From positions 744,001 to 808,000 of the forward strand of contig NZ_AUAC01000003.1 of assembly GCF_000428525.1 (NCBI RefSeq): 64,000 nt of DNA, read 5' to 3'. This DNA is from Hellea balneolensis DSM 19091. Lineage in GTDB: Bacteria > Pseudomonadota > Alphaproteobacteria > Caulobacterales > Maricaulaceae. Every line of letters begins with the position of its first letter. The first letter of the stretch is position 1. Under the pieces are notes generated by a model. That model saw only the letters and a program-made list of their open reading frames with translations, did not search any database and was not told where the DNA came from. Shown here in pieces: positions 1 through 64,000 of the stretch. Both the position numbers and the translations under genes were made by a program.

Positions 1-368
1 GAAAAATGGCGATGGTATTTGCAGCTGATCTTGCGCGAGATATAGTGAATCGCGCGATTTCAGGCGGTTATGACGGGCAAATAGTTACGCCTTGTACGAT
101 ACCTGCTTTAACGTGGGAGCAATTCGCGCAAGATGCAGGGCAAGCTCTCGGAATAGCCGTTAAAGTCACGCCTATTCCTCTGCCTATGATTAAAGCCGCC
201 GCCGGCCTAACATCCGTGACATCGCGCCTCTTTGGGGTAGGGCACTTGACACTAGGCAAGCTTCGGGAGTTCCTTTATGAAGATTGGTCAAGTCAGGACG
301 TGATTCAAAACGCGACCCCTTTTATCGAAGCCCTGCGTATAACAGCAGCGTCCTATGAGAAAGAATAA
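1..368 (+). CDS. cerR: C-terminal end of a ceramide-synthesis SDR/epimerase-like reductase (partial)
   Basis: The reading frame is open from the left edge, so only the last 120 or so residues are visible. The stretch around VFAADLARDIV resembles the segment of extended short-chain dehydrogenases/epimerases (usually V-x-V-x-DLA) that follows the catalytic core. The Rossmann glycine motif and the YxxxK site would lie upstream, outside the window. The gene overlaps or abuts an acyl carrier protein gene and a serine palmitoyltransferase gene. This matches the Caulobacter ceramide cluster, where CerR reduces the 3-ketosphinganine/3-ketoceramide intermediate. The reductase role is inferred mainly from this context. 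The internal ATG at position 6 is not needed as a start. Confidence 0.6.
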   Translation, partial: KMAMVFAADLARDIVNRAISGGYDGQIVTPCTIPALTWEQFAQDAGQALGIAVKVTPIPLPMIKAAAGLTSVTSRLFGVGHLTLGKLREFLYEDWSSQDVIQNATPFIEALRITAASYEKE

Positions 369-369
369 C

Positions 370-621
370 ATGTCAAAGCCTACCCGCGAGGAAATCTATG
401 ATAAGATTTGCGAGCTCTTAAAGCCTTATAATCCTAAGAACCGCCCCATTGAGATGAGCAGCGGTATTATGTCAGATCTCGAGGTTGACTCTGTGGCGGT
501 TTTCGATCTCGTTATGGGGCTCGAAGACCACTATGATATCTCTATTCCTATGGAGATGGTGTCCGATATCAAAACCGTTGGAGAGCTCACCACGGCCATT
601 ACAGAACTTACAAGCAAATAG
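370..621 (+). CDS. acpR: Dedicated acyl carrier protein for sphingolipid synthesis
   Basis: An 83-residue acyl carrier protein. The phosphopantetheine attachment serine is Ser41 in LEVDSV, in the expected place at the start of helix II, followed by the acidic FDLVMGLEDHYDI segment. It sits between the reductase and serine palmitoyltransferase genes. In Caulobacter an ACP in this position delivers the long acyl thioester to serine palmitoyltransferase, and the same is inferred here. An in-frame ATG at 355 lies inside the upstream gene. ATG 370 is preferred because GAGAAAG lies just upstream and the protein then begins like a normal ACP. The gene symbol follows the Caulobacter name and is a guess. 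Confidence 0.8.
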   Translation: MSKPTREEIYDKICELLKPYNPKNRPIEMSSGIMSDLEVDSVAVFDLVMGLEDHYDISIPMEMVSDIKTVGELTTAITELTSK

Positions 622-629
622 GCGAGACG

Positions 630-1859
630 ATGTCCCTTTTTGATAAATATGCTCCGCTTAAAACTCGCGTCGATATGATGATGAAAATTGGCAAAGACGC
701 GCTCGGTGTGCAATTTGACGATATTATAGACGCAACACGCGGGCGTATTGGAAATAGAGAAATCTTGTTGGCTGGAACGAATAACTATTTGGGCCTGACC
801 TTTGACGAAGATTGCATGTCAGCAGCTAAAAAAGCGGTTGATGATCACGGCACGGGGACAACAGGCTCGCGCGTCGCCAATGGCAGCTATTCAGAGCATG
901 TAGATTTAGAAAAGGCCTTAGCGGAACATTTGGGCATGCCAAGTTGTGTCGTTTTTACAACGGGATATCAGACAAATCTCGCTGCGATTTCAGGACTGGC
1001 CGGAGATAAAGATGTTATTTTTATGGATGCTGATGCTCATGCCTGTATCATCGACGGGACCCGCTTAACAGGCGCCTCGACTATTCGCTTTCGCCACAAT
1101 AATCCCGAAGATTTGGATAAACGTCTAAAACGCCAAGGCGAGATAGAAGGCGGGAATGCCCTGGTCGTGATTGAAGGCATGTATTCCATGTTTGGTGACA
1201 TTGCCCCAATTGATGAATTTTTGGATGTGACCCATCGATATGGCGGCTATCTCTATATTGATGAAGCCCATAGTTATGGTGTCTTTGGCCCGACGGGATG
1301 CGGTATTGCGGAAGACCAAGGTGTGCTGGATAGGGTCGACTTTATTAGCGGGACGTTCTCAAAATCGTTGGCCTCTGTCGGCGGCTTTTGCGCCTCGCGT
1401 CACGCTGAATTTGAAATTCTGCGTAAAGTGATGCGTCCCTATATGTTTACCGCATCTGCCACGCCGTCAAATATTTGCGCGGCTCTGGCGGCGGTTGAGA
1501 AGGTTAAGCAGGGCGATCATCTTCGTGCTAATTTAAACATACGCGCCGAGCAACTCCATAAAGGTCTCGCAGAGATGCAGTATGAGCTTTGTGCAGAGGC
1601 AAGCCCGGTCATAGCTGTGCGCCGCCCTAACGAAGCTGTGGCGGCCATGGAGTGGAATTGGCTCATTGAAAACGGCGTTTACGTCAACCTCGCTGTACCG
1701 CCTGGCACGCCGCAAAGCTCAAGTTTGCTACGCATAAGCTTATCAGCGGCCCACACCGAAGAAGACATCAACACAATCCTCAAAGCCTTCGCCGATTTGA
1801 AAGATAATCAAGGCGCGCTAATGGCCGGCATGGCGAGTAAACTGCAGGCGGCTGAATAG
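630..1859 (+). CDS. spt: Serine palmitoyltransferase (alpha-oxoamine synthase)
   Basis: A 409-residue PLP enzyme of the alpha-oxoamine synthase family. It joins L-serine to a fatty acyl thioester to form 3-ketosphinganine, the first step of sphingolipid synthesis. Visible family motifs are NNYLGL near residue 50, the GTGTTGSR segment that follows, DEAHSYGVFG, and the Schiff-base lysine Lys245 in SGTFSKSLAS. Length is normal for the family. KBL and BioF homologues share these motifs, but the ACP and reductase genes directly upstream favour serine palmitoyltransferase. The start follows the ACP stop by 8 bases. It ends 2 bases from a convergent gene, with no terminator visible in between. Confidence 0.88.
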   Translation: MSLFDKYAPLKTRVDMMMKIGKDALGVQFDDIIDATRGRIGNREILLAGTNNYLGLTFDEDCMSAAKKAVDDHGTGTTGSRVANGSYSEHVDLEKALAEHLGMPSCVVFTTGYQTNLAAISGLAGDKDVIFMDADAHACIIDGTRLTGASTIRFRHNNPEDLDKRLKRQGEIEGGNALVVIEGMYSMFGDIAPIDEFLDVTHRYGGYLYIDEAHSYGVFGPTGCGIAEDQGVLDRVDFISGTFSKSLASVGGFCASRHAEFEILRKVMRPYMFTASATPSNICAALAAVEKVKQGDHLRANLNIRAEQLHKGLAEMQYELCAEASPVIAVRRPNEAVAAMEWNWLIENGVYVNLAVPPGTPQSSSLLRISLSAAHTEEDINTILKAFADLKDNQGALMAGMASKLQAAE

Positions 1860-1861
1860 GC

Positions 1862-2668
1862 TTAAGCCGACTTAATTATGCTCTGAAATAGTTCGTTAGC
1901 CTCGACTCTTAAGGGTGATTTGTTGCCTTTGATAGATTTCACGGCCTCACGTGCCCAATCGAACTCTGCCATAATGAAATCGTCAATGATGCTCACTCTA
2001 TTAGCCAAGCCAATTTCCTTAGATCGGCTTTTCGCGAGCAGCAGATCGTTCAAAGCCGCAATAAGGGCATCATCCAAATCTATACCCGCAAGTAATTCCT
2101 GAAAATTCATAGGTGGAATAATTGCGGGGTGCAGACGCATCCAACGGATCGCCATAGCAGGCCTGACAATGTAGAAATACTTTTTCAGATTTACCTCGTC
2201 TTTACCGTCAATATAGATATCCCATTGCCGTCCTCCCAGATGCAAGTAATGATTCAGGCAAGCGGGGCCATGGGTGACTTTCTTGGAAAATTGAACAAGT
2301 TCTTCGCAAATATCATCATGCCAAATATAGCGTATGGGGCTTGAGAGCCATTCTAGCATCACGGGATTGGGCTTTAGTAAAAGGCCAAGCGCTTTCTTTA
2401 TGTCCCATCCATTTATATCCAAAACATCATCAATGGGTAGTTCATAAACGTCCCGCCCTGGAGCAAGTGTGAGATACCAATCCATAGGCCTTGCATAGAC
2501 AAAACGTACATCATAATCGCTATCAGGCGAGGGGAAACCCCAAGCTCGGCTACCGCTTTCTATGGCAAAGAGAATACGTAAATCCCCTTTGTGCTCAATC
2601 TCCTTGAGTTCTTTCATGATGATGCCGCGCATCTCTACCGAGATGGAGGGGTTGAATTCTATCGTCAT
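1862..2668 (-). CDS. RlaP/YcgL-type DNA polymerase beta-fold nucleotidyltransferase
   Basis: A 268-residue protein with a minimal nucleotidyltransferase fold. GSRAWGF begins at Gly39 and the metal-binding aspartates are Asp51 and Asp53 in SDYDVRF. The downstream helical part (NHYLHL, then IVRPAMAIRWM) matches the RlaP family (COG3541, PF10127), named for an RNA-repair-linked DNA polymerase beta superfamily. The substrate is unknown; addition of nucleotides to RNA ends is the family proposal. AAGGGCACC precedes ATG 2668. It lies 15 bases after the end of a Pnkp-type 3'-phosphatase gene, so the two are probably co-transcribed and may act together on broken RNA. Family call is good, function tentative. 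Confidence 0.8.
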   Translation of the reverse strand: MTIEFNPSISVEMRGIIMKELKEIEHKGDLRILFAIESGSRAWGFPSPDSDYDVRFVYARPMDWYLTLAPGRDVYELPIDDVLDINGWDIKKALGLLLKPNPVMLEWLSSPIRYIWHDDICEELVQFSKKVTHGPACLNHYLHLGGRQWDIYIDGKDEVNLKKYFYIVRPAMAIRWMRLHPAIIPPMNFQELLAGIDLDDALIAALNDLLLAKSRSKEIGLANRVSIIDDFIMAEFDWAREAVKSIKGNKSPLRVEANELFQSIIKSA

Positions 2669-2683
2669 TTTGGTGCCCTTTCT

Positions 2684-3124
2684 TTAGAAATTCCCGACGT
2701 CGCACTGTAAGCATGTGATGCCATTGCTGCGCCACATGTCGACGACTTGCTGTCTGTCATCGACGGCAAATGCAATGTCATGACCTTTGGCACGTAACCC
2801 CTCAACTATCTCTTGTTTAACCTCATTGTCGGGCCGGTAATCATTATCAGGACGCATCGTAATGGTTACAAATGGGATTTCATTCCACGTGAACCATGTC
2901 TCTGTTACAGCCCGAAAACGCTCATTGCGACCCGTGACAACTTCTATCTTATAATGTCCGCTATCCCATAAGGTTTTGTATAGAGATACAATAGGTGCAT
3001 TGGGTGTATCATTGCCCATAGCTTCATTAAATCGCCGCCAGTCTGGACGTTCTCCATCTAGGAACCCGCGCCTATGACGAATGTCGGCTAAGGTTCCATC
3101 GATGTCAAATATAACGGTTTTCAT
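2684..3124 (-). CDS. Stand-alone HAD 3'-phosphatase related to the C-terminal domain of T4 polynucleotide kinase-phosphatase
   Basis: A 146-residue HAD phosphatase. The nucleophile motif is FDIDGTLAD, with Asp7 and Asp9. Motif II is VVTGR and the final acidic motif is FAVDDRQQVVDMWR. The last stretch closely resembles the T4 Pnkp phosphatase domain (AIDDR.QVVEMWR), which removes 3'-phosphates from RNA or DNA. The N-terminal kinase domain of T4 Pnkp is absent and the gene starts directly with the phosphatase. ATG 3124 is chosen over an upstream TTG at 3142 because it places the HAD motif at the usual distance from the N-terminus. It is the first gene of a two-gene unit with the RlaP-like nucleotidyltransferase. 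Repair of RNA 3' ends is inferred from the pairing. Confidence 0.82.
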   Translation of the reverse strand: MKTVIFDIDGTLADIRHRRGFLDGERPDWRRFNEAMGNDTPNAPIVSLYKTLWDSGHYKIEVVTGRNERFRAVTETWFTWNEIPFVTITMRPDNDYRPDNEVKQEIVEGLRAKGHDIAFAVDDRQQVVDMWRSNGITCLQCDVGNF

Positions 3125-3212
3125 GGTCTTGCTTTCAGGCAAATTTAAAAAATTTTTTCTTCTAACCTGAAAGGATGAGGGTGCGCAACATTAAAACTAG
3201 TTCAGCACCCAT

Positions 3213-3242
3213 AAAAAAGCCCCACGCGAAAGCGGGGCTTTT
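3213..3242 (-). terminator. Rho-independent terminator of the rpsF-rpsR-rplI operon
   Basis: A GC-rich hairpin of AAAAGCCCC paired with GGGGCTTTT around a short loop. Read on the minus strand it is followed by a run of Ts (the run of As at 3213-3218). It lies 16 bases after the rplI stop and before the phosphatase gene. A/T runs on both sides could allow some function on the other strand. Confidence 0.85.
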
Positions 3243-3257
3243 GATATGAAGAGAGCG

Positions 3258-3896
3258 TTACTCTTCTTCAGCCTTAGCAGCCTCAGGCGCTTCCTCAGCA
3301 CCTTCTTCAGGCGCGACAAACTCGTCCGGTGCGTCGCCTTCGAACATTGAGACGGCATTTGCGGCGCGTTCTGCGTTTGCTTCCATCTCGTCAGCACGCT
3401 CTTCAGCGGCTTGTGTTGCGATAACGTCTTCACCTTTTGCTTGGCGTTCAGCTTCGTCTTTCGTCCGCGCAACGTTGACAGTAACTGTAACTGTAACTTC
3501 GGGGTGAAGACGAACTTTAACTTCGTGGAGGCCAAGCGCTTTAATAGGTTGCTCAAGAACAACCATATTGCGCTTAACGCCTTTATCCTCAAGACTCTCG
3601 GCAATATCACGCGCAGAAACAGAACCGTAAAGCTGTCCTGTATCACCGGCATTACGAATAATGATAACATTGCTGCCATCAACACCTTGTCCGGCTTCAA
3701 CTGCTTTTTCGCGGTTTTCAGCATTACGTGCTTCAAGATATTCACGCTCGGCTTCGAAACGGGCGAGGTTAGCTTTTGTTGCACGAAGGGCTTTTTCCTG
3801 CGGGAGTAGATAGTTGCGGGCAAACCCGGGTTTGACATTTACAACGTCACCCATGGCGCCGAGCTTCTCAATACGTTCCAATAAAATGATTTCCAT
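3258..3896 (-). CDS. rplI: 50S ribosomal protein L9 with acidic C-terminal extension
   Basis: A 212-residue L9. The N-terminal rRNA-binding domain starts [19 protein letters not shown] and includes the conserved [10 protein letters not shown] long charged helix (residues about 50-75) and the C-terminal domain ([10 protein letters not shown]) follow. The last 55 or so residues are an extra Ala/Glu-rich acidic tail beyond the usual 150-residue family length, as in many alphaproteobacteria. It is the third gene of the rpsF-rpsR-rplI operon and begins 9 bases after rpsR. GGAGCG lies before the ATG. A large overlapping frame inside this gene is a shadow. Confidence 0.97.
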
Positions 3897-3905
3897 GGGA
3901 CGCTC

Positions 3906-4169
3906 CTATTTCACTTCATAGGGCAAAAGGCCCAAAAAGCGAGCGCGTTTAATGGCTTTGGCCAATTCGCGTTGCTTTTTATGAGAGACAGCCGTGATAC
4001 GTGACGGTGCGATTTTGCCTTTTTCAGACATATAGCGCTGTAGCATCTTTGGGTCTTTATAATCGATTGTCAGGCCATTATCACCTGAGAATGGACAGAC
4101 CTTACGGCGACGACGAAAACTCGTGCGGCTTGGCAGGTTTTCAATTTTGATTGCATCTTTTCTAGCCAT
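3906..4169 (-). CDS. rpsR: 30S ribosomal protein S18
   Basis: An 87-residue S18. The core [31 protein letters not shown], the lysine-rich [25 protein letters not shown] and the short C-terminus all fit the family. S18 binds 16S rRNA together with S6 on the platform of the small subunit, and rpsF lies immediately upstream with 4 bases between the genes. The operon is read from the promoter at 4658-4685. Confidence 0.98.
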
Positions 4170-4173
4170 GATC

Positions 4174-4527
4174 CTACTTTCTTTCTTCGCGGCGCTTGCG
4201 CTCTTCGCGTTTCTTCAAAATCGGTGATGGGTCTTCGGAAAACTCATCAACGCGGATAGACATGTAACGCAGGATATCTTCGTTAATGCGGTGCTGACGC
4301 TCTATTTCATGAATAGTGTCAGGCAATGCATTGACTTTCAAAAGGCTGTAATGCGCCTTTCTGTTTTTCTTCATGCGGTAAGCCAGGTTACGCAGACCCC
4401 AATATTCGGCACCTTCAACGGAACCGCCCATATTTTCGATCTTTGTGGCGAGGTTTTGGACGAATTCTTCGACTTGCGCCGTAGAGATGTCCGGACGTGA
4501 TATAACCACGTGCTCGTAGAGAGACAT
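4174..4527 (-). CDS. rpsF: 30S ribosomal protein S6
   Basis: A 117-residue S6. It starts [15 protein letters not shown], then carries the conserved [22 protein letters not shown] segment and a basic tail ([13 protein letters not shown]). The frame stays open upstream to 4863, but ATG 4527 is the real start: AAGGAAG lies 5 bases before it and homology begins there. First gene of the rpsF-rpsR-rplI operon. It is divergent from the HMG-CoA reductase gene across 213 bases. Confidence 0.97.
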
Positions 4528-4657
4528 AGTGTCTTCCTTCATATGATGGAGGCGGCGCTTAATCTCGGTGAAGGCCGAGGGGAAAGCGATGGCTCTGAAA
4601 GGCGCTGCCGACCCCATGCCGACAATAAACCCACAGACCGCATCCGTGAAATCGGGG

Positions 4658-4685
4658 CTTATAAAGGGGAAGCGGAAGGATGCAA
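4658..4685 (-). promoter_or_regulatory. Probable promoter of the rpsF operon
   Basis: On the minus strand TTGCAT is followed after 16 bases by TATAAG, about 130 bases upstream of rpsF. The spacing and hexamers suit a vegetative promoter for a ribosomal protein operon. No transcript start evidence is available. The remainder of the 4528-4740 intergenic region shows no ORF worth calling and no clear promoter towards the HMG-CoA reductase gene. Confidence 0.45.
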
Positions 4686-4740
4686 GGGGTTTTTGTGGTG
4701 AATAATTGACCTCTATCTCGTCAAGACGTAAGCAAAACCC

Positions 4741-5919
4741 ATGACCAACCCACCAAAATCTATACCGCGTATTGCGGGTAATAATTTTCAGCCTGATATT
4801 ATCAAAGCGCGGCAAGAGTTCATCACGCAAGAGACGGGCGCTTCGATGCGGCACACATCCCACATGTCGATTGATCCTGCGACGCTCTCTGGGAATGTTG
4901 AGAACCCGATTGGCGTGACGCAGATGCCGCTCGGCCTTGCGGGGCCGCTCTTAGTCAATGGTGAGCATGCCCAGGGGCATTTTTATGTGCCAATGGCGAC
5001 AACAGAGGGAACTTTGGTGGCGAGTTATTCGCGCGGCATGCGGCTCCTTACAGCGGCGGGCGGAGTTAAGACTACGATTGTTGAGCGTTATATGCAGCGC
5101 GCACCCGTTTTTCATTTTGATGATGCCCGTCAGGCGCGTGATTTCCGTGATTGGCTCAACGCCAATTTCGACAAAGTCAAAGAGACGGCAGAGACAACAA
5201 CATCTGTCGGGAAGCTCTCTCATATTGAAAGCTATAACGTCGCGAAGATGTGTTATACGCGCTTTAACTTCACCACGGGCGATGCGGCAGGGCAGAATAT
5301 GTGTAGCAAGGCGGCACAGGCGGCCTGTAAGTGGATTGAGAAAATCTATCCTGATAAGATGCGGTTTACGCTGTCGGGTTCTATCGAGACAGAAAAGAAA
5401 CACTCCGCTATTAACAGCCTCCATTCACGCGGCGCTCGCATTATCGTAGAAGCCACACTTCCGCATGATTTGGTCAAGCAAATGACTCGCGCTGATACGC
5501 GCGACATGTACCGCGCGAGGCAAGTCTCAACGACAGGGGCTATGCTCGTCGGGGCGAGCAATAATTGCGTGCATCCCGCCAATGGCGTCGCGTCTATATT
5601 CATCGCCACAGGGCAAGACGAAGCCAATGTTGCCGAGGCGATTACGGGCATTACCTATGTTGAGCTATTGCCCAATAATGATCTCTATTGGTCTATGACG
5701 TTGCCGTCTTTAATCGTCGCGACTTATGGCGGAGGAACAGGGCTGGCGACACAGCGCGAAGCTTTGGAAATTATGGATTGCTACGGAACGGGTAAGGTCG
5801 AGAAGCTGATAGAGATTATCGGCGGGGCTGTGTTGGCAGGCGAGATTTCTCTCGCCTCAGCCGTGATTTCGGATGAATGGGTCGAAAGCCATGATAAGCA
5901 TGGTCGAAACCGACCTTAG
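4741..5919 (+). CDS. Hydroxymethylglutaryl-CoA reductase, class I type
   Basis: A 392-residue HMG-CoA reductase, which reduces HMG-CoA to mevalonate with NAD(P)H. The catalytic set is complete: Glu89 in ATTEGTLVAS, Lys220 in EKKHSAIN, Asp293 in ATGQDEAN, and His384 in ESHDKHGR near the C-terminus, the class I (SHxxHxR) arrangement. The cofactor loop reads TGDAAGQNM instead of the common DAMGMNM. There is no membrane domain, as in archaeal and bacterial class I enzymes. It stands alone, with no mevalonate kinase or HMG-CoA synthase gene nearby. A strong Shine-Dalgarno is absent before ATG 4741. This is unexpected because the same chromosome encodes DXR of the MEP pathway. Confidence 0.93.
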   Translation: MTNPPKSIPRIAGNNFQPDIIKARQEFITQETGASMRHTSHMSIDPATLSGNVENPIGVTQMPLGLAGPLLVNGEHAQGHFYVPMATTEGTLVASYSRGMRLLTAAGGVKTTIVERYMQRAPVFHFDDARQARDFRDWLNANFDKVKETAETTTSVGKLSHIESYNVAKMCYTRFNFTTGDAAGQNMCSKAAQAACKWIEKIYPDKMRFTLSGSIETEKKHSAINSLHSRGARIIVEATLPHDLVKQMTRADTRDMYRARQVSTTGAMLVGASNNCVHPANGVASIFIATGQDEANVAEAITGITYVELLPNNDLYWSMTLPSLIVATYGGGTGLATQREALEIMDCYGTGKVEKLIEIIGGAVLAGEISLASAVISDEWVESHDKHGRNRP

Positions 5920-5993
5920 TAAGATATTCAAGGCGATTGCTGTTTAATCACCTGTCATTCCCTGCTTCTGCGATTGTTATTTGAAAAATCGCT

Positions 5994-6452
5994 CTACGAA
6001 AAACTGATAGGGCAATTGATTTGCTCCGCTGCCGCAGAAATTTTTGTCTGCACGCCTGATTTCTTAGCCCCGCTGAGGGCTAAATTACTGCCTTGATAGA
6101 CCGCAGTGCTTGCGACTTGTTGCGCTGCGATTTGGCCAACCGTACTGTTGATGCCGCTGCTGGCAATACCGCCCGTTGCTACACCGGCTAAGACGCTTAT
6201 CCCAAGAGATGTCAGGAATTGTGTGCCGGCATTGGGCTTGTTGGATTCGGTCGCAAAAGTGCGGGCATTTTTATAGAAATTTACACAGACAGGGTCGTCT
6301 TCTGCGCGCATCTGACCGGCAGCATAAGTTTTGCTCATATCCGCCGCGGAAATACCCGTCATTAAAGTCTCAGATTTAGGTGCTGTGGCGCAAGCTGATA
6401 AGCCAAAGCAATAAACAGCGGAAAGGGCGAGAACGGAAAGCGAACGGGTCAT
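5994..6452 (-). CDS. Predicted lipoprotein of unknown function
   Basis: A 152-residue protein with a lipoprotein signal: basic MTRS start, a hydrophobic core and a lipobox LSAC with Cys21. A glycine/alanine-rich hydrophobic middle (about residues 83-130) could insert into a membrane or pack as a hairpin, and there are two further cysteines (DPVCVNFY and INCPISF). I do not recognise a named family. It lies downstream of the PhyH gene on the same strand, separated by about 100 bases containing a hairpin. Confidence 0.7.
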   Translation of the reverse strand: MTRSLSVLALSAVYCFGLSACATAPKSETLMTGISAADMSKTYAAGQMRAEDDPVCVNFYKNARTFATESNKPNAGTQFLTSLGISVLAGVATGGIASSGINSTVGQIAAQQVASTAVYQGSNLALSGAKKSGVQTKISAAAEQINCPISFS

Positions 6453-6506
6453 GAGATAGTCCTTACAGTTAATATAAGGCCGTTATTAACTCTAAGAGTT
6501 GAATAT

Positions 6507-6528
6507 GGGCTGAATGACTTTCAAGCCC
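6507..6528 (-). terminator. Hairpin between the PhyH gene and the lipoprotein gene
   Basis: GGGCTGAA pairs with TTCAAGCCC with a single bulged base. It lies 26 bases after the PhyH stop. There is no clear T run behind it, so it could be a weak terminator, a processing site or chance. Confidence 0.3.
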
Positions 6529-6553
6529 AAGAAGTACAAATTTTAGATCAGTT

Positions 6554-7726
6554 TTATATACTTAGATCCATCAGATTATAGTCTTTTAGGTTTGCTTGAG
6601 CTTCTGGAGACCATTTAAACTCTTCTTCTCGCCCTTTGAACGGGGCATATTGATAAGGCGTTTCATCTGGGAAGCGCTGCTGCCTGGCATCAATGGCAAG
6701 GCCGATCAAACGCGCGCGTTCGTCGATGTAATCCGCATTCATTGTGACGGCTTCGGCATGAATGCCGGCGCCTTTGACATTCAAAACAGATGACCTCTTG
6801 TGAAACCCGAAATTGGCTGTAACCCGAGTTTCAAAACCCGTATTCGCAAATGATCCGTGAACAAGCTGACGGTTATTGATCACCACATCGCCAGGATTAC
6901 AGATAAGGGGCACAGCATCAGGTAAGCGCTCAGTCCCTGCGTCTTCTACCATTTTTACGATATTCGCGCGGGTTTGCTTGTGACTGCCGGGAACCACCCA
7001 GACGCCGTTGACGGCGGTGCTGCCATAGACCTGTCCCATAAAATTAAAGCCGTGAATATTTTCATCAAAATTAGGATTATCCCAATGTGTGTCGCCATCT
7101 TGATGCCAAGACACAGCGGCCCCAAGTCTGGCATCTTTGATAAACAGGCCTTCAGTAAACGGAACGAAGTCAGGTCCATTTATCGTTTCGGCCAGTTTTA
7201 ACAGGCCCGGATGTGCATAAGCGCGAAGGCAAGCCGGGGAGAATTGTAGCGAGCCACTCAGATAGACGGGTACGGCGGGCGGGGCATCATCGGCGGCTTT
7301 AGGTTCAAAAAGTTTTACTTGGTGACGCCCATTTGAAATTTCTGTGCCGCCGAGCGGATCAGATAAAGGTCTGGCCCATTGAAGGGTCATAGCTTTATTA
7401 TCAGCCCCTAAAGCAGGGCGGCCCTTTGCATCTGTGTCCGCCCCCATATGGCTTGGAAAATTATCGCGCATTTCGTTGAGATCAGCCCGAATATCAGCAA
7501 TTTCATCTTCGGACAGTGCGCCTTCAAAGATGTAGAATCCATATTCGGAATAGGTTTTAAGGATATCGGGAGCTATCTCCCCGTTGTCATCAAATTTGAG
7601 CGGGCCGCGATTCGGCAGTGCCAAAGCCTTGGCCTGGCCTTCGATAAGATATGTCTTTACGGCTTCGGCCTCGTCGCCGTAATGCGCTGCGCAGGCCTCT
7701 ATAGATTGGCTGATATCTTGAAACAT
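6554..7726 (-). CDS. Phytanoyl-CoA dioxygenase (PhyH) family Fe(II)/2-oxoglutarate oxygenase
   Basis: A 390-residue PhyH-family protein. The iron ligands are visible as the HxD pair in SWHQDGDTHW and the distal His in NNRQLVHGSF. The following FETRVTANF supplies the arginine expected to bind 2-oxoglutarate. Members hydroxylate small molecules with 2-oxoglutarate and O2; the substrate here cannot be read from sequence. The N-terminal 70 or so residues precede the usual domain. GGAGG stands 6 bases before ATG 7726 but forms one arm of an inverted repeat (7730-7760), so translation may be controlled. It follows a membrane-protein gene on the same strand. Confidence 0.85.
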   Translation of the reverse strand: MFQDISQSIEACAAHYGDEAEAVKTYLIEGQAKALALPNRGPLKFDDNGEIAPDILKTYSEYGFYIFEGALSEDEIADIRADLNEMRDNFPSHMGADTDAKGRPALGADNKAMTLQWARPLSDPLGGTEISNGRHQVKLFEPKAADDAPPAVPVYLSGSLQFSPACLRAYAHPGLLKLAETINGPDFVPFTEGLFIKDARLGAAVSWHQDGDTHWDNPNFDENIHGFNFMGQVYGSTAVNGVWVVPGSHKQTRANIVKMVEDAGTERLPDAVPLICNPGDVVINNRQLVHGSFANTGFETRVTANFGFHKRSSVLNVKGAGIHAEAVTMNADYIDERARLIGLAIDARQQRFPDETPYQYAPFKGREEEFKWSPEAQANLKDYNLMDLSI

Positions 7727-7729
7727 AAT

Positions 7730-7760
7730 CGTCCTCCCATCATTTTCTTAGAGGAGGACG
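7730..7760 (-). promoter_or_regulatory. Inverted repeat that masks the PhyH ribosome binding site
   Basis: On the minus strand CGTCCTCC and GGAGGACG are perfect complements separated by 15 bases. The second copy contains the Shine-Dalgarno GGAGG of the gene starting at 7726. The hairpin lies wholly between the upstream stop codon and this start. It could hold translation down or act as an intercistronic barrier. Regulation is inferred. Confidence 0.5.
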
Positions 7761-7763
7761 TTC

Positions 7764-8498
7764 TTATTTGCAATTCTCACGAGCGGCGCCAAGCACATCT
7801 ATGACCCGCTGTTCCGCCAACGCATCACTCATCTCTTTTTTGAGGGTTGTGGCTTTCCAGCGTATGACCCAGATTTGAGCCTCTGAATTCCACTCGGTTC
7901 GCAGTGCAATATCGTCTTCTCCTGCGGTAATTATCATCCTAATAAGGCGGTCATCTTTGGACCCCAGAGCTTTGGCGGTCGCATAAGCTTCATTATCGGC
8001 TGCGAGGGCAATGGGAATATAGCCTGCGCCAAAATCGGCGTCGAATTTACAAATGCGGTTTTCATGGCCGCCAAAATTCGTGCGTCGATAAAGCCTCTCT
8101 TTCATACCATCTGGTTCACTCGCTTCCATTGTTGTTAGGGCATCGAAGGCGGCTTCAGCCGCTGCATTCAAAACGCTTTGGTTCGAGCTCGGAATATCTA
8201 AGCGGTTTATGACCTCGGCGCTACTATCTTTGATTTTTCCTGCACCAGATTTTACAGATTCGGTGACTGCGCCTGCGGCATCTGCGGCGGCCTTGGCCGG
8301 GGCCGAGACAGCCTTATATATGCCGTAGGCTCCGCCCACAAAAGTGAGCGTAACTATGGCTATGGCGGCCCATTTAATGGCGCCAAAGGCATTATTTGCA
8401 CTCTCGGCAACCGTTGCGGCGCGGTCCGCCGTTTCCATGGCTTTCTTACCGCGATCCATAAGGGTGGGTTTTTGCGGATCTTCAGGTGTTTCGGTCAT
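7764..8498 (-). CDS. Membrane-anchored protein of unknown function
   Basis: A 244-residue protein. A charged cytoplasmic N-terminus (MTETPEDPQKPTLMDRGKK) is followed by an alanine-rich helix, one clear transmembrane segment near residues 41-62 (WAAIAIVTLTFVGGAYGIY), another alanine-rich helical stretch, and a C-terminal globular part of about 130 residues with two cysteines. I do not recognise the family. ATG 8498 is preferred over TTG 8525 because GGGGAG precedes it and the longer form would start inside the clpA terminator. It probably forms a unit with the PhyH gene 37 bases downstream. Confidence 0.7.
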   Translation of the reverse strand: MTETPEDPQKPTLMDRGKKAMETADRAATVAESANNAFGAIKWAAIAIVTLTFVGGAYGIYKAVSAPAKAAADAAGAVTESVKSGAGKIKDSSAEVINRLDIPSSNQSVLNAAAEAAFDALTTMEASEPDGMKERLYRRTNFGGHENRICKFDADFGAGYIPIALAADNEAYATAKALGSKDDRLIRMIITAGEDDIALRTEWNSEAQIWVIRWKATTLKKEMSDALAEQRVIDVLGAARENCK

Positions 8499-8513
8499 GT
8501 CAGGCTCCCCAAT

Positions 8514-8539
8514 AAAAAAGCCCAACCTAAGTCGGGCTT
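8514..8539 (-). terminator. Rho-independent terminator after clpA
   Basis: On the minus strand AAGCCCGAC pairs with GTTGGGCTT around a TTAG loop and is followed by six Ts. It begins about 13 bases after the clpA stop and ends 15 bases before the next start. Confidence 0.85.
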
Positions 8540-8552
8540 CTTAATATTTTAT

Positions 8553-10883
8553 CTAAGCGTCTTCCGTCGGCTTAGGGGCAGGTAATCCCTTGCCCCCTTT
8601 ACGGCCTTCGATTTTCAGTTTGGCGGGCGGGACGATTTTGAAGGTTAGGTTCACCTTCTTGCGGTCCACGCCGACTTTGACCAACCCGCCTTGCTTAAGC
8701 TTGCCAAACAGGATCTCATCCGCGAGCGGCTTTTTGATGTATTCCTGTATCGTGCGGCCAAGAGGACGCGCGCCGTAGCGCTTGTCATAGCCTTTATTGG
8801 CAAGCCAGACATTCGCGCCTTTGGTCAGTTCAAACTCAATCTTACGATCCGCGAGCTGAGCTTCTAGCTGTATAACAAATTTATCAACAACCTTGGCAAT
8901 GTCCTCAGGCGAGAGCGCGGCGAAAGACACAACTGCGTCTAAGCGGTTTCTGAATTCGGGCGTAAAGCGGCGCTTAATCGCGTTTTCTTGCTCATCCGAT
9001 TTCATACCGCGGCCAAAGCCAATTTCAGACTTGGCAGCATCAGCAGCGCCCGCATTGGTCGTCATAATAATAATAACATTGCGGAAATCAACTTTACGGC
9101 CATTAGCATCCGTCAGGAAGCCATTGTCCATCACTTGCAGGAGGATGTTGTAGATATCTGGATGTGCTTTCTCGATTTCATCCAAAAGCAACACACTATG
9201 CGGATTCTGATTCACAGCATCCGTCAGTAATCCACCTTGATCATAACCGACATAGCCGGGAGGGGCTCCGATTAAGCGGGAGACCGTATGGCGCTCCATA
9301 TATTCGGACATGTCAAAGCGCAGGAGTTCTAAGCCCTGTGTCATAGCAAGCTGCTTGGCGACTTCAGTTTTACCTACGCCTGTCGGCCCAGCAAAAAGAT
9401 AGCTGCCAATCGGCTTATTTGGCTCACGCAGACCTGCGCGTGCAAGTTTCACTGCCGCTGTGACTTGCTCAATGGCTTTGTCTTGCCCAAAGACCATGCG
9501 TTTTAAGTCCATCGGGAGCGACTTGAGCGCTTTCTCATCATCACGCGAAATAGATTTTGGCGGAATACGCGCAATCTTGGCAATGACCGCTTCGATTTCT
9601 TTGATGCCGATTTTCCTTTTGCGTTTTTTCTCTTCGACGAGTTTTGTACGCGCACCAGCTTCGTCAATAATATCAATCGCCTTGTCTGGGAGCTTGCGGT
9701 CCGTAATGTGACGTACGGATAAATCCACGGCGCCTTGAATGGCAGCTTCTGTATATTTGACTTTATGAAATTCCTCAAAATAGGATTTGAGGCCCATGAG
9801 GATTTTTACAGCATCTTCCGGCGTAGGTTCCGACACATCAATTTTTAGGAAACGGCGAGAGAGGGCGCGGTCTTTTTCAAAATGTTGACGATATTCTTTA
9901 TAAGTTGTGCTGCCCATACAGCGAAGCTTACCGCTTTGAAGAGCAGGTTTGAGCAGGTTGGACGCATCCATCGCGCCGCCGCTTGTGGCGCCGGCCCCAA
10001 TAATAGTGTGAATTTCGTCAATGAATAAAATAGCACCTTCAGTTTCCTGGAGCTTATTCATGACGGCTTTGAGACGTTCTTCAAAATCACCGCGATAGCG
10101 CGTTCCCGCAAGAAGTGCGCCCATATCCAGTGAGAAGATCGTGGCATCAGCCAAAACCGCTGGCACATCGTCATTGACGATGCGGCGCGCGATGCCTTCA
10201 GCGATCGCTGTTTTACCTACGCCAGGGTCTCCAACAAGTAGCGGGTTATTTTTGCGGCGGCGTGAGAGCACCATAATACAACGTTCAACTTCGTCATCGC
10301 GTCCAATCAGTGGATCAATGTCGCCTTCGCGGGCCTTTTGATTGAGGTTGACAGTGTATTCCTCAAGGGGGTCTTTTTGTTTAGCGTCTTCGCCGGTAGC
10401 TGCGTCCTCCGCGCCTTGAATGGGTTTTGCAATATTAGACTCACCGGATTTGGAAATCCCGTGGCTTATATAATTTACAGCGTCATAGCGCGTCATATCC
10501 CGCTCTTGGAGGAAGTAAACGGCGTGGCTCTCACGCTCGGCAAATAGGGCAACGAGGGCATTAGCCCCTGTCACCTCCTCGCGTCCGGAGGATTGGACAT
10601 GAATAACTGCGCGTTGAATTACGCGGTGGAAACCTGCTGTAGGGCGGGCTTCTTCGAAGTCTTCAACAGCCAGTGAGGCCAAGTCTTCGTCAAGGTAACG
10701 CGTGACGTCAGCCCTGAGGGGCGTAATATCAACGTCACAGGCTGTGATGACAGCGGCTGCGTCTTTGTCATCCAGCAGCGCCAATAGTAAGTGTTCTAAT
10801 GTGGCCAACTCATGCTTACGCTCAGTTGCGAGCGTCAAGGCACGGTGGATTGTCTCTTCTAGGACAGGAGAAAATGAAGCCAT
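8553..10883 (-). CDS. clpA: ATP-dependent Clp protease ATP-binding subunit ClpA
   Basis: A 776-residue AAA+ unfoldase with two nucleotide-binding domains. It has an N-terminal Clp repeat domain, Walker A GDPGVGKT near residue 215 with FIDEIHT Walker B, and a second Walker A GPTGVGKT near residue 495 with LLDEIEKAH. There is no long ClpB-type coiled-coil insertion between the domains. The IGF loop in EIGFGRGM is the contact point for ClpP. With ClpP it degrades adaptor-delivered and N-degron substrates in the cytoplasm. The adaptor gene clpS lies 37 bases upstream on the same strand, the usual arrangement. Confidence 0.97.
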   Translation of the reverse strand: MASFSPVLEETIHRALTLATERKHELATLEHLLLALLDDKDAAAVITACDVDITPLRADVTRYLDEDLASLAVEDFEEARPTAGFHRVIQRAVIHVQSSGREEVTGANALVALFAERESHAVYFLQERDMTRYDAVNYISHGISKSGESNIAKPIQGAEDAATGEDAKQKDPLEEYTVNLNQKAREGDIDPLIGRDDEVERCIMVLSRRRKNNPLLVGDPGVGKTAIAEGIARRIVNDDVPAVLADATIFSLDMGALLAGTRYRGDFEERLKAVMNKLQETEGAILFIDEIHTIIGAGATSGGAMDASNLLKPALQSGKLRCMGSTTYKEYRQHFEKDRALSRRFLKIDVSEPTPEDAVKILMGLKSYFEEFHKVKYTEAAIQGAVDLSVRHITDRKLPDKAIDIIDEAGARTKLVEEKKRKRKIGIKEIEAVIAKIARIPPKSISRDDEKALKSLPMDLKRMVFGQDKAIEQVTAAVKLARAGLREPNKPIGSYLFAGPTGVGKTEVAKQLAMTQGLELLRFDMSEYMERHTVSRLIGAPPGYVGYDQGGLLTDAVNQNPHSVLLLDEIEKAHPDIYNILLQVMDNGFLTDANGRKVDFRNVIIIMTTNAGAADAAKSEIGFGRGMKSDEQENAIKRRFTPEFRNRLDAVVSFAALSPEDIAKVVDKFVIQLEAQLADRKIEFELTKGANVWLANKGYDKRYGARPLGRTIQEYIKKPLADEILFGKLKQGGLVKVGVDRKKVNLTFKIVPPAKLKIEGRKGGKGLPAPKPTEDA

Positions 10884-10920
10884 TATAAATTCCTTTCGAG
10901 AGTCATATTTTGTTATTCAG

Positions 10921-11274
10921 TCACGTCTTTTCAAGGGTGCATTGCAGTGGATGTTGTGCGCGTTTCGCCGCGTCCATAACTTGTGCAACTTTTGTTTCAG
11001 CCACCTCGAAAGTGTAGATCCCGCAGGTTCCTATCCCGGTCTTATGGACGTTAAGCATAATCTGAGTGGCTTCTTCCTGCGTTTTTTTGAATATTCCCAT
11101 AAGTATAGAGACGACAAACTCCATAGGCGTGTAGTCATCATTCATGAGAATAACGCGGTACATAGATGGTTTTTTTGTCTTGGGCCTGACTTTGGTCGCG
11201 ACGCCGCGCTCAGGCGGAGCCGCGCTATTATCTTTATCGGGGCCGCTCATATATGTGTGAATCATCTTATTCAT
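10921..11274 (-). CDS. clpS: ATP-dependent Clp protease adaptor ClpS
   Basis: A 117-residue ClpS. The conserved core [17 protein letters not shown] binds hydrophobic N-terminal residues, and the rest of the fold ([19 protein letters not shown]) is intact. It delivers N-end-rule substrates to ClpA. The first 35 residues are the flexible tail that acts on ClpA. Starts at 11274 or 11250 (MSGPDKD) are both possible since neither has a clear Shine-Dalgarno; the longer is listed. clpA follows. Confidence 0.95.
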
Positions 11275-11362
11275 TGCTTTAAACTATGCTTTAATACGCA
11301 CGAATAAAAGGGCGGGACTGTGACAATCACGACAAGGTTGTGAATTACTGTGCTATGTGAAG

Positions 11363-13369
11363 CTATCTTCCGGCTGTCGTGCTGCCGGCATTTCCGGCTG
11401 ATTTAGCTCCGCTGGCAATATCTCGTTCTGCGATCAAAGCTGTTCCAAGCTCTTCATAAAAGGCAATTTGCTGTTGAATTCGAGGGTCTTCTATTAGGGG
11501 GTCAGGTGCATTGATAGGCTTTTTCTTAACGCCTTTATGTGCCGCCATCATGTAGGACTTCCAAGCATCAACCGGCAGGAGCCCGCCTGTGATTTTCCGC
11601 ATAGGCGAGTTGTCATCATTGCCCATCCAAACACCCGTTGTGTAATCCGCTGTGAATCCTAAGAACCACGCGTCGCGGTAGTCTTGAGTTGTACCTGTCT
11701 TTCCGGCGGCTTCTCGCGAGCCAAGTTGAGCGCCGTGGCCTGTGCCGCTTTCTATGACATCCCTAAGCATGGATGTCATTTGCCGAGCATAGGGGACCGG
11801 ATAAGTGCGAACAGGGCTGACTGTGCGCCGTGTGTATAGCGTCTTCTTGGCCGTGTCGGTAATGCTTTGAACAAAGTATGGCTGCCGCGACAAGCCTTCA
11901 TTGGCAAAGACCATATAGGCTGAAGTCATATCTAAAAGCGTTGTCTCTGAGGAGCCCAGGGCGATGGAATATTCAGGCCTCATTTCTGTTTTTATACCAA
12001 ACCGCGTGGCCAATGTTGCGACTCGGCTAGGGCTGATCTCAGAGGTGACTTGCGCCGCAATGGTATTTATCGAGAGTTTTAACGCTTCTCTTAGGGTCAT
12101 AGGCCCGCGGTAACGTTTCGTGTAATTTTCAGGGGCCCAATCCCCAATTTCTGTGGGTTGATCGATACGGATTGTGCCCGGGGTAAAACCATCTTCCAGC
12201 GCGGCAGCATAAACAAAGGCTTTGAACGCACTTCCGGGTTGGCGTTTGGCTTGGGCGGCGCGGTTAAATTTCGACTTTGAATAATCCCGTCCTCCGACCA
12301 TGGCCCGGATTGCGCCTGTCTGATTATCGATTGACACGAGTGCGCCTTCGCTCACTTTTTTGGATTTTTCAAATTTGCCGACGACATTACTAATCGTCTC
12401 TTGAGCTTTATTTTGCAGATCAACGTCAATCGTTGTTTTCACAATCAAGTCTTTATGATTGGTTCCGATCAGGCCATGAGCTCGCTCATAAATAAGGTCA
12501 AAGGCATAGCCCAATGTATCGGGCGCGATAAGGGGTTCAGCGTCTTCCGCGATTTCTGGCGGCGAGGCGAGGGCGGTTTGCATCTGTTCATAGCTGATCA
12601 TTTCGTTCACCACCATGCGCTGTAAAACCAACTCCCCCCGCTCCCAAGCGCCGTCGAAATTAGAGACAGGGTTATAACGGCTTGGCGCTTTAGGCAGAGC
12701 AGCCAGTATAACAGCTTCAGAGAGCGACACATCTCTGGCTGATTTGCCAAAATATCGCTGCGCCGCAGCCTCAACGCCGAAAATTTGGGGGCCAAGACTG
12801 ATGCGGTTAAGGTATAGTTCTAAAATTTCTGGTTTGGAGAGTATGGCTTCCATGTCCCGCGCGAGGAGGGCTTCCTGAAATTTTCGGCGATAGGTTTTCT
12901 CTGGCGTCAAAATCATTGTTTTAACGAGTTGTTGCGTCAGGGTGGAGCCCCCTTGGGCTTTGCTGCCTGATTTAGTATTTGCAAACACGGCCCGTAAGAT
13001 AGCCTTTTGATCAATACCAGCATGTTCATAGAAGCGTTCATCCTCAATTGCGAGGAATGCGCCGGATACATAGTCCGGCATATCAGAGAGCTTAAGCGGT
13101 TCTCCGACTAAGGGTCCGCGATGTCCGATGACACGTCCGTCCTTATCCAGAAGTGTCATATTGGGCTTAAGGTTCATTTCCCACATGGTGGCTTTGTCAG
13201 GCAGGTTTGGCATACCATCGAGCAAGTAGTAGCGCGTCTGGAAATAACCCAAGGTCCCGATAATGCATAGCACAGCTAACACGGACAAGATGATGTTTCG
13301 CTTCTTGCGCACTTTATTGTCATTTGCGACATCTATGTCTGCACGAAATGTTGGCATATTCTTAATCAT
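11363..13369 (-). CDS. Class A penicillin-binding protein (PBP1A-type transglycosylase/transpeptidase)
   Basis: A 668-residue bifunctional peptidoglycan synthase. It has a short cytoplasmic tail, one transmembrane segment (residues about 25-46), and a GT51 glycosyltransferase domain with the catalytic glutamate in EDERFYEHAGID (near 108) and GGSTLTQQLVK (near 140). The transpeptidase domain carries SAFK (active serine near 380), SIN near 433 and KTGTT near 555. It polymerises glycan strands and crosslinks peptides in the periplasm. The size fits a compact PBP1A/PBP1C-like enzyme without the extra OB domain. Its start is only 5 bases from that of a divergent gene. Confidence 0.93.
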   Translation of the reverse strand: MIKNMPTFRADIDVANDNKVRKKRNIILSVLAVLCIIGTLGYFQTRYYLLDGMPNLPDKATMWEMNLKPNMTLLDKDGRVIGHRGPLVGEPLKLSDMPDYVSGAFLAIEDERFYEHAGIDQKAILRAVFANTKSGSKAQGGSTLTQQLVKTMILTPEKTYRRKFQEALLARDMEAILSKPEILELYLNRISLGPQIFGVEAAAQRYFGKSARDVSLSEAVILAALPKAPSRYNPVSNFDGAWERGELVLQRMVVNEMISYEQMQTALASPPEIAEDAEPLIAPDTLGYAFDLIYERAHGLIGTNHKDLIVKTTIDVDLQNKAQETISNVVGKFEKSKKVSEGALVSIDNQTGAIRAMVGGRDYSKSKFNRAAQAKRQPGSAFKAFVYAAALEDGFTPGTIRIDQPTEIGDWAPENYTKRYRGPMTLREALKLSINTIAAQVTSEISPSRVATLATRFGIKTEMRPEYSIALGSSETTLLDMTSAYMVFANEGLSRQPYFVQSITDTAKKTLYTRRTVSPVRTYPVPYARQMTSMLRDVIESGTGHGAQLGSREAAGKTGTTQDYRDAWFLGFTADYTTGVWMGNDDNSPMRKITGGLLPVDAWKSYMMAAHKGVKKKPINAPDPLIEDPRIQQQIAFYEELGTALIAERDIASGAKSAGNAGSTTAGR

Positions 13370-13374
13370 CCTAT

Positions 13375-13872
13375 ATGCGACTCCTTATGCCAAACAAAAC
13401 AAATAAACAGCTCAACGCCCAACTTCCTTTCTGGAAGACCAAAAATATGGCGGAAATGAGCCCATCAGAGTGGGAAAGCCTCTGTGATAATTGCGGTAAG
13501 TGCTGCTGCATTCGTCTCGAAGACGACGTTACGGGTGATATTTATATCACAGATGTGGCTTGTAAGCTTTTTGATCCCGCAACATGCAGGTGTACAGATT
13601 ACGCGAACCGAAGCAAAAAAGTCCCTGATTGCGTGACGCTAACTAAGGATAATGTCGATCAACTTCATTGGATGCCCCAGACGTGTGCCTACCGTCTCGT
13701 GGCCGAAGGTAAGGACCTGCCAGAATATCACCACCTTGTCAGCGGTTCGCGCAAGGCTATCCATGAGGTTGGGATGAGTGTCCAAGATGCAGTGACAAGT
13801 GAAGTTTTTGTGTCTGAGGATGAGCAAGCCACAAGAATTGTAATTTGGCCGGGAGAGCCAGATATTGGGTAA
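13375..13872 (+). CDS. YcgN family cysteine-cluster protein (UPF0260)
   Basis: A 165-residue protein with the CDNCGKCCCIRLED cluster at the N-terminal third, plus further cysteines (DVACKLFD, TCRCTDY, PDCVTL, QTCAYRL). This pattern marks the YcgN/UPF0260 family, believed to bind a metal or iron-sulfur centre; the function is unknown. Starts at 13375 (MRLLMPNK) and 13387 (MPNK) are both plausible. The gene is divergent from the penicillin-binding protein, so each promoter must lie inside the other gene. Confidence 0.88.
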   Translation: MRLLMPNKTNKQLNAQLPFWKTKNMAEMSPSEWESLCDNCGKCCCIRLEDDVTGDIYITDVACKLFDPATCRCTDYANRSKKVPDCVTLTKDNVDQLHWMPQTCAYRLVAEGKDLPEYHHLVSGSRKAIHEVGMSVQDAVTSEVFVSEDEQATRIVIWPGEPDIG

Positions 13873-14038
13873 GGGGGCAATTTTAACGGGGGAAGAGGGC
13901 TCTTATTTCTGCGACTCGCTCGCAAGTAAAAGTCCAAAGTGTCACACTCGAATTCTCTGAAATTTCTGTAAGATAGGCGTTGCAATCACAGGGGCCTCTG
14001 ACTAGGTTCCGCTCCGATTGTGAACAGTTTGTGTGAGT

Positions 14039-14067
14039 CTTTTGGGCTCATGAATTCGAACCAAAAG
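14039..14067 (+). promoter_or_regulatory. Inverted repeat in the leader just before nuoA
   Basis: CTTTTGG and CCAAAAG are separated by 15 bases, and GGCTC/GAGCC offers an alternative pairing. The right arm overlaps the purine-rich AAAAGAG that serves as the nuoA ribosome binding site. The 13873-14074 intergenic region shows no ORF and must carry the nuo promoter, but I could not place its hexamers with confidence. Confidence 0.35.
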
Positions 14068-14074
14068 AGCCTGT

Positions 14075-14440
14075 ATGTCTGAGTTTTTACTCGATTATTT
14101 ACCTGTTTTAATCCTCCTCGGAATCGCAACGGCTTTCTCCCTTGCATTGCTTTTGGCACCCGCGATCATCGCGCCCAAAAGCGCTGATACCGAAAAGCTC
14201 TCCACATATGAGTGCGGATTTAATGCTTTTGACGATAGCCGCATGAAATTTGATGTGCGCTTTTATCTGGTCGCCATCCTCTTTATTATCTTCGATATCG
14301 AAGTCGCTTTCCTTTTCCCTTACGCCGTCTCACTTGACCAAGTCGGTTTTTGGGGTTGGTTCGTAGTAATGATATTCCTCGCGGAACTCGCCGTCGGGCT
14401 GGCCTATGCATGGAAACTTGGCGCGCTGGATTGGGAGTAG
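14075..14440 (+). CDS. nuoA: NADH-quinone oxidoreductase subunit A
   Basis: A 121-residue membrane subunit of respiratory complex I with three transmembrane helices. The loop between helices 1 and 2 has the conserved [20 protein letters not shown], including the redox-state-sensitive cysteine. It opens a 14-gene nuo operon, with nuoB starting 3 bases after the stop. Confidence 0.97.
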
Positions 14441-14443
14441 ATA

Positions 14444-15010
14444 ATGGCTAATATTTTGACACCTGCGAATTCTTCTGCCGTTGACCTCGGCACGCCTGCT
14501 TATGACCCGAAAAAGCATGATGCGTTTTTTGACGGTATGTCTGACCAACTCGCGGATAAAGGCTTTATCACGGCGGCCTCTGACGATTTGATTACTTGGG
14601 CACGGACAGGGTCTCTTATGTGGATGACCTTTGGTCTCGCCTGTTGCGCTGTGGAAATGATGCAGGCCTCTATGCCGCGTTATGATCTTGAGCGCTTTGG
14701 TTTTGCCCCGCGTGCGTCCCCCCGTCAGTCGGATGTTATGATTGTGGCGGGTACGCTGACCAATAAAATGGCGCCCGCGCTTCGTAAAGTTTACGATCAA
14801 ATGCCAAATCCGCGTTACGTCATTTCTATGGGCTCATGTGCCAATGGCGGCGGCTATTATCATTATAGTTATGCTGTCGTGCGTGGCTGTGACCGTATTG
14901 TCCCTGTTGATGTTTATGTGCCTGGGTGCCCTCCAACGGCGGAAGCCTTGGTTTACGGTATCCTGCAACTGCAAAAGAAAATCCGCCGCGAAGGCAATAT
15001 TGAGCGCTAA
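14444..15010 (+). CDS. nuoB: NADH-quinone oxidoreductase subunit B
   Basis: A 188-residue peripheral-arm subunit that carries the terminal cluster N2. The four ligands are visible in [19 protein letters not shown] and [11 protein letters not shown]; the vicinal cysteine pair is characteristic. It passes electrons to quinone at the interface with NuoD. ATG 14444 follows nuoA closely. Confidence 0.98.
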
Positions 15011-15013
15011 TTT

Positions 15014-15607
15014 ATGTTGGACTTAAAAGATCATATCGAAGCTCAGCTTGGCGAGGCGATTAATGCGGCTGTCATCGAGAACGGTGAATTGACGCTAGAA
15101 GCGCGCCGCGCGGAAATCGTCAAGGTTATCAGCTTTTTGCGCGATGACCCGATTTGTAAATTCTCAAGCCTGATTGATATTTGCGGTGTGGATTATCCGA
15201 GCCGTGAGCGCCGCTTTGATGTAGTTTATCATATGCTCTCTATGGCGCATAATACGCGCATCCGTATCAAAGTGACGACGGATGAAGAGGTGGCCGTGCA
15301 TAGCGTGACCTCACTCTTCCCTAATGCCGATTGGTATGAGCGCGAAGCCTTTGATATGTATGGCATTTTATTTGGCCAACATCCTGATCTACGTCGTATC
15401 CTCACTGATTATGGCTTTGAAGGTTATCCACTCCGCAAAGACTTCCCGCTCTCAGGTTTCGTCGAAGTCCGTTATGATGAAGAGCGCAAATCCGTCGTCT
15501 ATGAGCCAGTGAACCTGCCACAAGAATATCGCAGCTTTGACTTTATGTCCCCCTGGGAAGGCGCGAAATATGTGCTGCCGGGTGATGAGAATGTGGAGAA
15601 GGGATGA
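15014..15607 (+). CDS. nuoC: NADH-quinone oxidoreductase subunit C
   Basis: A 197-residue 30-kDa-type subunit. The diagnostic segment [20 protein letters not shown] is followed by [19 protein letters not shown]. NuoC is separate from NuoD, as usual in alphaproteobacteria. Its TGA stop overlaps the ATG of the following non-nuo gene (ATGA at 15604). Confidence 0.98.
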
Positions 15608-16044
15608 TGCGTTTTGCCTGTCTTTTTGCATCTGTTCTTTGTTTTTTCAGCTTAGCCGCGGCAGCTGAAGTGTCTGATAAAGAGTTACAAGATCGTTTGG
15701 CGCTTATTGATGAGTTGCCTATGTCGCTCTCGATGCAGGATTTTATAGATTGTTATAGTGCTGCATATGTAACTGAGCAAACGGCTCTTGCTGCGGAAAG
15801 CCAGGCAGCTGTATCTGGTGCACGATTTGCTCAGAGCGTCTGGTTGGACGCCCTATATATTATTGATGGTTACGAAGCTGCTCACGAAGAAATTATGAGT
15901 GAAGCCACAATTGTAAAACTGCGACCAAGTTTTGATAATTCGGATGATGCTAGTTCATCTGAGCGGTCTATTACTGCGGATGCTTGCATGAAGATTTTGT
16001 TGACTGCGGTAAATGCTTCAAAAAATAAGGCAGCAGCAAAATGA
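15604..16044 (+). CDS. Small exported protein of unknown function, inserted between nuoC and nuoD
   Basis: A 146-residue protein with a clear Sec signal peptide ([21 protein letters not shown], cleavage likely before EVSDKE). The mature part is predicted helical and contains two cysteines (DFIDCYSAA and ADACMKI) that could form a disulfide in the periplasm. It overlaps nuoC by 4 bases at its start and nuoD by 4 bases at its end, so translation is probably coupled to both. It is not a known complex I subunit and I recognise no family. A periplasmic role in complex I assembly or stability is possible but is only a guess from position. Confidence 0.75.
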
Positions 16045-17237
16045 CCACTACCGAAGCCACCCTACAAGGTGATGACCGTAATTTCACCATAAACTTTGGG
16101 CCTCAGCATCCTGCGGCTCATGGTGTGCTCCGTCTTGTCCTCGAACTTGAGGGCGAAGTTGTTGAGCGCGTTGACCCGCATATTGGCTTGCTGCATCGCG
16201 GCACGGAAAAGCTGATTGAGCATAAGACTTACCTGCAGGCGCTCCCATATTTTGACCGTCTTGATTATGTCGCGCCGATGAATCAGGAGCATGCTTTCTG
16301 CCTCGCGATTGAAAAGCTAATGGATATCGAAGTGCCGCGCCGCGCGCAGTTCATTCGTGTGCTCTATTCTGAAATTGGCCGTATTCTTAGCCATATGCTC
16401 AACATAACCACGCAAGCCATGGATGTTGGCGCGCTGACCCCGCCTGTTTGGGGCTTTGAAGAGCGCGAAAAGCTGATGGTGTTTTATGAGCGGGCTTGCG
16501 GCTCGCGCATGCATGCCATGTATTTCCGCCCCGGCGGCGTTCACCAAGACCTGCCGCCTGCGCTGATCAGCGATATGCTTGCTTGGTGTGATCAGTTCCC
16601 TGAAAAACTCAATGATATTGAAACACTGCTGACGGGGAACCGTATTTTCAAACAGCGCAATGTCGATATTGGTGTTGTGTCCAAGCAGGATTGTTATGAT
16701 TGGGGATTCTCTGGCGTGATGGTGCGCGGCTCCGGTATTCCGTGGGATTTGCGCCGTAATCAGCCTTATGAGGTTTATTCAGAACTCGATTTCAAGATTC
16801 CGCTCGGTAAAAATGGCGATTGCTATGACCGTTATCTCTGCCGTGTAGAAGAAATGCATGAATCCGTGAAAATCATGCGTCAGTGCCTCGAAATGATACC
16901 TGAAGGCCCCGTCATGAGCGAAAATAACAAAGTCACGCCGCCGCGCCGCGCTGAGATGAAGCAGAGCATGGAAGCGCTCATTCATCACTTTAAACTCTAT
17001 ACTGAAGGTTTCCACGTCCCTGCGGGCGAAGTTTATACTTGCGTCGAAGCGCCTAAGGGTGAGTTCGGGGTTTATCTCGTCTCTGATGGGTCGAATAAGC
17101 CTTATCGCTGCCATATCCGCGCGCCGGGCTTCCCGCATTTGGCCGCTATGGATTACCTCAATAAAGGGCATATGCTTGCCGATGTCTCTGCGATCCTAGG
17201 TTCGCTCGACATCGTGTTTGGAGAGATTGACCGATGA
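16041..17237 (+). CDS. nuoD: NADH-quinone oxidoreductase subunit D
   Basis: A 398-residue 49-kDa-type subunit related to the large subunit of NiFe hydrogenases. Recognisable segments are [28 protein letters not shown], the quinone-site [12 protein letters not shown], and the C-terminal DIVFGEIDR. It houses the quinone-binding pocket with NuoB. The ATG overlaps the stop of the upstream exported protein. The TGA stop is part of an ATGA at 17234. Confidence 0.98.
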
Positions 17238-17250
17238 GTATTGCTAGAAT

Positions 17251-17399
17251 GCGTCCTCACCCCGCTTTAGCGGGGGAGGTGTCGCGCAGCGACGGAGGGG
17301 GAATCTCTCTCGTCCAATCGCTGACACTGCACATTACTGATAATAATTCCCCCTGCGTGCCCTTCGGGGACACCTCCCCCGCGAGCGGGGTGAGGACGC
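17251..17399. repeat. MITE-like nested palindromic repeat between nuoD and nuoE
   Basis: Three nested complementary arm pairs are present. The outer 15-mers at 17251-17265 and 17385-17399 are exact, GCGGGGGAGGTGTC at 17270-17283 pairs exactly with 17369-17382, and AGGGGGAAT at 17296-17304 pairs with 17346-17354. The whole unit folds into one long hairpin. The style resembles dispersed intergenic palindromes of alphaproteobacteria. ATGAGT occurs at 17234-17239 and again at 17416-17421, as if the target had been duplicated. A 61-codon frame (17234-17419) runs through the element with ATGA overlaps to nuoD and nuoE. It looks like repeat-derived sequence rather than a functional protein. Confidence 0.85.
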
Positions 17400-17415
17400 G
17401 TGTGGGTGAAATATC

Positions 17416-18546
17416 ATGAGTGCCCGCCGTTTAGCTATTCGCCAACCTGCTGAGTTCTCGCTTTCTTCCAAGGCGAAGAAGGAAATCGGCACATGGGTCA
17501 AAAAATACCCGTCTGACCGTAAGCGGTCCGCGCTTATCCCAGCGATGTGGATTGCGCAAAAGGATGCGGGTGGATGGCTCCCTGAACTGGCCCTGCGCGA
17601 GCTCGGCGATATGCTCGATATGGCCTATATCCGCGTTTACGAAGTCGCGACTTTCTATACCATGTTCAATCTGGAACCTGTCGGGAAGCATTATGTGCAA
17701 ATGTGCGGCACGACGCCGTGCTGGCTGCGTGGTTCTGATGAGCTCAAAGAGATGCTGACCCGTAAAATAGGGCCGCAGCGGTCAATTTCTGCGGATGGGA
17801 AGCTGTCTTGGCTCGAAGTTGAATGTCTCGGCTCCTGTTCTAATGCGCCGATGGTGCAGATTTCAAATGGCGATGGCGATCACTATTACGAAGATTTGAC
17901 AGCCGAAAGCCTTGAGGCTGTTCTGGATGAATTGGTGGCAGGCAAGAAGCCACCGCAAGGTCCGAAAAATGGCCGCTTTAGTTCTGAGCCGATTGGCGGC
18001 GCGATGGCCCTCACGACAAAGAATTTATCAAAAGCCCGCGGCACGCTGAAAAAGCTCCCAAATGCGGATCAGAAAACGACGGTCAATTATTACGAATGGG
18101 ATCCTAAGGCTAAACGCGCCACGCGCAAAGGCTGGGTTGATCCAAACCGTAAGGCGAGCGCTGATCCTAAGAAGCGTAGTGGAAATTTGGGGCGTGATCT
18201 TACGGCTGGCCTTGTGGACGATGATCCAAATAAGGGATTACCTAAGAAAGCGTCTAAACCTGCTGCAAAGAAAATAGCAAAGCCTAAGGTTCTCTATACC
18301 GAAGGTGCAACAGACGGCGCGCCCGATGATCTAAAGCTTATCAAAGGCATTGGCCCGAAATTTGAAAAAGAACTCAATTCAAATGGCGTCTATTACTTCC
18401 GTCAAATTGGCGCTTGGAAAGTTGCCGACGTTAAGGTTGTTGAAGCGAAAATTAAGTCACTCGCGACGGGCCGTGTGAAGCGTGATGATTGGGTAAAACA
18501 GGGTAAGGCTTTGGCAAAAGCTACCGCAAAGAAGGGTAAGACATAA
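17416..18546 (+). CDS. nuoE: NADH-quinone oxidoreductase subunit E with C-terminal helix-hairpin-helix extension
   Basis: A 376-residue form of the 24-kDa subunit. Residues 1 to about 190 are the standard thioredoxin-like domain with the 2Fe-2S (N1a) ligands Cys97, Cys102, Cys137 and Cys141. A lysine/alanine-rich linker follows, then a helix-hairpin-helix-like domain from about residue 305 ([20 protein letters not shown]) and a lysine-rich tail. NuoE is usually about 170-220 residues; long forms with this extension occur in alphaproteobacteria. The function of the extension is unknown. The ATG overlaps the end of the repeat-derived frame. Confidence 0.96.
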
Positions 18547-19853
18547 TGGTTAAGCTCCTCGAAGATAAAGATCGTATCTTTCAAAACCTTTATGGCTTGA
18601 ATGATTGGAGTCTGGATGCTGCGCGTGATCGCGGCGCATGGCTCGGCACAGCGGCGATGTTGGCGCAAGGCAAAGACTGGCTGATTGATCAAGTAAAATC
18701 CTCTGGCCTTCGCGGGCGCGGCGGCGCGGGTTTCCCGACGGGCCTAAAGTGGTCTTTCATGCCGAAAGAGGTGGGCAATCGCCCGCATTACCTCGTCGTT
18801 AATGCTGATGAATCTGAACCGGGCTCTTGTAAAGACCGCGATATTTTGCGCCATGACCCGCATTTACTGATCGAGGGCTGCTTGGTCGCGTCCTTCGCGA
18901 TGCAAGCCCATGCGTGTTACATCTATGTACGCGGCGAATATATCCAAGAACGTAACCGTTTGGACGCGGCGATTAAAGAAGCCTATGCGGCAGGTCTTGT
19001 CGGTAAGAATGCTTGCGGGACGGGCTGGGATTTTGACATATATATGCATCATGGGGCTGGCGCCTACATTTGCGGTGAAGAGACAGCTTTGCTCGAATCG
19101 CTCGAAGGTAAAAAGGGGCAGCCACGCCTCAAACCACCATTCCCCGCTGGGGCAGGGCTTTATGGCTGTCCGACCACTGTGAATAATGTTGAATCTATTG
19201 CTGTTGTGCCAACAATTTTGCGCCGCGGCGTTGATTGGTGGACGCAATTTGGCCGTGACAACAATAAAGGCACCAAGGTCTTTTCCATATCTGGCCACGT
19301 CAACAAGCCATGTAATATCGAAGAAGCGCTCTCCATTCCGATGAAGACACTTCTTGAGGAATATGCAGGCGGCGTTCGCGGCGGTTGGGATAATCTGAAA
19401 TGCGTTATTCCGGGCGGCTCTTCAGTTCCGCTCTTGCCGAAAGAAATTTGCGATACGGTCTTGATGGATTTTGACGCTTTGCGTGAGCATCAATCGGGCC
19501 TCGGCACGGCGGCAGTTATTGTTATGGATAAATCCACCGACGTTATCAAAGCTATCGCGCGGCTGAGCTATTTCTATAAGCATGAAAGTTGCGGGCAATG
19601 TACGCCTTGCCGCGAAGGTACTGGCTGGATGTGGCGCGTTATGGAACGCATGGTCAAAGGCGAGGCGGAGACGTCAGAAATTGACATGCTCCTCGAAGTG
19701 TCAAAACAGGTCGAAGGCCATACCATTTGTGCCCTCGGCGACGCGGCGGCATGGCCCATTCAAGGTCTTATCCGCCATTTCCGCCACGAAATCGAAGAGC
19801 GCATAGATAATTACCGGGCCAATAAACCGGTCTTCGTTCAGGCGGCGGAGTAA
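18546..19853 (+). CDS. nuoF: NADH-quinone oxidoreductase subunit F
   Basis: A 435-residue 51-kDa subunit that binds NADH, FMN and the 4Fe-4S cluster N3. The glycine-rich NADH site reads [13 protein letters not shown], the FMN region [13 protein letters not shown], and the cluster ligands [10 protein letters not shown] plus a downstream cysteine in [10 protein letters not shown]. It forms the NADH dehydrogenase tip of complex I with NuoE and NuoG. It overlaps nuoE by one base. Confidence 0.98.
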
Positions 19854-19856
19854 ATC

Positions 19857-20117
19857 GTGGCGGCTGAATTCGAAGATTTAACCTTACGCATGCTTCGCGA
19901 AATCCGTGAAGACATGAGAGGTGTTAAAGATGAGGTTGGCAGTCTCAATCGACGAATGACGGCTGTTGAACGCGGTATCGGCGAGTTGAAAGTAGATATG
20001 GCTGAGACACATCACCGATTAGATAAATTCGGCGGGCGTATTGAACGAATTGAACGTCGACTGGACTTAACGGATAGCGCGTTTATGGAAGCCGCAGAAA
20101 AGTTTGAGGACTCATAG
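19857..20117 (+). CDS. Small coiled-coil protein of unknown function, between nuoF and nuoG
   Basis: An 86-residue, highly charged, wholly helical protein. Heptad-like spacing of Leu, Met, Val and Ile runs through most of its length (LRMLREIREDMRGVKDEV to IERIERRLDL), predicting a coiled coil. It has no signal peptide, membrane segment or cysteine. It starts with GTG 3 bases after nuoF and ends 2 bases before nuoG, inside the operon. Similar short coiled-coil ORFs occur widely in alphaproteobacteria, often near unrelated genes. It is not a known complex I subunit. Confidence 0.7.
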   Translation: MAAEFEDLTLRMLREIREDMRGVKDEVGSLNRRMTAVERGIGELKVDMAETHHRLDKFGGRIERIERRLDLTDSAFMEAAEKFEDS

Positions 20118-20119
20118 AG

Positions 20120-22228
20120 ATGAGCGACCTACGCAAATTAAATATTGATGGCACTGAATATGAAGTGCCAGCGGATTACACGCTGATGCAAGCCTGTGAA
20201 GAGGCAGCAGGGGCAGAGATTCCGCGTTTCTGTTACCATGAGCGCCTCTCTGTGGCGGGTAACTGCCGCATGTGCCTCGTCGAGTGGGTTGGCGCGCCGA
20301 AGCCGCAAGCCTCTTGTGCGCTTCAGGTCAAAGATTTGCGCCCGAACCGTGACGGCACGCCTGCTAATATCCGCACAAATTCCGAGACCGTGAAAAAAGC
20401 ACGCGAAGGCGTGATGGAGTTCCTCCTTATCAATCACCCACTCGATTGCCCGATTTGCGACCAAGGCGGTGAGTGTGACCTTCAAGACCAAGCTATGGCC
20501 TATGGCCGTGATGCGTCTCGTTTTGAAGAGAATAAGCGCGCCGTTGATGACAAACATATGGGCCCTCTGGTCAATACGATCATGACGCGCTGTATTCAGT
20601 GTACGCGCTGTGTGCGTTTCGTCACCGAAGTGGCTGGCGTCGAAGAAATTGGCTTGGCCTCTCGCGGAGAAGATGCTGAAATCACAACATATTTAGAGCA
20701 ATCTCTGACATCTGAGCTTTCAGGCAATGTCATTGATCTTTGTCCTGTTGGCGCGCTGACCTCCAAGCCTTATGCCTTTAACGCACGGCCTTGGGAATTG
20801 GATCACGTTGAGTCTATTGACGTTATGGATGCCGTTGGATCAAACATTCGCGTCGATAGCCGCCGCGGCGCTGTATTGCGTATCATGCCAACGATAAATG
20901 ACGCTGTGAACGAAGAATGGATTACGGATAAGGCCCGCTTTAACTGGGATGGTCTTGCGCGTCAGCGTTTGGATAAGCCTTACATTCGAGAGAATGGAAA
21001 GCTCCGCGCCGCAGGGTGGGACGAAGCTCTCGCTGTTGTGGCTGAAAAGCTCTCAGGTGAGCCAGAGTCTATCGCTGCCATTGCAGGTGATTTATGTGAT
21101 GCGGAATCCATGAAGGCGCTTAAAGACTTGATGGAAAGCCTTGGCGTGAAGAATATTGATTGCCGCCAAGACGGGATGACCATCGGGCAAGGCGCGCGCC
21201 AATCTTACATCTTTAATTCGACTATCGATGGTATCGAAGATGCTGATGCTGTTCTAATTATCGGAGCAAACCCTCGCTTAGAAGCTTCGCTAGTCAACAC
21301 GCGTTTGCGGAAAGCATGGATTGCAGGCGGCATGGAAATCGGTCTTATAGGTGACCCCGAAGATCTAACTTATGAGTATGAGCATTTAGGCACGAAGCCG
21401 TCTGACATAGCGTCTATTGCCAAATCGACGAAGGGATTCGCGAAGGCGTTTAAGGCCGCGAAAAATCCCGCCATTATTTTAGGCGCGGGCGCTCTTAACC
21501 GTGCAGATACAGATCAGATACTTAAAGCTGTCAGTGGATTAGCGAAAAAAGTAAATCTCGTTCGGGAAGGGTGGAACGGGCTTAATATACTGCATACGGC
21601 GGCCTCTCGTGTAGCTGGCCTAGATATGGGCTTCCTCCCTGGCGAAGGCGGGCTAGGCACAATCGAAATTCTTGATGCAGCTCAGCAAGGCGCTATGAAG
21701 ACAGTTTTCCTTATGGGGGCAGACGAATTGGATACCTCCAAGCTTCAAAATGCATTTGTGATTTATCAGGGTAGCCACGGGGATGCTGGCGCGCATGTCG
21801 CTGATGTGATCTTGCCGGGGGCCGCTTACTCAGAAAAAGACGGACTTTATGTGAACCTGGAAGGCCGCGTTCAAATGGGAACGCGGGCGGTTGCGCCGAA
21901 AGGTGAGGCCAAAGAGGATTGGGCGATTATTCGCGCGCTTTCCGGCCATGTGAACCGCGTTCTGCCTTATGATAACCTTGGTGAGTTACGCGAAAAGCTC
22001 TTTGCAGATCATCCCACATTTGCGGGACTAGGTTATGCCCCGGGCGCAAGCGGCGCTGAGGATTTTGATATCTCTGCCATGGGTGAGAGCGGCAAAGTCT
22101 CTGCTGCACCTTTCGAAAATGCCGTGATAGATTTTTACATGACAAACCCAATTTTGCGCGCCTCTGATGTAATGGCGGAGTGCTCTGCGCTTAAAGATGG
22201 CGACCAAGTGCAAGAGGCGGCGGAATAA
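20120..22228 (+). CDS. nuoG: NADH-quinone oxidoreductase subunit G
   Basis: A 702-residue 75-kDa-type subunit. The N-terminal 2Fe-2S ferredoxin domain ([19 protein letters not shown]) is followed by the His/Cys cluster region, [14 protein letters not shown] near residue 110 and [10 protein letters not shown]. The molybdopterin-oxidoreductase-like domain (from [15 protein letters not shown] onwards) is catalytically inactive in the family. It relays electrons from NuoF towards NuoI. The stop overlaps the nuoH start by one base. Confidence 0.97.
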
Positions 22229-23310
22229 TGACGATGTCTCTTATGCAATTCTGGTCGGATTTATCACCGCTTGCGTGGTTCGGATTAAAGTTCGCACAGG
22301 TGGGCGCTTTCGTGCTTCTTTTATCCGTTATACTTGCCTTCCTTATTTTGATGGATCGGAAAGTCTGGGCGGCAGTTCAAATGCGCCGAGGTCCTAACGT
22401 GGTTGGCCCGTTTGGTTTGTTGCAGTCTTTTGCGGACCTCCTGAAGTTTGTATTTAAGGAAATCATTATCCCGTCAGGCTCTGATAAGGGTCTCTTTATT
22501 CTCGCGCCCATCATCACACTTGTCATGGCGTTTCTGGCCTGGGCCGTGGTCCCAATCGCCCCTGGTTGGGTTATGTCTGATATTAACATCGGCGTTCTTT
22601 ACGTGCTCGCGATCAGCTCGCTAGGCGTTTACGGCATCATCATTGGGGGTTGGGCTTCTAACTCTAAATATCCCTTTATGGGAGCGTTGCGCTCGGCCGC
22701 GCAGATGATCTCTTACGAAGTCTCTATTGGCTTTATCATTCTGACTGTTATCTTTCTCTCAGGATCGATGAACCTCTCTGCAATTGTTGATACACAAGCC
22801 GGAGGTTTGTTTAATTGGAACATGTTCCGCCTTAATCCGATGGGCGAATATGGTATCTGGAACATTCTATTATTCCCCATCATGTTTTATATGGGTATTA
22901 TGTTTTTTATCTCAGCGTTAGCTGAGACGAACCGTCCGCCATTTGATCTGCCAGAGGCAGAATCCGAATTGGTGGCAGGATTTATGGTCGAATATTCCTC
23001 CACACCATACTTGCTCTTTATGTTTGGTGAGTATCTCAACATGACGCTGATGTGCGCGATGTTTACAATCCTATTCCTTGGTGGATGGCACGCTCCGATT
23101 GATATTGGCGTGCAATTTGTCCCGCCTGTTTTCTGGTTCACACTGAAATGTCTTTTGATGTTCTTTATGTTCGCAATGGTGAAAGCAATTGTTCCCCGCT
23201 ATCGTTATGACCAACTCATGCGCTTGGGCTGGAAAGTTTTTCTGCCAACGTCACTCGCGGCCGTCGTTATCGTTTCGACATTCGTTGTCTTCCTGGGGGG
23301 AGGTGCTTAG
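22228..23310 (+). CDS. nuoH: NADH-quinone oxidoreductase subunit H
   Basis: A 360-residue membrane subunit with about eight transmembrane helices. Hallmarks are [25 protein letters not shown], the acidic loop [21 protein letters not shown] that lines the quinone entry and proton path, and [14 protein letters not shown]. It links the peripheral arm to the proton-pumping arm. nuoI begins on the next base. Confidence 0.98.
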
Positions 23311-23802
23311 ATGTTTACCCGTATTAAACAGATCTTGCGCGGCGCGCTTCTTTTAGAATTTGCTTCGGCCTTTTGGCTCGCCATGAAGTATTTCTTCCGT
23401 CCAAAAGTTACAATTAACTATCCGTTTGAGAAGGGGCCTTTATCGCCTCGTTTCCGCGGGGAACATGCCCTGCGCCGTTATCCTTCCGGTGAAGAGCGCT
23501 GCATCGCTTGTAAACTTTGCGAAGCTATTTGCCCCGCCCAAGCGATTACAATCGAAGCTGAACCTCGCGAAGATGGGTCTCGCCGCACGACTCGCTACGA
23601 CATCGATATGGTCAAATGTATTTATTGCGGGTTGTGCCAAGAGGCCTGTCCCGTTGACGCAATTGTGGAAGGGCCAAATTATGAATTCGCGACAGAGACC
23701 CGCGAAGAGCTTTATTATGACAAAGAAAAACTGCTAGAAAATGGCGATCGCTGGGAACGCGAGATTGCCAAAAACTTAGCATTGGATGCACCTTACCGTT
23801 AA
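23311..23802 (+). CDS. nuoI: NADH-quinone oxidoreductase subunit I
   Basis: A 163-residue ferredoxin-like subunit with two 4Fe-4S clusters (N6a, N6b). The first ligand set begins at Cys64 ([12 protein letters not shown]), the second at Cys103 ([12 protein letters not shown]). It sits between NuoG and NuoB in the electron path. The [28 protein letters not shown] lead-in is typical of the alphaproteobacterial/mitochondrial type. Confidence 0.98.
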
Positions 23803-23831
23803 AGCGGTAAGTAATGAAGGGACTATAAATC

Positions 23832-24431
23832 GTGTTGACGGTTATATCATTTTACTTATTGGCGTTTGTCGCTGTTGCTGCGGCCTTCATGGTGATTGCG
23901 GCAAGAAACCCGGTGCACTCAGTCATGTATCTTATCTTGACTTTCTTTAGCGCCGCTGGGCTTTTTATCCTGATGGGCGCAGAGTTTTTGGCGCTTTTAC
24001 TTGTCATGGTGTATGTCGGCGCGGTTGCGGTGCTTTTCCTTTTCGTTGTGATGATGCTCGACGTGGATTTCGTGGAAATGAAGCAAGGCTTTCTCAACAA
24101 TATTGGATTTGGGCTTTTGGTTGCCGGCATTTTACTGCTTGAAATGTTGATGGTCGGAGCAACCTATGTTTGGAAAGACGGGTCAACGGTCGTGGCGCGG
24201 GGCGATGAAGTCTCCAATATCGAAGCCTTTGGACGCGTTCTTTATACTGATTATGCAGGCGTTTTTGAAGCGGCAGGTTTCGTGCTGTTAGTCGCCATGA
24301 TTGGCGCAATTGTGCTGACCTTGCGAGACCGCGATGGCGTTCGCAAGCAAGATGCTATGAGCCAGATGTCACGCACGAAAGAAACGGGTATGGAAATGGT
24401 TGATATCGAACCGGGACATGGGGTCGGATAA
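23832..24431 (+). CDS. nuoJ: NADH-quinone oxidoreductase subunit J
   Basis: A 199-residue membrane subunit with five hydrophobic helices. The conserved helix-3 stretch [27 protein letters not shown], which contains the pi-bulge region, is present. The start shown is GTG at 23832; the 29 bases after nuoI contain no other feature. It overlaps nuoK by one base. Confidence 0.96.
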
Positions 24432-24757
24432 TGGCAATCGGTCTTTCACATTATCTTGCCGTAGCGGCTATTCTTTTTACGGTTGGCGTCTTTGGTATTT
24501 TCGTAAATAGGAAAAACGTCATCATTATTCTTATGTGTGTTGAGCTTATCCTGCTGGCTGTGAATATCAACTTTGTCGCATTTTCTACGCATATGGCTGA
24601 CCTTCCGGGCAATAACCCGATGGCTGGGCAAATATTTGCTTTGTTTATTTTGACCGTTGCGGCTGCTGAGGCTGCTGTTGGTCTTGCTATTCTCGTCGTC
24701 TATTTCCGTAATCGCGGAAACATCGCCGTTGAAAATATTGATCTGATGAAGGGTTAA
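24431..24757 (+). CDS. nuoK: NADH-quinone oxidoreductase subunit K
   Basis: A 108-residue membrane subunit with three helices. The buried glutamates of the proton channel are in [18 protein letters not shown] and [13 protein letters not shown]. It is adjacent to NuoJ and NuoN in the complex, and length is normal. Confidence 0.97.
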
Positions 24758-24761
24758 GACG

Positions 24762-26846
24762 TTGCTTTATCATGTCATAGTCTTCGCGCCGCTTTTAGGC
24801 GCTATCATAGCAGGGTTGCTCGGAACGCGCTTTGGGCGTCAGTTCCTGCCTGAGAAGCCTTCAATGGTTGTTACAACCGGTTTATTATTTCTCTCAGCTA
24901 TCTTGTCATGGGTCGCTTTATACAAGGTTGGTATAGGCCATGAGGAAGCTGATATAAAAGTCCTGCGATGGATGGATGTCGGCGACATGAAAGCGGATTG
25001 GGCGTTCAAAATTGATACGCTGACAGCCGTAATGCTTGTTGTGGTCAATTCTGTTTCTGCACTCGTGCACCTCTATAGTTGGGGATACATGAGCGATGAT
25101 GAGTTTAAACCGCGCTTCTTCTCATATCTGTCTCTTTTCACATTTGCCATGTTAATGTTGGTAACATCCAATAACTTCATTCAACTTTTCTTTGGGTGGG
25201 AAGGCGTAGGGCTCGCCTCATATCTATTGATTGGGTATTACTTTAAAAAAGATACAGCTAATGCGGCGTCTATCAAAGCTTTCGTAACAAACCGCGTCGG
25301 GGACGTTGGTTTAGCGCTAGGCGTTATGACGGTATTCCTTGTTTTTGGATCGGTAAATTTCGACGTCGTGTTTAACGCAATAGCTGAAAATAGTGACCGC
25401 CGCCTCCCGTTCCTGGGGATGGAGTTTAATGCGATTGAGCTGATTGCGGCGCTTCTCTTTATTGGCGCGATGGGTAAGTCCGCACAATTCGTACTTCATG
25501 TGTGGTTACCGGATGCGATGGAAGGCCCGACACCTGTATCGGCGCTTATTCACGCGGCGACTATGGTGACGGCAGGTGTCTTTCTTGTATGCCGCGCCTC
25601 ATCAATTTACGAAGCTGCGCCGATCACATCAGGATTCATTACCGCGATGGGCGCGTTTACGGCTTTGTTCGCGGCAACCGTGGCACTGGTTCAAAATGAT
25701 ATTAAGCGTGTCATTGCTTATTCTACCTGTTCACAGCTGGGCTATATGTTCTTTGCGGCGGGTGTCGGGGCCTATAGCGCGGCGATGTTCCACTTGTTTA
25801 CACATGCCTTTTTCAAAGCCCTTTTGTTCCTTTGCGCGGGATCCGTTATTCATGCCTTACACCACGAACAAGATATGCGCAAAATGGGTGGCATTCGTAA
25901 AAAAGTACCCATTACCTATGCGGCAATGATCGTTGGCACATTGGCCATTACGGGTATCGGCATTCCTGCTATTGAAGCGAAAATTGGCTTTGCGGGATTC
26001 TTTTCCAAGGACGCGATTATCGAAGCTGCATATTCGGCAGGTATCGCAGGGTCCGGGTCAGGCTCATTCGCTTTCTGGGTCGGGATTACGGCTGCTCTCA
26101 TGACGTCATTCTACAGTTGGCGACTTATCTTTATGACATTCCACGGCGATTATCGCGGCGACAAGCATACATTTGACCATGCGCATGAAAGCCCGAAAGT
26201 GATGCTCGTGCCTTTGGCCTTGCTCTCTCTGGGGGCTATTCTTGCAGGGGCCGTCTTCTATAAATATTTTATGGGTAATGCGGGTGACTTCTGGCACGGC
26301 GCACTTCCCTCAAAATATGGCGCAGGCCACGCAGCTATTGCCCCAGATTATCTGATGGCAGCCGCTGAAGGTTCTGCTGACGGTTATGATACTGTAAAAC
26401 ATACCGGGCCATTTGCTTTCTTATTTAATACATTCCACGGCTATCCGCGTTGGGTGCTTTTCTTGCCTCTAATAGTGTCTCTCAGCGGGCTTTTCATTGC
26501 TTTCATGATGTATATGCGCGGTGAGGGTGCTGCGAAACATATCCGGACTGTTGAAGAAACGGGCGGCGGACCACTCTATAACTTCTTGCTCAATAAGTGG
26601 TACATTGACGAGCTTTATGACGTCACAATTGTTAAGGGTGCGCGTAAGCTTGGCGATATTTTCTGGAAAATCGGGGATGTCAAAATCATTGATGGCTTGG
26701 GACCCAATGGCGTTGCTGCTTTTGCGGCAGGGTCAGCTAAGCGGCTCTCTAAGATACAATCGGGTTTTCTTTATCATTATGCCTTTGTCATGCTCATAGG
26801 CGTTGCGGCCATTATCGCCTTAGTGTTCCGTACGGTAGGAGGGTAG
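24762..26846 (+). CDS. nuoL: NADH-quinone oxidoreductase subunit L
   Basis: A 694-residue antiporter-like pump subunit with about 16 helices and the long lateral helix at the C-terminus. Key segments are FFGWEGVGLASYLLIGYYF, LPDAMEGPTPVSALIHAATMVTAG and LVQNDIKRVIAYSTCSQLGYM. The glutamate/lysine pair and the broken-helix lysine of the proton path are retained. The start is TTG at 24762, 4 bases after nuoK; no better ATG lies near the homology start. Confidence 0.97.
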   Translation: MLYHVIVFAPLLGAIIAGLLGTRFGRQFLPEKPSMVVTTGLLFLSAILSWVALYKVGIGHEEADIKVLRWMDVGDMKADWAFKIDTLTAVMLVVVNSVSALVHLYSWGYMSDDEFKPRFFSYLSLFTFAMLMLVTSNNFIQLFFGWEGVGLASYLLIGYYFKKDTANAASIKAFVTNRVGDVGLALGVMTVFLVFGSVNFDVVFNAIAENSDRRLPFLGMEFNAIELIAALLFIGAMGKSAQFVLHVWLPDAMEGPTPVSALIHAATMVTAGVFLVCRASSIYEAAPITSGFITAMGAFTALFAATVALVQNDIKRVIAYSTCSQLGYMFFAAGVGAYSAAMFHLFTHAFFKALLFLCAGSVIHALHHEQDMRKMGGIRKKVPITYAAMIVGTLAITGIGIPAIEAKIGFAGFFSKDAIIEAAYSAGIAGSGSGSFAFWVGITAALMTSFYSWRLIFMTFHGDYRGDKHTFDHAHESPKVMLVPLALLSLGAILAGAVFYKYFMGNAGDFWHGALPSKYGAGHAAIAPDYLMAAAEGSADGYDTVKHTGPFAFLFNTFHGYPRWVLFLPLIVSLSGLFIAFMMYMRGEGAAKHIRTVEETGGGPLYNFLLNKWYIDELYDVTIVKGARKLGDIFWKIGDVKIIDGLGPNGVAAFAAGSAKRLSKIQSGFLYHYAFVMLIGVAAIIALVFRTVGG

Positions 26847-26849
26847 ATC

Positions 26850-28382
26850 ATGTTTGAAGGTCTTCCCATTCTCTCGCTGCTCACATTTATCCCGCTTGCA
26901 GGTGCCTTTTTGCTGATGTTTATGGCGCGTATCTCCAAAGAGGACGCGCAGGAGCAGCTCGCCAAAAACGCCCCGCGTGTGGCGCTCGTGATTTCAGGTG
27001 TTGTCTTTCTCTTATCCCTCTTGCTTACACTTGACTTTGACAGTTCTAAAGCCGGTTTCCAATTCGTTGAGGATACGTCATGGCTAGGCGGCGGCATTGA
27101 TTACCGTTTAGGCGTAGACGGAATATCAATCCTCTTTGTGCTGTTGACAGCGTTTCTGACACCGCTCTGTATTTTTGCGAGTGAGACCTCGATTAAATCA
27201 CGCATGCTCGAATATATGGTTGCGTTTCTGATTTTGGAAACGCTGATGATCGGAACATTTGTCGCGCTTGATTTGGTGCTTTTCTATCTCTTCTTTGAAG
27301 CTGTCCTTATTCCGATGTTTATTATTATTGGTGTTTGGGGCGGTAAGAACCGTGTTTATGCAAGCTATAAATTCTTCCTTTATACACTGCTTGGTTCTGT
27401 TCTTATGTTGGCCGCTATCCTCTGGATTTATAATTTCAGTGGACAGCAATTAGGCGCGCCGACGACAAATATGGAAACGCTCATCAATGAGTTGAAAATT
27501 CCTGGCGGTGTTCAGACATGGCTCTGGCTAGCTTTCTTTGCCTCATTCGCCGTAAAGATGCCGATGTGGCCCGTTCACACATGGCTACCTGATGCTCACG
27601 TTGAAGCCCCGACGGCAGGCTCTGTTATCCTAGCGGGTATTTTGCTTAAGCTTGGCGGTTATGGTTTTTTACGTTTCTCATTGACGCTCTTCCCTAATGC
27701 ATCTCTCGAACTTGCGCCGCTAATATTCTGGATGTCTGTAATTGCGATTATCTACACCTCGCTCGTGGCTTATCGTCAGAACGACATTAAAAAACTGATT
27801 GCCTATTCATCCGTGGCCCATATGGGTTTTGTGACCATGGGCATCTTCGCCTTTAACCTGCAAGGCATTCAGGGCGGCATTTATCAAATGCTCAGCCATG
27901 GGATTATCTCAGGCGCGCTCTTCTTTTGTGTCGGCGTGATATACGATCGTATGCACACCAGAGAGATCGCTTTTTATGGAGGGCTTGTGAAGCGGATGCC
28001 CGTTTACGCGGCTTTCCTCATGCTCTTTACAATGGCCAATGTGGGCTTGCCGGGAACATCAGGCTTTGTCGGCGAAATTCTTACGATGGTCGGCGCTTAT
28101 CAGGTTAGCCCTTGGATTGCGGCAGGGGCTGCTCTCGGTATGATTTTGTCGGCTATGTATGCGCTTCACCTTTACCGCGAAGTTATCTTTGGCGAGCAAA
28201 CCAACGAAAAGCTAAATGATATTTTAGATATGAATCGCCGCGAAGTGCTTATCCTCGCACCCCTGGCAATAATGACCATTGTTCTTGGTGTTTATCCGTC
28301 ACTTATAACCGATATTACATCGGCATCTGTTGAAAACCTGATTGCGAATTTTAACACCGCAACAGCTACGACAGGGAATTAA
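26850..28382 (+). CDS. nuoM: NADH-quinone oxidoreductase subunit M
   Basis: A 510-residue antiporter-like pump subunit. Typical segments are [20 protein letters not shown] with the essential glutamate, [22 protein letters not shown], and [20 protein letters not shown]. It lies between NuoL and NuoN in the membrane arm. It starts 3 bases after nuoL. Confidence 0.97.
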
Positions 28383-28386
28383 GGCT

Positions 28387-29820
28387 ATGTTGCAGACTAT
28401 CTCACTTTTTGCCCCGCAGCTTGTTCTGGCGTTCTTCGCCTCACAGCTTCTCTCAACTGGTGCTTTTGCCAAAAAAGATATTTCAGTTGGTGTCCGCTAC
28501 TTTGCGGTTGGCGTATTGGTGCTTTATGCGCTTATCGGGTTTGTTTTGGGGCAGCCAACAGGGACGGCTTTTAAAGGCGCTCTGATTGTTGATAGCTACA
28601 GCCACTATATGAATTTCTTCTTGGGCATGTCCGCTGCAGCAGCCTTGATGTTTTCCAAGAGTTTTTTCCAAACTGAAAAGCTGGACCGTTTTGAGTTTTC
28701 CGTCTTGGTTCTTTATTGCACGCTCGGTATGTCGATCATGGTCTCGTCCAATACGTTGCTTTCGCTTTACATCGGTATTGAGATGCAGTCTCTGGCGCTT
28801 TACGTTATGGCCGCATTTAACCGCGATAGCCTTCGTGCTTCAGAAGCGGGTCTGAAATATTTTGTCCTCGGTGCTATTTCTTCTGGTCTTCTGCTCTATG
28901 GCGCTTCGCTCATATACGGATTTACAGGTTCTCTTGAGTTTACACATATTGCCCAAGTTGTTTCAGAGGGCGCAACACCGGGGATTATTGCTGGTATGGT
29001 GTTCCTGCTTTGTGGTTTGGCCTTTAAAATCTCCGCCGCCCCGTTCCATATGTGGACACCAGATGTGTATGAAGGTTCGCCCACGCCAGTGACAGGTTTC
29101 TTTGCCGGCGCTCCTAAATTTGCCGCTATGGCGCTTATCGCCCGTCTGCTGGTTGGCCCGTTTGGCGATATTACAACACAGTGGCAGCAGGTGATTATCG
29201 TCCTCGCTGTTCTATCAATGTTTGTGGGCGCGATTGGCGCTTTGACACAAACCAACATCAAACGCCTTATGGCTTATTCCTCCATCGCGAATATGGGCTA
29301 TGCGCTTGTGGCTCTATCCGCAGGAACGCAGGCTGGTGTAAAAGGTATGCTTATCTTTATGAGCATCTACACCATTACCGTTATAGGTATCTTTGCTTGT
29401 ATTCTTCAAATGCGCATTCGTAACGGAATGGTGGAGCAGATTTCAGACTTGGCAGGATTGTCCAAGACTAATCGCGGTCTCGCCATAGTGCTCACGATGT
29501 TTATGTTCTCGGTGATGGGCATTCCGCCATTGCTTGGCTTTTTCGGTAAGTTTTTTGCCTTTATCCCGGCCATGGAAGCGGGCTTGACGTGGCTTGTAGT
29601 GCTAGCGCTCGTCGCGTCTGTAATCGGCGCATTCTACTATCTGCGCCTTGTGAAAATCATGTGGGGAGATGAGAATGAGAACGAATTTGTTCAAGCGCCA
29701 AAGACATTGCGAGGTCTCGCCGTAATTACAGCTTTGCTTGTATTCCCACTTTTGCTCCTTCCAATGATCTCTATCCCGGCTCAGAGTTGGATTTCCCAAG
29801 CTGCCGCGAGCTTGTTTTAA
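28387..29820 (+). CDS. nuoN: NADH-quinone oxidoreductase subunit N
   Basis: A 477-residue antiporter-like subunit that ends the nuo operon. Recognisable parts are YIGIEMQSLALYVMAAF with the conserved glutamate, APFHMWTPDVYEGSPTPVTGF and TQTNIKRLMAYSSIANMGYA. The frame is open upstream into nuoM, but ATG 28387, 4 bases after the nuoM stop, gives the standard N-terminus MLQTISLFAPQL. birA starts on the next base after the stop. Confidence 0.97.
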   Translation: MLQTISLFAPQLVLAFFASQLLSTGAFAKKDISVGVRYFAVGVLVLYALIGFVLGQPTGTAFKGALIVDSYSHYMNFFLGMSAAAALMFSKSFFQTEKLDRFEFSVLVLYCTLGMSIMVSSNTLLSLYIGIEMQSLALYVMAAFNRDSLRASEAGLKYFVLGAISSGLLLYGASLIYGFTGSLEFTHIAQVVSEGATPGIIAGMVFLLCGLAFKISAAPFHMWTPDVYEGSPTPVTGFFAGAPKFAAMALIARLLVGPFGDITTQWQQVIIVLAVLSMFVGAIGALTQTNIKRLMAYSSIANMGYALVALSAGTQAGVKGMLIFMSIYTITVIGIFACILQMRIRNGMVEQISDLAGLSKTNRGLAIVLTMFMFSVMGIPPLLGFFGKFFAFIPAMEAGLTWLVVLALVASVIGAFYYLRLVKIMWGDENENEFVQAPKTLRGLAVITALLVFPLLLLPMISIPAQSWISQAAASLF

Positions 29821-30585
29821 TTGAGATTTATTGAACTCGACAGCGTTGACTCAACCAATGCTCAAGCGAAGCGTTTAGCCGAGCAGGGTGATTTTGGCCC
29901 AGTTTGGATTCGCGCAGATAAGCAAAGCGCAGGTCGGGGCCGAAGAGGGCGAACATGGACGTCCGAAACAGGAAATCTTTTCTGCTCAGGTCTCTATCCG
30001 CATGATGGCAATGCGCATCAATTAGCGCAACTCAGCTTTGCGGCTTCTCTAGCGCTTGCTGATACGCTTGAACACTACGTGCCAAGAAATCTCATCAGCC
30101 TAAAATGGCCTAATGATGTCTTATTGGCGCGCGCGAAGACAGCGGGGATTTTGCTTGAAAGTGGTCACACCCAACTTAACATCGCCCATCATCAAAAGTG
30201 GATTGTTGTGGGTATCGGTGTAAATCTGACACATCACCCCGATATGACGGAATATCCTGCTACTCATGTCATGGCGCATATACCGCAAGAAAAATTGACC
30301 GGCCCCGAACCTGTGATGACAGGCGCGCAAACCGTACTTGCAATTTTGGCTGCGCGCTTCACTCATTGGCGGCATATGCTCCTGACCCAGGGGTTTGCGC
30401 CCATAGGACAAGCTTGGATGGAGCGGTCTTATAACATACCCGGCGCTGTCAACGTGCGTCTTCCCTCTGAAACATTCACAGGCGAAGCGTTAGGACTCGA
30501 TCAAAATGGAGCGTTGCGTGTCCGCCTAGAGAATGGCACCATAAGAGATGTACATGCTGGAGATGTCTTCTTCGGTGCGGAATAG
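29821..30585 (+). CDS. birA: Biotin--[acetyl-CoA-carboxylase] ligase
   Basis: A 254-residue monofunctional biotin protein ligase. The catalytic domain shows DSTNAQAKRLA, the biotinyl-AMP loop GRGRRGRTW, and LKWPNDVLL with KTAGILLES. There is no N-terminal winged-helix domain, so it is not a repressor. A small C-terminal SH3-like domain follows. It activates biotin with ATP and loads it on the carboxyl carrier protein. The start is a TTG abutting the nuoN stop, suggesting translational coupling to the nuo operon. Confidence 0.93.
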   Translation: MRFIELDSVDSTNAQAKRLAEQGDFGPVWIRADKQSAGRGRRGRTWTSETGNLFCSGLYPHDGNAHQLAQLSFAASLALADTLEHYVPRNLISLKWPNDVLLARAKTAGILLESGHTQLNIAHHQKWIVVGIGVNLTHHPDMTEYPATHVMAHIPQEKLTGPEPVMTGAQTVLAILAARFTHWRHMLLTQGFAPIGQAWMERSYNIPGAVNVRLPSETFTGEALGLDQNGALRVRLENGTIRDVHAGDVFFGAE

Positions 30586-30593
30586 GAAAGTAA

Positions 30594-31361
30594 ATGCTTC
30601 TCGCTATTGATACAGGAAATACTAATACGCTTTTCGCCATTCATGATGGAAAAGATTGGGTGGTCGAATGGCGCATCGCTACAGATGCGGCTCGCACAGC
30701 CGATGAATATGCTGTTTGGTTTCACCAGCTTATGGAGATGCAGGGCTTTAAGTTTACGGATATCGAGGCCTGTGTGATCTCTACGGTTGTCCCGCAATCA
30801 CTCTTTAATATGCGTAACCTCGCAAGGCGGCACCTGAAAGTCGAACCGATAATCATTGGTGATGAAGGCGTAAAAATTGGTGTTGGTGTGCGAACGGATA
30901 ACCCCAAAGAAGTTGGCGCCGACCGTCTTGTGACAGCATTAGGAGCCGTGCAGAAATACAAAGGTAACCTTATCATCATCGACAGCGGAACGGCGACCAC
31001 ATTCGATGTTGTGTCCGAAGATAAGCATTTCGAAGGCGGCATTATCGCGCCAGGCATCAACTTGTCAGTGCGTGCTCTTCATGAAGCCGCCGCACAGCTA
31101 CCAAGAATTGCAATTGTAAAGCCTAATAAAGTCATCGGGAAAAATACGGTAGAAGCCATGCAATCCGGCATTTTTTGGGGCTATATCGGTCTTATTGATG
31201 GTCTCGTACGTAAGATAATAGAAGAAGACGGACGAGACTTCACAGTCATTGGGACGGGCGGCGTTGCGTCACTTTTCCAAGGTGCATCTGAGACGATACA
31301 GCACTACGATTCGAACCTGACGATAGACGGCCTTTTAGAGATTTGGCGCCTCAATAAATAG
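30594..31361 (+). CDS. coaX: Type III pantothenate kinase
   Basis: A 255-residue kinase of the ASKHA fold that makes 4'-phosphopantothenate, the first step of CoA synthesis. Motifs are the phosphate loop [22 protein letters not shown], and [12 protein letters not shown] with FEGGIIAPG. Type III enzymes need a monovalent cation and are not feedback-inhibited by CoA. It is 8 bases after birA, the conserved order in alphaproteobacteria. Confidence 0.96.
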
Positions 31362-31378
31362 AAAAGATGAGCGCTTAG

Positions 31379-33064
31379 ATGGCACAAAAAAATAAAAATG
31401 AACTTTTATTTCTCCCCCTTGGAGGGTGCGGCGAGATTGGGATGAACCTCAACCTCTTTGGTTTTGGTCCGCCCAACAACCGCAAATGGGTGATTGTTGA
31501 TATTGGTGTGACCTTTGGTGGTGCAGATACGCCGGGTGTAGAAATTATCATGCCGGATATCGAATTTATCCTCTCTATCAAGAAAGACTTGCTCGGTATT
31601 GTCCTTACACACGCCCATGAGGATCATATGGGCGCACTTAGCCGCTTATGGCCGCAACTGGAATGCCCAGTCTATGCCACGCCTTTTACAATGTATTTGG
31701 TCAAAGACCGTCTCTCTGAATTTGGCTTGCTTGATTTAGTTGAGCTGCATGAGGTGGAGCTAAAGAGCAAATTTAGCCTTGGTCCATTCGACTTTGAGCT
31801 TATCACCATGACCCATTCTATCGCAGAGCCGAACGCACTCGCGATACGCACAGAGCTTGGCACTATCCTCCATACAGGCGATTGGAAAATCGACGAAGCC
31901 CCGCAAATTGGCGAGCCCGTTGATGCAAGAGCTCTCAGAGCGCTTGGCGATGAAGGTGTCCTCGCCATGGTCTGTGACAGTACCAATGTTTTTTCGCCGG
32001 GCTATGCAGGCAGTGAAGATGGCGTGCGAGATGAATTGATAAAACTCGTAGGTGAGTATGCGGGGAAGGGCGTCGCGGTTGCGTCATTCGCCTCCAACGT
32101 TGCTCGTCTTGAATCCGTGATGATGGCGGCCAAAGCTAATGACCGCTCCGTCTGCCTCGTTGGGCGCTCGATGAAACGCATGACAGCGGCCGCCAAATCC
32201 ATCGGACTCCTAAAGAATGTTGGTCATGTTATTGATGAAGATGATGCTCGCTCCATGCCGGCGGCTCATGTGCTCTATCTTTGCACAGGGTCTCAAGGCG
32301 AGCCCCGCGCCGCACTCTCGCGTATCGCGGCGGGTGAACACCGCAATGTGCGTTTTCATAAAGGCGACGTTGTTATCTTCTCCTCTAAGATCATCCCGGG
32401 TAATGAGAAGGGCATCTTTGCGCTGCAAAATGCACTTGCCGATGATGGCGTGGAAATCATCACAGAGAAAATGCGTCCTATTCACGTCTCGGGGCATCCT
32501 TGCCGAGGTGAATTGGAGCAAATGTATGAGTGGGCAAGGCCCCTAATTGCAATACCCGTTCACGGCGAAAGGCGGCATTTGCTAGAGCACGCTAAACTCG
32601 CACGCACTCTCGGCCCAAAATATGCCGTTGCCCCCCGAAATGGTGAGATGTTCAGCCTTTCAAAAGACGGTGTAGAGATCGTCGATATTGTGCCTTCAGG
32701 CAGATTGCATCAGGACGGGAATGCTATTGTTTCCGACCGCGATGAAGGTCTACGTCTGCGTAAAAAAATGGCCTATGCTGGCCATGTCAGTGTCAGTCTT
32801 GTCTTTAACGGCAAAGGTCACCTCGTGAGCGGCCCTGAACCCCGTATTTCTGGCTTTGCCGAAGGCATTGATGGGAGTTTTATTGAGGCGCTTATAGACG
32901 GCGTCGCAGATGAAGCTGAGGACGTATTTGAAGCGATGAGTCCCAGATCACGCCGCGATGAAGATCTGGTCGAAGAGCAGCTCATGCGAAAAATAAAACG
33001 CTATGTTAAAGAACAAACTGGCAAACGCAGCCATATTGAAATCATCGCGCATAAGGTGAAATAA
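31379..33064 (+). CDS. rnj: Ribonuclease J
   Basis: A 561-residue metallo-beta-lactamase/beta-CASP nuclease. The zinc site reads THAHEDHMGAL (residues about 77-87), with further ligands in MTHSIAEPN and HTGDWKIDE. The beta-CASP part contains GSQGEPRAALSRIA and HVSGHPCRGELEQM, and a C-terminal domain follows. It matures and degrades RNA by 5'-3' exonuclease and endonuclease activity. Alphaproteobacteria commonly keep it beside coaX. ATG 31379 is 17 bases after coaX. Confidence 0.95.
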   Translation: MAQKNKNELLFLPLGGCGEIGMNLNLFGFGPPNNRKWVIVDIGVTFGGADTPGVEIIMPDIEFILSIKKDLLGIVLTHAHEDHMGALSRLWPQLECPVYATPFTMYLVKDRLSEFGLLDLVELHEVELKSKFSLGPFDFELITMTHSIAEPNALAIRTELGTILHTGDWKIDEAPQIGEPVDARALRALGDEGVLAMVCDSTNVFSPGYAGSEDGVRDELIKLVGEYAGKGVAVASFASNVARLESVMMAAKANDRSVCLVGRSMKRMTAAAKSIGLLKNVGHVIDEDDARSMPAAHVLYLCTGSQGEPRAALSRIAAGEHRNVRFHKGDVVIFSSKIIPGNEKGIFALQNALADDGVEIITEKMRPIHVSGHPCRGELEQMYEWARPLIAIPVHGERRHLLEHAKLARTLGPKYAVAPRNGEMFSLSKDGVEIVDIVPSGRLHQDGNAIVSDRDEGLRLRKKMAYAGHVSVSLVFNGKGHLVSGPEPRISGFAEGIDGSFIEALIDGVADEAEDVFEAMSPRSRRDEDLVEEQLMRKIKRYVKEQTGKRSHIEIIAHKVK

Positions 33065-33065
33065 G

Positions 33066-33497
33066 ATGAGTTATGAAACTTTTTTAGGTCCCCTAAATCA
33101 CGTCGGCATTGCAGTTCCCGATATTCACAAAGCGATCGAAATGTATCGTGATGTCTTTGGTGTTAAGAACATCTCAAAGCCGGCCGATTTGCCGCCCCAA
33201 GGTGTGACCTATGCTTTCGTGAACTTTCCAAGCGGTCAGGTGGAGCTTATTCAGCCCTATGGCGATAGTTCCCCCATCACAAAGTTTCTGGAAAAGAACC
33301 CCAAAGGCGGTCAGCATCATATCTGTTTTGAAGTCAAAGATATCCACGCCGCAAGCCTGGCTATGGCAGAGAAGGGGATGCGCGTATTAAATGAGCCGCG
33401 CATAGGGGCGCATGGAACGCCTGTTGTGTTCCTTCATCCTGGTGATTCCGGGGGTGTGCTGATTGAGCTCATGGAAACACCAAAAGAACCCCACTAA
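33066..33497 (+). CDS. mce: Methylmalonyl-CoA epimerase
   Basis: A 143-residue vicinal-oxygen-chelate protein. Metal ligands are visible at His12 (LNHVGIAV), in GQHHICFEV, and the glutamate of GVLIELME. It interconverts (2R)- and (2S)-methylmalonyl-CoA in propionate metabolism, feeding succinyl-CoA to the TCA cycle. One base separates it from rnj. Mutase genes are not in the window. Confidence 0.94.
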   Translation: MSYETFLGPLNHVGIAVPDIHKAIEMYRDVFGVKNISKPADLPPQGVTYAFVNFPSGQVELIQPYGDSSPITKFLEKNPKGGQHHICFEVKDIHAASLAMAEKGMRVLNEPRIGAHGTPVVFLHPGDSGGVLIELMETPKEPH

Positions 33498-33506
33498 CAG
33501 CAGCTT

Positions 33507-33785
33507 ATGTCACCGTTCTCACTTTTCGTTGTTTATTTGCTTATCTGGTGGCTTACCCTTTTTGCTGTCCTGCCTTTGGGTGTGCGCGGACAAGCTGAGG
33601 ATGGCGAAGTCGTCAGAGGCTCTGAGCCGGGGGCACCGGTCGAGAGTAATATGAAACGCAAGGTCAAGATTACCACAATTTTTGCTACAATAATCTGGGT
33701 AGTCGTGTGCTCTATTATCTGGAGTGGTATCCTGAGTTGGGACATGATAGCGGATTGGCTAAATATCGATAAGCTTGCTGAATAG
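33507..33785 (+). CDS. DUF1467 family small membrane protein
   Basis: A 92-residue protein with two transmembrane helices (residues about 5-22 and 55-75). Between them is the diagnostic [23 protein letters not shown] loop of the DUF1467 family, found almost only in alphaproteobacteria. The function is unknown. Its position between mce and proS is conserved in the class, suggesting a shared operon. Confidence 0.9.
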
Positions 33786-33879
33786 CCTAAGCTTAAATAA
33801 TCGTCCATCACCTCATACGCGAACTTGTGGCAGCGTCCACAACCCGCTAAGCCTACGTAAAATAACAAGGAATCTCTAT

Positions 33880-35208
33880 ATGCGTTTGTCACGCTACTTT
33901 CTGCCGCTTCTTAAAGAGACGCCGTCTGACGCAACGATTGCCTCTCACCGTTACATGCTTCGCGCAGGTATGGTTAAACAGGACAGTGCAGGGATTTATA
34001 TCTGGCTCCCGCTCGGCTTTAAGGTGCTTAAGAAAATCGAGCAGATTGTCCGCGAAGAACAAAACAAAGCGGGTGCGGTTGAAATGCTCATGCCGACTAT
34101 TCAATCGGCAAACCACTGGAAAGAAACAGGGCGTTATGATGCCTATGGGCCAGAGATGCTCCGCATTACGGATCGCGGCGACCGCGAGCTGCTTTACGGC
34201 CCGACTAATGAAGATATGATAACGGATATGTTTCGCACTTATGTGAGGTCTTACAAAGATTTACCGCAATGTCTTTATCATATTCAGTGGAAGTTTCGCG
34301 ATGAACGCCGCCCGCGTTTTGGCGTGATGCGCGGCCGTGAGTTTCTTATGAAAGACGCTTACAGTTTTGATATTGATGCCGAGACAGCCCGCGAGTCCTA
34401 TAACCGTCAATTCGTCGCTTACTTAAACACTTATGCACGTATGGGTCTGAAAGCGGTGCCGATGCGCGCGGATACAGGGCCAATTGGCGGAGACTTGTCC
34501 CACGAATTCCTTATATTGGCCGAAACGGGAGAAAGCGAAGTATTCTGTCACAAAGATCTTGTTGATATGGCGCCTCCAGGCGTCGTCGCGGATGACGATT
34601 TGCAGAGCATCGTAGATAGCCGCACATCGCTTTATGCCGCTACAGATGAAATGCACAATGCGGATGAGTTTGCCAAAGTGCCTTCTGATAAGCGGCTTTC
34701 GGCGCGGGGCATCGAGGTGGGTCATATCTTTTATTTCGGTGAGAAATACTCTGAACCTATGAAAGCCCAAGTGCAGGGGCCAGATGGAAAGAACACAAAC
34801 ATTCATATGGGGTCTTATGGAGTCGGCGTGTCTCGCTTGGTTGGCGGCATCATTGAAGCCAGCCATGATGACAATGGTATCATCTGGCCGAAATCTGTGA
34901 CTCCATTTGGCGCAGGGATTATCAATCTAAAAGTCGGCGATGAAGCAGCTGATGCGGCTTGCGAGGACCTCTACTCGAAGCTTAGCGAAGCAGGTATTGA
35001 TCCGCTTTATGATGATAGAAATGATCGCGGTGGTCAGAAATTCGCGCGTATGGACCTTATCGGCTTGCCCTATCAACTTGTTATTGGGCCACGCGGCCTG
35101 AAAGAAGGCGTTGTTGAAGTCAAAACAAGGGCCACAGGTGAAAAACAAAATATGACGCCCGAAGCGGCAGTGAACTTTATTATCAACGAATATGAGGGCA
35201 TTGCGTAG
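33880..35208 (+). CDS. proS: Prolyl-tRNA synthetase
   Basis: A 442-residue class II aminoacyl-tRNA synthetase. It is the short form without the editing insertion, usual in alphaproteobacteria. Motif 2 is in [17 protein letters not shown] with MKDAYSFD, and motif 3 is in [14 protein letters not shown]. The C-terminal anticodon-binding domain is complete. The open frame reaches back to 33775, but ATG 33880 gives the standard N-terminus MRLSRYFLP and has AAGGA upstream. The 94-base gap before it holds a small TTGTGG/CCACAA hairpin (33825-33842). Confidence 0.96.
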
Positions 35209-36522
35209 GTGAATGCACCCGCTGACATAAAATCCTTCGCGGGCGGGCAGAATAAGCCCTTTGGCGCGGTCGAACGTATGATTGCTATGCGTTACCTCCG
35301 CGCTAAGAAAACCCAAGGCGGGGTAGGCCTCATTGCGGCAATTTCTTTCACCTGTATCATGCTCGCTATCGCCGCGATGATTATCATTATGTCGATTATG
35401 AATGGCTTTCGTGAGGACATGATACGCCTCACAATTGGCTCGGAAGGGCATATGTATGTTGCGTCTAGTAGCCCGCAACCTACGCCAGAGAGCGTTGATG
35501 CGCTTGAAAAACGCTTGGCGACGGTTGACGGCGTAGAAAAGTCATTTCAATTCACGCAGGATTTCACGGGGGTTCAAGCCAATGGTCAATTTGCGTTGGC
35601 GCAAGTGATCGGAATTTCGCCGCAAAATCTGCAAAGCTATGAGCTTATTTCTTACAGCGTCATTGCGGGTTCACTTCAAAACTTCGGATTAGGCCGGAGT
35701 AGTGAAAACCAGATCGCGATCGGTATTGGCCTCGCGAGTCAATTGGGCCTATCGGTAGGTGACAGATTATTGGTGTTTTCACCCCGAACCCGCCAAACCA
35801 TAAGTGGTCCGGTACCTGTCAAAAAAGCCTACACCGTAGGGGCTATTTTCCAAGTGGGGCTTTATCAAACCGACCTATCCTATATTTATATGGAGTTTAA
35901 TCAGGCGACCCAGCTCTTCGAAGGGGGCCGCGTGTCTGGCGAAATTCAGCTACGTCTTGAAAATCCGGATGACATTGATCGCTTGCAACGCCCTGTCACT
36001 GAGGCGGCGCAAGAGCCGATTTTCATCCAAACATGGAAAGACAGGAATGCCACGACAGCAACGGCGTTGCGCACGGAACAAATCGCCATGCGCTTCATCT
36101 TTATGATTGTGGTGATTATTGCCGCGTTTCCTGTGCTCGCCTCCATGATCATGCTTGTCAAAAACAAGTCCAAAGATATTGCGATATTGCGCACGATCGG
36201 TACGACCCAAGGCGGAATATTACGCATATTTTTTATGTCGGGCGCAATGATTGGGATATTGGGAACGCTTGTCGGATTGATTTTGGGCATTCTCTTTTGC
36301 CTAAATATCGGGGCCGTACAATGGGCGATAGAGACGGTGACTGGCACGGAGCTTTTCCCGGCTGATGTCTATCAACTCTCTGGCGGCATTCCGGCGAAAA
36401 TCGTCTGGTCCGAAGTTTTTGGCGTGGCCTTTTGGGGCTTTGTGATTTCTGCGGCGGCGACGTTCTTCCCCGCTTGGACAGCGTCTAAAATCGACCCTGT
36501 GGATGCGCTGAGGTATGAGTAA
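35209..36522 (+). CDS. lolC: Lipoprotein-releasing ABC transporter permease LolC/LolE type
   Basis: A 437-residue inner-membrane permease with the FtsX-like topology: one helix near the N-terminus (around VGLIAAISFTCIMLAIAAMIIIM), a large periplasmic domain, and three helices at the C-terminus. It extracts outer-membrane lipoproteins and hands them to LolA. A single LolC/E-like gene next to lolD suggests a homodimeric LolCD system. The GTG start abuts the proS stop; an internal ATG at 35278 (MIAMRYLRAKK) is an alternative start. Confidence 0.93.
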   Translation: MNAPADIKSFAGGQNKPFGAVERMIAMRYLRAKKTQGGVGLIAAISFTCIMLAIAAMIIIMSIMNGFREDMIRLTIGSEGHMYVASSSPQPTPESVDALEKRLATVDGVEKSFQFTQDFTGVQANGQFALAQVIGISPQNLQSYELISYSVIAGSLQNFGLGRSSENQIAIGIGLASQLGLSVGDRLLVFSPRTRQTISGPVPVKKAYTVGAIFQVGLYQTDLSYIYMEFNQATQLFEGGRVSGEIQLRLENPDDIDRLQRPVTEAAQEPIFIQTWKDRNATTATALRTEQIAMRFIFMIVVIIAAFPVLASMIMLVKNKSKDIAILRTIGTTQGGILRIFFMSGAMIGILGTLVGLILGILFCLNIGAVQWAIETVTGTELFPADVYQLSGGIPAKIVWSEVFGVAFWGFVISAAATFFPAWTASKIDPVDALRYE

Positions 36523-36527
36523 GCGTT

Positions 36528-37223
36528 ATGAATAGTTCTCGCCGCCCCATACTCTCCGTTCGCAATCTGCACCGCTCTTATCAATCGGGACCAAAGGCCC
36601 TGCATGTCATGATGGGGGCGGATATTGATATTTATCCCGGCGAGATGGTCGGGCTTATCGGGCCTTCGGGCTCGGGTAAATCGACCTTGCTTCATGCGGC
36701 CGGATTGCTGGAAAAGCCCAATGCGGGCGAAGTCTTTATCAATGGCCGGGAATGCCTGAAACTCCCCGATGATCAGCGCACAGCCATTCGCCGCGAGACC
36801 ATCGGTGTCGTCTATCAATTTCATCATTTGCAAAAGGAATTTTCCGCGCTGGATAATGTCGCCATTCCGCAGATGATAGCGGGTAAGAGCCATAAGCTAG
36901 CCGAAGCCGAAGCCGCACGCCTCCTTGGCATTATGGGCTTGTCCGAACGCTCTCATCACAAGCCCAGCCAGATGTCAGGCGGGGAACAGCAACGCGTCGC
37001 CATCGCCCGCGCAATTGCCAATAAACCGCAAGTCCTGCTGGCGGATGAGCCGACAGGAAACCTGGATCCAACAACTTCAGGCAATGTCTTTCAAAGCTTG
37101 TTTGACCTCACCCGGCTAGAAAGCGTCTCAGCTCTCGTCGCCACCCATAATATGGAACTGACAAAATATATGGATAGGGTACTGACCGTGCGGGATGGGT
37201 TGGTGGTTCCGTTTAATCGGTAG
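36528..37223 (+). CDS. lolD: Lipoprotein-releasing ABC transporter ATPase
   Basis: A 231-residue ABC ATPase. Walker A is GPSGSGKST, the signature is [15 protein letters not shown], and Walker B with the following D-loop region is [11 protein letters not shown]. It powers the LolC-type permease encoded 5 bases upstream. The MacB/LolD/FtsE subfamily is clear; LolD is chosen from context. It ends in a convergent region with an inverted repeat. Confidence 0.95.
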
Positions 37224-37224
37224 C

Positions 37225-37253
37225 GGTTGGTAAGCTGCTTTCAACAACCAACC
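37225..37253. terminator. Inverted repeat between convergent lolD and the ankyrin gene
   Basis: GGTTGGT and ACCAACC are perfect complements 15 bases apart. The repeat starts right after the lolD stop and is followed by TTT. It could act as a weak bidirectional terminator. Confidence 0.4.
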
Positions 37254-37266
37254 TTTCATATGAGTA

Positions 37267-37776
37267 TTATGAGTTGCCGAAATTAGCTAAAAACTCTACA
37301 GATTTGTTCTTTCCTAGATTTTTAGCCTCTTCTTCTGGGGTAGCATAACTATCTATACGAGTTCTTATCGTTCGGTCGGCAACTGCTTGAAGCAGTATTT
37401 TCATTGCTCTTTGATCCTCCCTGACTGCAGCCATGTGCAATGGAGTCCAATCATTTGTTCCATGAGCGTTCACATCAGCTCCAGCTTGGACCAGAAGCTC
37501 CAATATTTTGTACTTGTTAGGCAACGTACGGTCTATGGAATTATGAAGAGGGGTGTAACCTTCATCATCTCTAAAATTTAGCTCCACTCCTTTGGAAATC
37601 ATCCATTTAACAGTCTCTAATGACCCGCAATCAATAGCGTTTGTAATCCAATATCGCTCTACGAAGTTATCTTTTTCAAATGGAAAGCCACTTATAGCAA
37701 CTGATAAGGCTTCCAGTTTGCTTTCATCTGTATCCCTAAGTACTTCCAAAGCATCAACATATTCGTCGCCGTTCAT
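37267..37776 (-). CDS. Ankyrin-repeat protein
   Basis: A 169-residue protein with at least three ankyrin repeats: NAIDCGSLETVKWMISKGVE, then DEGYTPLHNSIDR with LLVQAGADVNAHG, then NDWTPLHMAAVREDQRAMKILLQ. An N-terminal stretch of about 45 residues does not match the repeat. No signal peptide is present. The base composition is visibly more AT-rich than the neighbouring lolD and permease genes, and it interrupts an otherwise conserved block, which suggests acquisition. Ankyrin repeats bind proteins; the partner is unknown. Short cytoplasmic ankyrin proteins are sometimes immunity factors, but no toxin gene is next to it. Confidence 0.85.
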   Translation of the reverse strand: MNGDEYVDALEVLRDTDESKLEALSVAISGFPFEKDNFVERYWITNAIDCGSLETVKWMISKGVELNFRDDEGYTPLHNSIDRTLPNKYKILELLVQAGADVNAHGTNDWTPLHMAAVREDQRAMKILLQAVADRTIRTRIDSYATPEEEAKNLGKNKSVEFLANFGNS

Positions 37777-37778
37777 AT

Positions 37779-39086
37779 TCAGCTCCTATTCAACCGCGCC
37801 GAAACCACATAAAACACTACACCCATCAATATAATCCCTAAACCACCCAACGCCTTATCGGGTTCATTTATCACCACAAAGGCCAGCATAAAGGCTGTAA
37901 TCGCCAGATAGACCAGCGGCACCACGGGATAGCCCCATGTCTTATAGGGACGGGGGAGGTCGGGCTCGCGGTAGCGCAGTACAAAAACACCCAAGATGGC
38001 GAGGAAGCTGTTCAGGGCGAGCATGGCGCCTGCAAAGACGACAATGGCCTTAAAGCTCGACGTTACGATATAAATCAGCGCGATGGCGGATTGGAAGTAA
38101 ATTGCATTGCGCGGAATGCCGTCTTTATTGACCTTGCCCAAAAACTTAAGCGCTTTGAAATCCTCGCCAATGGCTTGGAGCGCGCGTGGCCCGGCGAGGG
38201 TCATGGCGCTAACGGTGGAGATGAGGAGGAGCGAGAGCATCCCGCCCGCAATCCGCGCGCCTGTCTCGCCGAATATGCCTTTGGCGGCGATATAGCCAAT
38301 CTCGACTTGGCCTTCCATCGCCTCCATCGGCGCGGCGTAAAGGAAGACGTAATTGAGCAGCACATAAAGCGCCATCACGAGGCCTGTGCCAAATATGAGA
38401 ATACGCGGCAGATCACGCTGCGGGTTCTCAAGCTCGCCCGATATATAAACGGCGGCGTTCCATCCTGTATAGGCATAGGCGACATAAATCAGCGACACGC
38501 CGAAAGCGGCGCTGGTGATGATGTCCCAATCGCCCGCTTGCGGTAGTGGCGAGATGGGCTGCGGGTTTGAGGTAAAGATAAAGGCGGAGAGACAGAAAGC
38601 CAAAATCAGGATGACTTTGATGGCGGTAAAGCCATATTGGAACCCGCCACTGGCTTGGCGGTTGCGGCCATGGACGAGGGTGACGAGGATGACAAGTGCG
38701 CAGGCGAGGGCTTTGGCGATCCACGGCGCGTAATCACCGGGCAGGGCGGCTGTGCTATATGTCCCAAAAGCAAGAGAGACGGCGGCAATGGGAGCAGCGA
38801 AGCCAATCACGGCGGAGACCCAGCCTGAGATAAACCCGGCCATAGGGTGATAGATACGCCCCAAGAAATTATATTCCCCACCCGAGCGGGGCAGGGCCGC
38901 GCCAAGCTCCGCATAGGTCGCCGCGCCGCAAAGCGAGGCGATACCGCCGACAATCCAAAGCATCATAATCGCAAAGACGGACTGAATATCGACGAGCTGA
39001 AAGCCTAACGAGGTAAACACGCCTGTGCCGACCATATTGGCTACGATGACGGCAGTGGCCGTGTGGGGGCTGTAGAAACTCTTCAT
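37779..39086 (-). CDS. APC superfamily amino acid permease
   Basis: A 435-residue transporter with about 12 hydrophobic helices. The unwound helix-1 motif MVGTGVF and the helix 2-3 region (GAATYAELGAALPRSGGEYNFL) mark the APC (LAT/basic amino acid-polyamine) type. The substrate is not predictable. GC is higher than in the adjacent ankyrin gene. It ends 2 bases before the ankyrin start, so both could be on one transcript. Its start lies about 80 bases from the LexA box at 39166, but that promoter points the other way. Confidence 0.9.
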   Translation of the reverse strand: MKSFYSPHTATAVIVANMVGTGVFTSLGFQLVDIQSVFAIMMLWIVGGIASLCGAATYAELGAALPRSGGEYNFLGRIYHPMAGFISGWVSAVIGFAAPIAAVSLAFGTYSTAALPGDYAPWIAKALACALVILVTLVHGRNRQASGGFQYGFTAIKVILILAFCLSAFIFTSNPQPISPLPQAGDWDIITSAAFGVSLIYVAYAYTGWNAAVYISGELENPQRDLPRILIFGTGLVMALYVLLNYVFLYAAPMEAMEGQVEIGYIAAKGIFGETGARIAGGMLSLLLISTVSAMTLAGPRALQAIGEDFKALKFLGKVNKDGIPRNAIYFQSAIALIYIVTSSFKAIVVFAGAMLALNSFLAILGVFVLRYREPDLPRPYKTWGYPVVPLVYLAITAFMLAFVVINEPDKALGGLGIILMGVVFYVVSARLNRS

Positions 39087-39141
39087 AACTCCGTTTTGCG
39101 CAGGGTATTCGGCGCTGTCCAGATTATAAAAGAATCACTTA

Positions 39142-39169
39142 TTGACATATGGATAATTATGTATAGAAC
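39142..39169 (+). promoter_or_regulatory. Promoter of the SidA-like gene (Caulobacter-type consensus)
   Basis: TTGACAT is followed after 13 bases by TATAGAAC. This fits the Caulobacter housekeeping pattern TTGACGS-N10-14-GCTANAWC, and the spacing equals that of the lexA promoter in this window. The -10 element overlaps the LexA box. Confidence 0.7.
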
Positions 39170-39180
39170 AAAAAGTGAAC
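39166..39180 (+). promoter_or_regulatory. LexA box upstream of the SidA-like gene and dnaE
   Basis: GAAC-N7-GAAC, an exact match to the alphaproteobacterial LexA operator (GTTC-N7-GTTC read on the other strand). It overlaps the -10 element and the likely transcription start, so bound LexA would block the promoter. DNA damage should therefore induce the microprotein gene at 39231 and possibly dnaE behind it. Confidence 0.8.
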
Positions 39181-39230
39181 ATATACAGTATAGCGCAGTT
39201 TTCGCGCACAGTTTTATTTGGGAGGATACT

Positions 39231-39323
39231 ATGAAACAGATCGCACTAGATGTTACCACGGGACTGGTCATGGCAGGATTCGTCGGTGTTGCGACGATGT
39301 GGATGATGGTAATTGGGGGCTAA
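39231..39323 (+). CDS. sidA: SidA-like SOS-induced small inner-membrane protein
   Basis: A 30-residue ORF beginning MKQIALDVTT. It has a strong Shine-Dalgarno (GGAGG, 6 bases before ATG) and one transmembrane segment from about residue 9 to the C-terminus, which ends in Gly-Gly. In Caulobacter, SidA is a 29-residue inner-membrane protein induced by the SOS response. It stops division by acting on the FtsW/FtsN stage, and from memory its gene lies next to dnaE. The size, topology, LexA box and location all agree here. Sequence identity to Caulobacter SidA was not checked. It is 29 bases upstream of dnaE on the same strand. Confidence 0.75.
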   Translation: MKQIALDVTTGLVMAGFVGVATMWMMVIGG

Positions 39324-39352
39324 TAAGCCCCGATTAGAAGCGGAGGAAAATC

Positions 39353-42300
39353 GTGGCTAAATCGCCGATGTTTGTGCATCTCCGCTCCCGCTCGCCTTAC
39401 TCCATGCTTGAGGGCGCGCTTAAGATTAAAGAAACGGCCAAACGCGCACGCTCCATGCGTATGCCCGCTCTGGCGCTGACCGACACCAACAACATGTGCG
39501 GGGCGCTTGAGTTCTCCGACATAATGAGCGGTGAGGGCGTTCAGCCGATTATGGGGCTGACGCTGAGCCTTGATTTAGAAATTGACGATCAGCCGGGACA
39601 GCTTCGCAAAGACCCTGACGGCACAATAGCGCTACTCGCCCAGAATGAGGCGGGCTATGGCAATCTGATGACCCTAACCAGCGCGGCTTTTTTAGATGTG
39701 GACGCGACTGATTTACCCCATGTGAAATCTGCGCGTTTAGCCGATCATACAGAGGGCGTGATTGCGCTGACGGGCGGCCCTGATGGGGCGCTTAATAAGC
39801 TTATTTGCCAAGGTCGTTTGGATGAGGCGGAGAAATGGCTTGATCATCTGGCGGCGATATATCCGCAGCGGCTTTATGTTGAGCTACAGCGCCACGACCT
39901 CCCGCACGAGATAGAAGCCGAGAAGGTTCTCATTGAATGGGCCTATGCTAAGGGCCTACCCCTTGTTGCGACCAACGAACCTTACTTTATAGATCCCGAT
40001 ATTTATGAACCCCATGATGCACTCCTCGCGATGAATGAAGGGTCATATATCCTTGAAAAAGATCGCCGGAAACTGACGCGCCAGCATTATTTTAAGTCCT
40101 CCGAGGAAATGGCCGCTTTATTTAAGGACATCCCCGAAGCGGTTGAAAATACGATAGATATAGCTATGCGTTGTGCTTTTAAAGCGCATAAAAGAGCGCC
40201 AATTTTACCGAATTTTGGTGATGGCTCTTTAAGTGAAGGAGATATCCTCGCCCAGCAAGCCCGAGACGGCCTTAAAGCCCGATTAGAAAAAGTTGAACTC
40301 TCTGCCACAGAAGAGGAATATTACGCGCGCCTCGATTTTGAAATCGGCATTATCCGCAAGATGGGTTTTCCCGGTTACTTCCTCATTGTTTCGGACTTTA
40401 TCAAATGGGCCAAAGAGCAAGGCATTCCTGTCGGGCCGGGGCGAGGGTCGGGCGCGGGCTCTGTGGTGGCATGGGCGCTTTTGATTACCGATCTTGACCC
40501 CCTTAAATACGGTCTGCTTTTTGAGCGTTTCCTAAATCCCGAACGGGTCTCCATGCCAGACTTTGATATCGACTTTTGCCAAGAACGCCGCGGTGAAGTT
40601 ATCAAATATGTGCAGGAAAAATATGGTGCAGACCAAGTGGCGCACATTATCACCTTTGGAACGCTTCAAGCGCGGGCCGTGGTGCGCGATGTGGGCCGTG
40701 TCATGCAAATGCCGCTTGGTCAAGTAGATCGTCTTGCCAAACTCGTCCCGTCTAATCCCGCTAACCCCGTTACGCTTTCAGAGGCGATACAAATGGAAAA
40801 AGGCCTGCGCGAAGCTCGCGCCGAAGACCCGGCTGTGAATCGTCTGCTAACAACCGCGCTTAGCCTCGAAGGGCTTTACCGGAACGCCTCAACCCATGCG
40901 GCGGGTGTTGTGATTGGCGATCGTCCGCTGACCGAGCTTGTTCCGCTTTACCGCGATCCGCGCTCTGACATCCCCGCAACACAATTCACCATGAAATGGG
41001 CAGAAAAAGCAGGGCTGGTAAAATTTGACTTTTTGGGCCTGAAAACGCTGACCGTTATTGACAGGTGCATCAAATATCTAGCCAAACAGGGGGTAGATCT
41101 CGATATTGACGCTGTCAGTACGACAACGCCGGAAGCGTACAAGCCTTTGGCCGAGGGGTTATCGGCGGGTGTGTTCCAGCTTGAAAGTTCGGGCATGCGA
41201 GATGTTCTACGTAAAATGGCCCCTGATAGCATCGAAGAACTCACTGCGCTTATCTCGCTCTACCGTCCGGGCCCAATGAAAAATATTCCGATGTATATTG
41301 ACCGGAAATATGGTCGCGCGGATATCGAATATCCGCATGAGAGCCTCAAAGATATTCTCGAAGAGACTTACGGCGTTATCATTTATCAGGAACAGGTCAT
41401 GCAAATCGCGCAAGTTCTTTCGGGCTACTCGCTTGGCGAAGCAGACCTTCTGCGCCGCGCCATGGGTAAGAAAGACCAAGCCGAAATGGACCGGCAACGC
41501 TCCCGCTTCGTAGAGGGCGCGGCAGAGCGCATGAATGTCGATGCGAAGCTCTCCAATTCCATCTTTGATTTGGTCAATGAATTTGCGGGGTATGGTTTTA
41601 ACAAATCTCACGCCGCCGCCTATGCGATGATTTCATTCCAGACGGCTTATCTGAAAGCACTGCATCCGACCGAATTTATCGCGGCCATCATGTCCCTCGA
41701 TATCGCCAATGTCGAAAAGCTTGCGCAGTTTTTCCAAGAGGCCAAACGTATGGATATGACCATTCAGCCGCCTTGCGTAAACCGCTCTATGGCCGATTTT
41801 GATGTCGCGGATGGGGCCGTGCTCTATGCGCTAGGCGCGCTTAAAAATGTTGGCGTTGAAGCCATGCGCCATGTGGTCGAGGAGCGCGAGGCGAACGGCC
41901 CCTATAAAGACCTGTTTGATTTCGCCCGCCGTGTAGATACGCGGATTGTCAATAAACGTGCCTTTGAAAACCTTGCGCGGGGCGGGGCCTTTGATTGCCT
42001 AGAACCAAACCGTGCGCGTTCACTCGCATCCGCCTCCATCCTGCAACAAATCGGGTCCCGCGCTGCGCAAGAAAAAGAGAGCGCGCAGAACAGCCTCTTT
42101 GGAGATGCTCCCGAAACCATGGCCGAGCCGGAACTGCCTAATCCGCAGCCTTGGAGCAATGTGGAGCAGCTCGATCACGAGCTTGGCGCGATTGGGTTTT
42201 ATCTCGGCGGCCATCCGCTAGAGACTTTTCTTCCCGTGTTAGAGCGCAAAAAAGCTATCATGGCGGCAGATATTGACGACCGTTTTAAGGCGGGTGCGCG

Positions 42301-42808
42301 TAATATGCGGCTGGCGGGTGTTGTGCGTAAACGCCAAGAACGCATGAGCAAACGCGGCAAACGCTTTGCGTGGGTCAACATTTCCGATCCGACAGGAGAG
42401 TTTGAAGTTTTCTTCGGCGAAGAGCTTTTAGCCGTGAACCGCAATATCTTAGAAGCAGGCGCCCTTATCGAACTTACGGCAGAGGCCAAAGACCGGGAAG
42501 GCGAGATTAGCCTTTTTGCCAATACGGTGACATCGCTGGAGCTAACGGGCGAGGTGTCACTCATAAAAGGCCTGCAAATTCGCCTCCGCTCGGCGACGAT
42601 TGAAACTTTGGATGAACTTGAAAAAACACTTGAAACGCTTAAATCGGCGCCAGCCAAAACAACAGGTTATGTCGAAATTTTGGCCCCATTAGACGGTAGC
42701 CGCGAAGGCCATTGGCGATTGCCCGGCAAATGGGGAATTGATGCGTCGATACAGAAGGCAATTAAAGCGCATAGAGCGGTCGAGATGATAACCGAGATTG
42801 CGGCATGA
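39353..42808 (+). CDS. dnaE: DNA polymerase III subunit alpha (DnaE1 type)
   Basis: A 1151-residue replicative polymerase. It has an N-terminal PHP domain (MFVHLRSRSPYSMLEGALKI), GPGRGSGAGSVVAWAL, and the catalytic aspartates in MPDFDIDFCQERR near residue 402. The helix-hairpin-helix region and a C-terminal OB fold (LAGVVRKRQERMSKRGKRFAW) follow. Length and N-terminus fit DnaE1, not the shorter SOS mutasome DnaE2. GTG 39353 is the start, with GGAGG upstream. The 5' neighbour is the LexA-controlled microprotein gene; a housekeeping promoter specific for dnaE was not found, so partial co-transcription is likely. Confidence 0.97.
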   Translation: MAKSPMFVHLRSRSPYSMLEGALKIKETAKRARSMRMPALALTDTNNMCGALEFSDIMSGEGVQPIMGLTLSLDLEIDDQPGQLRKDPDGTIALLAQNEAGYGNLMTLTSAAFLDVDATDLPHVKSARLADHTEGVIALTGGPDGALNKLICQGRLDEAEKWLDHLAAIYPQRLYVELQRHDLPHEIEAEKVLIEWAYAKGLPLVATNEPYFIDPDIYEPHDALLAMNEGSYILEKDRRKLTRQHYFKSSEEMAALFKDIPEAVENTIDIAMRCAFKAHKRAPILPNFGDGSLSEGDILAQQARDGLKARLEKVELSATEEEYYARLDFEIGIIRKMGFPGYFLIVSDFIKWAKEQGIPVGPGRGSGAGSVVAWALLITDLDPLKYGLLFERFLNPERVSMPDFDIDFCQERRGEVIKYVQEKYGADQVAHIITFGTLQARAVVRDVGRVMQMPLGQVDRLAKLVPSNPANPVTLSEAIQMEKGLREARAEDPAVNRLLTTALSLEGLYRNASTHAAGVVIGDRPLTELVPLYRDPRSDIPATQFTMKWAEKAGLVKFDFLGLKTLTVIDRCIKYLAKQGVDLDIDAVSTTTPEAYKPLAEGLSAGVFQLESSGMRDVLRKMAPDSIEELTALISLYRPGPMKNIPMYIDRKYGRADIEYPHESLKDILEETYGVIIYQEQVMQIAQVLSGYSLGEADLLRRAMGKKDQAEMDRQRSRFVEGAAERMNVDAKLSNSIFDLVNEFAGYGFNKSHAAAYAMISFQTAYLKALHPTEFIAAIMSLDIANVEKLAQFFQEAKRMDMTIQPPCVNRSMADFDVADGAVLYALGALKNVGVEAMRHVVEEREANGPYKDLFDFARRVDTRIVNKRAFENLARGGAFDCLEPNRARSLASASILQQIGSRAAQEKESAQNSLFGDAPETMAEPELPNPQPWSNVEQLDHELGAIGFYLGGHPLETFLPVLERKKAIMAADIDDRFKAGARNMRLAGVVRKRQERMSKRGKRFAWVNISDPTGEFEVFFGEELLAVNRNILEAGALIELTAEAKDREGEISLFANTVTSLELTGEVSLIKGLQIRLRSATIETLDELEKTLETLKSAPAKTTGYVEILAPLDGSREGHWRLPGKWGIDASIQKAIKAHRAVEMITEIAA

Positions 42809-42827
42809 TATGCCAATCCTCCCACAT

Positions 42828-42860
42828 CCGTCATTATCTGATCAAGTCGGGTGATGACGG
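42828..42860. repeat. Degenerate palindromic (REP-like) repeat after dnaE
   Basis: CCGTCAT and ATGACGG are exact complements 19 bases apart. The inner part on the minus strand reads CCCGACTTGATC, which resembles the very common alphaproteobacterial palindrome with a CCCGGACTTGATCCGGG core. It begins 19 bases after the dnaE stop and may double as a dnaE terminator. Confidence 0.45.
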
Positions 42861-42946
42861 GGCTTTAGATTTCCCAAAACAAACCCCTTGCATTCCTCTC
42901 AATCCCCGCTATACGGCGCGCTTAATTCGCGTATAGGTGCGGGCTC

Positions 42947-43024
42947 TTGACATATAGTCATTTGTCCATTCCGGTGGGACTAGCAATCATGTTTGTCTCC
43001 ACACCCTATACAGGCCAACCGGAA
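42947..43024 (+). promoter_or_regulatory. rpsB leader: -35-like element and inverted repeat before the RBS
   Basis: TTGACA stands at 42947-42952; no convincing -10 hexamer follows at normal spacing. Further on, TTCCGGT (42969-42975) and ACCGGAA (43018-43024) are perfect complements. The right arm abuts AAGGAG, the rpsB Shine-Dalgarno. S2 represses its own operon through the leader in other bacteria, and this stem-loop is a candidate for such control. The whole 42809-43037 gap has no other ORF. Confidence 0.4.
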
Positions 43025-43037
43025 CAAGGAGATATCC

Positions 43038-44249
43038 ATGGCTTTACCTGAATTTTCAATGCGCCAATTGCTAGAAGCAGGCGTACACTTTGGGCACCAG
43101 ACACACCGCTGGAACCCTAAAATGGCGCCTTATATCTTTGGTGCGCGCTCAGGCATCCATATTATGGACCTGTCACAAACCGTGCCTCTCTTGCATCAAG
43201 CCCTCGTCCAAGTGCGCGAAGTCGCGTCCAAGGGTGGCCGTGTTCTTTTTGTAGGCACAAAACGTGCCGCGTCTGAGCCTGTCGCAGCTGCTGCATCGCG
43301 TTGTGCCCAGTATTATGTCAATCACCGCTGGTTAGGCGGTATGTTGACAAATTGGCAGACAATTTCCGGATCTATTTCTCGCCTTCGTGAGCTTGAAGCG
43401 CTTCTTGGCGACCAAGCCGAAGATGCCGATACAGGCCTAACGAAGAAAGAGAACCTTAAGCTGACACGTGAGCTTGAAAAGCTCGATAAAGCGCTAGGCG
43501 GAATTAAGGATATGGGCGGGAAGCCTGACCTAATGTTCGTGATTGACACGAATAAAGAGGGCATTGCGATCAAAGAAGCGCGCCGCCTTGGTATTCCTGT
43601 TGTCGCCATTCTCGATACAAATTGCGACCCGGCTTCGGCAGATATGCCAATTCCGGGCAATGATGATGCAGCTCGTGCGATCCAGCTTTATTGTGAATTG
43701 ATGGCGGATGCTGTTCTTGACGGTATGACAGAAGCGCAAAAGAACGTAGGCGTTGATCTTGGCGCGGCTGAGAACCCAATGGAGATGGCTATGGCTGAAA
43801 AAGCTGCTCCTGCTCCTAAAGCCGCTCCTGCTCCTGCGGCAGAAGCGAGAATAGCGGCCCCTGTAACGTCAGAGCAAACAGCAAGTGTTCCAACGTCACC
43901 CGTTGAAACGGCTAAAGCTGTTCCTGCTGCAGATGAAGAGTCTGAATATCTGCGCGTGACTCGTGAATATGATGCTGAGGTTGATCCTGCGGTTGTTACG
44001 AAAATCGAAAAGCACCTTGGCGCTTCATTGTCCAACAAAGACAGCAAATACGTTGCGTGTTCAGATGAGACAGAGCTTGAAACAATTGTAAAAGGTTTCA
44101 TGGCGAAGAAAATGGGCATTGAAGATAAAGATGCGGCCATGGAAAAAGTCAAAGCTGTTTGCACAACAATGAAGCCGACACGCATGAAGAACCGCGTGAC
44201 GTTTTATTACCTGCTCGCCAAGAACGAAGGCAAGTTGGGCGAATTTTAG
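43038..44249 (+). CDS. rpsB: 30S ribosomal protein S2 fused to a DUF2853-like domain
   Basis: A 403-residue protein; S2 is normally about 240-260. Residues 1 to about 230 are a complete S2 ([60 protein letters not shown]). An Ala/Pro-rich linker spans about 232-297. Residues from about 298 to the end ([51 protein letters not shown]) match my memory of DUF2853, a small helical domain that normally occurs alone. ATG 43038 has a perfect AAGGAG; the longer open frame upstream is not used. The tail should project from the small subunit; its role is unknown. Confidence 0.93.
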
Positions 44250-44279
44250 CCCGCGGCCTTGCCTCTTTAAAAAGATACA

Positions 44280-44300
44280 CGGCCTCCTATATGGAGGCCG
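44280..44300 (+). terminator. Strong hairpin between rpsB and tsf
   Basis: CGGCCTCC pairs with GGAGGCCG around TATAT. No T run follows, so it may be an attenuator, an RNase site or a 3' stabiliser that sets the S2 to EF-Ts ratio rather than a full terminator. Confidence 0.5.
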
Positions 44301-44336
44301 AACCCCTTTAAACTTTACTCCCATAGGAGAGATATC

Positions 44337-45260
44337 ATGGCTCAGATTACAGCCGCACTCGTGAAGGAACTTCGCGAAAAAACATCCGCCGGTATGATGG
44401 ATTGTAAAAAAGCACTTAATGAAACCAATGGCGACCTTGCTGCTGCTGCAGATTGGCTTCGTACCAAAGGTATTGCCAAAGCCGATAAGAAAGCTTCCCG
44501 CGTTGCCGCTGAAGGTCTTGTCGCGGTTGCGCTTGACGGCACAACAGGCGCGCTCGTTGAAGTAAACTCTGAAACAGATTTTGTCGCCCGTAATGACGGT
44601 TTCCAAGCCGCTGTTGCTGAAGTTTCAAAGCTGGCTTTGACTGCCAATTCCAACGAAGAACTAGCCGCTTCAAAAACAGCATCAGGCGATGACGTGACAG
44701 AAATGTTCAAAAAGCTTGTTGGTAAAATCGGTGAGAATATGACATTCCGCCGTATGGCAAAATTGTCTGTTTCAGACGGTGTTGTTGCCGGATATATCCA
44801 TAATGCTGTCACGGACGGCATGGGTAAAATCGGTGTTTTGATTGCGCTGGAAAGTTCAGGCGATAAGGCCAAGCTCGAAGATTTAGCCAAGAAAATCGCA
44901 ATGCATGTTGCGGCGACTAATCCGCTTGCTTTGTCAGTGGATGATCTTGCCCCGTCTGTAGTGGATAAAGAGCGCTCTATGCTCAAGGCGGAAGCGCTTG
45001 AATCCGGTAAGCCTGAAGCGATTGTCGATAAGATGGTTGAAGGCCGTATGCAGAAGTTCTTTAAAGAATCAGTTTTGCTGACACAGATATTCGTCATGGA
45101 CGGAGAGCGCACGATTGCCAAAGTCATCGAAGATGAAGCCGCCGCGCTTGGTACAGACGTAAAAATGACGGGCTATGTCCGCATGGGTCTCGGCGAAGGT
45201 ATCGAGAAAAAAGAAGAAGATTTCGCAGCTGAAGTCGCCGCGACGCTCAAAGGGTCTTAA
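44337..45260 (+). CDS. tsf: Translation elongation factor Ts
   Basis: A 307-residue EF-Ts, the GDP exchange factor for EF-Tu. The N-terminal UBA-like domain (VKELREKTSAGMMDCKKALNE) and the exchange core TDFVARND are present. The two dimerisation-type subdomains extend to about residue 290. GGAGAG precedes ATG 44337. A long Ser-rich open frame on the opposite strand is a shadow. rpsB-tsf-pyrH-frr order is standard. Confidence 0.97.
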   Translation: MAQITAALVKELREKTSAGMMDCKKALNETNGDLAAAADWLRTKGIAKADKKASRVAAEGLVAVALDGTTGALVEVNSETDFVARNDGFQAAVAEVSKLALTANSNEELAASKTASGDDVTEMFKKLVGKIGENMTFRRMAKLSVSDGVVAGYIHNAVTDGMGKIGVLIALESSGDKAKLEDLAKKIAMHVAATNPLALSVDDLAPSVVDKERSMLKAEALESGKPEAIVDKMVEGRMQKFFKESVLLTQIFVMDGERTIAKVIEDEAAALGTDVKMTGYVRMGLGEGIEKKEEDFAAEVAATLKGS

Positions 45261-45294
45261 TCGCGAATAACGACCTTTAAATTAAATTCAGCTT

Positions 45295-45318
45295 ATTGCG
45301 CCAAATCACTGGCGCAAT
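45295..45318 (+). terminator. Hairpin between tsf and pyrH
   Basis: ATTGCGCC and GGCGCAAT are exact complements with an 8-base loop, 34 bases after the tsf stop. No T run follows. It may be an attenuator or mRNA processing site. Confidence 0.4.
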
Positions 45319-45373
45319 GGGCGCGAATCCTTATTATCCCCGGCAAGTAATAAATCACTTGTTGGGGATTTTT

Positions 45374-46096
45374 GTGGCTGAAGCCTATAAACATAAACGT
45401 GTGCTGCTGAAACTTTCGGGCGAAGCTCTCATGGGGGACAAACCCTACGGTATAGATACCGCTATGACGTCTCGCATTGCCGGCGAGGTCAAAGAAGCCC
45501 ATGAAAAAGGCCTTCAAATCGCTTTGGTGATTGGGGCGGGGAATATTTTCCGAGGTTTATCTGCGGCGGCGGGCGGCATTGAGCGTTCCACAGCGGATTA
45601 TATGGGCATGTTGGCCACCGTCATGAATGCTCTCGCTATGCAAAGTGCCCTAGAGCAGGTGGGCGTAGATACGCGGGTGCAGTCGGCTATTCCGATGCAA
45701 ACAGTCTGCGAGAGTTATATACGCCGACGCGCTGTGCGCCATATGGAAAAAGGCCGCGTTGTTATTTTCGCTGCAGGCACGGGCAATCCGTATTTTACTA
45801 CAGATACAGCGGCGGCTTTGCGCGCGGCTGAAATGGAATGTGATGCTTTACTAAAAGGGACACAGGTTGACGGCGTCTATGATAGTGACCCGAAAAAGAA
45901 CCCTGACGCCGCGCGGTTTGAAACGCTGAGTTACCACAAAGTTCTAACGGATGATTTGAAAGTTATGGACGCCGCGGCCATAACCTTGATGCGCGAGAAT
46001 AAAATCCCCATTATAGTTTTCTCGCTACATGAAAAAGGCGGGTTTGATAAAGTTATGCGTGGCGAGGGAACTTGCACCACAATTGAGTCTCAATAA
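45374..46096 (+). CDS. pyrH: UMP kinase
   Basis: A 240-residue hexameric-type UMP kinase of the amino acid kinase fold, converting UMP to UDP. Motifs are [42 protein letters not shown] and [15 protein letters not shown]. The frame is open back to 45296, but GTG 45374 gives the normal length, with GGGGA about 7 bases upstream; the longer version would start inside the hairpin at 45295. Confidence 0.95.
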
Positions 46097-46151
46097 CGGT
46101 CTTAAAAATGACAAGTGCGTAGGCGACACGCAGTGAAAATGGAGTTTAATA

Positions 46152-46712
46152 ATGGCAGGTGATTTTGACCTGAAGGAATACCGCAAAAGAATGGACGGAG
46201 CTGTCAGCTCTCTTCAGTCTGAATTTAGCGGATTACGTACGGGCCGCGCCAATGCAGGCATTCTGGACGGCGTTATGCTCAATGCTTATGGCTCCGACGT
46301 GCCACTGAATACTGTTGGCTCTGTGACAGTGCCAGAGTCGCGTATGCTGATGGTCAATGTTTGGGATAAGACACAAGTCCAAGCCGTAGATAAAGCCATC
46401 CGTCAATCAAACCTTGGATTAAATCCAATTGTTGATGGGCAAAGCCTTCGCATTCCCATGCCGCCCTTGACTGAGGAGCGCCGTAAAGACCTTGTTAAAG
46501 TCGCCAATGGATATGCCGAAGCCGCAAAAATTGCGGTACGTAATGTCCGCCGCGACGGTATGGAAACCGTAAAACGCATGGAAAAGGCGAAAGAGATCAG
46601 TGAAGATGAGCAAAAGGCCCATGAAACTGATATCCAAAAAGCAACGGATGCCGTAATCGCTGAGATCGATAAAAATCTAGACCTTAAATCTGCGGAAATC
46701 ATGCAGGTTTAA
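46152..46712 (+). CDS. frr: Ribosome recycling factor
   Basis: A 186-residue RRF, which splits the post-termination ribosome with EF-G. The long-helix residues ELTGLRTGRA-like (here FSGLRTGRANAG), PESRMLMVNVWDK, IPMPPLTEERRKDLVK and the C-terminal helical segment are complete. It follows pyrH by 55 bases and abuts uppS. Confidence 0.97.
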   Translation: MAGDFDLKEYRKRMDGAVSSLQSEFSGLRTGRANAGILDGVMLNAYGSDVPLNTVGSVTVPESRMLMVNVWDKTQVQAVDKAIRQSNLGLNPIVDGQSLRIPMPPLTEERRKDLVKVANGYAEAAKIAVRNVRRDGMETVKRMEKAKEISEDEQKAHETDIQKATDAVIAEIDKNLDLKSAEIMQV

Positions 46713-47441
46713 TTGGCCGCTTCAAACGCATATCAAGCGAGCTTTCCGCTACACGTGGCTATCATTATGGATGGCAATGGAAGATGGGCACAAGCCCGTC
46801 ACAGACCACGAGTCTTTGGCCACCAAGAAGGCGTAAAAACCGTCCGCCGTATTGTTGAAGATGCGGCTGATTTGGGGGTTCAACATTTAACATTATACAG
46901 TTTTTCAACCGAGAACTGGACACGGCCAAAAGCTGAGATTGCGGCGCTTTTCAATCTTCTCAAGAAATATGTCGAAGATGATTTAGATACGTTAAACCGC
47001 AATAATGTGCGCATCCGTATTCTGGGATCCCGCGAAGGATTAAAACCTGATTTGCGTGAGCTTATTCGGCGGGTCGAAATGACGACTGAGGGCAATACAG
47101 AATTTAACCTGAATATTGCGTTTAATTATGGCGGGCGCGATGAAATCCTCAGAGCCGCTGCTAAGGCTGTTGCAGACGGTAAAGACTTGTCATCAATGAA
47201 GCACACTGAGTTGACGCCTTATTTAGATACAGCGGACCTGCCGGAGCCTGATCTGGTTATCCGAACCAGCGGTGAAAAACGCATTAGCAATTTTCTTTTA
47301 TGGCAAGCGGCCTATGCTGAATTTGTCTTTACGGATGTGTTATGGCCTGACTTTAAGAAAGAAGATTTGCTTAGCGCCATATCAGATTTTCAAAACAGAG
47401 ATCGCCGCTTTGGTAATCTGAATGCGTCGGAAGTGGCCTAG
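46713..47441 (+). CDS. uppS: Undecaprenyl diphosphate synthase (di-trans,poly-cis)
   Basis: A 242-residue cis-prenyltransferase that makes the C55 lipid carrier precursor for peptidoglycan and O-antigen. The catalytic Asp20 is in [13 protein letters not shown], and the substrate region is in [14 protein letters not shown] and [25 protein letters not shown]. The TTG start abuts the frr stop, so translation is likely coupled. With dxr downstream it ties isoprenoid supply to envelope growth. Confidence 0.96.
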
Positions 47442-47446
47442 ACCCA

Positions 47447-48280
47447 GTGGAACCTGCGCCCCTTACAAAAACGCCCATATTTAAGAACGTAGGTGTTCGT
47501 GCAGCAACGGCGCTGCTTTTTGCGGCCATATGTATCCCCCCGCTCTATTTTGGCGGATGGCCCTGGGCCATTCTTGTAGCCCTCTTAGGGGGGCGCATGA
47601 TGTGGGAATGGGTGCGCATGGCAGACACTCAGCCGACTACAATAGCTTACATCATCCCGATTATAGGTCTCGCCATCGCCTGTTTTTACATAGCGCAGAA
47701 AAATTTCGGATTAGCGATATTGACTGTTGCCATTACGACTGTGTTAGCGATTGCGGAACGTGCCCGGAGAGGAGGCATGCTATGGTCTGGCTTAGGCTAT
47801 CTCTATATTGTCATTCCGTCTCTAGCGATAGTCGGTCTTCGCGGAATTGAAAATGGCTTTGCGACCCAAGGTTTTACAAAGCTGATCTATGTTATTCTTA
47901 TTGTTATTGCGGCTGATGTTGGTGCATATTTTGGCGGCTCATTCTTTAAAGGACCCAAAATGGCCCCAAAATTGAGCCCAAATAAAACTTGGTCGGGATT
48001 TTTAAGTGGTTTGATCCTTGGCGCATTAATGGGCGGTTTGGTCGGGCACCTTATAGGGCTTGGATTTATTTTAGGATTAGCTCTTGCCATACCTCTCGTG
48101 ATTTTATCTGTCTTAGGGGATTTGCTGGAAAGCGGCTTAAAACGAAAATTAGACGTAAAAGATGCGGGTGATTTATTGCCAGGCCATGGCGGCATATTGG
48201 ACCGCCTTGATAGCTTGATGCTTGCTGTCGTTGGAGCTGTTATCATATTATATGTTACTCCGGACTTTTGGCCGCTTTAA
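47447..48280 (+). CDS. cdsA: Phosphatidate cytidylyltransferase
   Basis: A 277-residue membrane enzyme with about seven helices that makes CDP-diacylglycerol from CTP and phosphatidic acid. The family signature near the C-terminus is intact: [20 protein letters not shown] followed by GILDRLD. The GTG start lies 5 bases after uppS. Confidence 0.94.
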
Positions 48281-48291
48281 GGCATAATTTT

Positions 48292-49464
48292 ATGACAAAA
48301 CGCGTCACGATATTAGGCTCAACAGGGTCCATAGGGGAGAGCACCCTTGATTTGGTCAGGCGTGCTAAACCCGGTGATATCAAAATTGTTTCCTTAACCG
48401 CCAACAGTAATGCTAAGAAACTTGCGGCTCAGGCTATTGAATTTAATGCAGAATATGTAGCGTTAGCCAATCATAAAAATGCAAATGTGCTTCAGGAGGC
48501 TCTGAGCGGAACAGCGATAGAGGTTGGCGTTGGACCTGAGGCTTTAATAGAGGCCGCCACGCGAGCTGCCGATTTTTGTATGGCCGCGATAATAGGGGCC
48601 GCTGGGCTTGAGCCAACCTTGGCTGCTGTCGATCAAGGTATTCATCTGGGGCTTGCCAATAAAGAATGCCTCGTCTGCGCAGGTGATTTATTTATGGAAC
48701 GAGTCAAAGCCAAAGGCACGACCTTACTGCCTGTGGATTCAGAACATAATGCAATTTTTCAAGTGTTGGAGAGCGACAAGCCCGAAGGCGTAAGGCGTCT
48801 TATCTTAACCGCAAGCGGTGGACCTTTTCGAGAGGCGTCTATAGAGACCCTAAAAAAAGTGACACGTGAAGATGCGCTAAATCATCCTGTTTGGAGTATG
48901 GGCGCGAAGATATCCATCGACTCCGCTACCCTTATGAATAAGGGACTTGAGCTGATAGAGGCGAGTTATCTGTTTGATCGCCCTTCGTCGGAAATTGATA
49001 TTCTTGTTCATCCACAATCTATCATTCACTCAATGGTCGAATATATAGATGGATCAATTCTTGCTCAGCTTGGATCTCCGGATATGCGCACGCCTATAGC
49101 CTATGCCATGGGGTGGCCAGACCGCATGGCCGCGCCAGTTGAGCGTCTTGATTTGACCAAGATTAGCGGCTTAACTTTTTTTGAACCTGATACACAAAAA
49201 TTTCCTTCTCTCAGGCTAGCAAGAGAGGCTTTGGAAGCGGGCGGGAAAGCGCCATGTGTATTAAATGCAGCTAATGAAATTGCCGTTGCGGCATTCCTAA
49301 AAGAGCAAGTAAAGTTTCTAGATATTCCCCGCATCGTTGAAACAGCTTTGGATCAACATGCAAAACAGTCATGTTTTAGCCGCTCACCTTGTGATGTTGC
49401 TGAAATTATTTCGACAGATAACGAAGCCCGTATCACTGCACATGAGCACATTGTAAGCTTGTAA
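48292..49464 (+). CDS. dxr: 1-deoxy-D-xylulose 5-phosphate reductoisomerase
   Basis: A 390-residue DXR, the committed enzyme of the MEP isoprenoid pathway. NADPH-binding GSTGSIGESTLDL is at the N-terminus. Active-site segments are LPVDSEHNAIFQ, SGGPFRE and MGAKISIDSATLMNKGLE. ATG 48292 is preferred over an upstream TTG. Its presence beside uppS and cdsA is standard, and it shows that this organism runs the MEP route. That makes the HMG-CoA reductase at 4.7 kb unexpected. Confidence 0.96.
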   Translation: MTKRVTILGSTGSIGESTLDLVRRAKPGDIKIVSLTANSNAKKLAAQAIEFNAEYVALANHKNANVLQEALSGTAIEVGVGPEALIEAATRAADFCMAAIIGAAGLEPTLAAVDQGIHLGLANKECLVCAGDLFMERVKAKGTTLLPVDSEHNAIFQVLESDKPEGVRRLILTASGGPFREASIETLKKVTREDALNHPVWSMGAKISIDSATLMNKGLELIEASYLFDRPSSEIDILVHPQSIIHSMVEYIDGSILAQLGSPDMRTPIAYAMGWPDRMAAPVERLDLTKISGLTFFEPDTQKFPSLRLAREALEAGGKAPCVLNAANEIAVAAFLKEQVKFLDIPRIVETALDQHAKQSCFSRSPCDVAEIISTDNEARITAHEHIVSL

Positions 49465-49512
49465 GCCTGCCCAAAAACAGGCAAAAACAGCACGAACTTG
49501 AAAGAATCTTCT

Positions 49513-50706
49513 ATGCTGTCCGGACTTGGCGACACATTTATTTTCATGACCAGTTTTTTGGTCGTCCTGTCCTTCCTCGTTTATTTCCACGAGCTAGGAC
49601 ACTATTCCGTTGCGCGGTTTTTTAATGTCGCTGTGGAGAGGTTCTCAATCGGCTTTGGAAAACCTATCGCGCAATGGACGGCTAAAAACGGCACGAAATG
49701 GTCTATAGGCCGTATCCCGCTTGGAGGCTTTGTTAAGTTTTTGGGTGATGCCAGCGGAGCAAGCAATCCCGATGCTGAGGCTCTGGAAAAACTGAAAAAT
49801 GAGGTGCGCCAAGAGGGCGATGTACCCTTAGATCAAATATTTCATTTCAAACCCGTATGGCAACGCATATTGATTGTTTTAGCAGGGCCTGTTTTTAATT
49901 TTATTTTGGCTGTTGGGATATTTGCAGGACTCGGCCTTGCTATGGGGTCTTATTACGTAGAGTCGAAAGTAGGCCAAGTTGTGCCGGACAGCGCGGCTGA
50001 GGCGGCCGGCGTAAAGGTCGGCGATAAAATCATGACAATGGACGGGAAAGACGTTAGCGATTTTAATGAATTACGCCGCTATGTCGTTCTTAGAAGCGGT
50101 AATAAAATTGAGACCATAGTCGAAAGAGACGGACGTGAAGTTGAGCTGTTTTTAACACCGCGCCGTGTTGTTGAAAAAGATTTTGTCGGGGGAAACTCTT
50201 CCGCTGGGAAAATTGGCATCGGCATTGCCGCTGATGCTGAGCAAGTCCCGATAAAATTTAATCCCATCGAAGCTGTTGGATTTGGCGTTGCCGAAGTTAA
50301 AGATACAATCGCTATGACGGGGCATTACATCGGCCGAATTTTCACCCGAAAAGAAGATGGCAAACAATTAGGTTCTATCGTAAAAATCGCCACAATGACG
50401 GGTAAATCTGCAGTAGATGCAGCTAATGCGGATGTGCCTTTTTCAGAACGTATAAAGATGATTTTATTGCGTCTTTTGACACTCGCGGCATCCCTTTCCA
50501 TAGCGTTAGGTGTCGCAAATTTAATGCCTATTCCCGTGCTAGACGGTGGACATTTGGTTTACTATGGCTATGAAGCCGTAGCGGGTCGTCCGCTGAGTCA
50601 AAAAAAGCAGGAGATTGGATTTCGATTTGGGTTTGCAGTGTTGCTAACACTCTTCGTGATTTTAACGGTGAATGACATTGGCTACGTAGCCAGCATCTTC
50701 TCCTAA
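49513..50706 (+). CDS. rseP: RIP metalloprotease RseP (MmpA-like)
   Basis: A 397-residue intramembrane zinc protease. HELGH spans about residues 26-30, a single PDZ domain about 130-210 (VVPDSAAEAAGVKVGDKIMTMDG), and the third ligand motif is in PIPVLDGGH near residue 343. In Caulobacter the orthologue MmpA cleaves PodJ during polarity control; in other bacteria it releases envelope-stress sigma factors. ATG 49513 is preferred to TTG 49498. It is followed directly by bamA. Confidence 0.93.
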   Translation: MLSGLGDTFIFMTSFLVVLSFLVYFHELGHYSVARFFNVAVERFSIGFGKPIAQWTAKNGTKWSIGRIPLGGFVKFLGDASGASNPDAEALEKLKNEVRQEGDVPLDQIFHFKPVWQRILIVLAGPVFNFILAVGIFAGLGLAMGSYYVESKVGQVVPDSAAEAAGVKVGDKIMTMDGKDVSDFNELRRYVVLRSGNKIETIVERDGREVELFLTPRRVVEKDFVGGNSSAGKIGIGIAADAEQVPIKFNPIEAVGFGVAEVKDTIAMTGHYIGRIFTRKEDGKQLGSIVKIATMTGKSAVDAANADVPFSERIKMILLRLLTLAASLSIALGVANLMPIPVLDGGHLVYYGYEAVAGRPLSQKKQEIGFRFGFAVLLTLFVILTVNDIGYVASIFS

Positions 50707-50718
50707 GTGGACGGATTT

Positions 50719-53178
50719 ATGGGACTGAATAACATCATGCGACTGGCTAGCTTACGTATTTTTGCTGTTCTTGTGGCAGCTATGTTCTCTGCAGCATTAC
50801 CACCTCTGGCAGCCTCGCAGGAAGCTCCTGCGGCGTCTGCACCTCAGCAGCCCACGCTTATTAGAAACATTCAGGTTCAAGGCAATCAGCGCGTCGAAGC
50901 GAATACTGTCGCGTCTTACTTGCTTTTTGCGCCTGGTGACCCTTACAGCGAAGACCGCATCGATTTGTCTATTAAAACGCTTTATGCGACGGGCTTATTT
51001 GCGGATGTTGCGATTGAACCAAGCGCAGATGGCAATGTGCTTATTCGAGTGATAGAAAACCCGATTATTAATCGCGTGATCCTTGAAGGAAATAAGGCCC
51101 TTAAAGCTGATAAAATTACCGATGAAATTGAGGCCGAACCTCGTGCTATTTTTACGCGCTCAAACGTTCAGGCTGACGTCCAGCGGATTGTGGAGCTCTA
51201 CAGACAGTCTGGCCGTTTTGCGGCGACAGTCTCGCCGAAGGTCGTGCAACAACCTCAGAACAGAGTCGACCTTATTTTTGAGATCACAGAGGGTCCAGTC
51301 ACAGGCGTTAAGCGTATAAACATCATCGGGAACAGCGAGTTTCCTGATCGCCGCCTGCGCAAGGAAATCGTGACAGCTGAGTCGAGCTGGTATAAATTTT
51401 TCTCTTCAAATGATAACTATGACCCGGGGCGCCTTGAATATGATCGCGAGCAATTACGGACGTTCTATACTAATCGCGGATTCGCAGATTTTCGCGTGGT
51501 ATCCGCTGTCGCAGAACTAACGCCAGACCAAGAAGATTTCTACATTACTTTCACAGTGGATGAGGGCGAAGAATATACTTGGGGTGACATATCCGTTGAA
51601 ACAGAACTTGATGATTTGAACTCTGACTTCCTAGAGCGCCTGATCGCAATTAAGCCCGGTACGATTTATAATGCTAGCCGCGTTGAAGATGTGATTGACA
51701 CGCTTAACTTTGCGGCAGGGACATCGGGTTATGCCTTTGTGGATATCCAGCCGAATATTAAACGTAACCGCGATACAAAAACTGTTGATCTCGTTTTCAA
51801 TGTTGTTGAAGGACCACGCGTCTACATTGAGCGTATCGATGTTGTGGGCAACACGACAACGCTTGATTACGTTATTCGCCGCGAAATGGAACTCGTCGAG
51901 GGTGATGCCTTTAACCGTATCTTGCTTGACCGCTCCCGTAACCGTGTGCGTGCGCTTCGCTTCTTTGAAGAGGTGGAAATCACAGAGCGACAAGGTAGTG
52001 CAGCTGACCGCGCGATTGTTGAAGTTTCTGTTAAAGAGCAACCTACGGGCGAGCTTTCATTCTCAGCGGGTTTCTCCTCTGCCGACGCCTTCTTGGTGGA
52101 TCTGTCTATTACGCAGCGTAACCTTCGTGGCCGTGGGCAACTCTTGCGTTTCGTTATCCGGGCCAGTTCGAACCGCCGTGAAATTGACTTACGCTTTACG
52201 GAACCGCGCTTCTTGGGACGAAATCTTGCGGCCGGTGTAGAACTTTTTGATATTGTTATCGACTTTTTGGAAGAGGCGAATTTCCGTCAGTCACGGACGG
52301 GTGGACAGGTAACTTTGGCCTTCCCACTGACTGAATACACGACCCTTTCAACGCGCTATTCATTGCGTCAGGAAAAAATCGAATCGCCGGGCGTTAATGC
52401 TACGACATGTGCGGCTGCCGCTGATGGCGGAACAACGATATCGCAGCAGCAATTAGCTTTCTGTGATCAAATTAATGGACGAATTTCTTCTATCCTCGGC
52501 TATACATTTGGTTGGGACCGCAGAAATGACCCCATTACGCCCACTCGCGGTTTTGATGTGCGCTTCTCGCAAGATGCAGCAGGTGTCGGCGGCGATGTTA
52601 AATACCTTCGTACGGACGTACGTGCCAATGCTTATCGCGGTCTTTACAAGAACGTGATTGCGAGTGCATCGCTGTCGGGCGGTTACATTCAAGGGTGGGG
52701 CGGTGACCCGGTTTCGATTAATGATCGCTACTTTAAGGGTAATTTCGAATTCCGAGGATATGATAATGCTGGTATTGGTCCGCGTGTTGTTCAATACGAC
52801 CCGAATACTGGAGCTGTCGTTCGGCGTCTAAACTCTTTGGGCGGTAACGCCTTTGGTATCGCTGCAGCTGAGGTGAGTTTTCCTGTTGGCATCCCGAATT
52901 TATTAGGTAGCTTGTTCGTAGAAGCAGGAACTGTTGGCCTTTTGGATGATAATGAAAAATTTGATACAGGAATTGACCCCGTCACGGGAGAACAACTCAC
53001 AGCTGACGCGTTTTACACGCGCACGATTGATGATCTTGACATCCGCGCCATGGCCGGTGCGTCTATCTTCTGGGAAAGCCCGTTCGGCCCTATCCGCTTT
53101 GACTTTACGAAGCCTCTCAGACAATTTGACTACGATGATCGTAAGTCTTTCCAATTTACAACCCGAACAAGGTTCTAA
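50719..53178 (+). CDS. bamA: Outer membrane protein assembly factor BamA
   Basis: A protein of about 819 residues with a Sec signal peptide (core VLVAAMFSAALPPLA), five POTRA domains (about residues 45-420) and a C-terminal Omp85 barrel ending in phenylalanine (TTRTRF). It folds and inserts beta-barrel proteins into the outer membrane. Possible starts are GTG 50707, ATG 50719 and ATG 50737; 50719 is chosen for a plausible RBS (GGACGG) and signal length. skp follows by 2 bases, then lpxD. Confidence 0.95.
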   Translation: MGLNNIMRLASLRIFAVLVAAMFSAALPPLAASQEAPAASAPQQPTLIRNIQVQGNQRVEANTVASYLLFAPGDPYSEDRIDLSIKTLYATGLFADVAIEPSADGNVLIRVIENPIINRVILEGNKALKADKITDEIEAEPRAIFTRSNVQADVQRIVELYRQSGRFAATVSPKVVQQPQNRVDLIFEITEGPVTGVKRINIIGNSEFPDRRLRKEIVTAESSWYKFFSSNDNYDPGRLEYDREQLRTFYTNRGFADFRVVSAVAELTPDQEDFYITFTVDEGEEYTWGDISVETELDDLNSDFLERLIAIKPGTIYNASRVEDVIDTLNFAAGTSGYAFVDIQPNIKRNRDTKTVDLVFNVVEGPRVYIERIDVVGNTTTLDYVIRREMELVEGDAFNRILLDRSRNRVRALRFFEEVEITERQGSAADRAIVEVSVKEQPTGELSFSAGFSSADAFLVDLSITQRNLRGRGQLLRFVIRASSNRREIDLRFTEPRFLGRNLAAGVELFDIVIDFLEEANFRQSRTGGQVTLAFPLTEYTTLSTRYSLRQEKIESPGVNATTCAAAADGGTTISQQQLAFCDQINGRISSILGYTFGWDRRNDPITPTRGFDVRFSQDAAGVGGDVKYLRTDVRANAYRGLYKNVIASASLSGGYIQGWGGDPVSINDRYFKGNFEFRGYDNAGIGPRVVQYDPNTGAVVRRLNSLGGNAFGIAAAEVSFPVGIPNLLGSLFVEAGTVGLLDDNEKFDTGIDPVTGEQLTADAFYTRTIDDLDIRAMAGASIFWESPFGPIRFDFTKPLRQFDYDDRKSFQFTTRTRF

Positions 53179-53180
53179 TT

Positions 53181-53756
53181 ATGACTATGCATAAAACACT
53201 CTTCCGCGCTGCGATTGGTTTCGCTGCGGCAATTCTTTTCTCCGCAAGTGCATTTGCACAAAGTACTATTCTCGTTGTGGATACAGGTCGTGTTTTGCGC
53301 GACTCTGATGTGGGTAAGCATATCGCCCGTCAGTTAGAGACGATTGGCAAATCTATGGAAGCTGAAGCGAAAGCCAAAGCCTCTCCGCTTGAGTCTAAAG
53401 GAAAATCTCTTGAAGCTCAGCTGAAAGGGAAAACAATGGCCTCATTGCAAGGCGATACCGCTTTGCAACAGCAAATTCAGACGTTCAGACAAGACCAACA
53501 AAAAGTCGCTATTGACCTGCAATATAAGCAGCAGGAAATGAAAATAACCGAAGCGAAAGCTGTTCAAAAAGTCCAAGAACGCCTCCGCACAATCCTCAAG
53601 GCTATTGTGGCAGAGCGCAATGCTGATGTGGTTTTAGAACGTTCTTTGGTCATTTATGGCGATCCGGTTGATGTGACTGACACGGTGATCAGCCGTCTGA
53701 ACAGCCAGATGAAAACTGTGCCTGTTACGCGTGAGCGCCTGCCGCGCAAGAGCTAA
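53181..53756 (+). CDS. skp: OmpH/Skp family periplasmic chaperone
   Basis: A 191-residue protein with a signal peptide cleaved after AFA. The mature part is mostly long charged and glutamine-rich helices (the tentacles of Skp) with a short beta body (STILVVDTGRVLRDS and DVVLERSLVIYG). It holds unfolded outer-membrane proteins on the way to BamA, encoded next to it. Starts at 53181 and 53187 are both possible. Confidence 0.9.
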   Translation: MTMHKTLFRAAIGFAAAILFSASAFAQSTILVVDTGRVLRDSDVGKHIARQLETIGKSMEAEAKAKASPLESKGKSLEAQLKGKTMASLQGDTALQQQIQTFRQDQQKVAIDLQYKQQEMKITEAKAVQKVQERLRTILKAIVAERNADVVLERSLVIYGDPVDVTDTVISRLNSQMKTVPVTRERLPRKS

Positions 53757-53831
53757 GACACATGTCTTTCCGCAATGGAAAGTAACGTGAATTGATATTC
53801 CTTTCAGGGCCGTGTGGAATAGGAGACAGGT

Positions 53832-54842
53832 ATGATTGATACCCGTTTCTATATCTCCCGCGGCCCTTTATCTTTGGGTGACCTTATCCAAGGCCTTGAG
53901 GCCGAACTACCCCACGCCAAATTTTCTGATGAAGAGATAGCTTCAGGTGCTATCCTCGCGGAGAGTTTGGCGGCGCAAATTAGCTTTTTAGAGAATAAAC
54001 GTCATAAAGACCAAGCTCTCACGGCCAAAGCAACAGCTTGTTTTGTGACAGACCGCTTGGCTGAAATTATTGGGTCTCAGCATATTATTCCCATAGTGAC
54101 GAAAACACCACGCGCACATTTTGCGCGCGCTATGGAACGTCTCGCATCTCCCAAAACTCTCTCAAATTTTAACGGTTCAGCAAAGATCGCAAAGTCTGCC
54201 AATATACATAGCTCTGCGATTGTCGGGGCAGGGGCAGTAATTGAAGACTCTGTTGAAATAGCGCCCTACACCGTTATTGGACCTGGTGTGCATATTAAGG
54301 CAGGTACTGTTATTGGGTCGCATGTGGATATTCGTTGCGCTCTTATTGGTCAAAATTGTAAAATAAAATCCTCATCTGTCATTGGTGGGGCCGGTTTTGG
54401 TGTTGCGCGGGATGAAAATGGTATGATTGATATCCCGCATTTAGGCCGTGTCATCATCAAGGACCGAGTCTCTATTGGCTCGCAAAGCTGCGTAGATCGT
54501 GGACAGATTGGCGATACGGTCATAGAGGACGATGTCAAAATTGATAATCTTGTTCAGATTGCACATAATTGTTCGATCGGTACTGGCACGGTAATAGCTG
54601 GACATACGGGGATTTCTGGCAGCTGTAATGTCGGCAAGGGCGTTCAAATGGGCGGTAATGTCGGTCTGGCGGATCATCTATCAGTAGGTGACGGCGCATC
54701 CATAGCGGCGCGGGCAGGCGTAATGCATGATATCCCCGCCGGAGAGGTCTGGAGCGGTATCCCTGCAATGCCGATACGGGACCATATGCGTGTTGTGAAT
54801 GCGACGCGGAAGCTTATACAAAAACCTAAAAGGGACACCTGA
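53832..54842 (+). CDS. lpxD: UDP-3-O-(3-hydroxyacyl)glucosamine N-acyltransferase
   Basis: A 336-residue left-handed beta-helix acyltransferase for the third step of lipid A synthesis. The N-terminal uridine-binding domain is followed by hexapeptide repeats and the conserved VQIAHNCSIGTGTVIAGHTGI stretch containing the catalytic histidine. A short CTTTCC/GGAAAG hairpin (53766-53782) lies in the 75-base gap before it. GGAGAC precedes ATG. It overlaps fabZ by one base. Confidence 0.96.
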   Translation: MIDTRFYISRGPLSLGDLIQGLEAELPHAKFSDEEIASGAILAESLAAQISFLENKRHKDQALTAKATACFVTDRLAEIIGSQHIIPIVTKTPRAHFARAMERLASPKTLSNFNGSAKIAKSANIHSSAIVGAGAVIEDSVEIAPYTVIGPGVHIKAGTVIGSHVDIRCALIGQNCKIKSSSVIGGAGFGVARDENGMIDIPHLGRVIIKDRVSIGSQSCVDRGQIGDTVIEDDVKIDNLVQIAHNCSIGTGTVIAGHTGISGSCNVGKGVQMGGNVGLADHLSVGDGASIAARAGVMHDIPAGEVWSGIPAMPIRDHMRVVNATRKLIQKPKRDT

Positions 54843-55297
54843 TGCTTGAAACTCATACCCTCCCTTTGGATCAAACCTATGTAAAAGATTATCTCCCGCA
54901 CCGTGATCCGATGCTTTTCATCGACCGAGTTACGGCGCTTGGCGAAGACACAATCACAATTGAATCTGATGTCGACCCCAAAGCCGCTTATTTTAAGGGG
55001 CATTTTCCGGGTATGCCGATAATGCCCGGCGTTTTAATTGTCGAAACCGTGGCTCAGGCAGGGGCGCTTCTCGTATCGCTAACACGCGGTTTGTCCGATG
55101 ATAAGTTTATTGCGTTCTCAAATGTAGATGCCGTAAAATTTCGGCGGCCCGTTGAGCCTGGCGAGATGCTGACCATTGATGTCGAGATCGAAAAAATTCG
55201 CCTACCTTTTTATAAATTTACAGGCACAGCGAAGGTTGACGGAAAAGTTGCCGCCAGTCTGAAATTTGCAGCGGCAGAAATGAGTTATAAAAAATGA
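54842..55297 (+). CDS. fabZ: 3-hydroxyacyl-[ACP] dehydratase FabZ
   Basis: A 151-residue hot-dog fold dehydratase of fatty acid elongation. The catalytic His54 is in GHFPGMPIMPGVL and Glu68 in IVETVAQAG. It competes with LpxA for 3-hydroxyacyl-ACP, so co-expression with lpxD and lpxA helps balance phospholipid and lipid A. The stop overlaps lpxA by 4 bases. Confidence 0.97.
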   Translation: MLETHTLPLDQTYVKDYLPHRDPMLFIDRVTALGEDTITIESDVDPKAAYFKGHFPGMPIMPGVLIVETVAQAGALLVSLTRGLSDDKFIAFSNVDAVKFRRPVEPGEMLTIDVEIEKIRLPFYKFTGTAKVDGKVAASLKFAAAEMSYKK

Positions 55298-56091
55298 GCA
55301 TCGACATTCACCCGTCATCATTTGTTGACTCGAAAGCTGAGCTGGCGGACGGCGTTAAAATTGGGCCGCTCTGCGTTGTGGGACCTGACGTCAAACTCGG
55401 CAAAAATGTCGAGCTTATCGGCCAAGTCAATTTGGTAGGTGATACAATAGTCGGCGAAGACTGTAAGCTTTATCCCTTCGTGTCTATGGGCCATCCACCG
55501 CAAGACTTTAAGCATAAGGGCGGCCCCGTCAGTATTGAAATTGGCGCGCGTTCCATTTTTCGCGAAAACGTGAATATTCACCCTGGCGTAGATATTGGGG
55601 AACCTGTCACGCGCATCGGAACAGATTGTTACTTTATGGTCGGGACACATTTGGCGCATGAGGGCCAGATGGGTAATCATGTAATCGTCTCTAACGGGGC
55701 TCAGATTGGGGGTAATGTAACTATTGGAGATCATGCGATATTGGGCGGTCTTTGCGCAATTCACCAACATACGCGTATTGGCGCGCATGCCTTTATTGGT
55801 GGTATGGCAACGGTTACGACTGACGTCATTCCTTACGGCTCCGTTATAGGGAATGCCGCGCATCTGGCAGGCTTGAACATAATTGGACTAAAACGCCGCG
55901 GGTTTTCACGAGAAAAAATTCGTGATTTACGATCAGCCTACCGCTTACTCTTTGCGGAAGAAGGTACCTTTGCCGAGCGTCTTGATGATGCCGCTGATAC
56001 CTATCATGACCACGAACTTGTTATGGAAATTGTTGGCTTTATTCGTGCCCAGAAAAACCGGCGCATTTGCATGCCGCATACAGGGTCATAA
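55294..56091 (+). CDS. lpxA: UDP-N-acetylglucosamine O-acyltransferase
   Basis: A 265-residue left-handed beta-helix enzyme, the first step of lipid A synthesis. The catalytic histidine is His122 in GTHLAHEGQMGN. The GNAAHLAGLNIIGLKRRGFS segment and C-terminal helices are intact. It is translationally coupled to fabZ through an ATGA overlap. Confidence 0.97.
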   Translation: MSIDIHPSSFVDSKAELADGVKIGPLCVVGPDVKLGKNVELIGQVNLVGDTIVGEDCKLYPFVSMGHPPQDFKHKGGPVSIEIGARSIFRENVNIHPGVDIGEPVTRIGTDCYFMVGTHLAHEGQMGNHVIVSNGAQIGGNVTIGDHAILGGLCAIHQHTRIGAHAFIGGMATVTTDVIPYGSVIGNAAHLAGLNIIGLKRRGFSREKIRDLRSAYRLLFAEEGTFAERLDDAADTYHDHELVMEIVGFIRAQKNRRICMPHTGS

Positions 56092-56093
56092 TC

Positions 56094-56927
56094 ATGCATA
56101 TCGGTGTTATAGCGGGAGGCGGTGCGCTTCCAAAACATGTGGTTAAAGCAGCTCAAACTGACGGACATGAGGTTACAATTATCGCCCTTAAAGGTTTTGC
56201 TAAAGCCCTAGATTACGAAGAGGCCAAAGCTTTTGGCATTGCAGAATTTGGCAAAATAACCAAAGCCCTGAAGAAGGCGAAGGCCACTCATATTTGCTTT
56301 GCTGGAATTGTGAAACGTCCCGATTTTAAAAGCCTGAAGCCCGACTTAAAGGCGATGTTTCATATGGGCGGCGCGATGAAAGCCGCAAAGCAAGGCGATG
56401 ATGCTCTGATGCGGTATCTCTTGGGGCTTTTTGAGAAAGAAGGCTTTGAGGTAATTGCACCTCAAGATGTGTGCCAATCCCTTCTCTTGCCTGAAGGTAT
56501 ATTGGGGGCTATCGCTTTGACCGAACAGCATAAGAACGATGCCCAAAAAGCGTGTGAAATAGCCTCAGCCATTGGCGCGTTAGATATAGGTCAAGGCGCC
56601 GTTATATGCGACGGTGTCGTTTTGGCGGTCGAAGCACAAGAAGGCACAGACGCTATGTTAAGGCGCATTGCAGAGCTACCCGTTGAAATTCGCGGATCCT
56701 CTATCGAAAGAAAGGGTGTTCTTGCAAAGATGATAAAACCAACACAAGAAACACGTGTTGATCTTCCTACGATAGGGCCAGCAACTCTTGAGAATGCCGC
56801 CGCCGCGGGTCTTGCCGGTATAGTCGCAGAGGGCGGCCGTGCCTTCATTATTGACCGTGAAGAGGTTATTGCTCTGGCAAATGCGGCGGGGCTTTTCATT
56901 GCAGGGCTACCCGCGTCCAAGTCCTAA
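56094..56927 (+). CDS. lpxI: UDP-2,3-diacylglucosamine pyrophosphatase LpxI
   Basis: A 277-residue LpxI (formerly DUF1009), the alternative to LpxH used in alphaproteobacteria to form lipid X. It opens with the glycine-rich IGVIAGGGALPKHV. Other family segments are THICFAGIVKRPDF and the C-terminal GLAGIVAEGGRAFIIDREE. ATG 56094, 2 bases after lpxA, is chosen over an earlier in-frame ATG inside lpxA. lpxB follows. Confidence 0.95.
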   Translation: MHIGVIAGGGALPKHVVKAAQTDGHEVTIIALKGFAKALDYEEAKAFGIAEFGKITKALKKAKATHICFAGIVKRPDFKSLKPDLKAMFHMGGAMKAAKQGDDALMRYLLGLFEKEGFEVIAPQDVCQSLLLPEGILGAIALTEQHKNDAQKACEIASAIGALDIGQGAVICDGVVLAVEAQEGTDAMLRRIAELPVEIRGSSIERKGVLAKMIKPTQETRVDLPTIGPATLENAAAAGLAGIVAEGGRAFIIDREEVIALANAAGLFIAGLPASKS

Positions 56928-56951
56928 TGTGAAGGGCGTGAATACACAGAT

Positions 56952-58106
56952 ATGACGCCGTCCATCTATATCGTTGCCGTTGAAAACTCTGCCGATCATT
57001 TAGGAGCGGAGCTTGCTAATCATATCAGGGCCAAGGTTAAAGATGTTTCATTTATAGGGATAGGCGGCCCGGCCATGGCCGAGACAGGTATCATCAGCGA
57101 AATTGATATTTCAGGGCTCGCCATTCTCGGCTTTGTAGAAGGCCTCAAGTCTTACCCAATGATATTGGAGCGGGTTAACGCCACCGTTGAAAGCATAGTG
57201 TCCTCGGGCGCTGATGCTGTGATACTCATAGATAGTTGGGGATTTATGATACGGGTCGCTAAGGGCCTTAAAAAAGCGGGGTATGATGGGAAAATTATCA
57301 AATATCTAGCCCCACAAGTTTGGGCCATGCGCGAGGGGCGATCAAAAATACTAGCGAAATATGTTGATCACCTTTTGACCATACATAGCTTTGACGCGCC
57401 TTACTTTGAAAAGCATGGTTTGCCCGTAAGTTACATTGGTAATCCCATGTTTGATACAGATTACAGGCAAGGGGATGGGCGTAAATTGCGGCGTGAGCTG
57501 GGAATAGACTCTCAGGATGAAGTCGTATCTATATTCTTTGGTAGCCGCTTGTCCGAAATACAGCAACTCGCCAAGCCATTTGCCGATGCTGTGGCTCTTT
57601 TAAAGTCGGAACGAGCCCGCCTTAAATTCATCAGCCCTGTTTCCGAGTCCATTGCAACCGATGTCAATGCGGCGGCAGGGCAGGATTTAAGACTGCAAGA
57701 TGTCATCTTATTGCCCGAAGCCAGAAAGTTTGATGTTTTCGCAGCTAGTGATGTAGCGCTGGCCTGTTCAGGAACAATCACAACGCAGCTTGCTTGTGCA
57801 GGCGTACCAAGTGTGGTGGCTTACCGTCTAAACGGTTTGACTTATGCTGTAGCCAAAAAACTTTATAAGCCTGATTATATCTCAATCGTAAATATAGCGG
57901 CTGATCAGGAACTTATGCCTGAATTCATTCAAGGTGACGTTACAGGAGAAAACTTGGCGGAGGCTATCGTCTTATATTTGGAAAATAAGACAAAACGGGA
58001 AGAGGCTTCAAATGCTCTCATAGCGCAAACGGATAGGATGAAAGGAAAAGGCGGCTCCGCGAGTGAGCGGGCCGCCTTGACGGTTTTAGAGATTATTGGC
58101 GCATAG
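56952..58106 (+). CDS. lpxB: Lipid-A-disaccharide synthase
   Basis: A 384-residue GT19 glycosyltransferase that condenses lipid X with UDP-diacylglucosamine. Family features are the N-terminal VENSADHLGAELANHI, GIGGPAMAE, KYLAPQVWAMREGR, and CSGTITTQLACAGVPSVVAYR. Its last 60 bases contain a hairpin that looks like the terminator of the convergent gltA gene. Only 2 bases separate the two stop codons. Confidence 0.96.
   Translation: MTPSIYIVAVENSADHLGAELANHIRAKVKDVSFIGIGGPAMAETGIISEIDISGLAILGFVEGLKSYPMILERVNATVESIVSSGADAVILIDSWGFMIRVAKGLKKAGYDGKIIKYLAPQVWAMREGRSKILAKYVDHLLTIHSFDAPYFEKHGLPVSYIGNPMFDTDYRQGDGRKLRRELGIDSQDEVVSIFFGSRLSEIQQLAKPFADAVALLKSERARLKFISPVSESIATDVNAAAGQDLRLQDVILLPEARKFDVFAASDVALACSGTITTQLACAGVPSVVAYRLNGLTYAVAKKLYKPDYISIVNIAADQELMPEFIQGDVTGENLAEAIVLYLENKTKREEASNALIAQTDRMKGKGGSASERAALTVLEIIGA
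58044..58078 (-). terminator. gltA terminator embedded in the lpxB coding end
   Basis: On the minus strand AAGGCGGC pairs with GCCGCCTT, with an inner CCGC/GCGG stem and one bulge, followed by TTTTCCTTT. It lies about 31 bases after the gltA stop and inside lpxB. It has the form of a Rho-independent terminator. Confidence 0.6.
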
Positions 58107-58108
58107 TC

Positions 58109-59410
58109 CTATCGTTTCGATAGATCCATATAATCGCGCGCTACAGCACCCGAGTAAAGCTGACGGGGACGCCCAATGCGTTGACTCGGATCTTCGAGCA
58201 TTTCATTCCACTGTGAAATCCAACCAACAGTTCTTGCAAGTGCGAACAGCACCGTGAACATTGATGTGGGGAAGCCAAGGGCTGAGAGAACGATACCGGA
58301 GTAGAAGTCCACATTCGGATAAAGTTTCTTGCTGATGAAATACTCATCTTCGAGCGCGATCTTTTCTAGCTCTTTAGCGACCTCAAGAATTGGATTATCT
58401 AAATCAAGCTCTTCAAGAACATTATGCGCAACTTTTTGTAAAACGCGTGAGCGCGGGTCAAAGTTTTTATATACGCGGTGACCAAAGCCCATAAGGCGGA
58501 AAGGATCCTGCTTATCTTTTGCGCGGGCAATATATTCAGGAATGCGGTCAACTGTTCCAATCTCGCGCAACATGTTCAGGCAAGCTTCGTTCGCTCCGCC
58601 ATGGCTCGGGCCCCAGAGGCAGGCAATACCTGCCGCAATACAAGCATAAGGGTTTGCACCTGATGAACCTGCGAGTCGTACGGTTGACGTTGAGGCGTTT
58701 TGTTCATGATCGGCATGAAGGATAAAAATCTTATCCATCGCATCCACAATTGTTTTACTGACCTTGTATTTTTCAGCTGGAACAGAGAAGCACATATGCA
58801 GGAAATTTTCCGCATAAGAGAGTTCATTGTTAGGATAGACGTGAGGCTGACCGATAGAGTATTTGTAGCAACGCGCCGCAATCGTCGGCATTTTCGCGAT
58901 GAGGCGATGCATGGCCATATCACGGGCTTCATTGACTGTTGTATGGGTGTCATCGTGATAAAACCCTGAAAGAGCCCCTACTGTCCCGCACATCATCGCC
59001 ATGGGGTGACTATCGCGGCGGAAGCCGTGGAAGAACTGCTCAACCTGATCGTGGAGCATCGTATGCTCTGTGATGGTGCGCGTAAACTTTGTGTTCTGAG
59101 CTGCATTTGGTAATTCGCCATGTATCATGAGATAGGCAACTTCGAGGAATGTCGATTTGTCGGCAAGCTGCTCAATAGGATAGCCGCGGTGAAGAAGCTG
59201 CCCTTTTTGGCCATCAATAAACGTAATTTGAGATTCCGTCGAACAGGTCGATGTATAGCCAGGGTCAAATGTGAAATGACCTGAATGCTTGTGTAAAGCA
59301 CGTACATCAATGCCAGGTGCGCCCATGGAGCCCTTCATGATGGGAAGGTCGTAGCTTTGATCACCAATGGTGACTTTGGCGGTTCCTGTTTGCGTGATCT
59401 TATTTTCCAT
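58109..59410 (-). CDS. gltA: Citrate synthase
   Basis: A 433-residue hexameric-type (NADH-sensitive class) citrate synthase. Active-site motifs are [27 protein letters not shown] and the region around [15 protein letters not shown]. It condenses oxaloacetate and acetyl-CoA. It starts immediately after gltX, with no gap. It ends 2 bases from the convergent lpxB. Confidence 0.97.
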
Positions 59411-60832
59411 TTAATCCTCTTTCGTTTCTTGGTCGTTTTCAATGACATCGCTTAGCCGTCCGAGCACCTCGTCCTTGCCCAAGAGAGCGAGAACCCAGGA
59501 TAAATCCGGGGAGGGTGCGCCGCCGGTGAGCGCCGCGCGAACGGGCTGACCGATTTTGCCAAAGCCAATGTCGTGTTCCGACACATATGCTTGTAAGAGC
59601 TCTTGAATAGTATCATGGCTCCATTGAGGCCCTTCTAAGGATTTTAGCCGTAAAGTCAAAGCCGATAGATGCGATATTGCGCCGTCCCGTCTCAGAGGTT
59701 TTGCAGCTTTACTGCTTATCTCCAAAGGCCGTTTCAACATTAGATAACGAGCTTGTTCGGCTAACTCTTTTAAGGTTTTCGAGCGTGGTTTGAGCGTTTC
59801 CATCGCTGCCATAATCCTGGTGGAGAGATCATCTGGCAATGCGCCTTGATTGGTCTCTTCCAAAAATGGGATGGCTTGCTTTATTAGATTTTCATCGGGC
59901 TCATGCAGGATATGTTGGCCATTGATAAAATCCATTTTATCAAAATCTAGACGGGCGGGCGCCGCATTGATCCCGTCCAAAGTAAAGACTTTCGCTATAC
60001 CTTCATCCGTGAAAAACAGTTCTTCATCACCATAAGACCAGCCGAGTTTCAGAAGATAATTCCGCAACCCGCCTGGCAGATACCCCATATCACGGTAAGC
60101 CTCCGCCCCTAATGCGCCGTGGCGCTTGGAGAGTTTTTTACCATCAGGTCCGTGGATAAGCGGGACATGCGCCCATTCAGGCACCTCCCAGCCCAACGCT
60201 TGATATATTAAAGTCTGGCGCCCGGCATTGATGAGATGATCATCGCCGCGCACGACATGTGTGACGCCCATATTGTGATCATCCACTACAACGGCGAGCA
60301 TATAGGTCGGTGTGCCGTCTGCTCGAAGCAGCACCAAATCGTCAAAGTTTTTGTTATCCCAGACAATGCCGCCTTGAACATGATCCGTTATTTTGGTTTC
60401 GCCCTCTGGAACTCGAAAACGGACGGTATAGGGCTTATCCAGCTGTTCTGCTTGATCGCGGTAAGGACTTCTGAAGGCTGTGTCGCTCTCTTGCTCGCGT
60501 ATGGTCTCAAGTTCTTCAGGTGTTGCGTAACAGCGGTAAGCTGCGCCGGATTCCAGTAAAGCTTTGGCCGCCTCAACATGCGAGTCCGCGTTTTGGCTTT
60601 GATAGACAATTTCGCCGTCATGATGAAGGCCTAGCCAATTCATACCGTCAATGATGGCTTGTACAGCGGCCTCACTATTCCGTGCCTTATCAGTGTCTTC
60701 AATGCGCAAGAGAAACTCACCGCCCATATGCCGCGCAAAGTAATAATTAAAGAGCGCTGTTCTCGCACCGCCAATATGCAAAAACCCTGTGGGTGAGGGG
60801 GCAAATCGCGTGATTACTTTTGGTGTTGTCAT
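59411..60832 (-). CDS. gltX: Glutamyl-tRNA synthetase
   Basis: A 473-residue class Ib aminoacyl-tRNA synthetase. The HIGH-type motif is in FAPSPTGFLHIGGARTALFN and the KMSKS-type motif is KKLSKRHG. The C-terminal anticodon-binding helical domain is complete. Alphaproteobacteria often use GltX-type enzymes for both tRNA-Glu and tRNA-Gln with GatCAB correction. gltA follows with no gap. The 56-base divergent spacer to comEC must hold both promoters. Confidence 0.96.
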   Translation of the reverse strand: MTTPKVITRFAPSPTGFLHIGGARTALFNYYFARHMGGEFLLRIEDTDKARNSEAAVQAIIDGMNWLGLHHDGEIVYQSQNADSHVEAAKALLESGAAYRCYATPEELETIREQESDTAFRSPYRDQAEQLDKPYTVRFRVPEGETKITDHVQGGIVWDNKNFDDLVLLRADGTPTYMLAVVVDDHNMGVTHVVRGDDHLINAGRQTLIYQALGWEVPEWAHVPLIHGPDGKKLSKRHGALGAEAYRDMGYLPGGLRNYLLKLGWSYGDEELFFTDEGIAKVFTLDGINAAPARLDFDKMDFINGQHILHEPDENLIKQAIPFLEETNQGALPDDLSTRIMAAMETLKPRSKTLKELAEQARYLMLKRPLEISSKAAKPLRRDGAISHLSALTLRLKSLEGPQWSHDTIQELLQAYVSEHDIGFGKIGQPVRAALTGGAPSPDLSWVLALLGKDEVLGRLSDVIENDQETKED

Positions 60833-60888
60833 CTGTGTCCTGCAACTCTTAAGGTGTAGCCCATGTTTCGGGGCTCCTATCTCATAAT

Positions 60889-62973
60889 ATGACGCAAATT
60901 AACAGGATATTCGAACGACGAGTAGAGCCGATTTTGCAAGGCTGGTCGGCGCCTCATTATCAAAACTTTGATTGGAATGTGGCCGCATTTGCTTTGGGAA
61001 TTGCGGTGTATTTCGCGCTGCCTTTCGAGCCCTCAATCACAAGCCTTGGCGTGCTGATTGTGCTGATCGCGGCAGGAACAGCCGCATCTAGCCGGATCAT
61101 GCCACGGCTTTATCCACTATTTTTTGTGATCCTCATAATTTTGTTGGGCGCAGGACGTTCCGCTTGGCACAGCACTGCGTCTGAAACGCCAAGGCTCGCG
61201 AATTATGAGCGCATCTATGAGGTCACAGGATGGGTGGAGGCCATTGAGCGCTCACGCAATGGATATCGTTGGCGATTGCGGGTGAATGCGATTGAGGGGC
61301 TTAGGCCCGAAGACACGCCCAAGCGGGTAAGAATAAGAGCCAAGACGGAAGGTTTTGCTGCGGGCGATGCTGTAAGCGTTTTGACCGTCATGACCCCGCC
61401 GCCGGGTCCTGTTGTGCCCAAGGGATATGATCCGGCAAGGCGGGCTTTCTTTGAGCAAATGGGCGGTTACGGTTTTGCAATTCGCGCGCCTGAACCTGCC
61501 GTTCTCAGCGTATTATCACCTGAGGAAAAACTCAAACGCGCCGTTGTTCGCTTCAGGTATAGTCTCGCAGATCATATTCGCGAGGCCGCTCCGGTAAAAA
61601 CGGCGGGCCTGCAGGCGGCTTTATTGACGGGAGTGCGCGCCTATATTCCGCCCGAACAAACAGAAAATCTGCGCGTGGCGGGGTTGGCTCATGTGCTTGC
61701 GATTTCGGGTATGCATATGGGATTGTTGGCAGGGGGCAGTTTCTGGCTTGCAACGCTTATGCTCGCGTCAATTTCACCGCTTTCCCGCCGTTATGATGTG
61801 CGAAAACCTGCCGCTATAATTGGGGCGCTAGCGGCAACAGGCTATCTGATTCTCTCAGGCGCTTCCGTCGCGACGCAGCGGGCCTATATCATGGCGATTA
61901 TTGTCTTTCTGGCTGTCGTGCTGGATCGCCGCGCCTTCTCGATGCGCTCGGTCATGGTCGCCGCGCTTGCGACGCTGATGTTTCATCCTGAGGCGTTGAT
62001 TTCCGTCGGATTTCAGATGTCCTTCGCCGCCGTGGCAGCTTTGGTTGTGGTTTACAGAGAGTGGGATAAGCGGCGCATATACAAGCCACAGACGCATATA
62101 TGGGATAGGCTAAAAAGCAATTTTTCAACGATAACAGTCACCAGCTTTGTTGCGGGCACGGCGACATCGGGTTTTGCCGTGCTTCATTTTAACCGCATCG
62201 CGCGATATAGCCTGATTGGAAATATTCTTGCTATGCCGCTCTTTACATTTTTTGTGATGCCAGCCGCCCTTGCTACATTGATTGCACTGCCCTTCGGTCT
62301 TGAGCATTGGCCCCTTGTTGTGATGGGAAAAGGACTGTCGGGAATGCTCTATATTGCAGACTGGGTGGCCTCTTGGCCTGGCGCAATGTGGTATGTCCAA
62401 GCCGCGCCGCCATGGGTGATTGGGGTTTTTGGTTTTGGGTTTTTGCTTATCACCTTGGGAGAAAAACAAAGGCGCTATCTGGGCTTTGCTTTAGCTATCA
62501 TTTGTTTCGCCCTGTGGAGCCAAACATCGCGCCCCGACATGCGTATATCCGATAGCGGACAGGTCGCTTTTTGGGGTGAGGGCGGAGAGGTACTTTATGT
62601 TGGGCGCAAAGGGTCTGATCGTTATGGCCGTAGTCAATTTATGCAAATGAGCGGTGCTCCAAATGGAGAGATTGAGCGCTATCAAGACGCCTTGGCGGAT
62701 TGCGATAGGCTTGCATGTCGTTTCAAAGTAAAGGGTCAACAAATTTCCGTTGTGAATCATCCGTCCGAAATTGCAGAAGAATGCCGTCAATCTGATATTG
62801 TTGTGCTCACTCAACGCGATGCGGGTCCCGTCGTGAAACGGCAATGCAAAGCCCATTTATTTGATGCTAAACGCTTTGCAAAAGAAGGAGCGCAGGATGT
62901 CTACATCAAAAATGGAGAGGCGGTTTTTGTTCCGGCTAATAGTGAAGCAAGACGAAGACGGCCTTGGTCATAA
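60889..62973 (+). CDS. comEC: ComEC/Rec2 family DNA-uptake channel protein
   Basis: A 694-residue polytopic membrane protein. It has two N-terminal helices, an OB-like DUF4131 region (residues about 100-200), and the competence domain with about ten helices opening at GLAHVLAISGMHMGLLAGG. The C-terminal 150 residues are a remnant (DSGQVAFWGEGGEVLYVGR) without the HxHxDH of a metallo-beta-lactamase nuclease, the usual state in this class. It forms the channel that carries single-stranded DNA across the inner membrane. The stop abuts that of convergent lexA. Confidence 0.92.
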   Translation: MTQINRIFERRVEPILQGWSAPHYQNFDWNVAAFALGIAVYFALPFEPSITSLGVLIVLIAAGTAASSRIMPRLYPLFFVILIILLGAGRSAWHSTASETPRLANYERIYEVTGWVEAIERSRNGYRWRLRVNAIEGLRPEDTPKRVRIRAKTEGFAAGDAVSVLTVMTPPPGPVVPKGYDPARRAFFEQMGGYGFAIRAPEPAVLSVLSPEEKLKRAVVRFRYSLADHIREAAPVKTAGLQAALLTGVRAYIPPEQTENLRVAGLAHVLAISGMHMGLLAGGSFWLATLMLASISPLSRRYDVRKPAAIIGALAATGYLILSGASVATQRAYIMAIIVFLAVVLDRRAFSMRSVMVAALATLMFHPEALISVGFQMSFAAVAALVVVYREWDKRRIYKPQTHIWDRLKSNFSTITVTSFVAGTATSGFAVLHFNRIARYSLIGNILAMPLFTFFVMPAALATLIALPFGLEHWPLVVMGKGLSGMLYIADWVASWPGAMWYVQAAPPWVIGVFGFGFLLITLGEKQRRYLGFALAIICFALWSQTSRPDMRISDSGQVAFWGEGGEVLYVGRKGSDRYGRSQFMQMSGAPNGEIERYQDALADCDRLACRFKVKGQQISVVNHPSEIAEECRQSDIVVLTQRDAGPVVKRQCKAHLFDAKRFAKEGAQDVYIKNGEAVFVPANSEARRRRPWS

Positions 62974-63606
62974 TTAGTGATATTTTCGCACTAACCCAAC
63001 TAAAATGCCTTGGACTTCGACGCGGTCGGGGCCGAATGTCTTTGTCTCAAAATCTTTATTTTCTGGAATAAGTTCAATGGTTTGTCCGGATTTGTAAATG
63101 CGCTTTAGCGTGGCTTCTTCTTGATCGACAAGGGCGACAACGATTTGGTTATTGCGCGCCGTATTGGCCTTTTTTACGATAACGATATCACCATCTAAAA
63201 TACCAGCTTCAATCATGGATTCGCCTTCAATTTCGAGAGCAAAGTGATCTGGACCCATCATATTGGGCGGAACAGAAATCATGTTATAGCTGTCTTCAAT
63301 CGCGGCAATCGGATTACCTGCCGCAATCTTACCGACAAAGGGCACTTCATAAGCGTCATTCGCCGCAACGGGAGCAGGGGCGGATGTGTAATCCTCAGGG
63401 AGTTTCAACACTTCCAGTGCGCGGGCTTTATTCGGGAGGCGGCGGATAAAGCCGCGTTCTTCGAGCGCCGTAATCAAGCGGTGAATACCCGACTTACTGG
63501 CAAGACCCAGAGCATCCTTCATTTCATCATAAGAGGGCGGAACCCCAACAGCTTTGATTTTACGATCAATCAGTAAAAGAAGGTCTTTTTGTTTTTGGGT
63601 TAACAT
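62974..63606 (-). CDS. lexA: SOS response transcriptional repressor LexA
   Basis: A 210-residue LexA. The N-terminal winged helix ([20 protein letters not shown] through [15 protein letters not shown]) binds GTTC-N7-GTTC. The autocleavage bond is Ala96-Gly97 in KIAAGNP, with catalytic Ser130 in EGESMIEAG and Lys168 in ATLKRI. RecA filaments trigger self-cleavage after DNA damage. ATG 63606 is chosen over an upstream TTG, which would lengthen the N-terminus unnaturally. A LexA box lies 37-51 bases upstream, so it is autoregulated. The position next to comEC is as I recall in Caulobacter. Confidence 0.97.
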
Positions 63607-63641
63607 CAGATAGACTCCGAACAAAGTGGCAACATTAATTT

Positions 63642-63671
63642 TGTTCTATAGATGTTCTTTGTGTTGTCAAG
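63642..63671 (-). promoter_or_regulatory. lexA promoter
   Basis: On the minus strand TTGACAA is followed after 13 bases by TATAGAAC, matching the Caulobacter housekeeping consensus. The -10 overlaps the LexA box. The arrangement is nearly identical to the promoter at 39142. Confidence 0.7.
63643..63657 (+). promoter_or_regulatory. LexA box controlling lexA (and possibly the divergent gene)
   Basis: GTTC-N7-GTTC, an exact alphaproteobacterial LexA operator, 37 bases upstream of lexA. It ends 6 bases before the -35 of a promoter facing the gene at 63725, so that gene may also be SOS-controlled. Confidence 0.9.
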
Positions 63672-63692
63672 TGGTAGAAATCTAAATATAAA
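63664..63692 (+). promoter_or_regulatory. Probable promoter of the gene at 63725
   Basis: TTGTCA, 17 bases, TATAAA: good vegetative hexamers at ideal spacing, ending 32 bases before the ATG and immediately next to the LexA box. Confidence 0.6.
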
Positions 63693-63724
63693 CAAGTATG
63701 ACATCTATAAAAGGAAAGGCTTAC

Positions 63725-64000
63725 ATGTGGTTACCGATGCCAAATATTGTTTCGGTGAAGTGCCCGCATTGTAGCTGTCATTCTGAGTTTTCTTTCTCAA
63801 AAAGTATAATTCCTAAGAAAATTGATAGACCTTATTTTGACAAGTCTAAGTCGTTTAAGACTCAAAAGGTGCTCAGTGACTCTGGCTGGCAATATTTAGC
63901 CTGGTACGATCCAGGATTAGGCAAACGAAATATCGATGTAATTCATGATTTACCTGTAGGTGTGAAAGCAGAAGATTTTAAGCCAAATAACTTTTATGTC
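63725..64000 (+). CDS. Unknown protein with a CPHC zinc-ribbon start (partial)
   Basis: The frame is open from ATG 63725 to the right edge, giving 92 residues. AAAGGAAAGG precedes the start. Near the N-terminus is VKCPHCSCHSEFSF, a cysteine/histidine cluster that may hold zinc. The rest visible is polar with several aromatic residues (GWQYLAWYDPGLG). The AT content is higher than in comEC/lexA, suggesting accessory origin. No family is recognised. It is divergent from lexA and shares its operator region, so SOS control is possible. Confidence 0.6.
   Translation, partial: MWLPMPNIVSVKCPHCSCHSEFSFSKSIIPKKIDRPYFDKSKSFKTQKVLSDSGWQYLAWYDPGLGKRNIDVIHDLPVGVKAEDFKPNNFYV

Follow-up and report, generated by a model that had tools for sequence, protein, structure and literature searches.

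A 30-codon gene between a predicted LexA operator and dnaE in Hellea balneolensis, a probable orthologue of the division inhibitor gene sidA

The region upstream of dnaE

The window analysed here is a whole stretch of 64,000 nucleotides from Hellea balneolensis DSM 19091. The NCBI taxonomy places the genus Hellea in the Maricaulales, Robiginitomaculaceae, and among named genomes the closest to that of the window belong to Hellea sp. MAGs (in two of them the N end of DnaE is 97–98% identical). A promoter, a LexA-type operator, an open reading frame (ORF) of 30 codons and dnaE follow one another on the forward strand (Table 1), with 29 nt between the end of the ORF and the start of dnaE. The first-pass annotation had described this arrangement as a perfect GAAC-N7-GAAC box overlapping a promoter, followed by a short ORF with a Shine-Dalgarno sequence and one membrane helix, and then by dnaE. 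The description holds: the box is exact, its first GAAC is also part of the -10 element, and the ORF has a GGGAGG before it, a helix predicted over residues 2–29 and the polymerase gene behind it.

Table 1. Features of the sidA-dnaE region and of the lexA locus in the window.
Feature	Position	Strand	Basis or remark
Amino-acid permease, upstream neighbour in opposite orientation	37779-39086	-	
Promoter as a whole	39142-39169	+	Read from the sequence
Promoter element TTGACA	39142-39147	+	Read from the sequence; 14 nt before TATAGAAC
Promoter element TATAGAAC	39162-39169	+	Last four bases are the first GAAC of the LexA box
LexA operator GAACAAAAAGTGAAC, exact GAAC-N7-GAAC	39166-39180	+	Predicted; recA and lexA of the genome are preceded by this motif too
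Shine-Dalgarno GGGAGG of the peptide gene	39220-39225	+	Read from the sequence; pre-start stretches of relatives
sidA-like ORF MKQIALDVTTGLVMAGFVGVATMWMMVIGG, 30 codons (ATG 39231, TAA 39321-39323)	39231-39323	+	Conservation, selection, AlphaFold2
Hairpin across the sidA stop codon	39310-39336	+	-12.8 kcal/mol, z -4.2 against mononucleotide shuffles
dnaE, DNA polymerase III alpha subunit, next cistron (GTG 39353)	39353-42808	+	NCBIfam PRK05673, residues 4-1144 of 1151
lexA, presumed repressor of the sidA operator	62974-63624	-	TIGR00498, E 1.1e-57
LexA box before lexA, presumed autoregulation	63643-63657	-	Motif scan

Since the permease lies on the opposite strand and lolD, the nearest large same-strand gene upstream, already ends at 37223, the promoter that serves dnaE is most likely located within 39087–39352. 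A strict sigma-70 promoter scan reported no promoter at the sidA-like locus, which is to be expected because the 14-nt spacing falls outside the range of 16–18; the Caulobacter promoter consensus presumably tolerates a spacing of 14 nt such as the one seen here. As for the surroundings, the stretch 35209–39086 of the window contains lolC/E-like and lolD genes. In several relatives lolD-like ends precede sidA-dnaE (by eye), and here an ankyrin-repeat ORF and the permease separate the lolC/E-like and lolD genes from the pair.

No terminator-like site was found at the hairpin that spans the stop codon of the ORF. This hairpin is marked in four of the 18 loci that are compared below (L001–L004, z -2.3 to -5.0, with differing stem letters) and is weak or absent in the remaining 14. 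A longer in-frame ORF with a GTG start exists (39063–39323, 86 aa); it was rejected as the gene start, as the sequences of the relatives align from the ATG at 39231. It must also be considered that the 64-kb window contains five GAAC-N7-GAAC boxes against 1.47 expected, and that two of 100 shuffles reach five, so that the box pattern by itself constitutes weak evidence.

Conservation of the short ORF and its SOS setting

When 61 genomes were searched with the peptide, 18 matches were obtained at E <= 4e-4, the window included (17 of 60 relatives), and all 18 loci have an exact GAAC-N7-GAAC box 19–50 nt upstream of the start of the ORF and dnaE after it. Box and peptide are also found together in all 16 named Hellea, Algimonas and Caulobacterales loci, which partly overlap the 18. 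In 24 genomes of four other families the best peptide match has an E value of 0.45. An alignment of 17 rows shows that Q3, D7 and W24 are invariant and that G16, F17 and V18 are nearly so.

For the two closest relatives, pN/pS is 0.08 against one (3 of 66 non-synonymous versus 12 of 21 synonymous sites) and 0.14 against the other; in more distant pairs, where synonymous sites are near saturation, it reaches 0.68. Conservation with a synonymous pattern, on which the first-pass annotation had staked its reading, is thus present, and the sequence comparison indicates that the amino-acid sequence is under selection and that the 30-codon ORF is a real gene. AlphaFold2 returns a single helix (residues 2–29, mean pLDDT 94.7), as it would for most peptides of this kind, and the hydropathy is 2.16; the predicted helix is long enough for membrane spanning. 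No model of Pfam or NCBIfam matches the peptide at E <= 1.

The extended motif GAAC-N7-GAACA occurs 28 times in the 3.2-Mb genome, as opposed to 13 times for a reversed control pattern. The genes that adjoin these boxes include recA (TIGR02012) and lexA (TIGR00498); ssb/uvrA, ruvC and Y-family polymerases were recognized next to others by visual inspection alone. Some boxes lie within genes and are probably due to chance. A TTGAC is located 24–29 nt upstream of the box in 15 of the 18 loci, the exceptions being L007, L016 and L018. Elsewhere in the Hellea genome, four ORFs that resemble small GIY-YIG nucleases (by eye; L261, L274, L276 and L279) start at LexA-type boxes.

Relationship to SidA and to other small inhibitors

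SidA is a 29-residue inner-membrane division inhibitor that is induced by the SOS response and interacts with FtsW and FtsN, and whose action is suppressed by ftsW and ftsI alleles (PMC4211646). In C. crescentus it corresponds to CCNA_02004 (PMC10769358) and dnaE to CC1926 (PMC1839093). Genomes of the C. vibrioides group were picked by a DnaN that is 100% identical to PDB chain 5wce. That chain we take to be the DnaN of C. crescentus, and we assume that sidA and dnaE adjoin in the published strain of this species. The choice was confirmed by the FtsW of the picked genomes, which has A31, F145 and A246, as the published mutants A31K, F145L and A246T require. Genus g29 was tried as Caulobacter and discarded, since its DnaN reaches no more than 82% identity along its entire length and 86% in a single partial match.

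In one genome of the C. vibrioides group (G181), an ORF of 29 residues lies between LexA boxes and dnaE. This ORF is matched in 72 of 75 Caulobacter genomes (weakest E 6e-4), and it lies before dnaE in all 30 Caulobacter loci inspected, 19 of which have an exact box; six of the other 11 were checked and have two near-boxes each. By length, operator and place, the Caulobacter ORF is identified as SidA.

The direct identity between the window peptide and the Caulobacter peptide is 17%, and short hydrophobic peptides readily converge. A comparison was also carried out between profiles. A set of 29 peptides of the window's family, intermediate sequences included (A2), aligned by hhalign with 11 Caulobacteraceae peptides (A3), gives a probability of 94.8 and a score of 30.2, the maximum of 300 column shuffles being 16.4; when the window side is restricted to its 17 closest peptides (A1), the score against A3 is 18.5, only marginally above the highest shuffle (17.0). 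The similarity covers residues 1–22, and intermediates such as MRRVLQDVSAATAILGFAWMITLWGSVLGAA link the pattern MKQ..D...GFV with MIR..E...GFVWM.

In whole-genome searches, the A2 profile missed SidA in G181 and recovered the ORF upstream of dnaE in four of 27 genomes (G660, G588, G544 and G050; in G404 and G411 of this set dnaE was unplaced). The A1 profile found strong matches (E <= 1.6e-11) in 34 of 398 genomes of the order, all of the window's family, and 133 genomes in all at E <= 1. The weak matches include true diverged copies before dnaE (for example G018, G034, G093, G013, G159 and G197) and others that fall inside long frames, and because of this mixture the place before dnaE was used as a criterion. 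Thirty residues give little signal, and the case for orthology to SidA is made by place, operator and profile jointly. In the comparison with Caulobacter SidA that the first-pass annotation had proposed, its suggestion that this is a likely SidA finds support in the position before dnaE, the operator, the length and a profile score above all shuffles; the low identity and the missed G181 speak against it.

The likeness to the C. crescentus system can be summarized as a peptide of 30 versus 29 residues with one hydrophobic helix, a LexA operator and a location directly before dnaE. The differences are that the C. vibrioides promoter (G181) has one exact box and then two near-boxes, whereas the window has one exact box, that the identity is low, and that FtsW residue 31 differs: in the FtsW of the window genome, the residues that correspond to F145 and A246 are unchanged and position 31 is F. 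FtsW A31K is described as a specific suppressor of SidA that probably prevents binding (PMC4211646); as this same residue differs in the window, a contact altered within the initial part of FtsW would, speculatively, be in keeping with a diverged peptide.

Among the other systems known, DidA of C. crescentus is also a small membrane division inhibitor, which acts on FtsN and, judging by suppressors, on FtsW/FtsI, but which is SOS-independent and activated by DriD (PMC4211646); assignment to the DidA type was rejected, given the exact LexA box at the window promoter. SulA (whose target is FtsZ), YneA, SosA, DivS and ChiZ resemble SidA in that they are SOS-induced division inhibitors, and are set apart by their description as unrelated genes (PMC4211646).

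The rival explanations were weighed on the same evidence. That the ORF is a chance frame beside a chance box would agree with the surplus of boxes in the window, yet this idea is already refuted by conservation, and selection and the shuffles described below also speak against it, so that it can be practically discarded. A leader peptide that controls dnaE by coupling or attenuation, devoid of an action of its own on the septum, is a second rival: the ORF lies upstream of dnaE wherever it was found here, often within 15–70 nt, its stop codon falls within a hairpin both in the window and in the nearest relatives, and two genomes (L055 and L060) keep LexA boxes before dnaE in the absence of a peptide, which suggests that the control of dnaE may itself matter. 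Nevertheless, the gap to dnaE varies from 1 to 297 nt, a marked hairpin (z -2.3 or lower) is confined to 4 of 18 loci, the amino-acid sequence is under selection, and the Caulobacter gene in the same place is, on the evidence assembled here, the proven division inhibitor sidA; taken together, these points make a pure leader very improbable.

The ORF could also encode another SOS-controlled one-helix membrane peptide that affects the membrane potential or other membrane functions and has only its place and regulation in common with SidA. TisB is an SOS-controlled peptide with one helix, as the window peptide appears to be; TisB and DinQ differ in that they are not known to be linked to dnaE and act on the membrane and not on the septum. 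DinQ demonstrates that SOS-controlled one-helix peptides of this sort exist (PMC3567139), and the identity of 17% to SidA leaves room for such a reading. It is very unlikely nonetheless, in view of the locus, operator and length held in common with SidA, the profile match above controls and the intermediates. We favour, with a probability of roughly 0.85, the interpretation that the 30-residue ORF represents sidA in a Hellea-type alphaproteobacterium and encodes a SidA orthologue, as judged by place, operator and profile.

Spread of the arrangement and its meaning

Relatives were scanned upstream of dnaE, as had been proposed with the first-pass annotation, and the succession of a LexA operator, a membrane peptide and dnaE was present in 37 of the 50 order genomes (from 52 chosen by us to cover genera, many of them for lacking a strong match; 50 gave dnaE). 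This number is composed of 23 genomes with an exact box that pass a script (ORF of 24–40 residues, hydropathy >= 1.5, exact box) and of 14 that were added because the conserved peptide is present in them: 13 in which all boxes are near-boxes (10 from the family of the window plus L062, L080 and L081) and L075, with two exact boxes and a hydropathy under the cut-off. In 100 dinucleotide shuffles of the order set, a box with a membrane ORF appeared 0.0 times on average, against the 23 of 50 observed. The near-boxes are paired 25 bp apart in the 10 window-family loci, for example GAACAAAAGGCGAAT and GAACAAAACAGGAAT, 18 bp apart in L080 and in the six Caulobacter loci checked, 16 bp in L062 and 26 bp in L081. 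These loci thus have tandem near-boxes in the position of the window's single exact box, and a strong operator and a group of weak ones seem interchangeable, the near-boxes being presumed to bind LexA. Tandem near-boxes with spacings of 25 or 18 bp are found in L039–L042, L044–L046, L051, L052, L067, L080, L173–L175, L182, L184 and L190.

The remaining 13 of the 50 order genomes have no such peptide upstream of dnaE. Two of the genomes with no peptide ORF, L055 and L060, retain an exact box upstream of dnaE, at a distance of 54 and 119 nt, respectively, and LexA control of dnaE may accordingly outlive sidA; L066 has a near box and no peptide, and all seven sampled genomes of the f2 family have neither the peptide nor an exact box within 500 nt of dnaE.

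Across the class, a non-random sample of 134 genomes was searched, 129 of which had a dnaE match, and the upstream DNA was examined in 89 of the 128 non-window genomes, selected broadly by dnaE score. The script is passed by 13 of these 89 regions (shuffle mean 0.01, maximum 1, in 100 dinucleotide shuffles) and the count rises to 15 when two genomes of family f13 (L134 and L135) are added by eye; these encode N-terminally extended SidA-like peptides of 47 residues, and the exact box that precedes them overlaps a TTGACA. The candidates fall in 12 families outside the order, and the peptides of the recurring arrangement range from 25 to 47 residues in order and class. Among 19 named loci outside the window's group there is one positive, Methylobacterium sp. 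B4, and in the Rhodobacterales records among them the arrangement is absent. A profile of 15 peptides, the class set plus that of Methylobacterium (A4), scores 33.1 against the window's family (maximum of 200 shuffles, 14.0) and 25.9 against the Caulobacteraceae set, where one of 200 shuffles scores higher (131.7, a value out of line that is possibly a parsing fault). The members of A4 align loosely and several of the 13 are hard to align, so that some of the class peptides could be fortuitous or unrelated even in the face of the shuffle counts.

A mechanism can be proposed on the model of Caulobacter. LexA bound at 39166–39180 would cover the -10 element and keep the gene off. It is well established that LexA is cleaved after DNA damage during the SOS response, and such cleavage would here lead to the synthesis of the 30-residue peptide, which would be inserted as a single helix into the inner membrane and, as in the model published for C. 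crescentus SidA, would hold the FtsW/FtsI/FtsN septal synthase inactive. Cells would in this way withhold division until repair. The same transcript probably continues into dnaE, in which case the replicative polymerase would rise along with the division block. Of this scheme, the operator, its overlap with the promoter and the order of the genes can be read directly in the DNA, and the subsequent steps are transferred from C. crescentus.

On a wider scale, we are inclined to think, with less assurance than for the Hellea gene itself, that SidA, far from being peculiar to Caulobacter, is an ancient checkpoint by which the SOS response arrests division in many Alphaproteobacteria. Its gene, of approximately 25–47 codons, would evolve rapidly and would have accompanied dnaE downstream of LexA boxes, so that polymerase and division brake would form one damage-induced operon. 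Some lineages would have lost the peptide and kept the LexA control of dnaE, and others would have lost both. To our knowledge, most Alphaproteobacteria lack a named SOS division inhibitor. In the literature searched, to which Erill 2004 and the original SidA publication do not belong, no SidA outside Caulobacter was encountered. The occurrence of a SidA orthologue in a further genus is ordinary in kind; its class-wide spread is the part that specialists may not expect, in what is apparently a widespread and overlooked family of SidA-like small genes.

The dnaE-anchored rule yields candidates from 12 additional families and from a Methylobacterium, and the diverged SidA/FtsW pairs constitute a natural series with which the contact responsible for shutting the septal synthase could be mapped. 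The arrangement also raises the question of why the gene of the replicative polymerase has a LexA-controlled promoter region in common with a division inhibitor.
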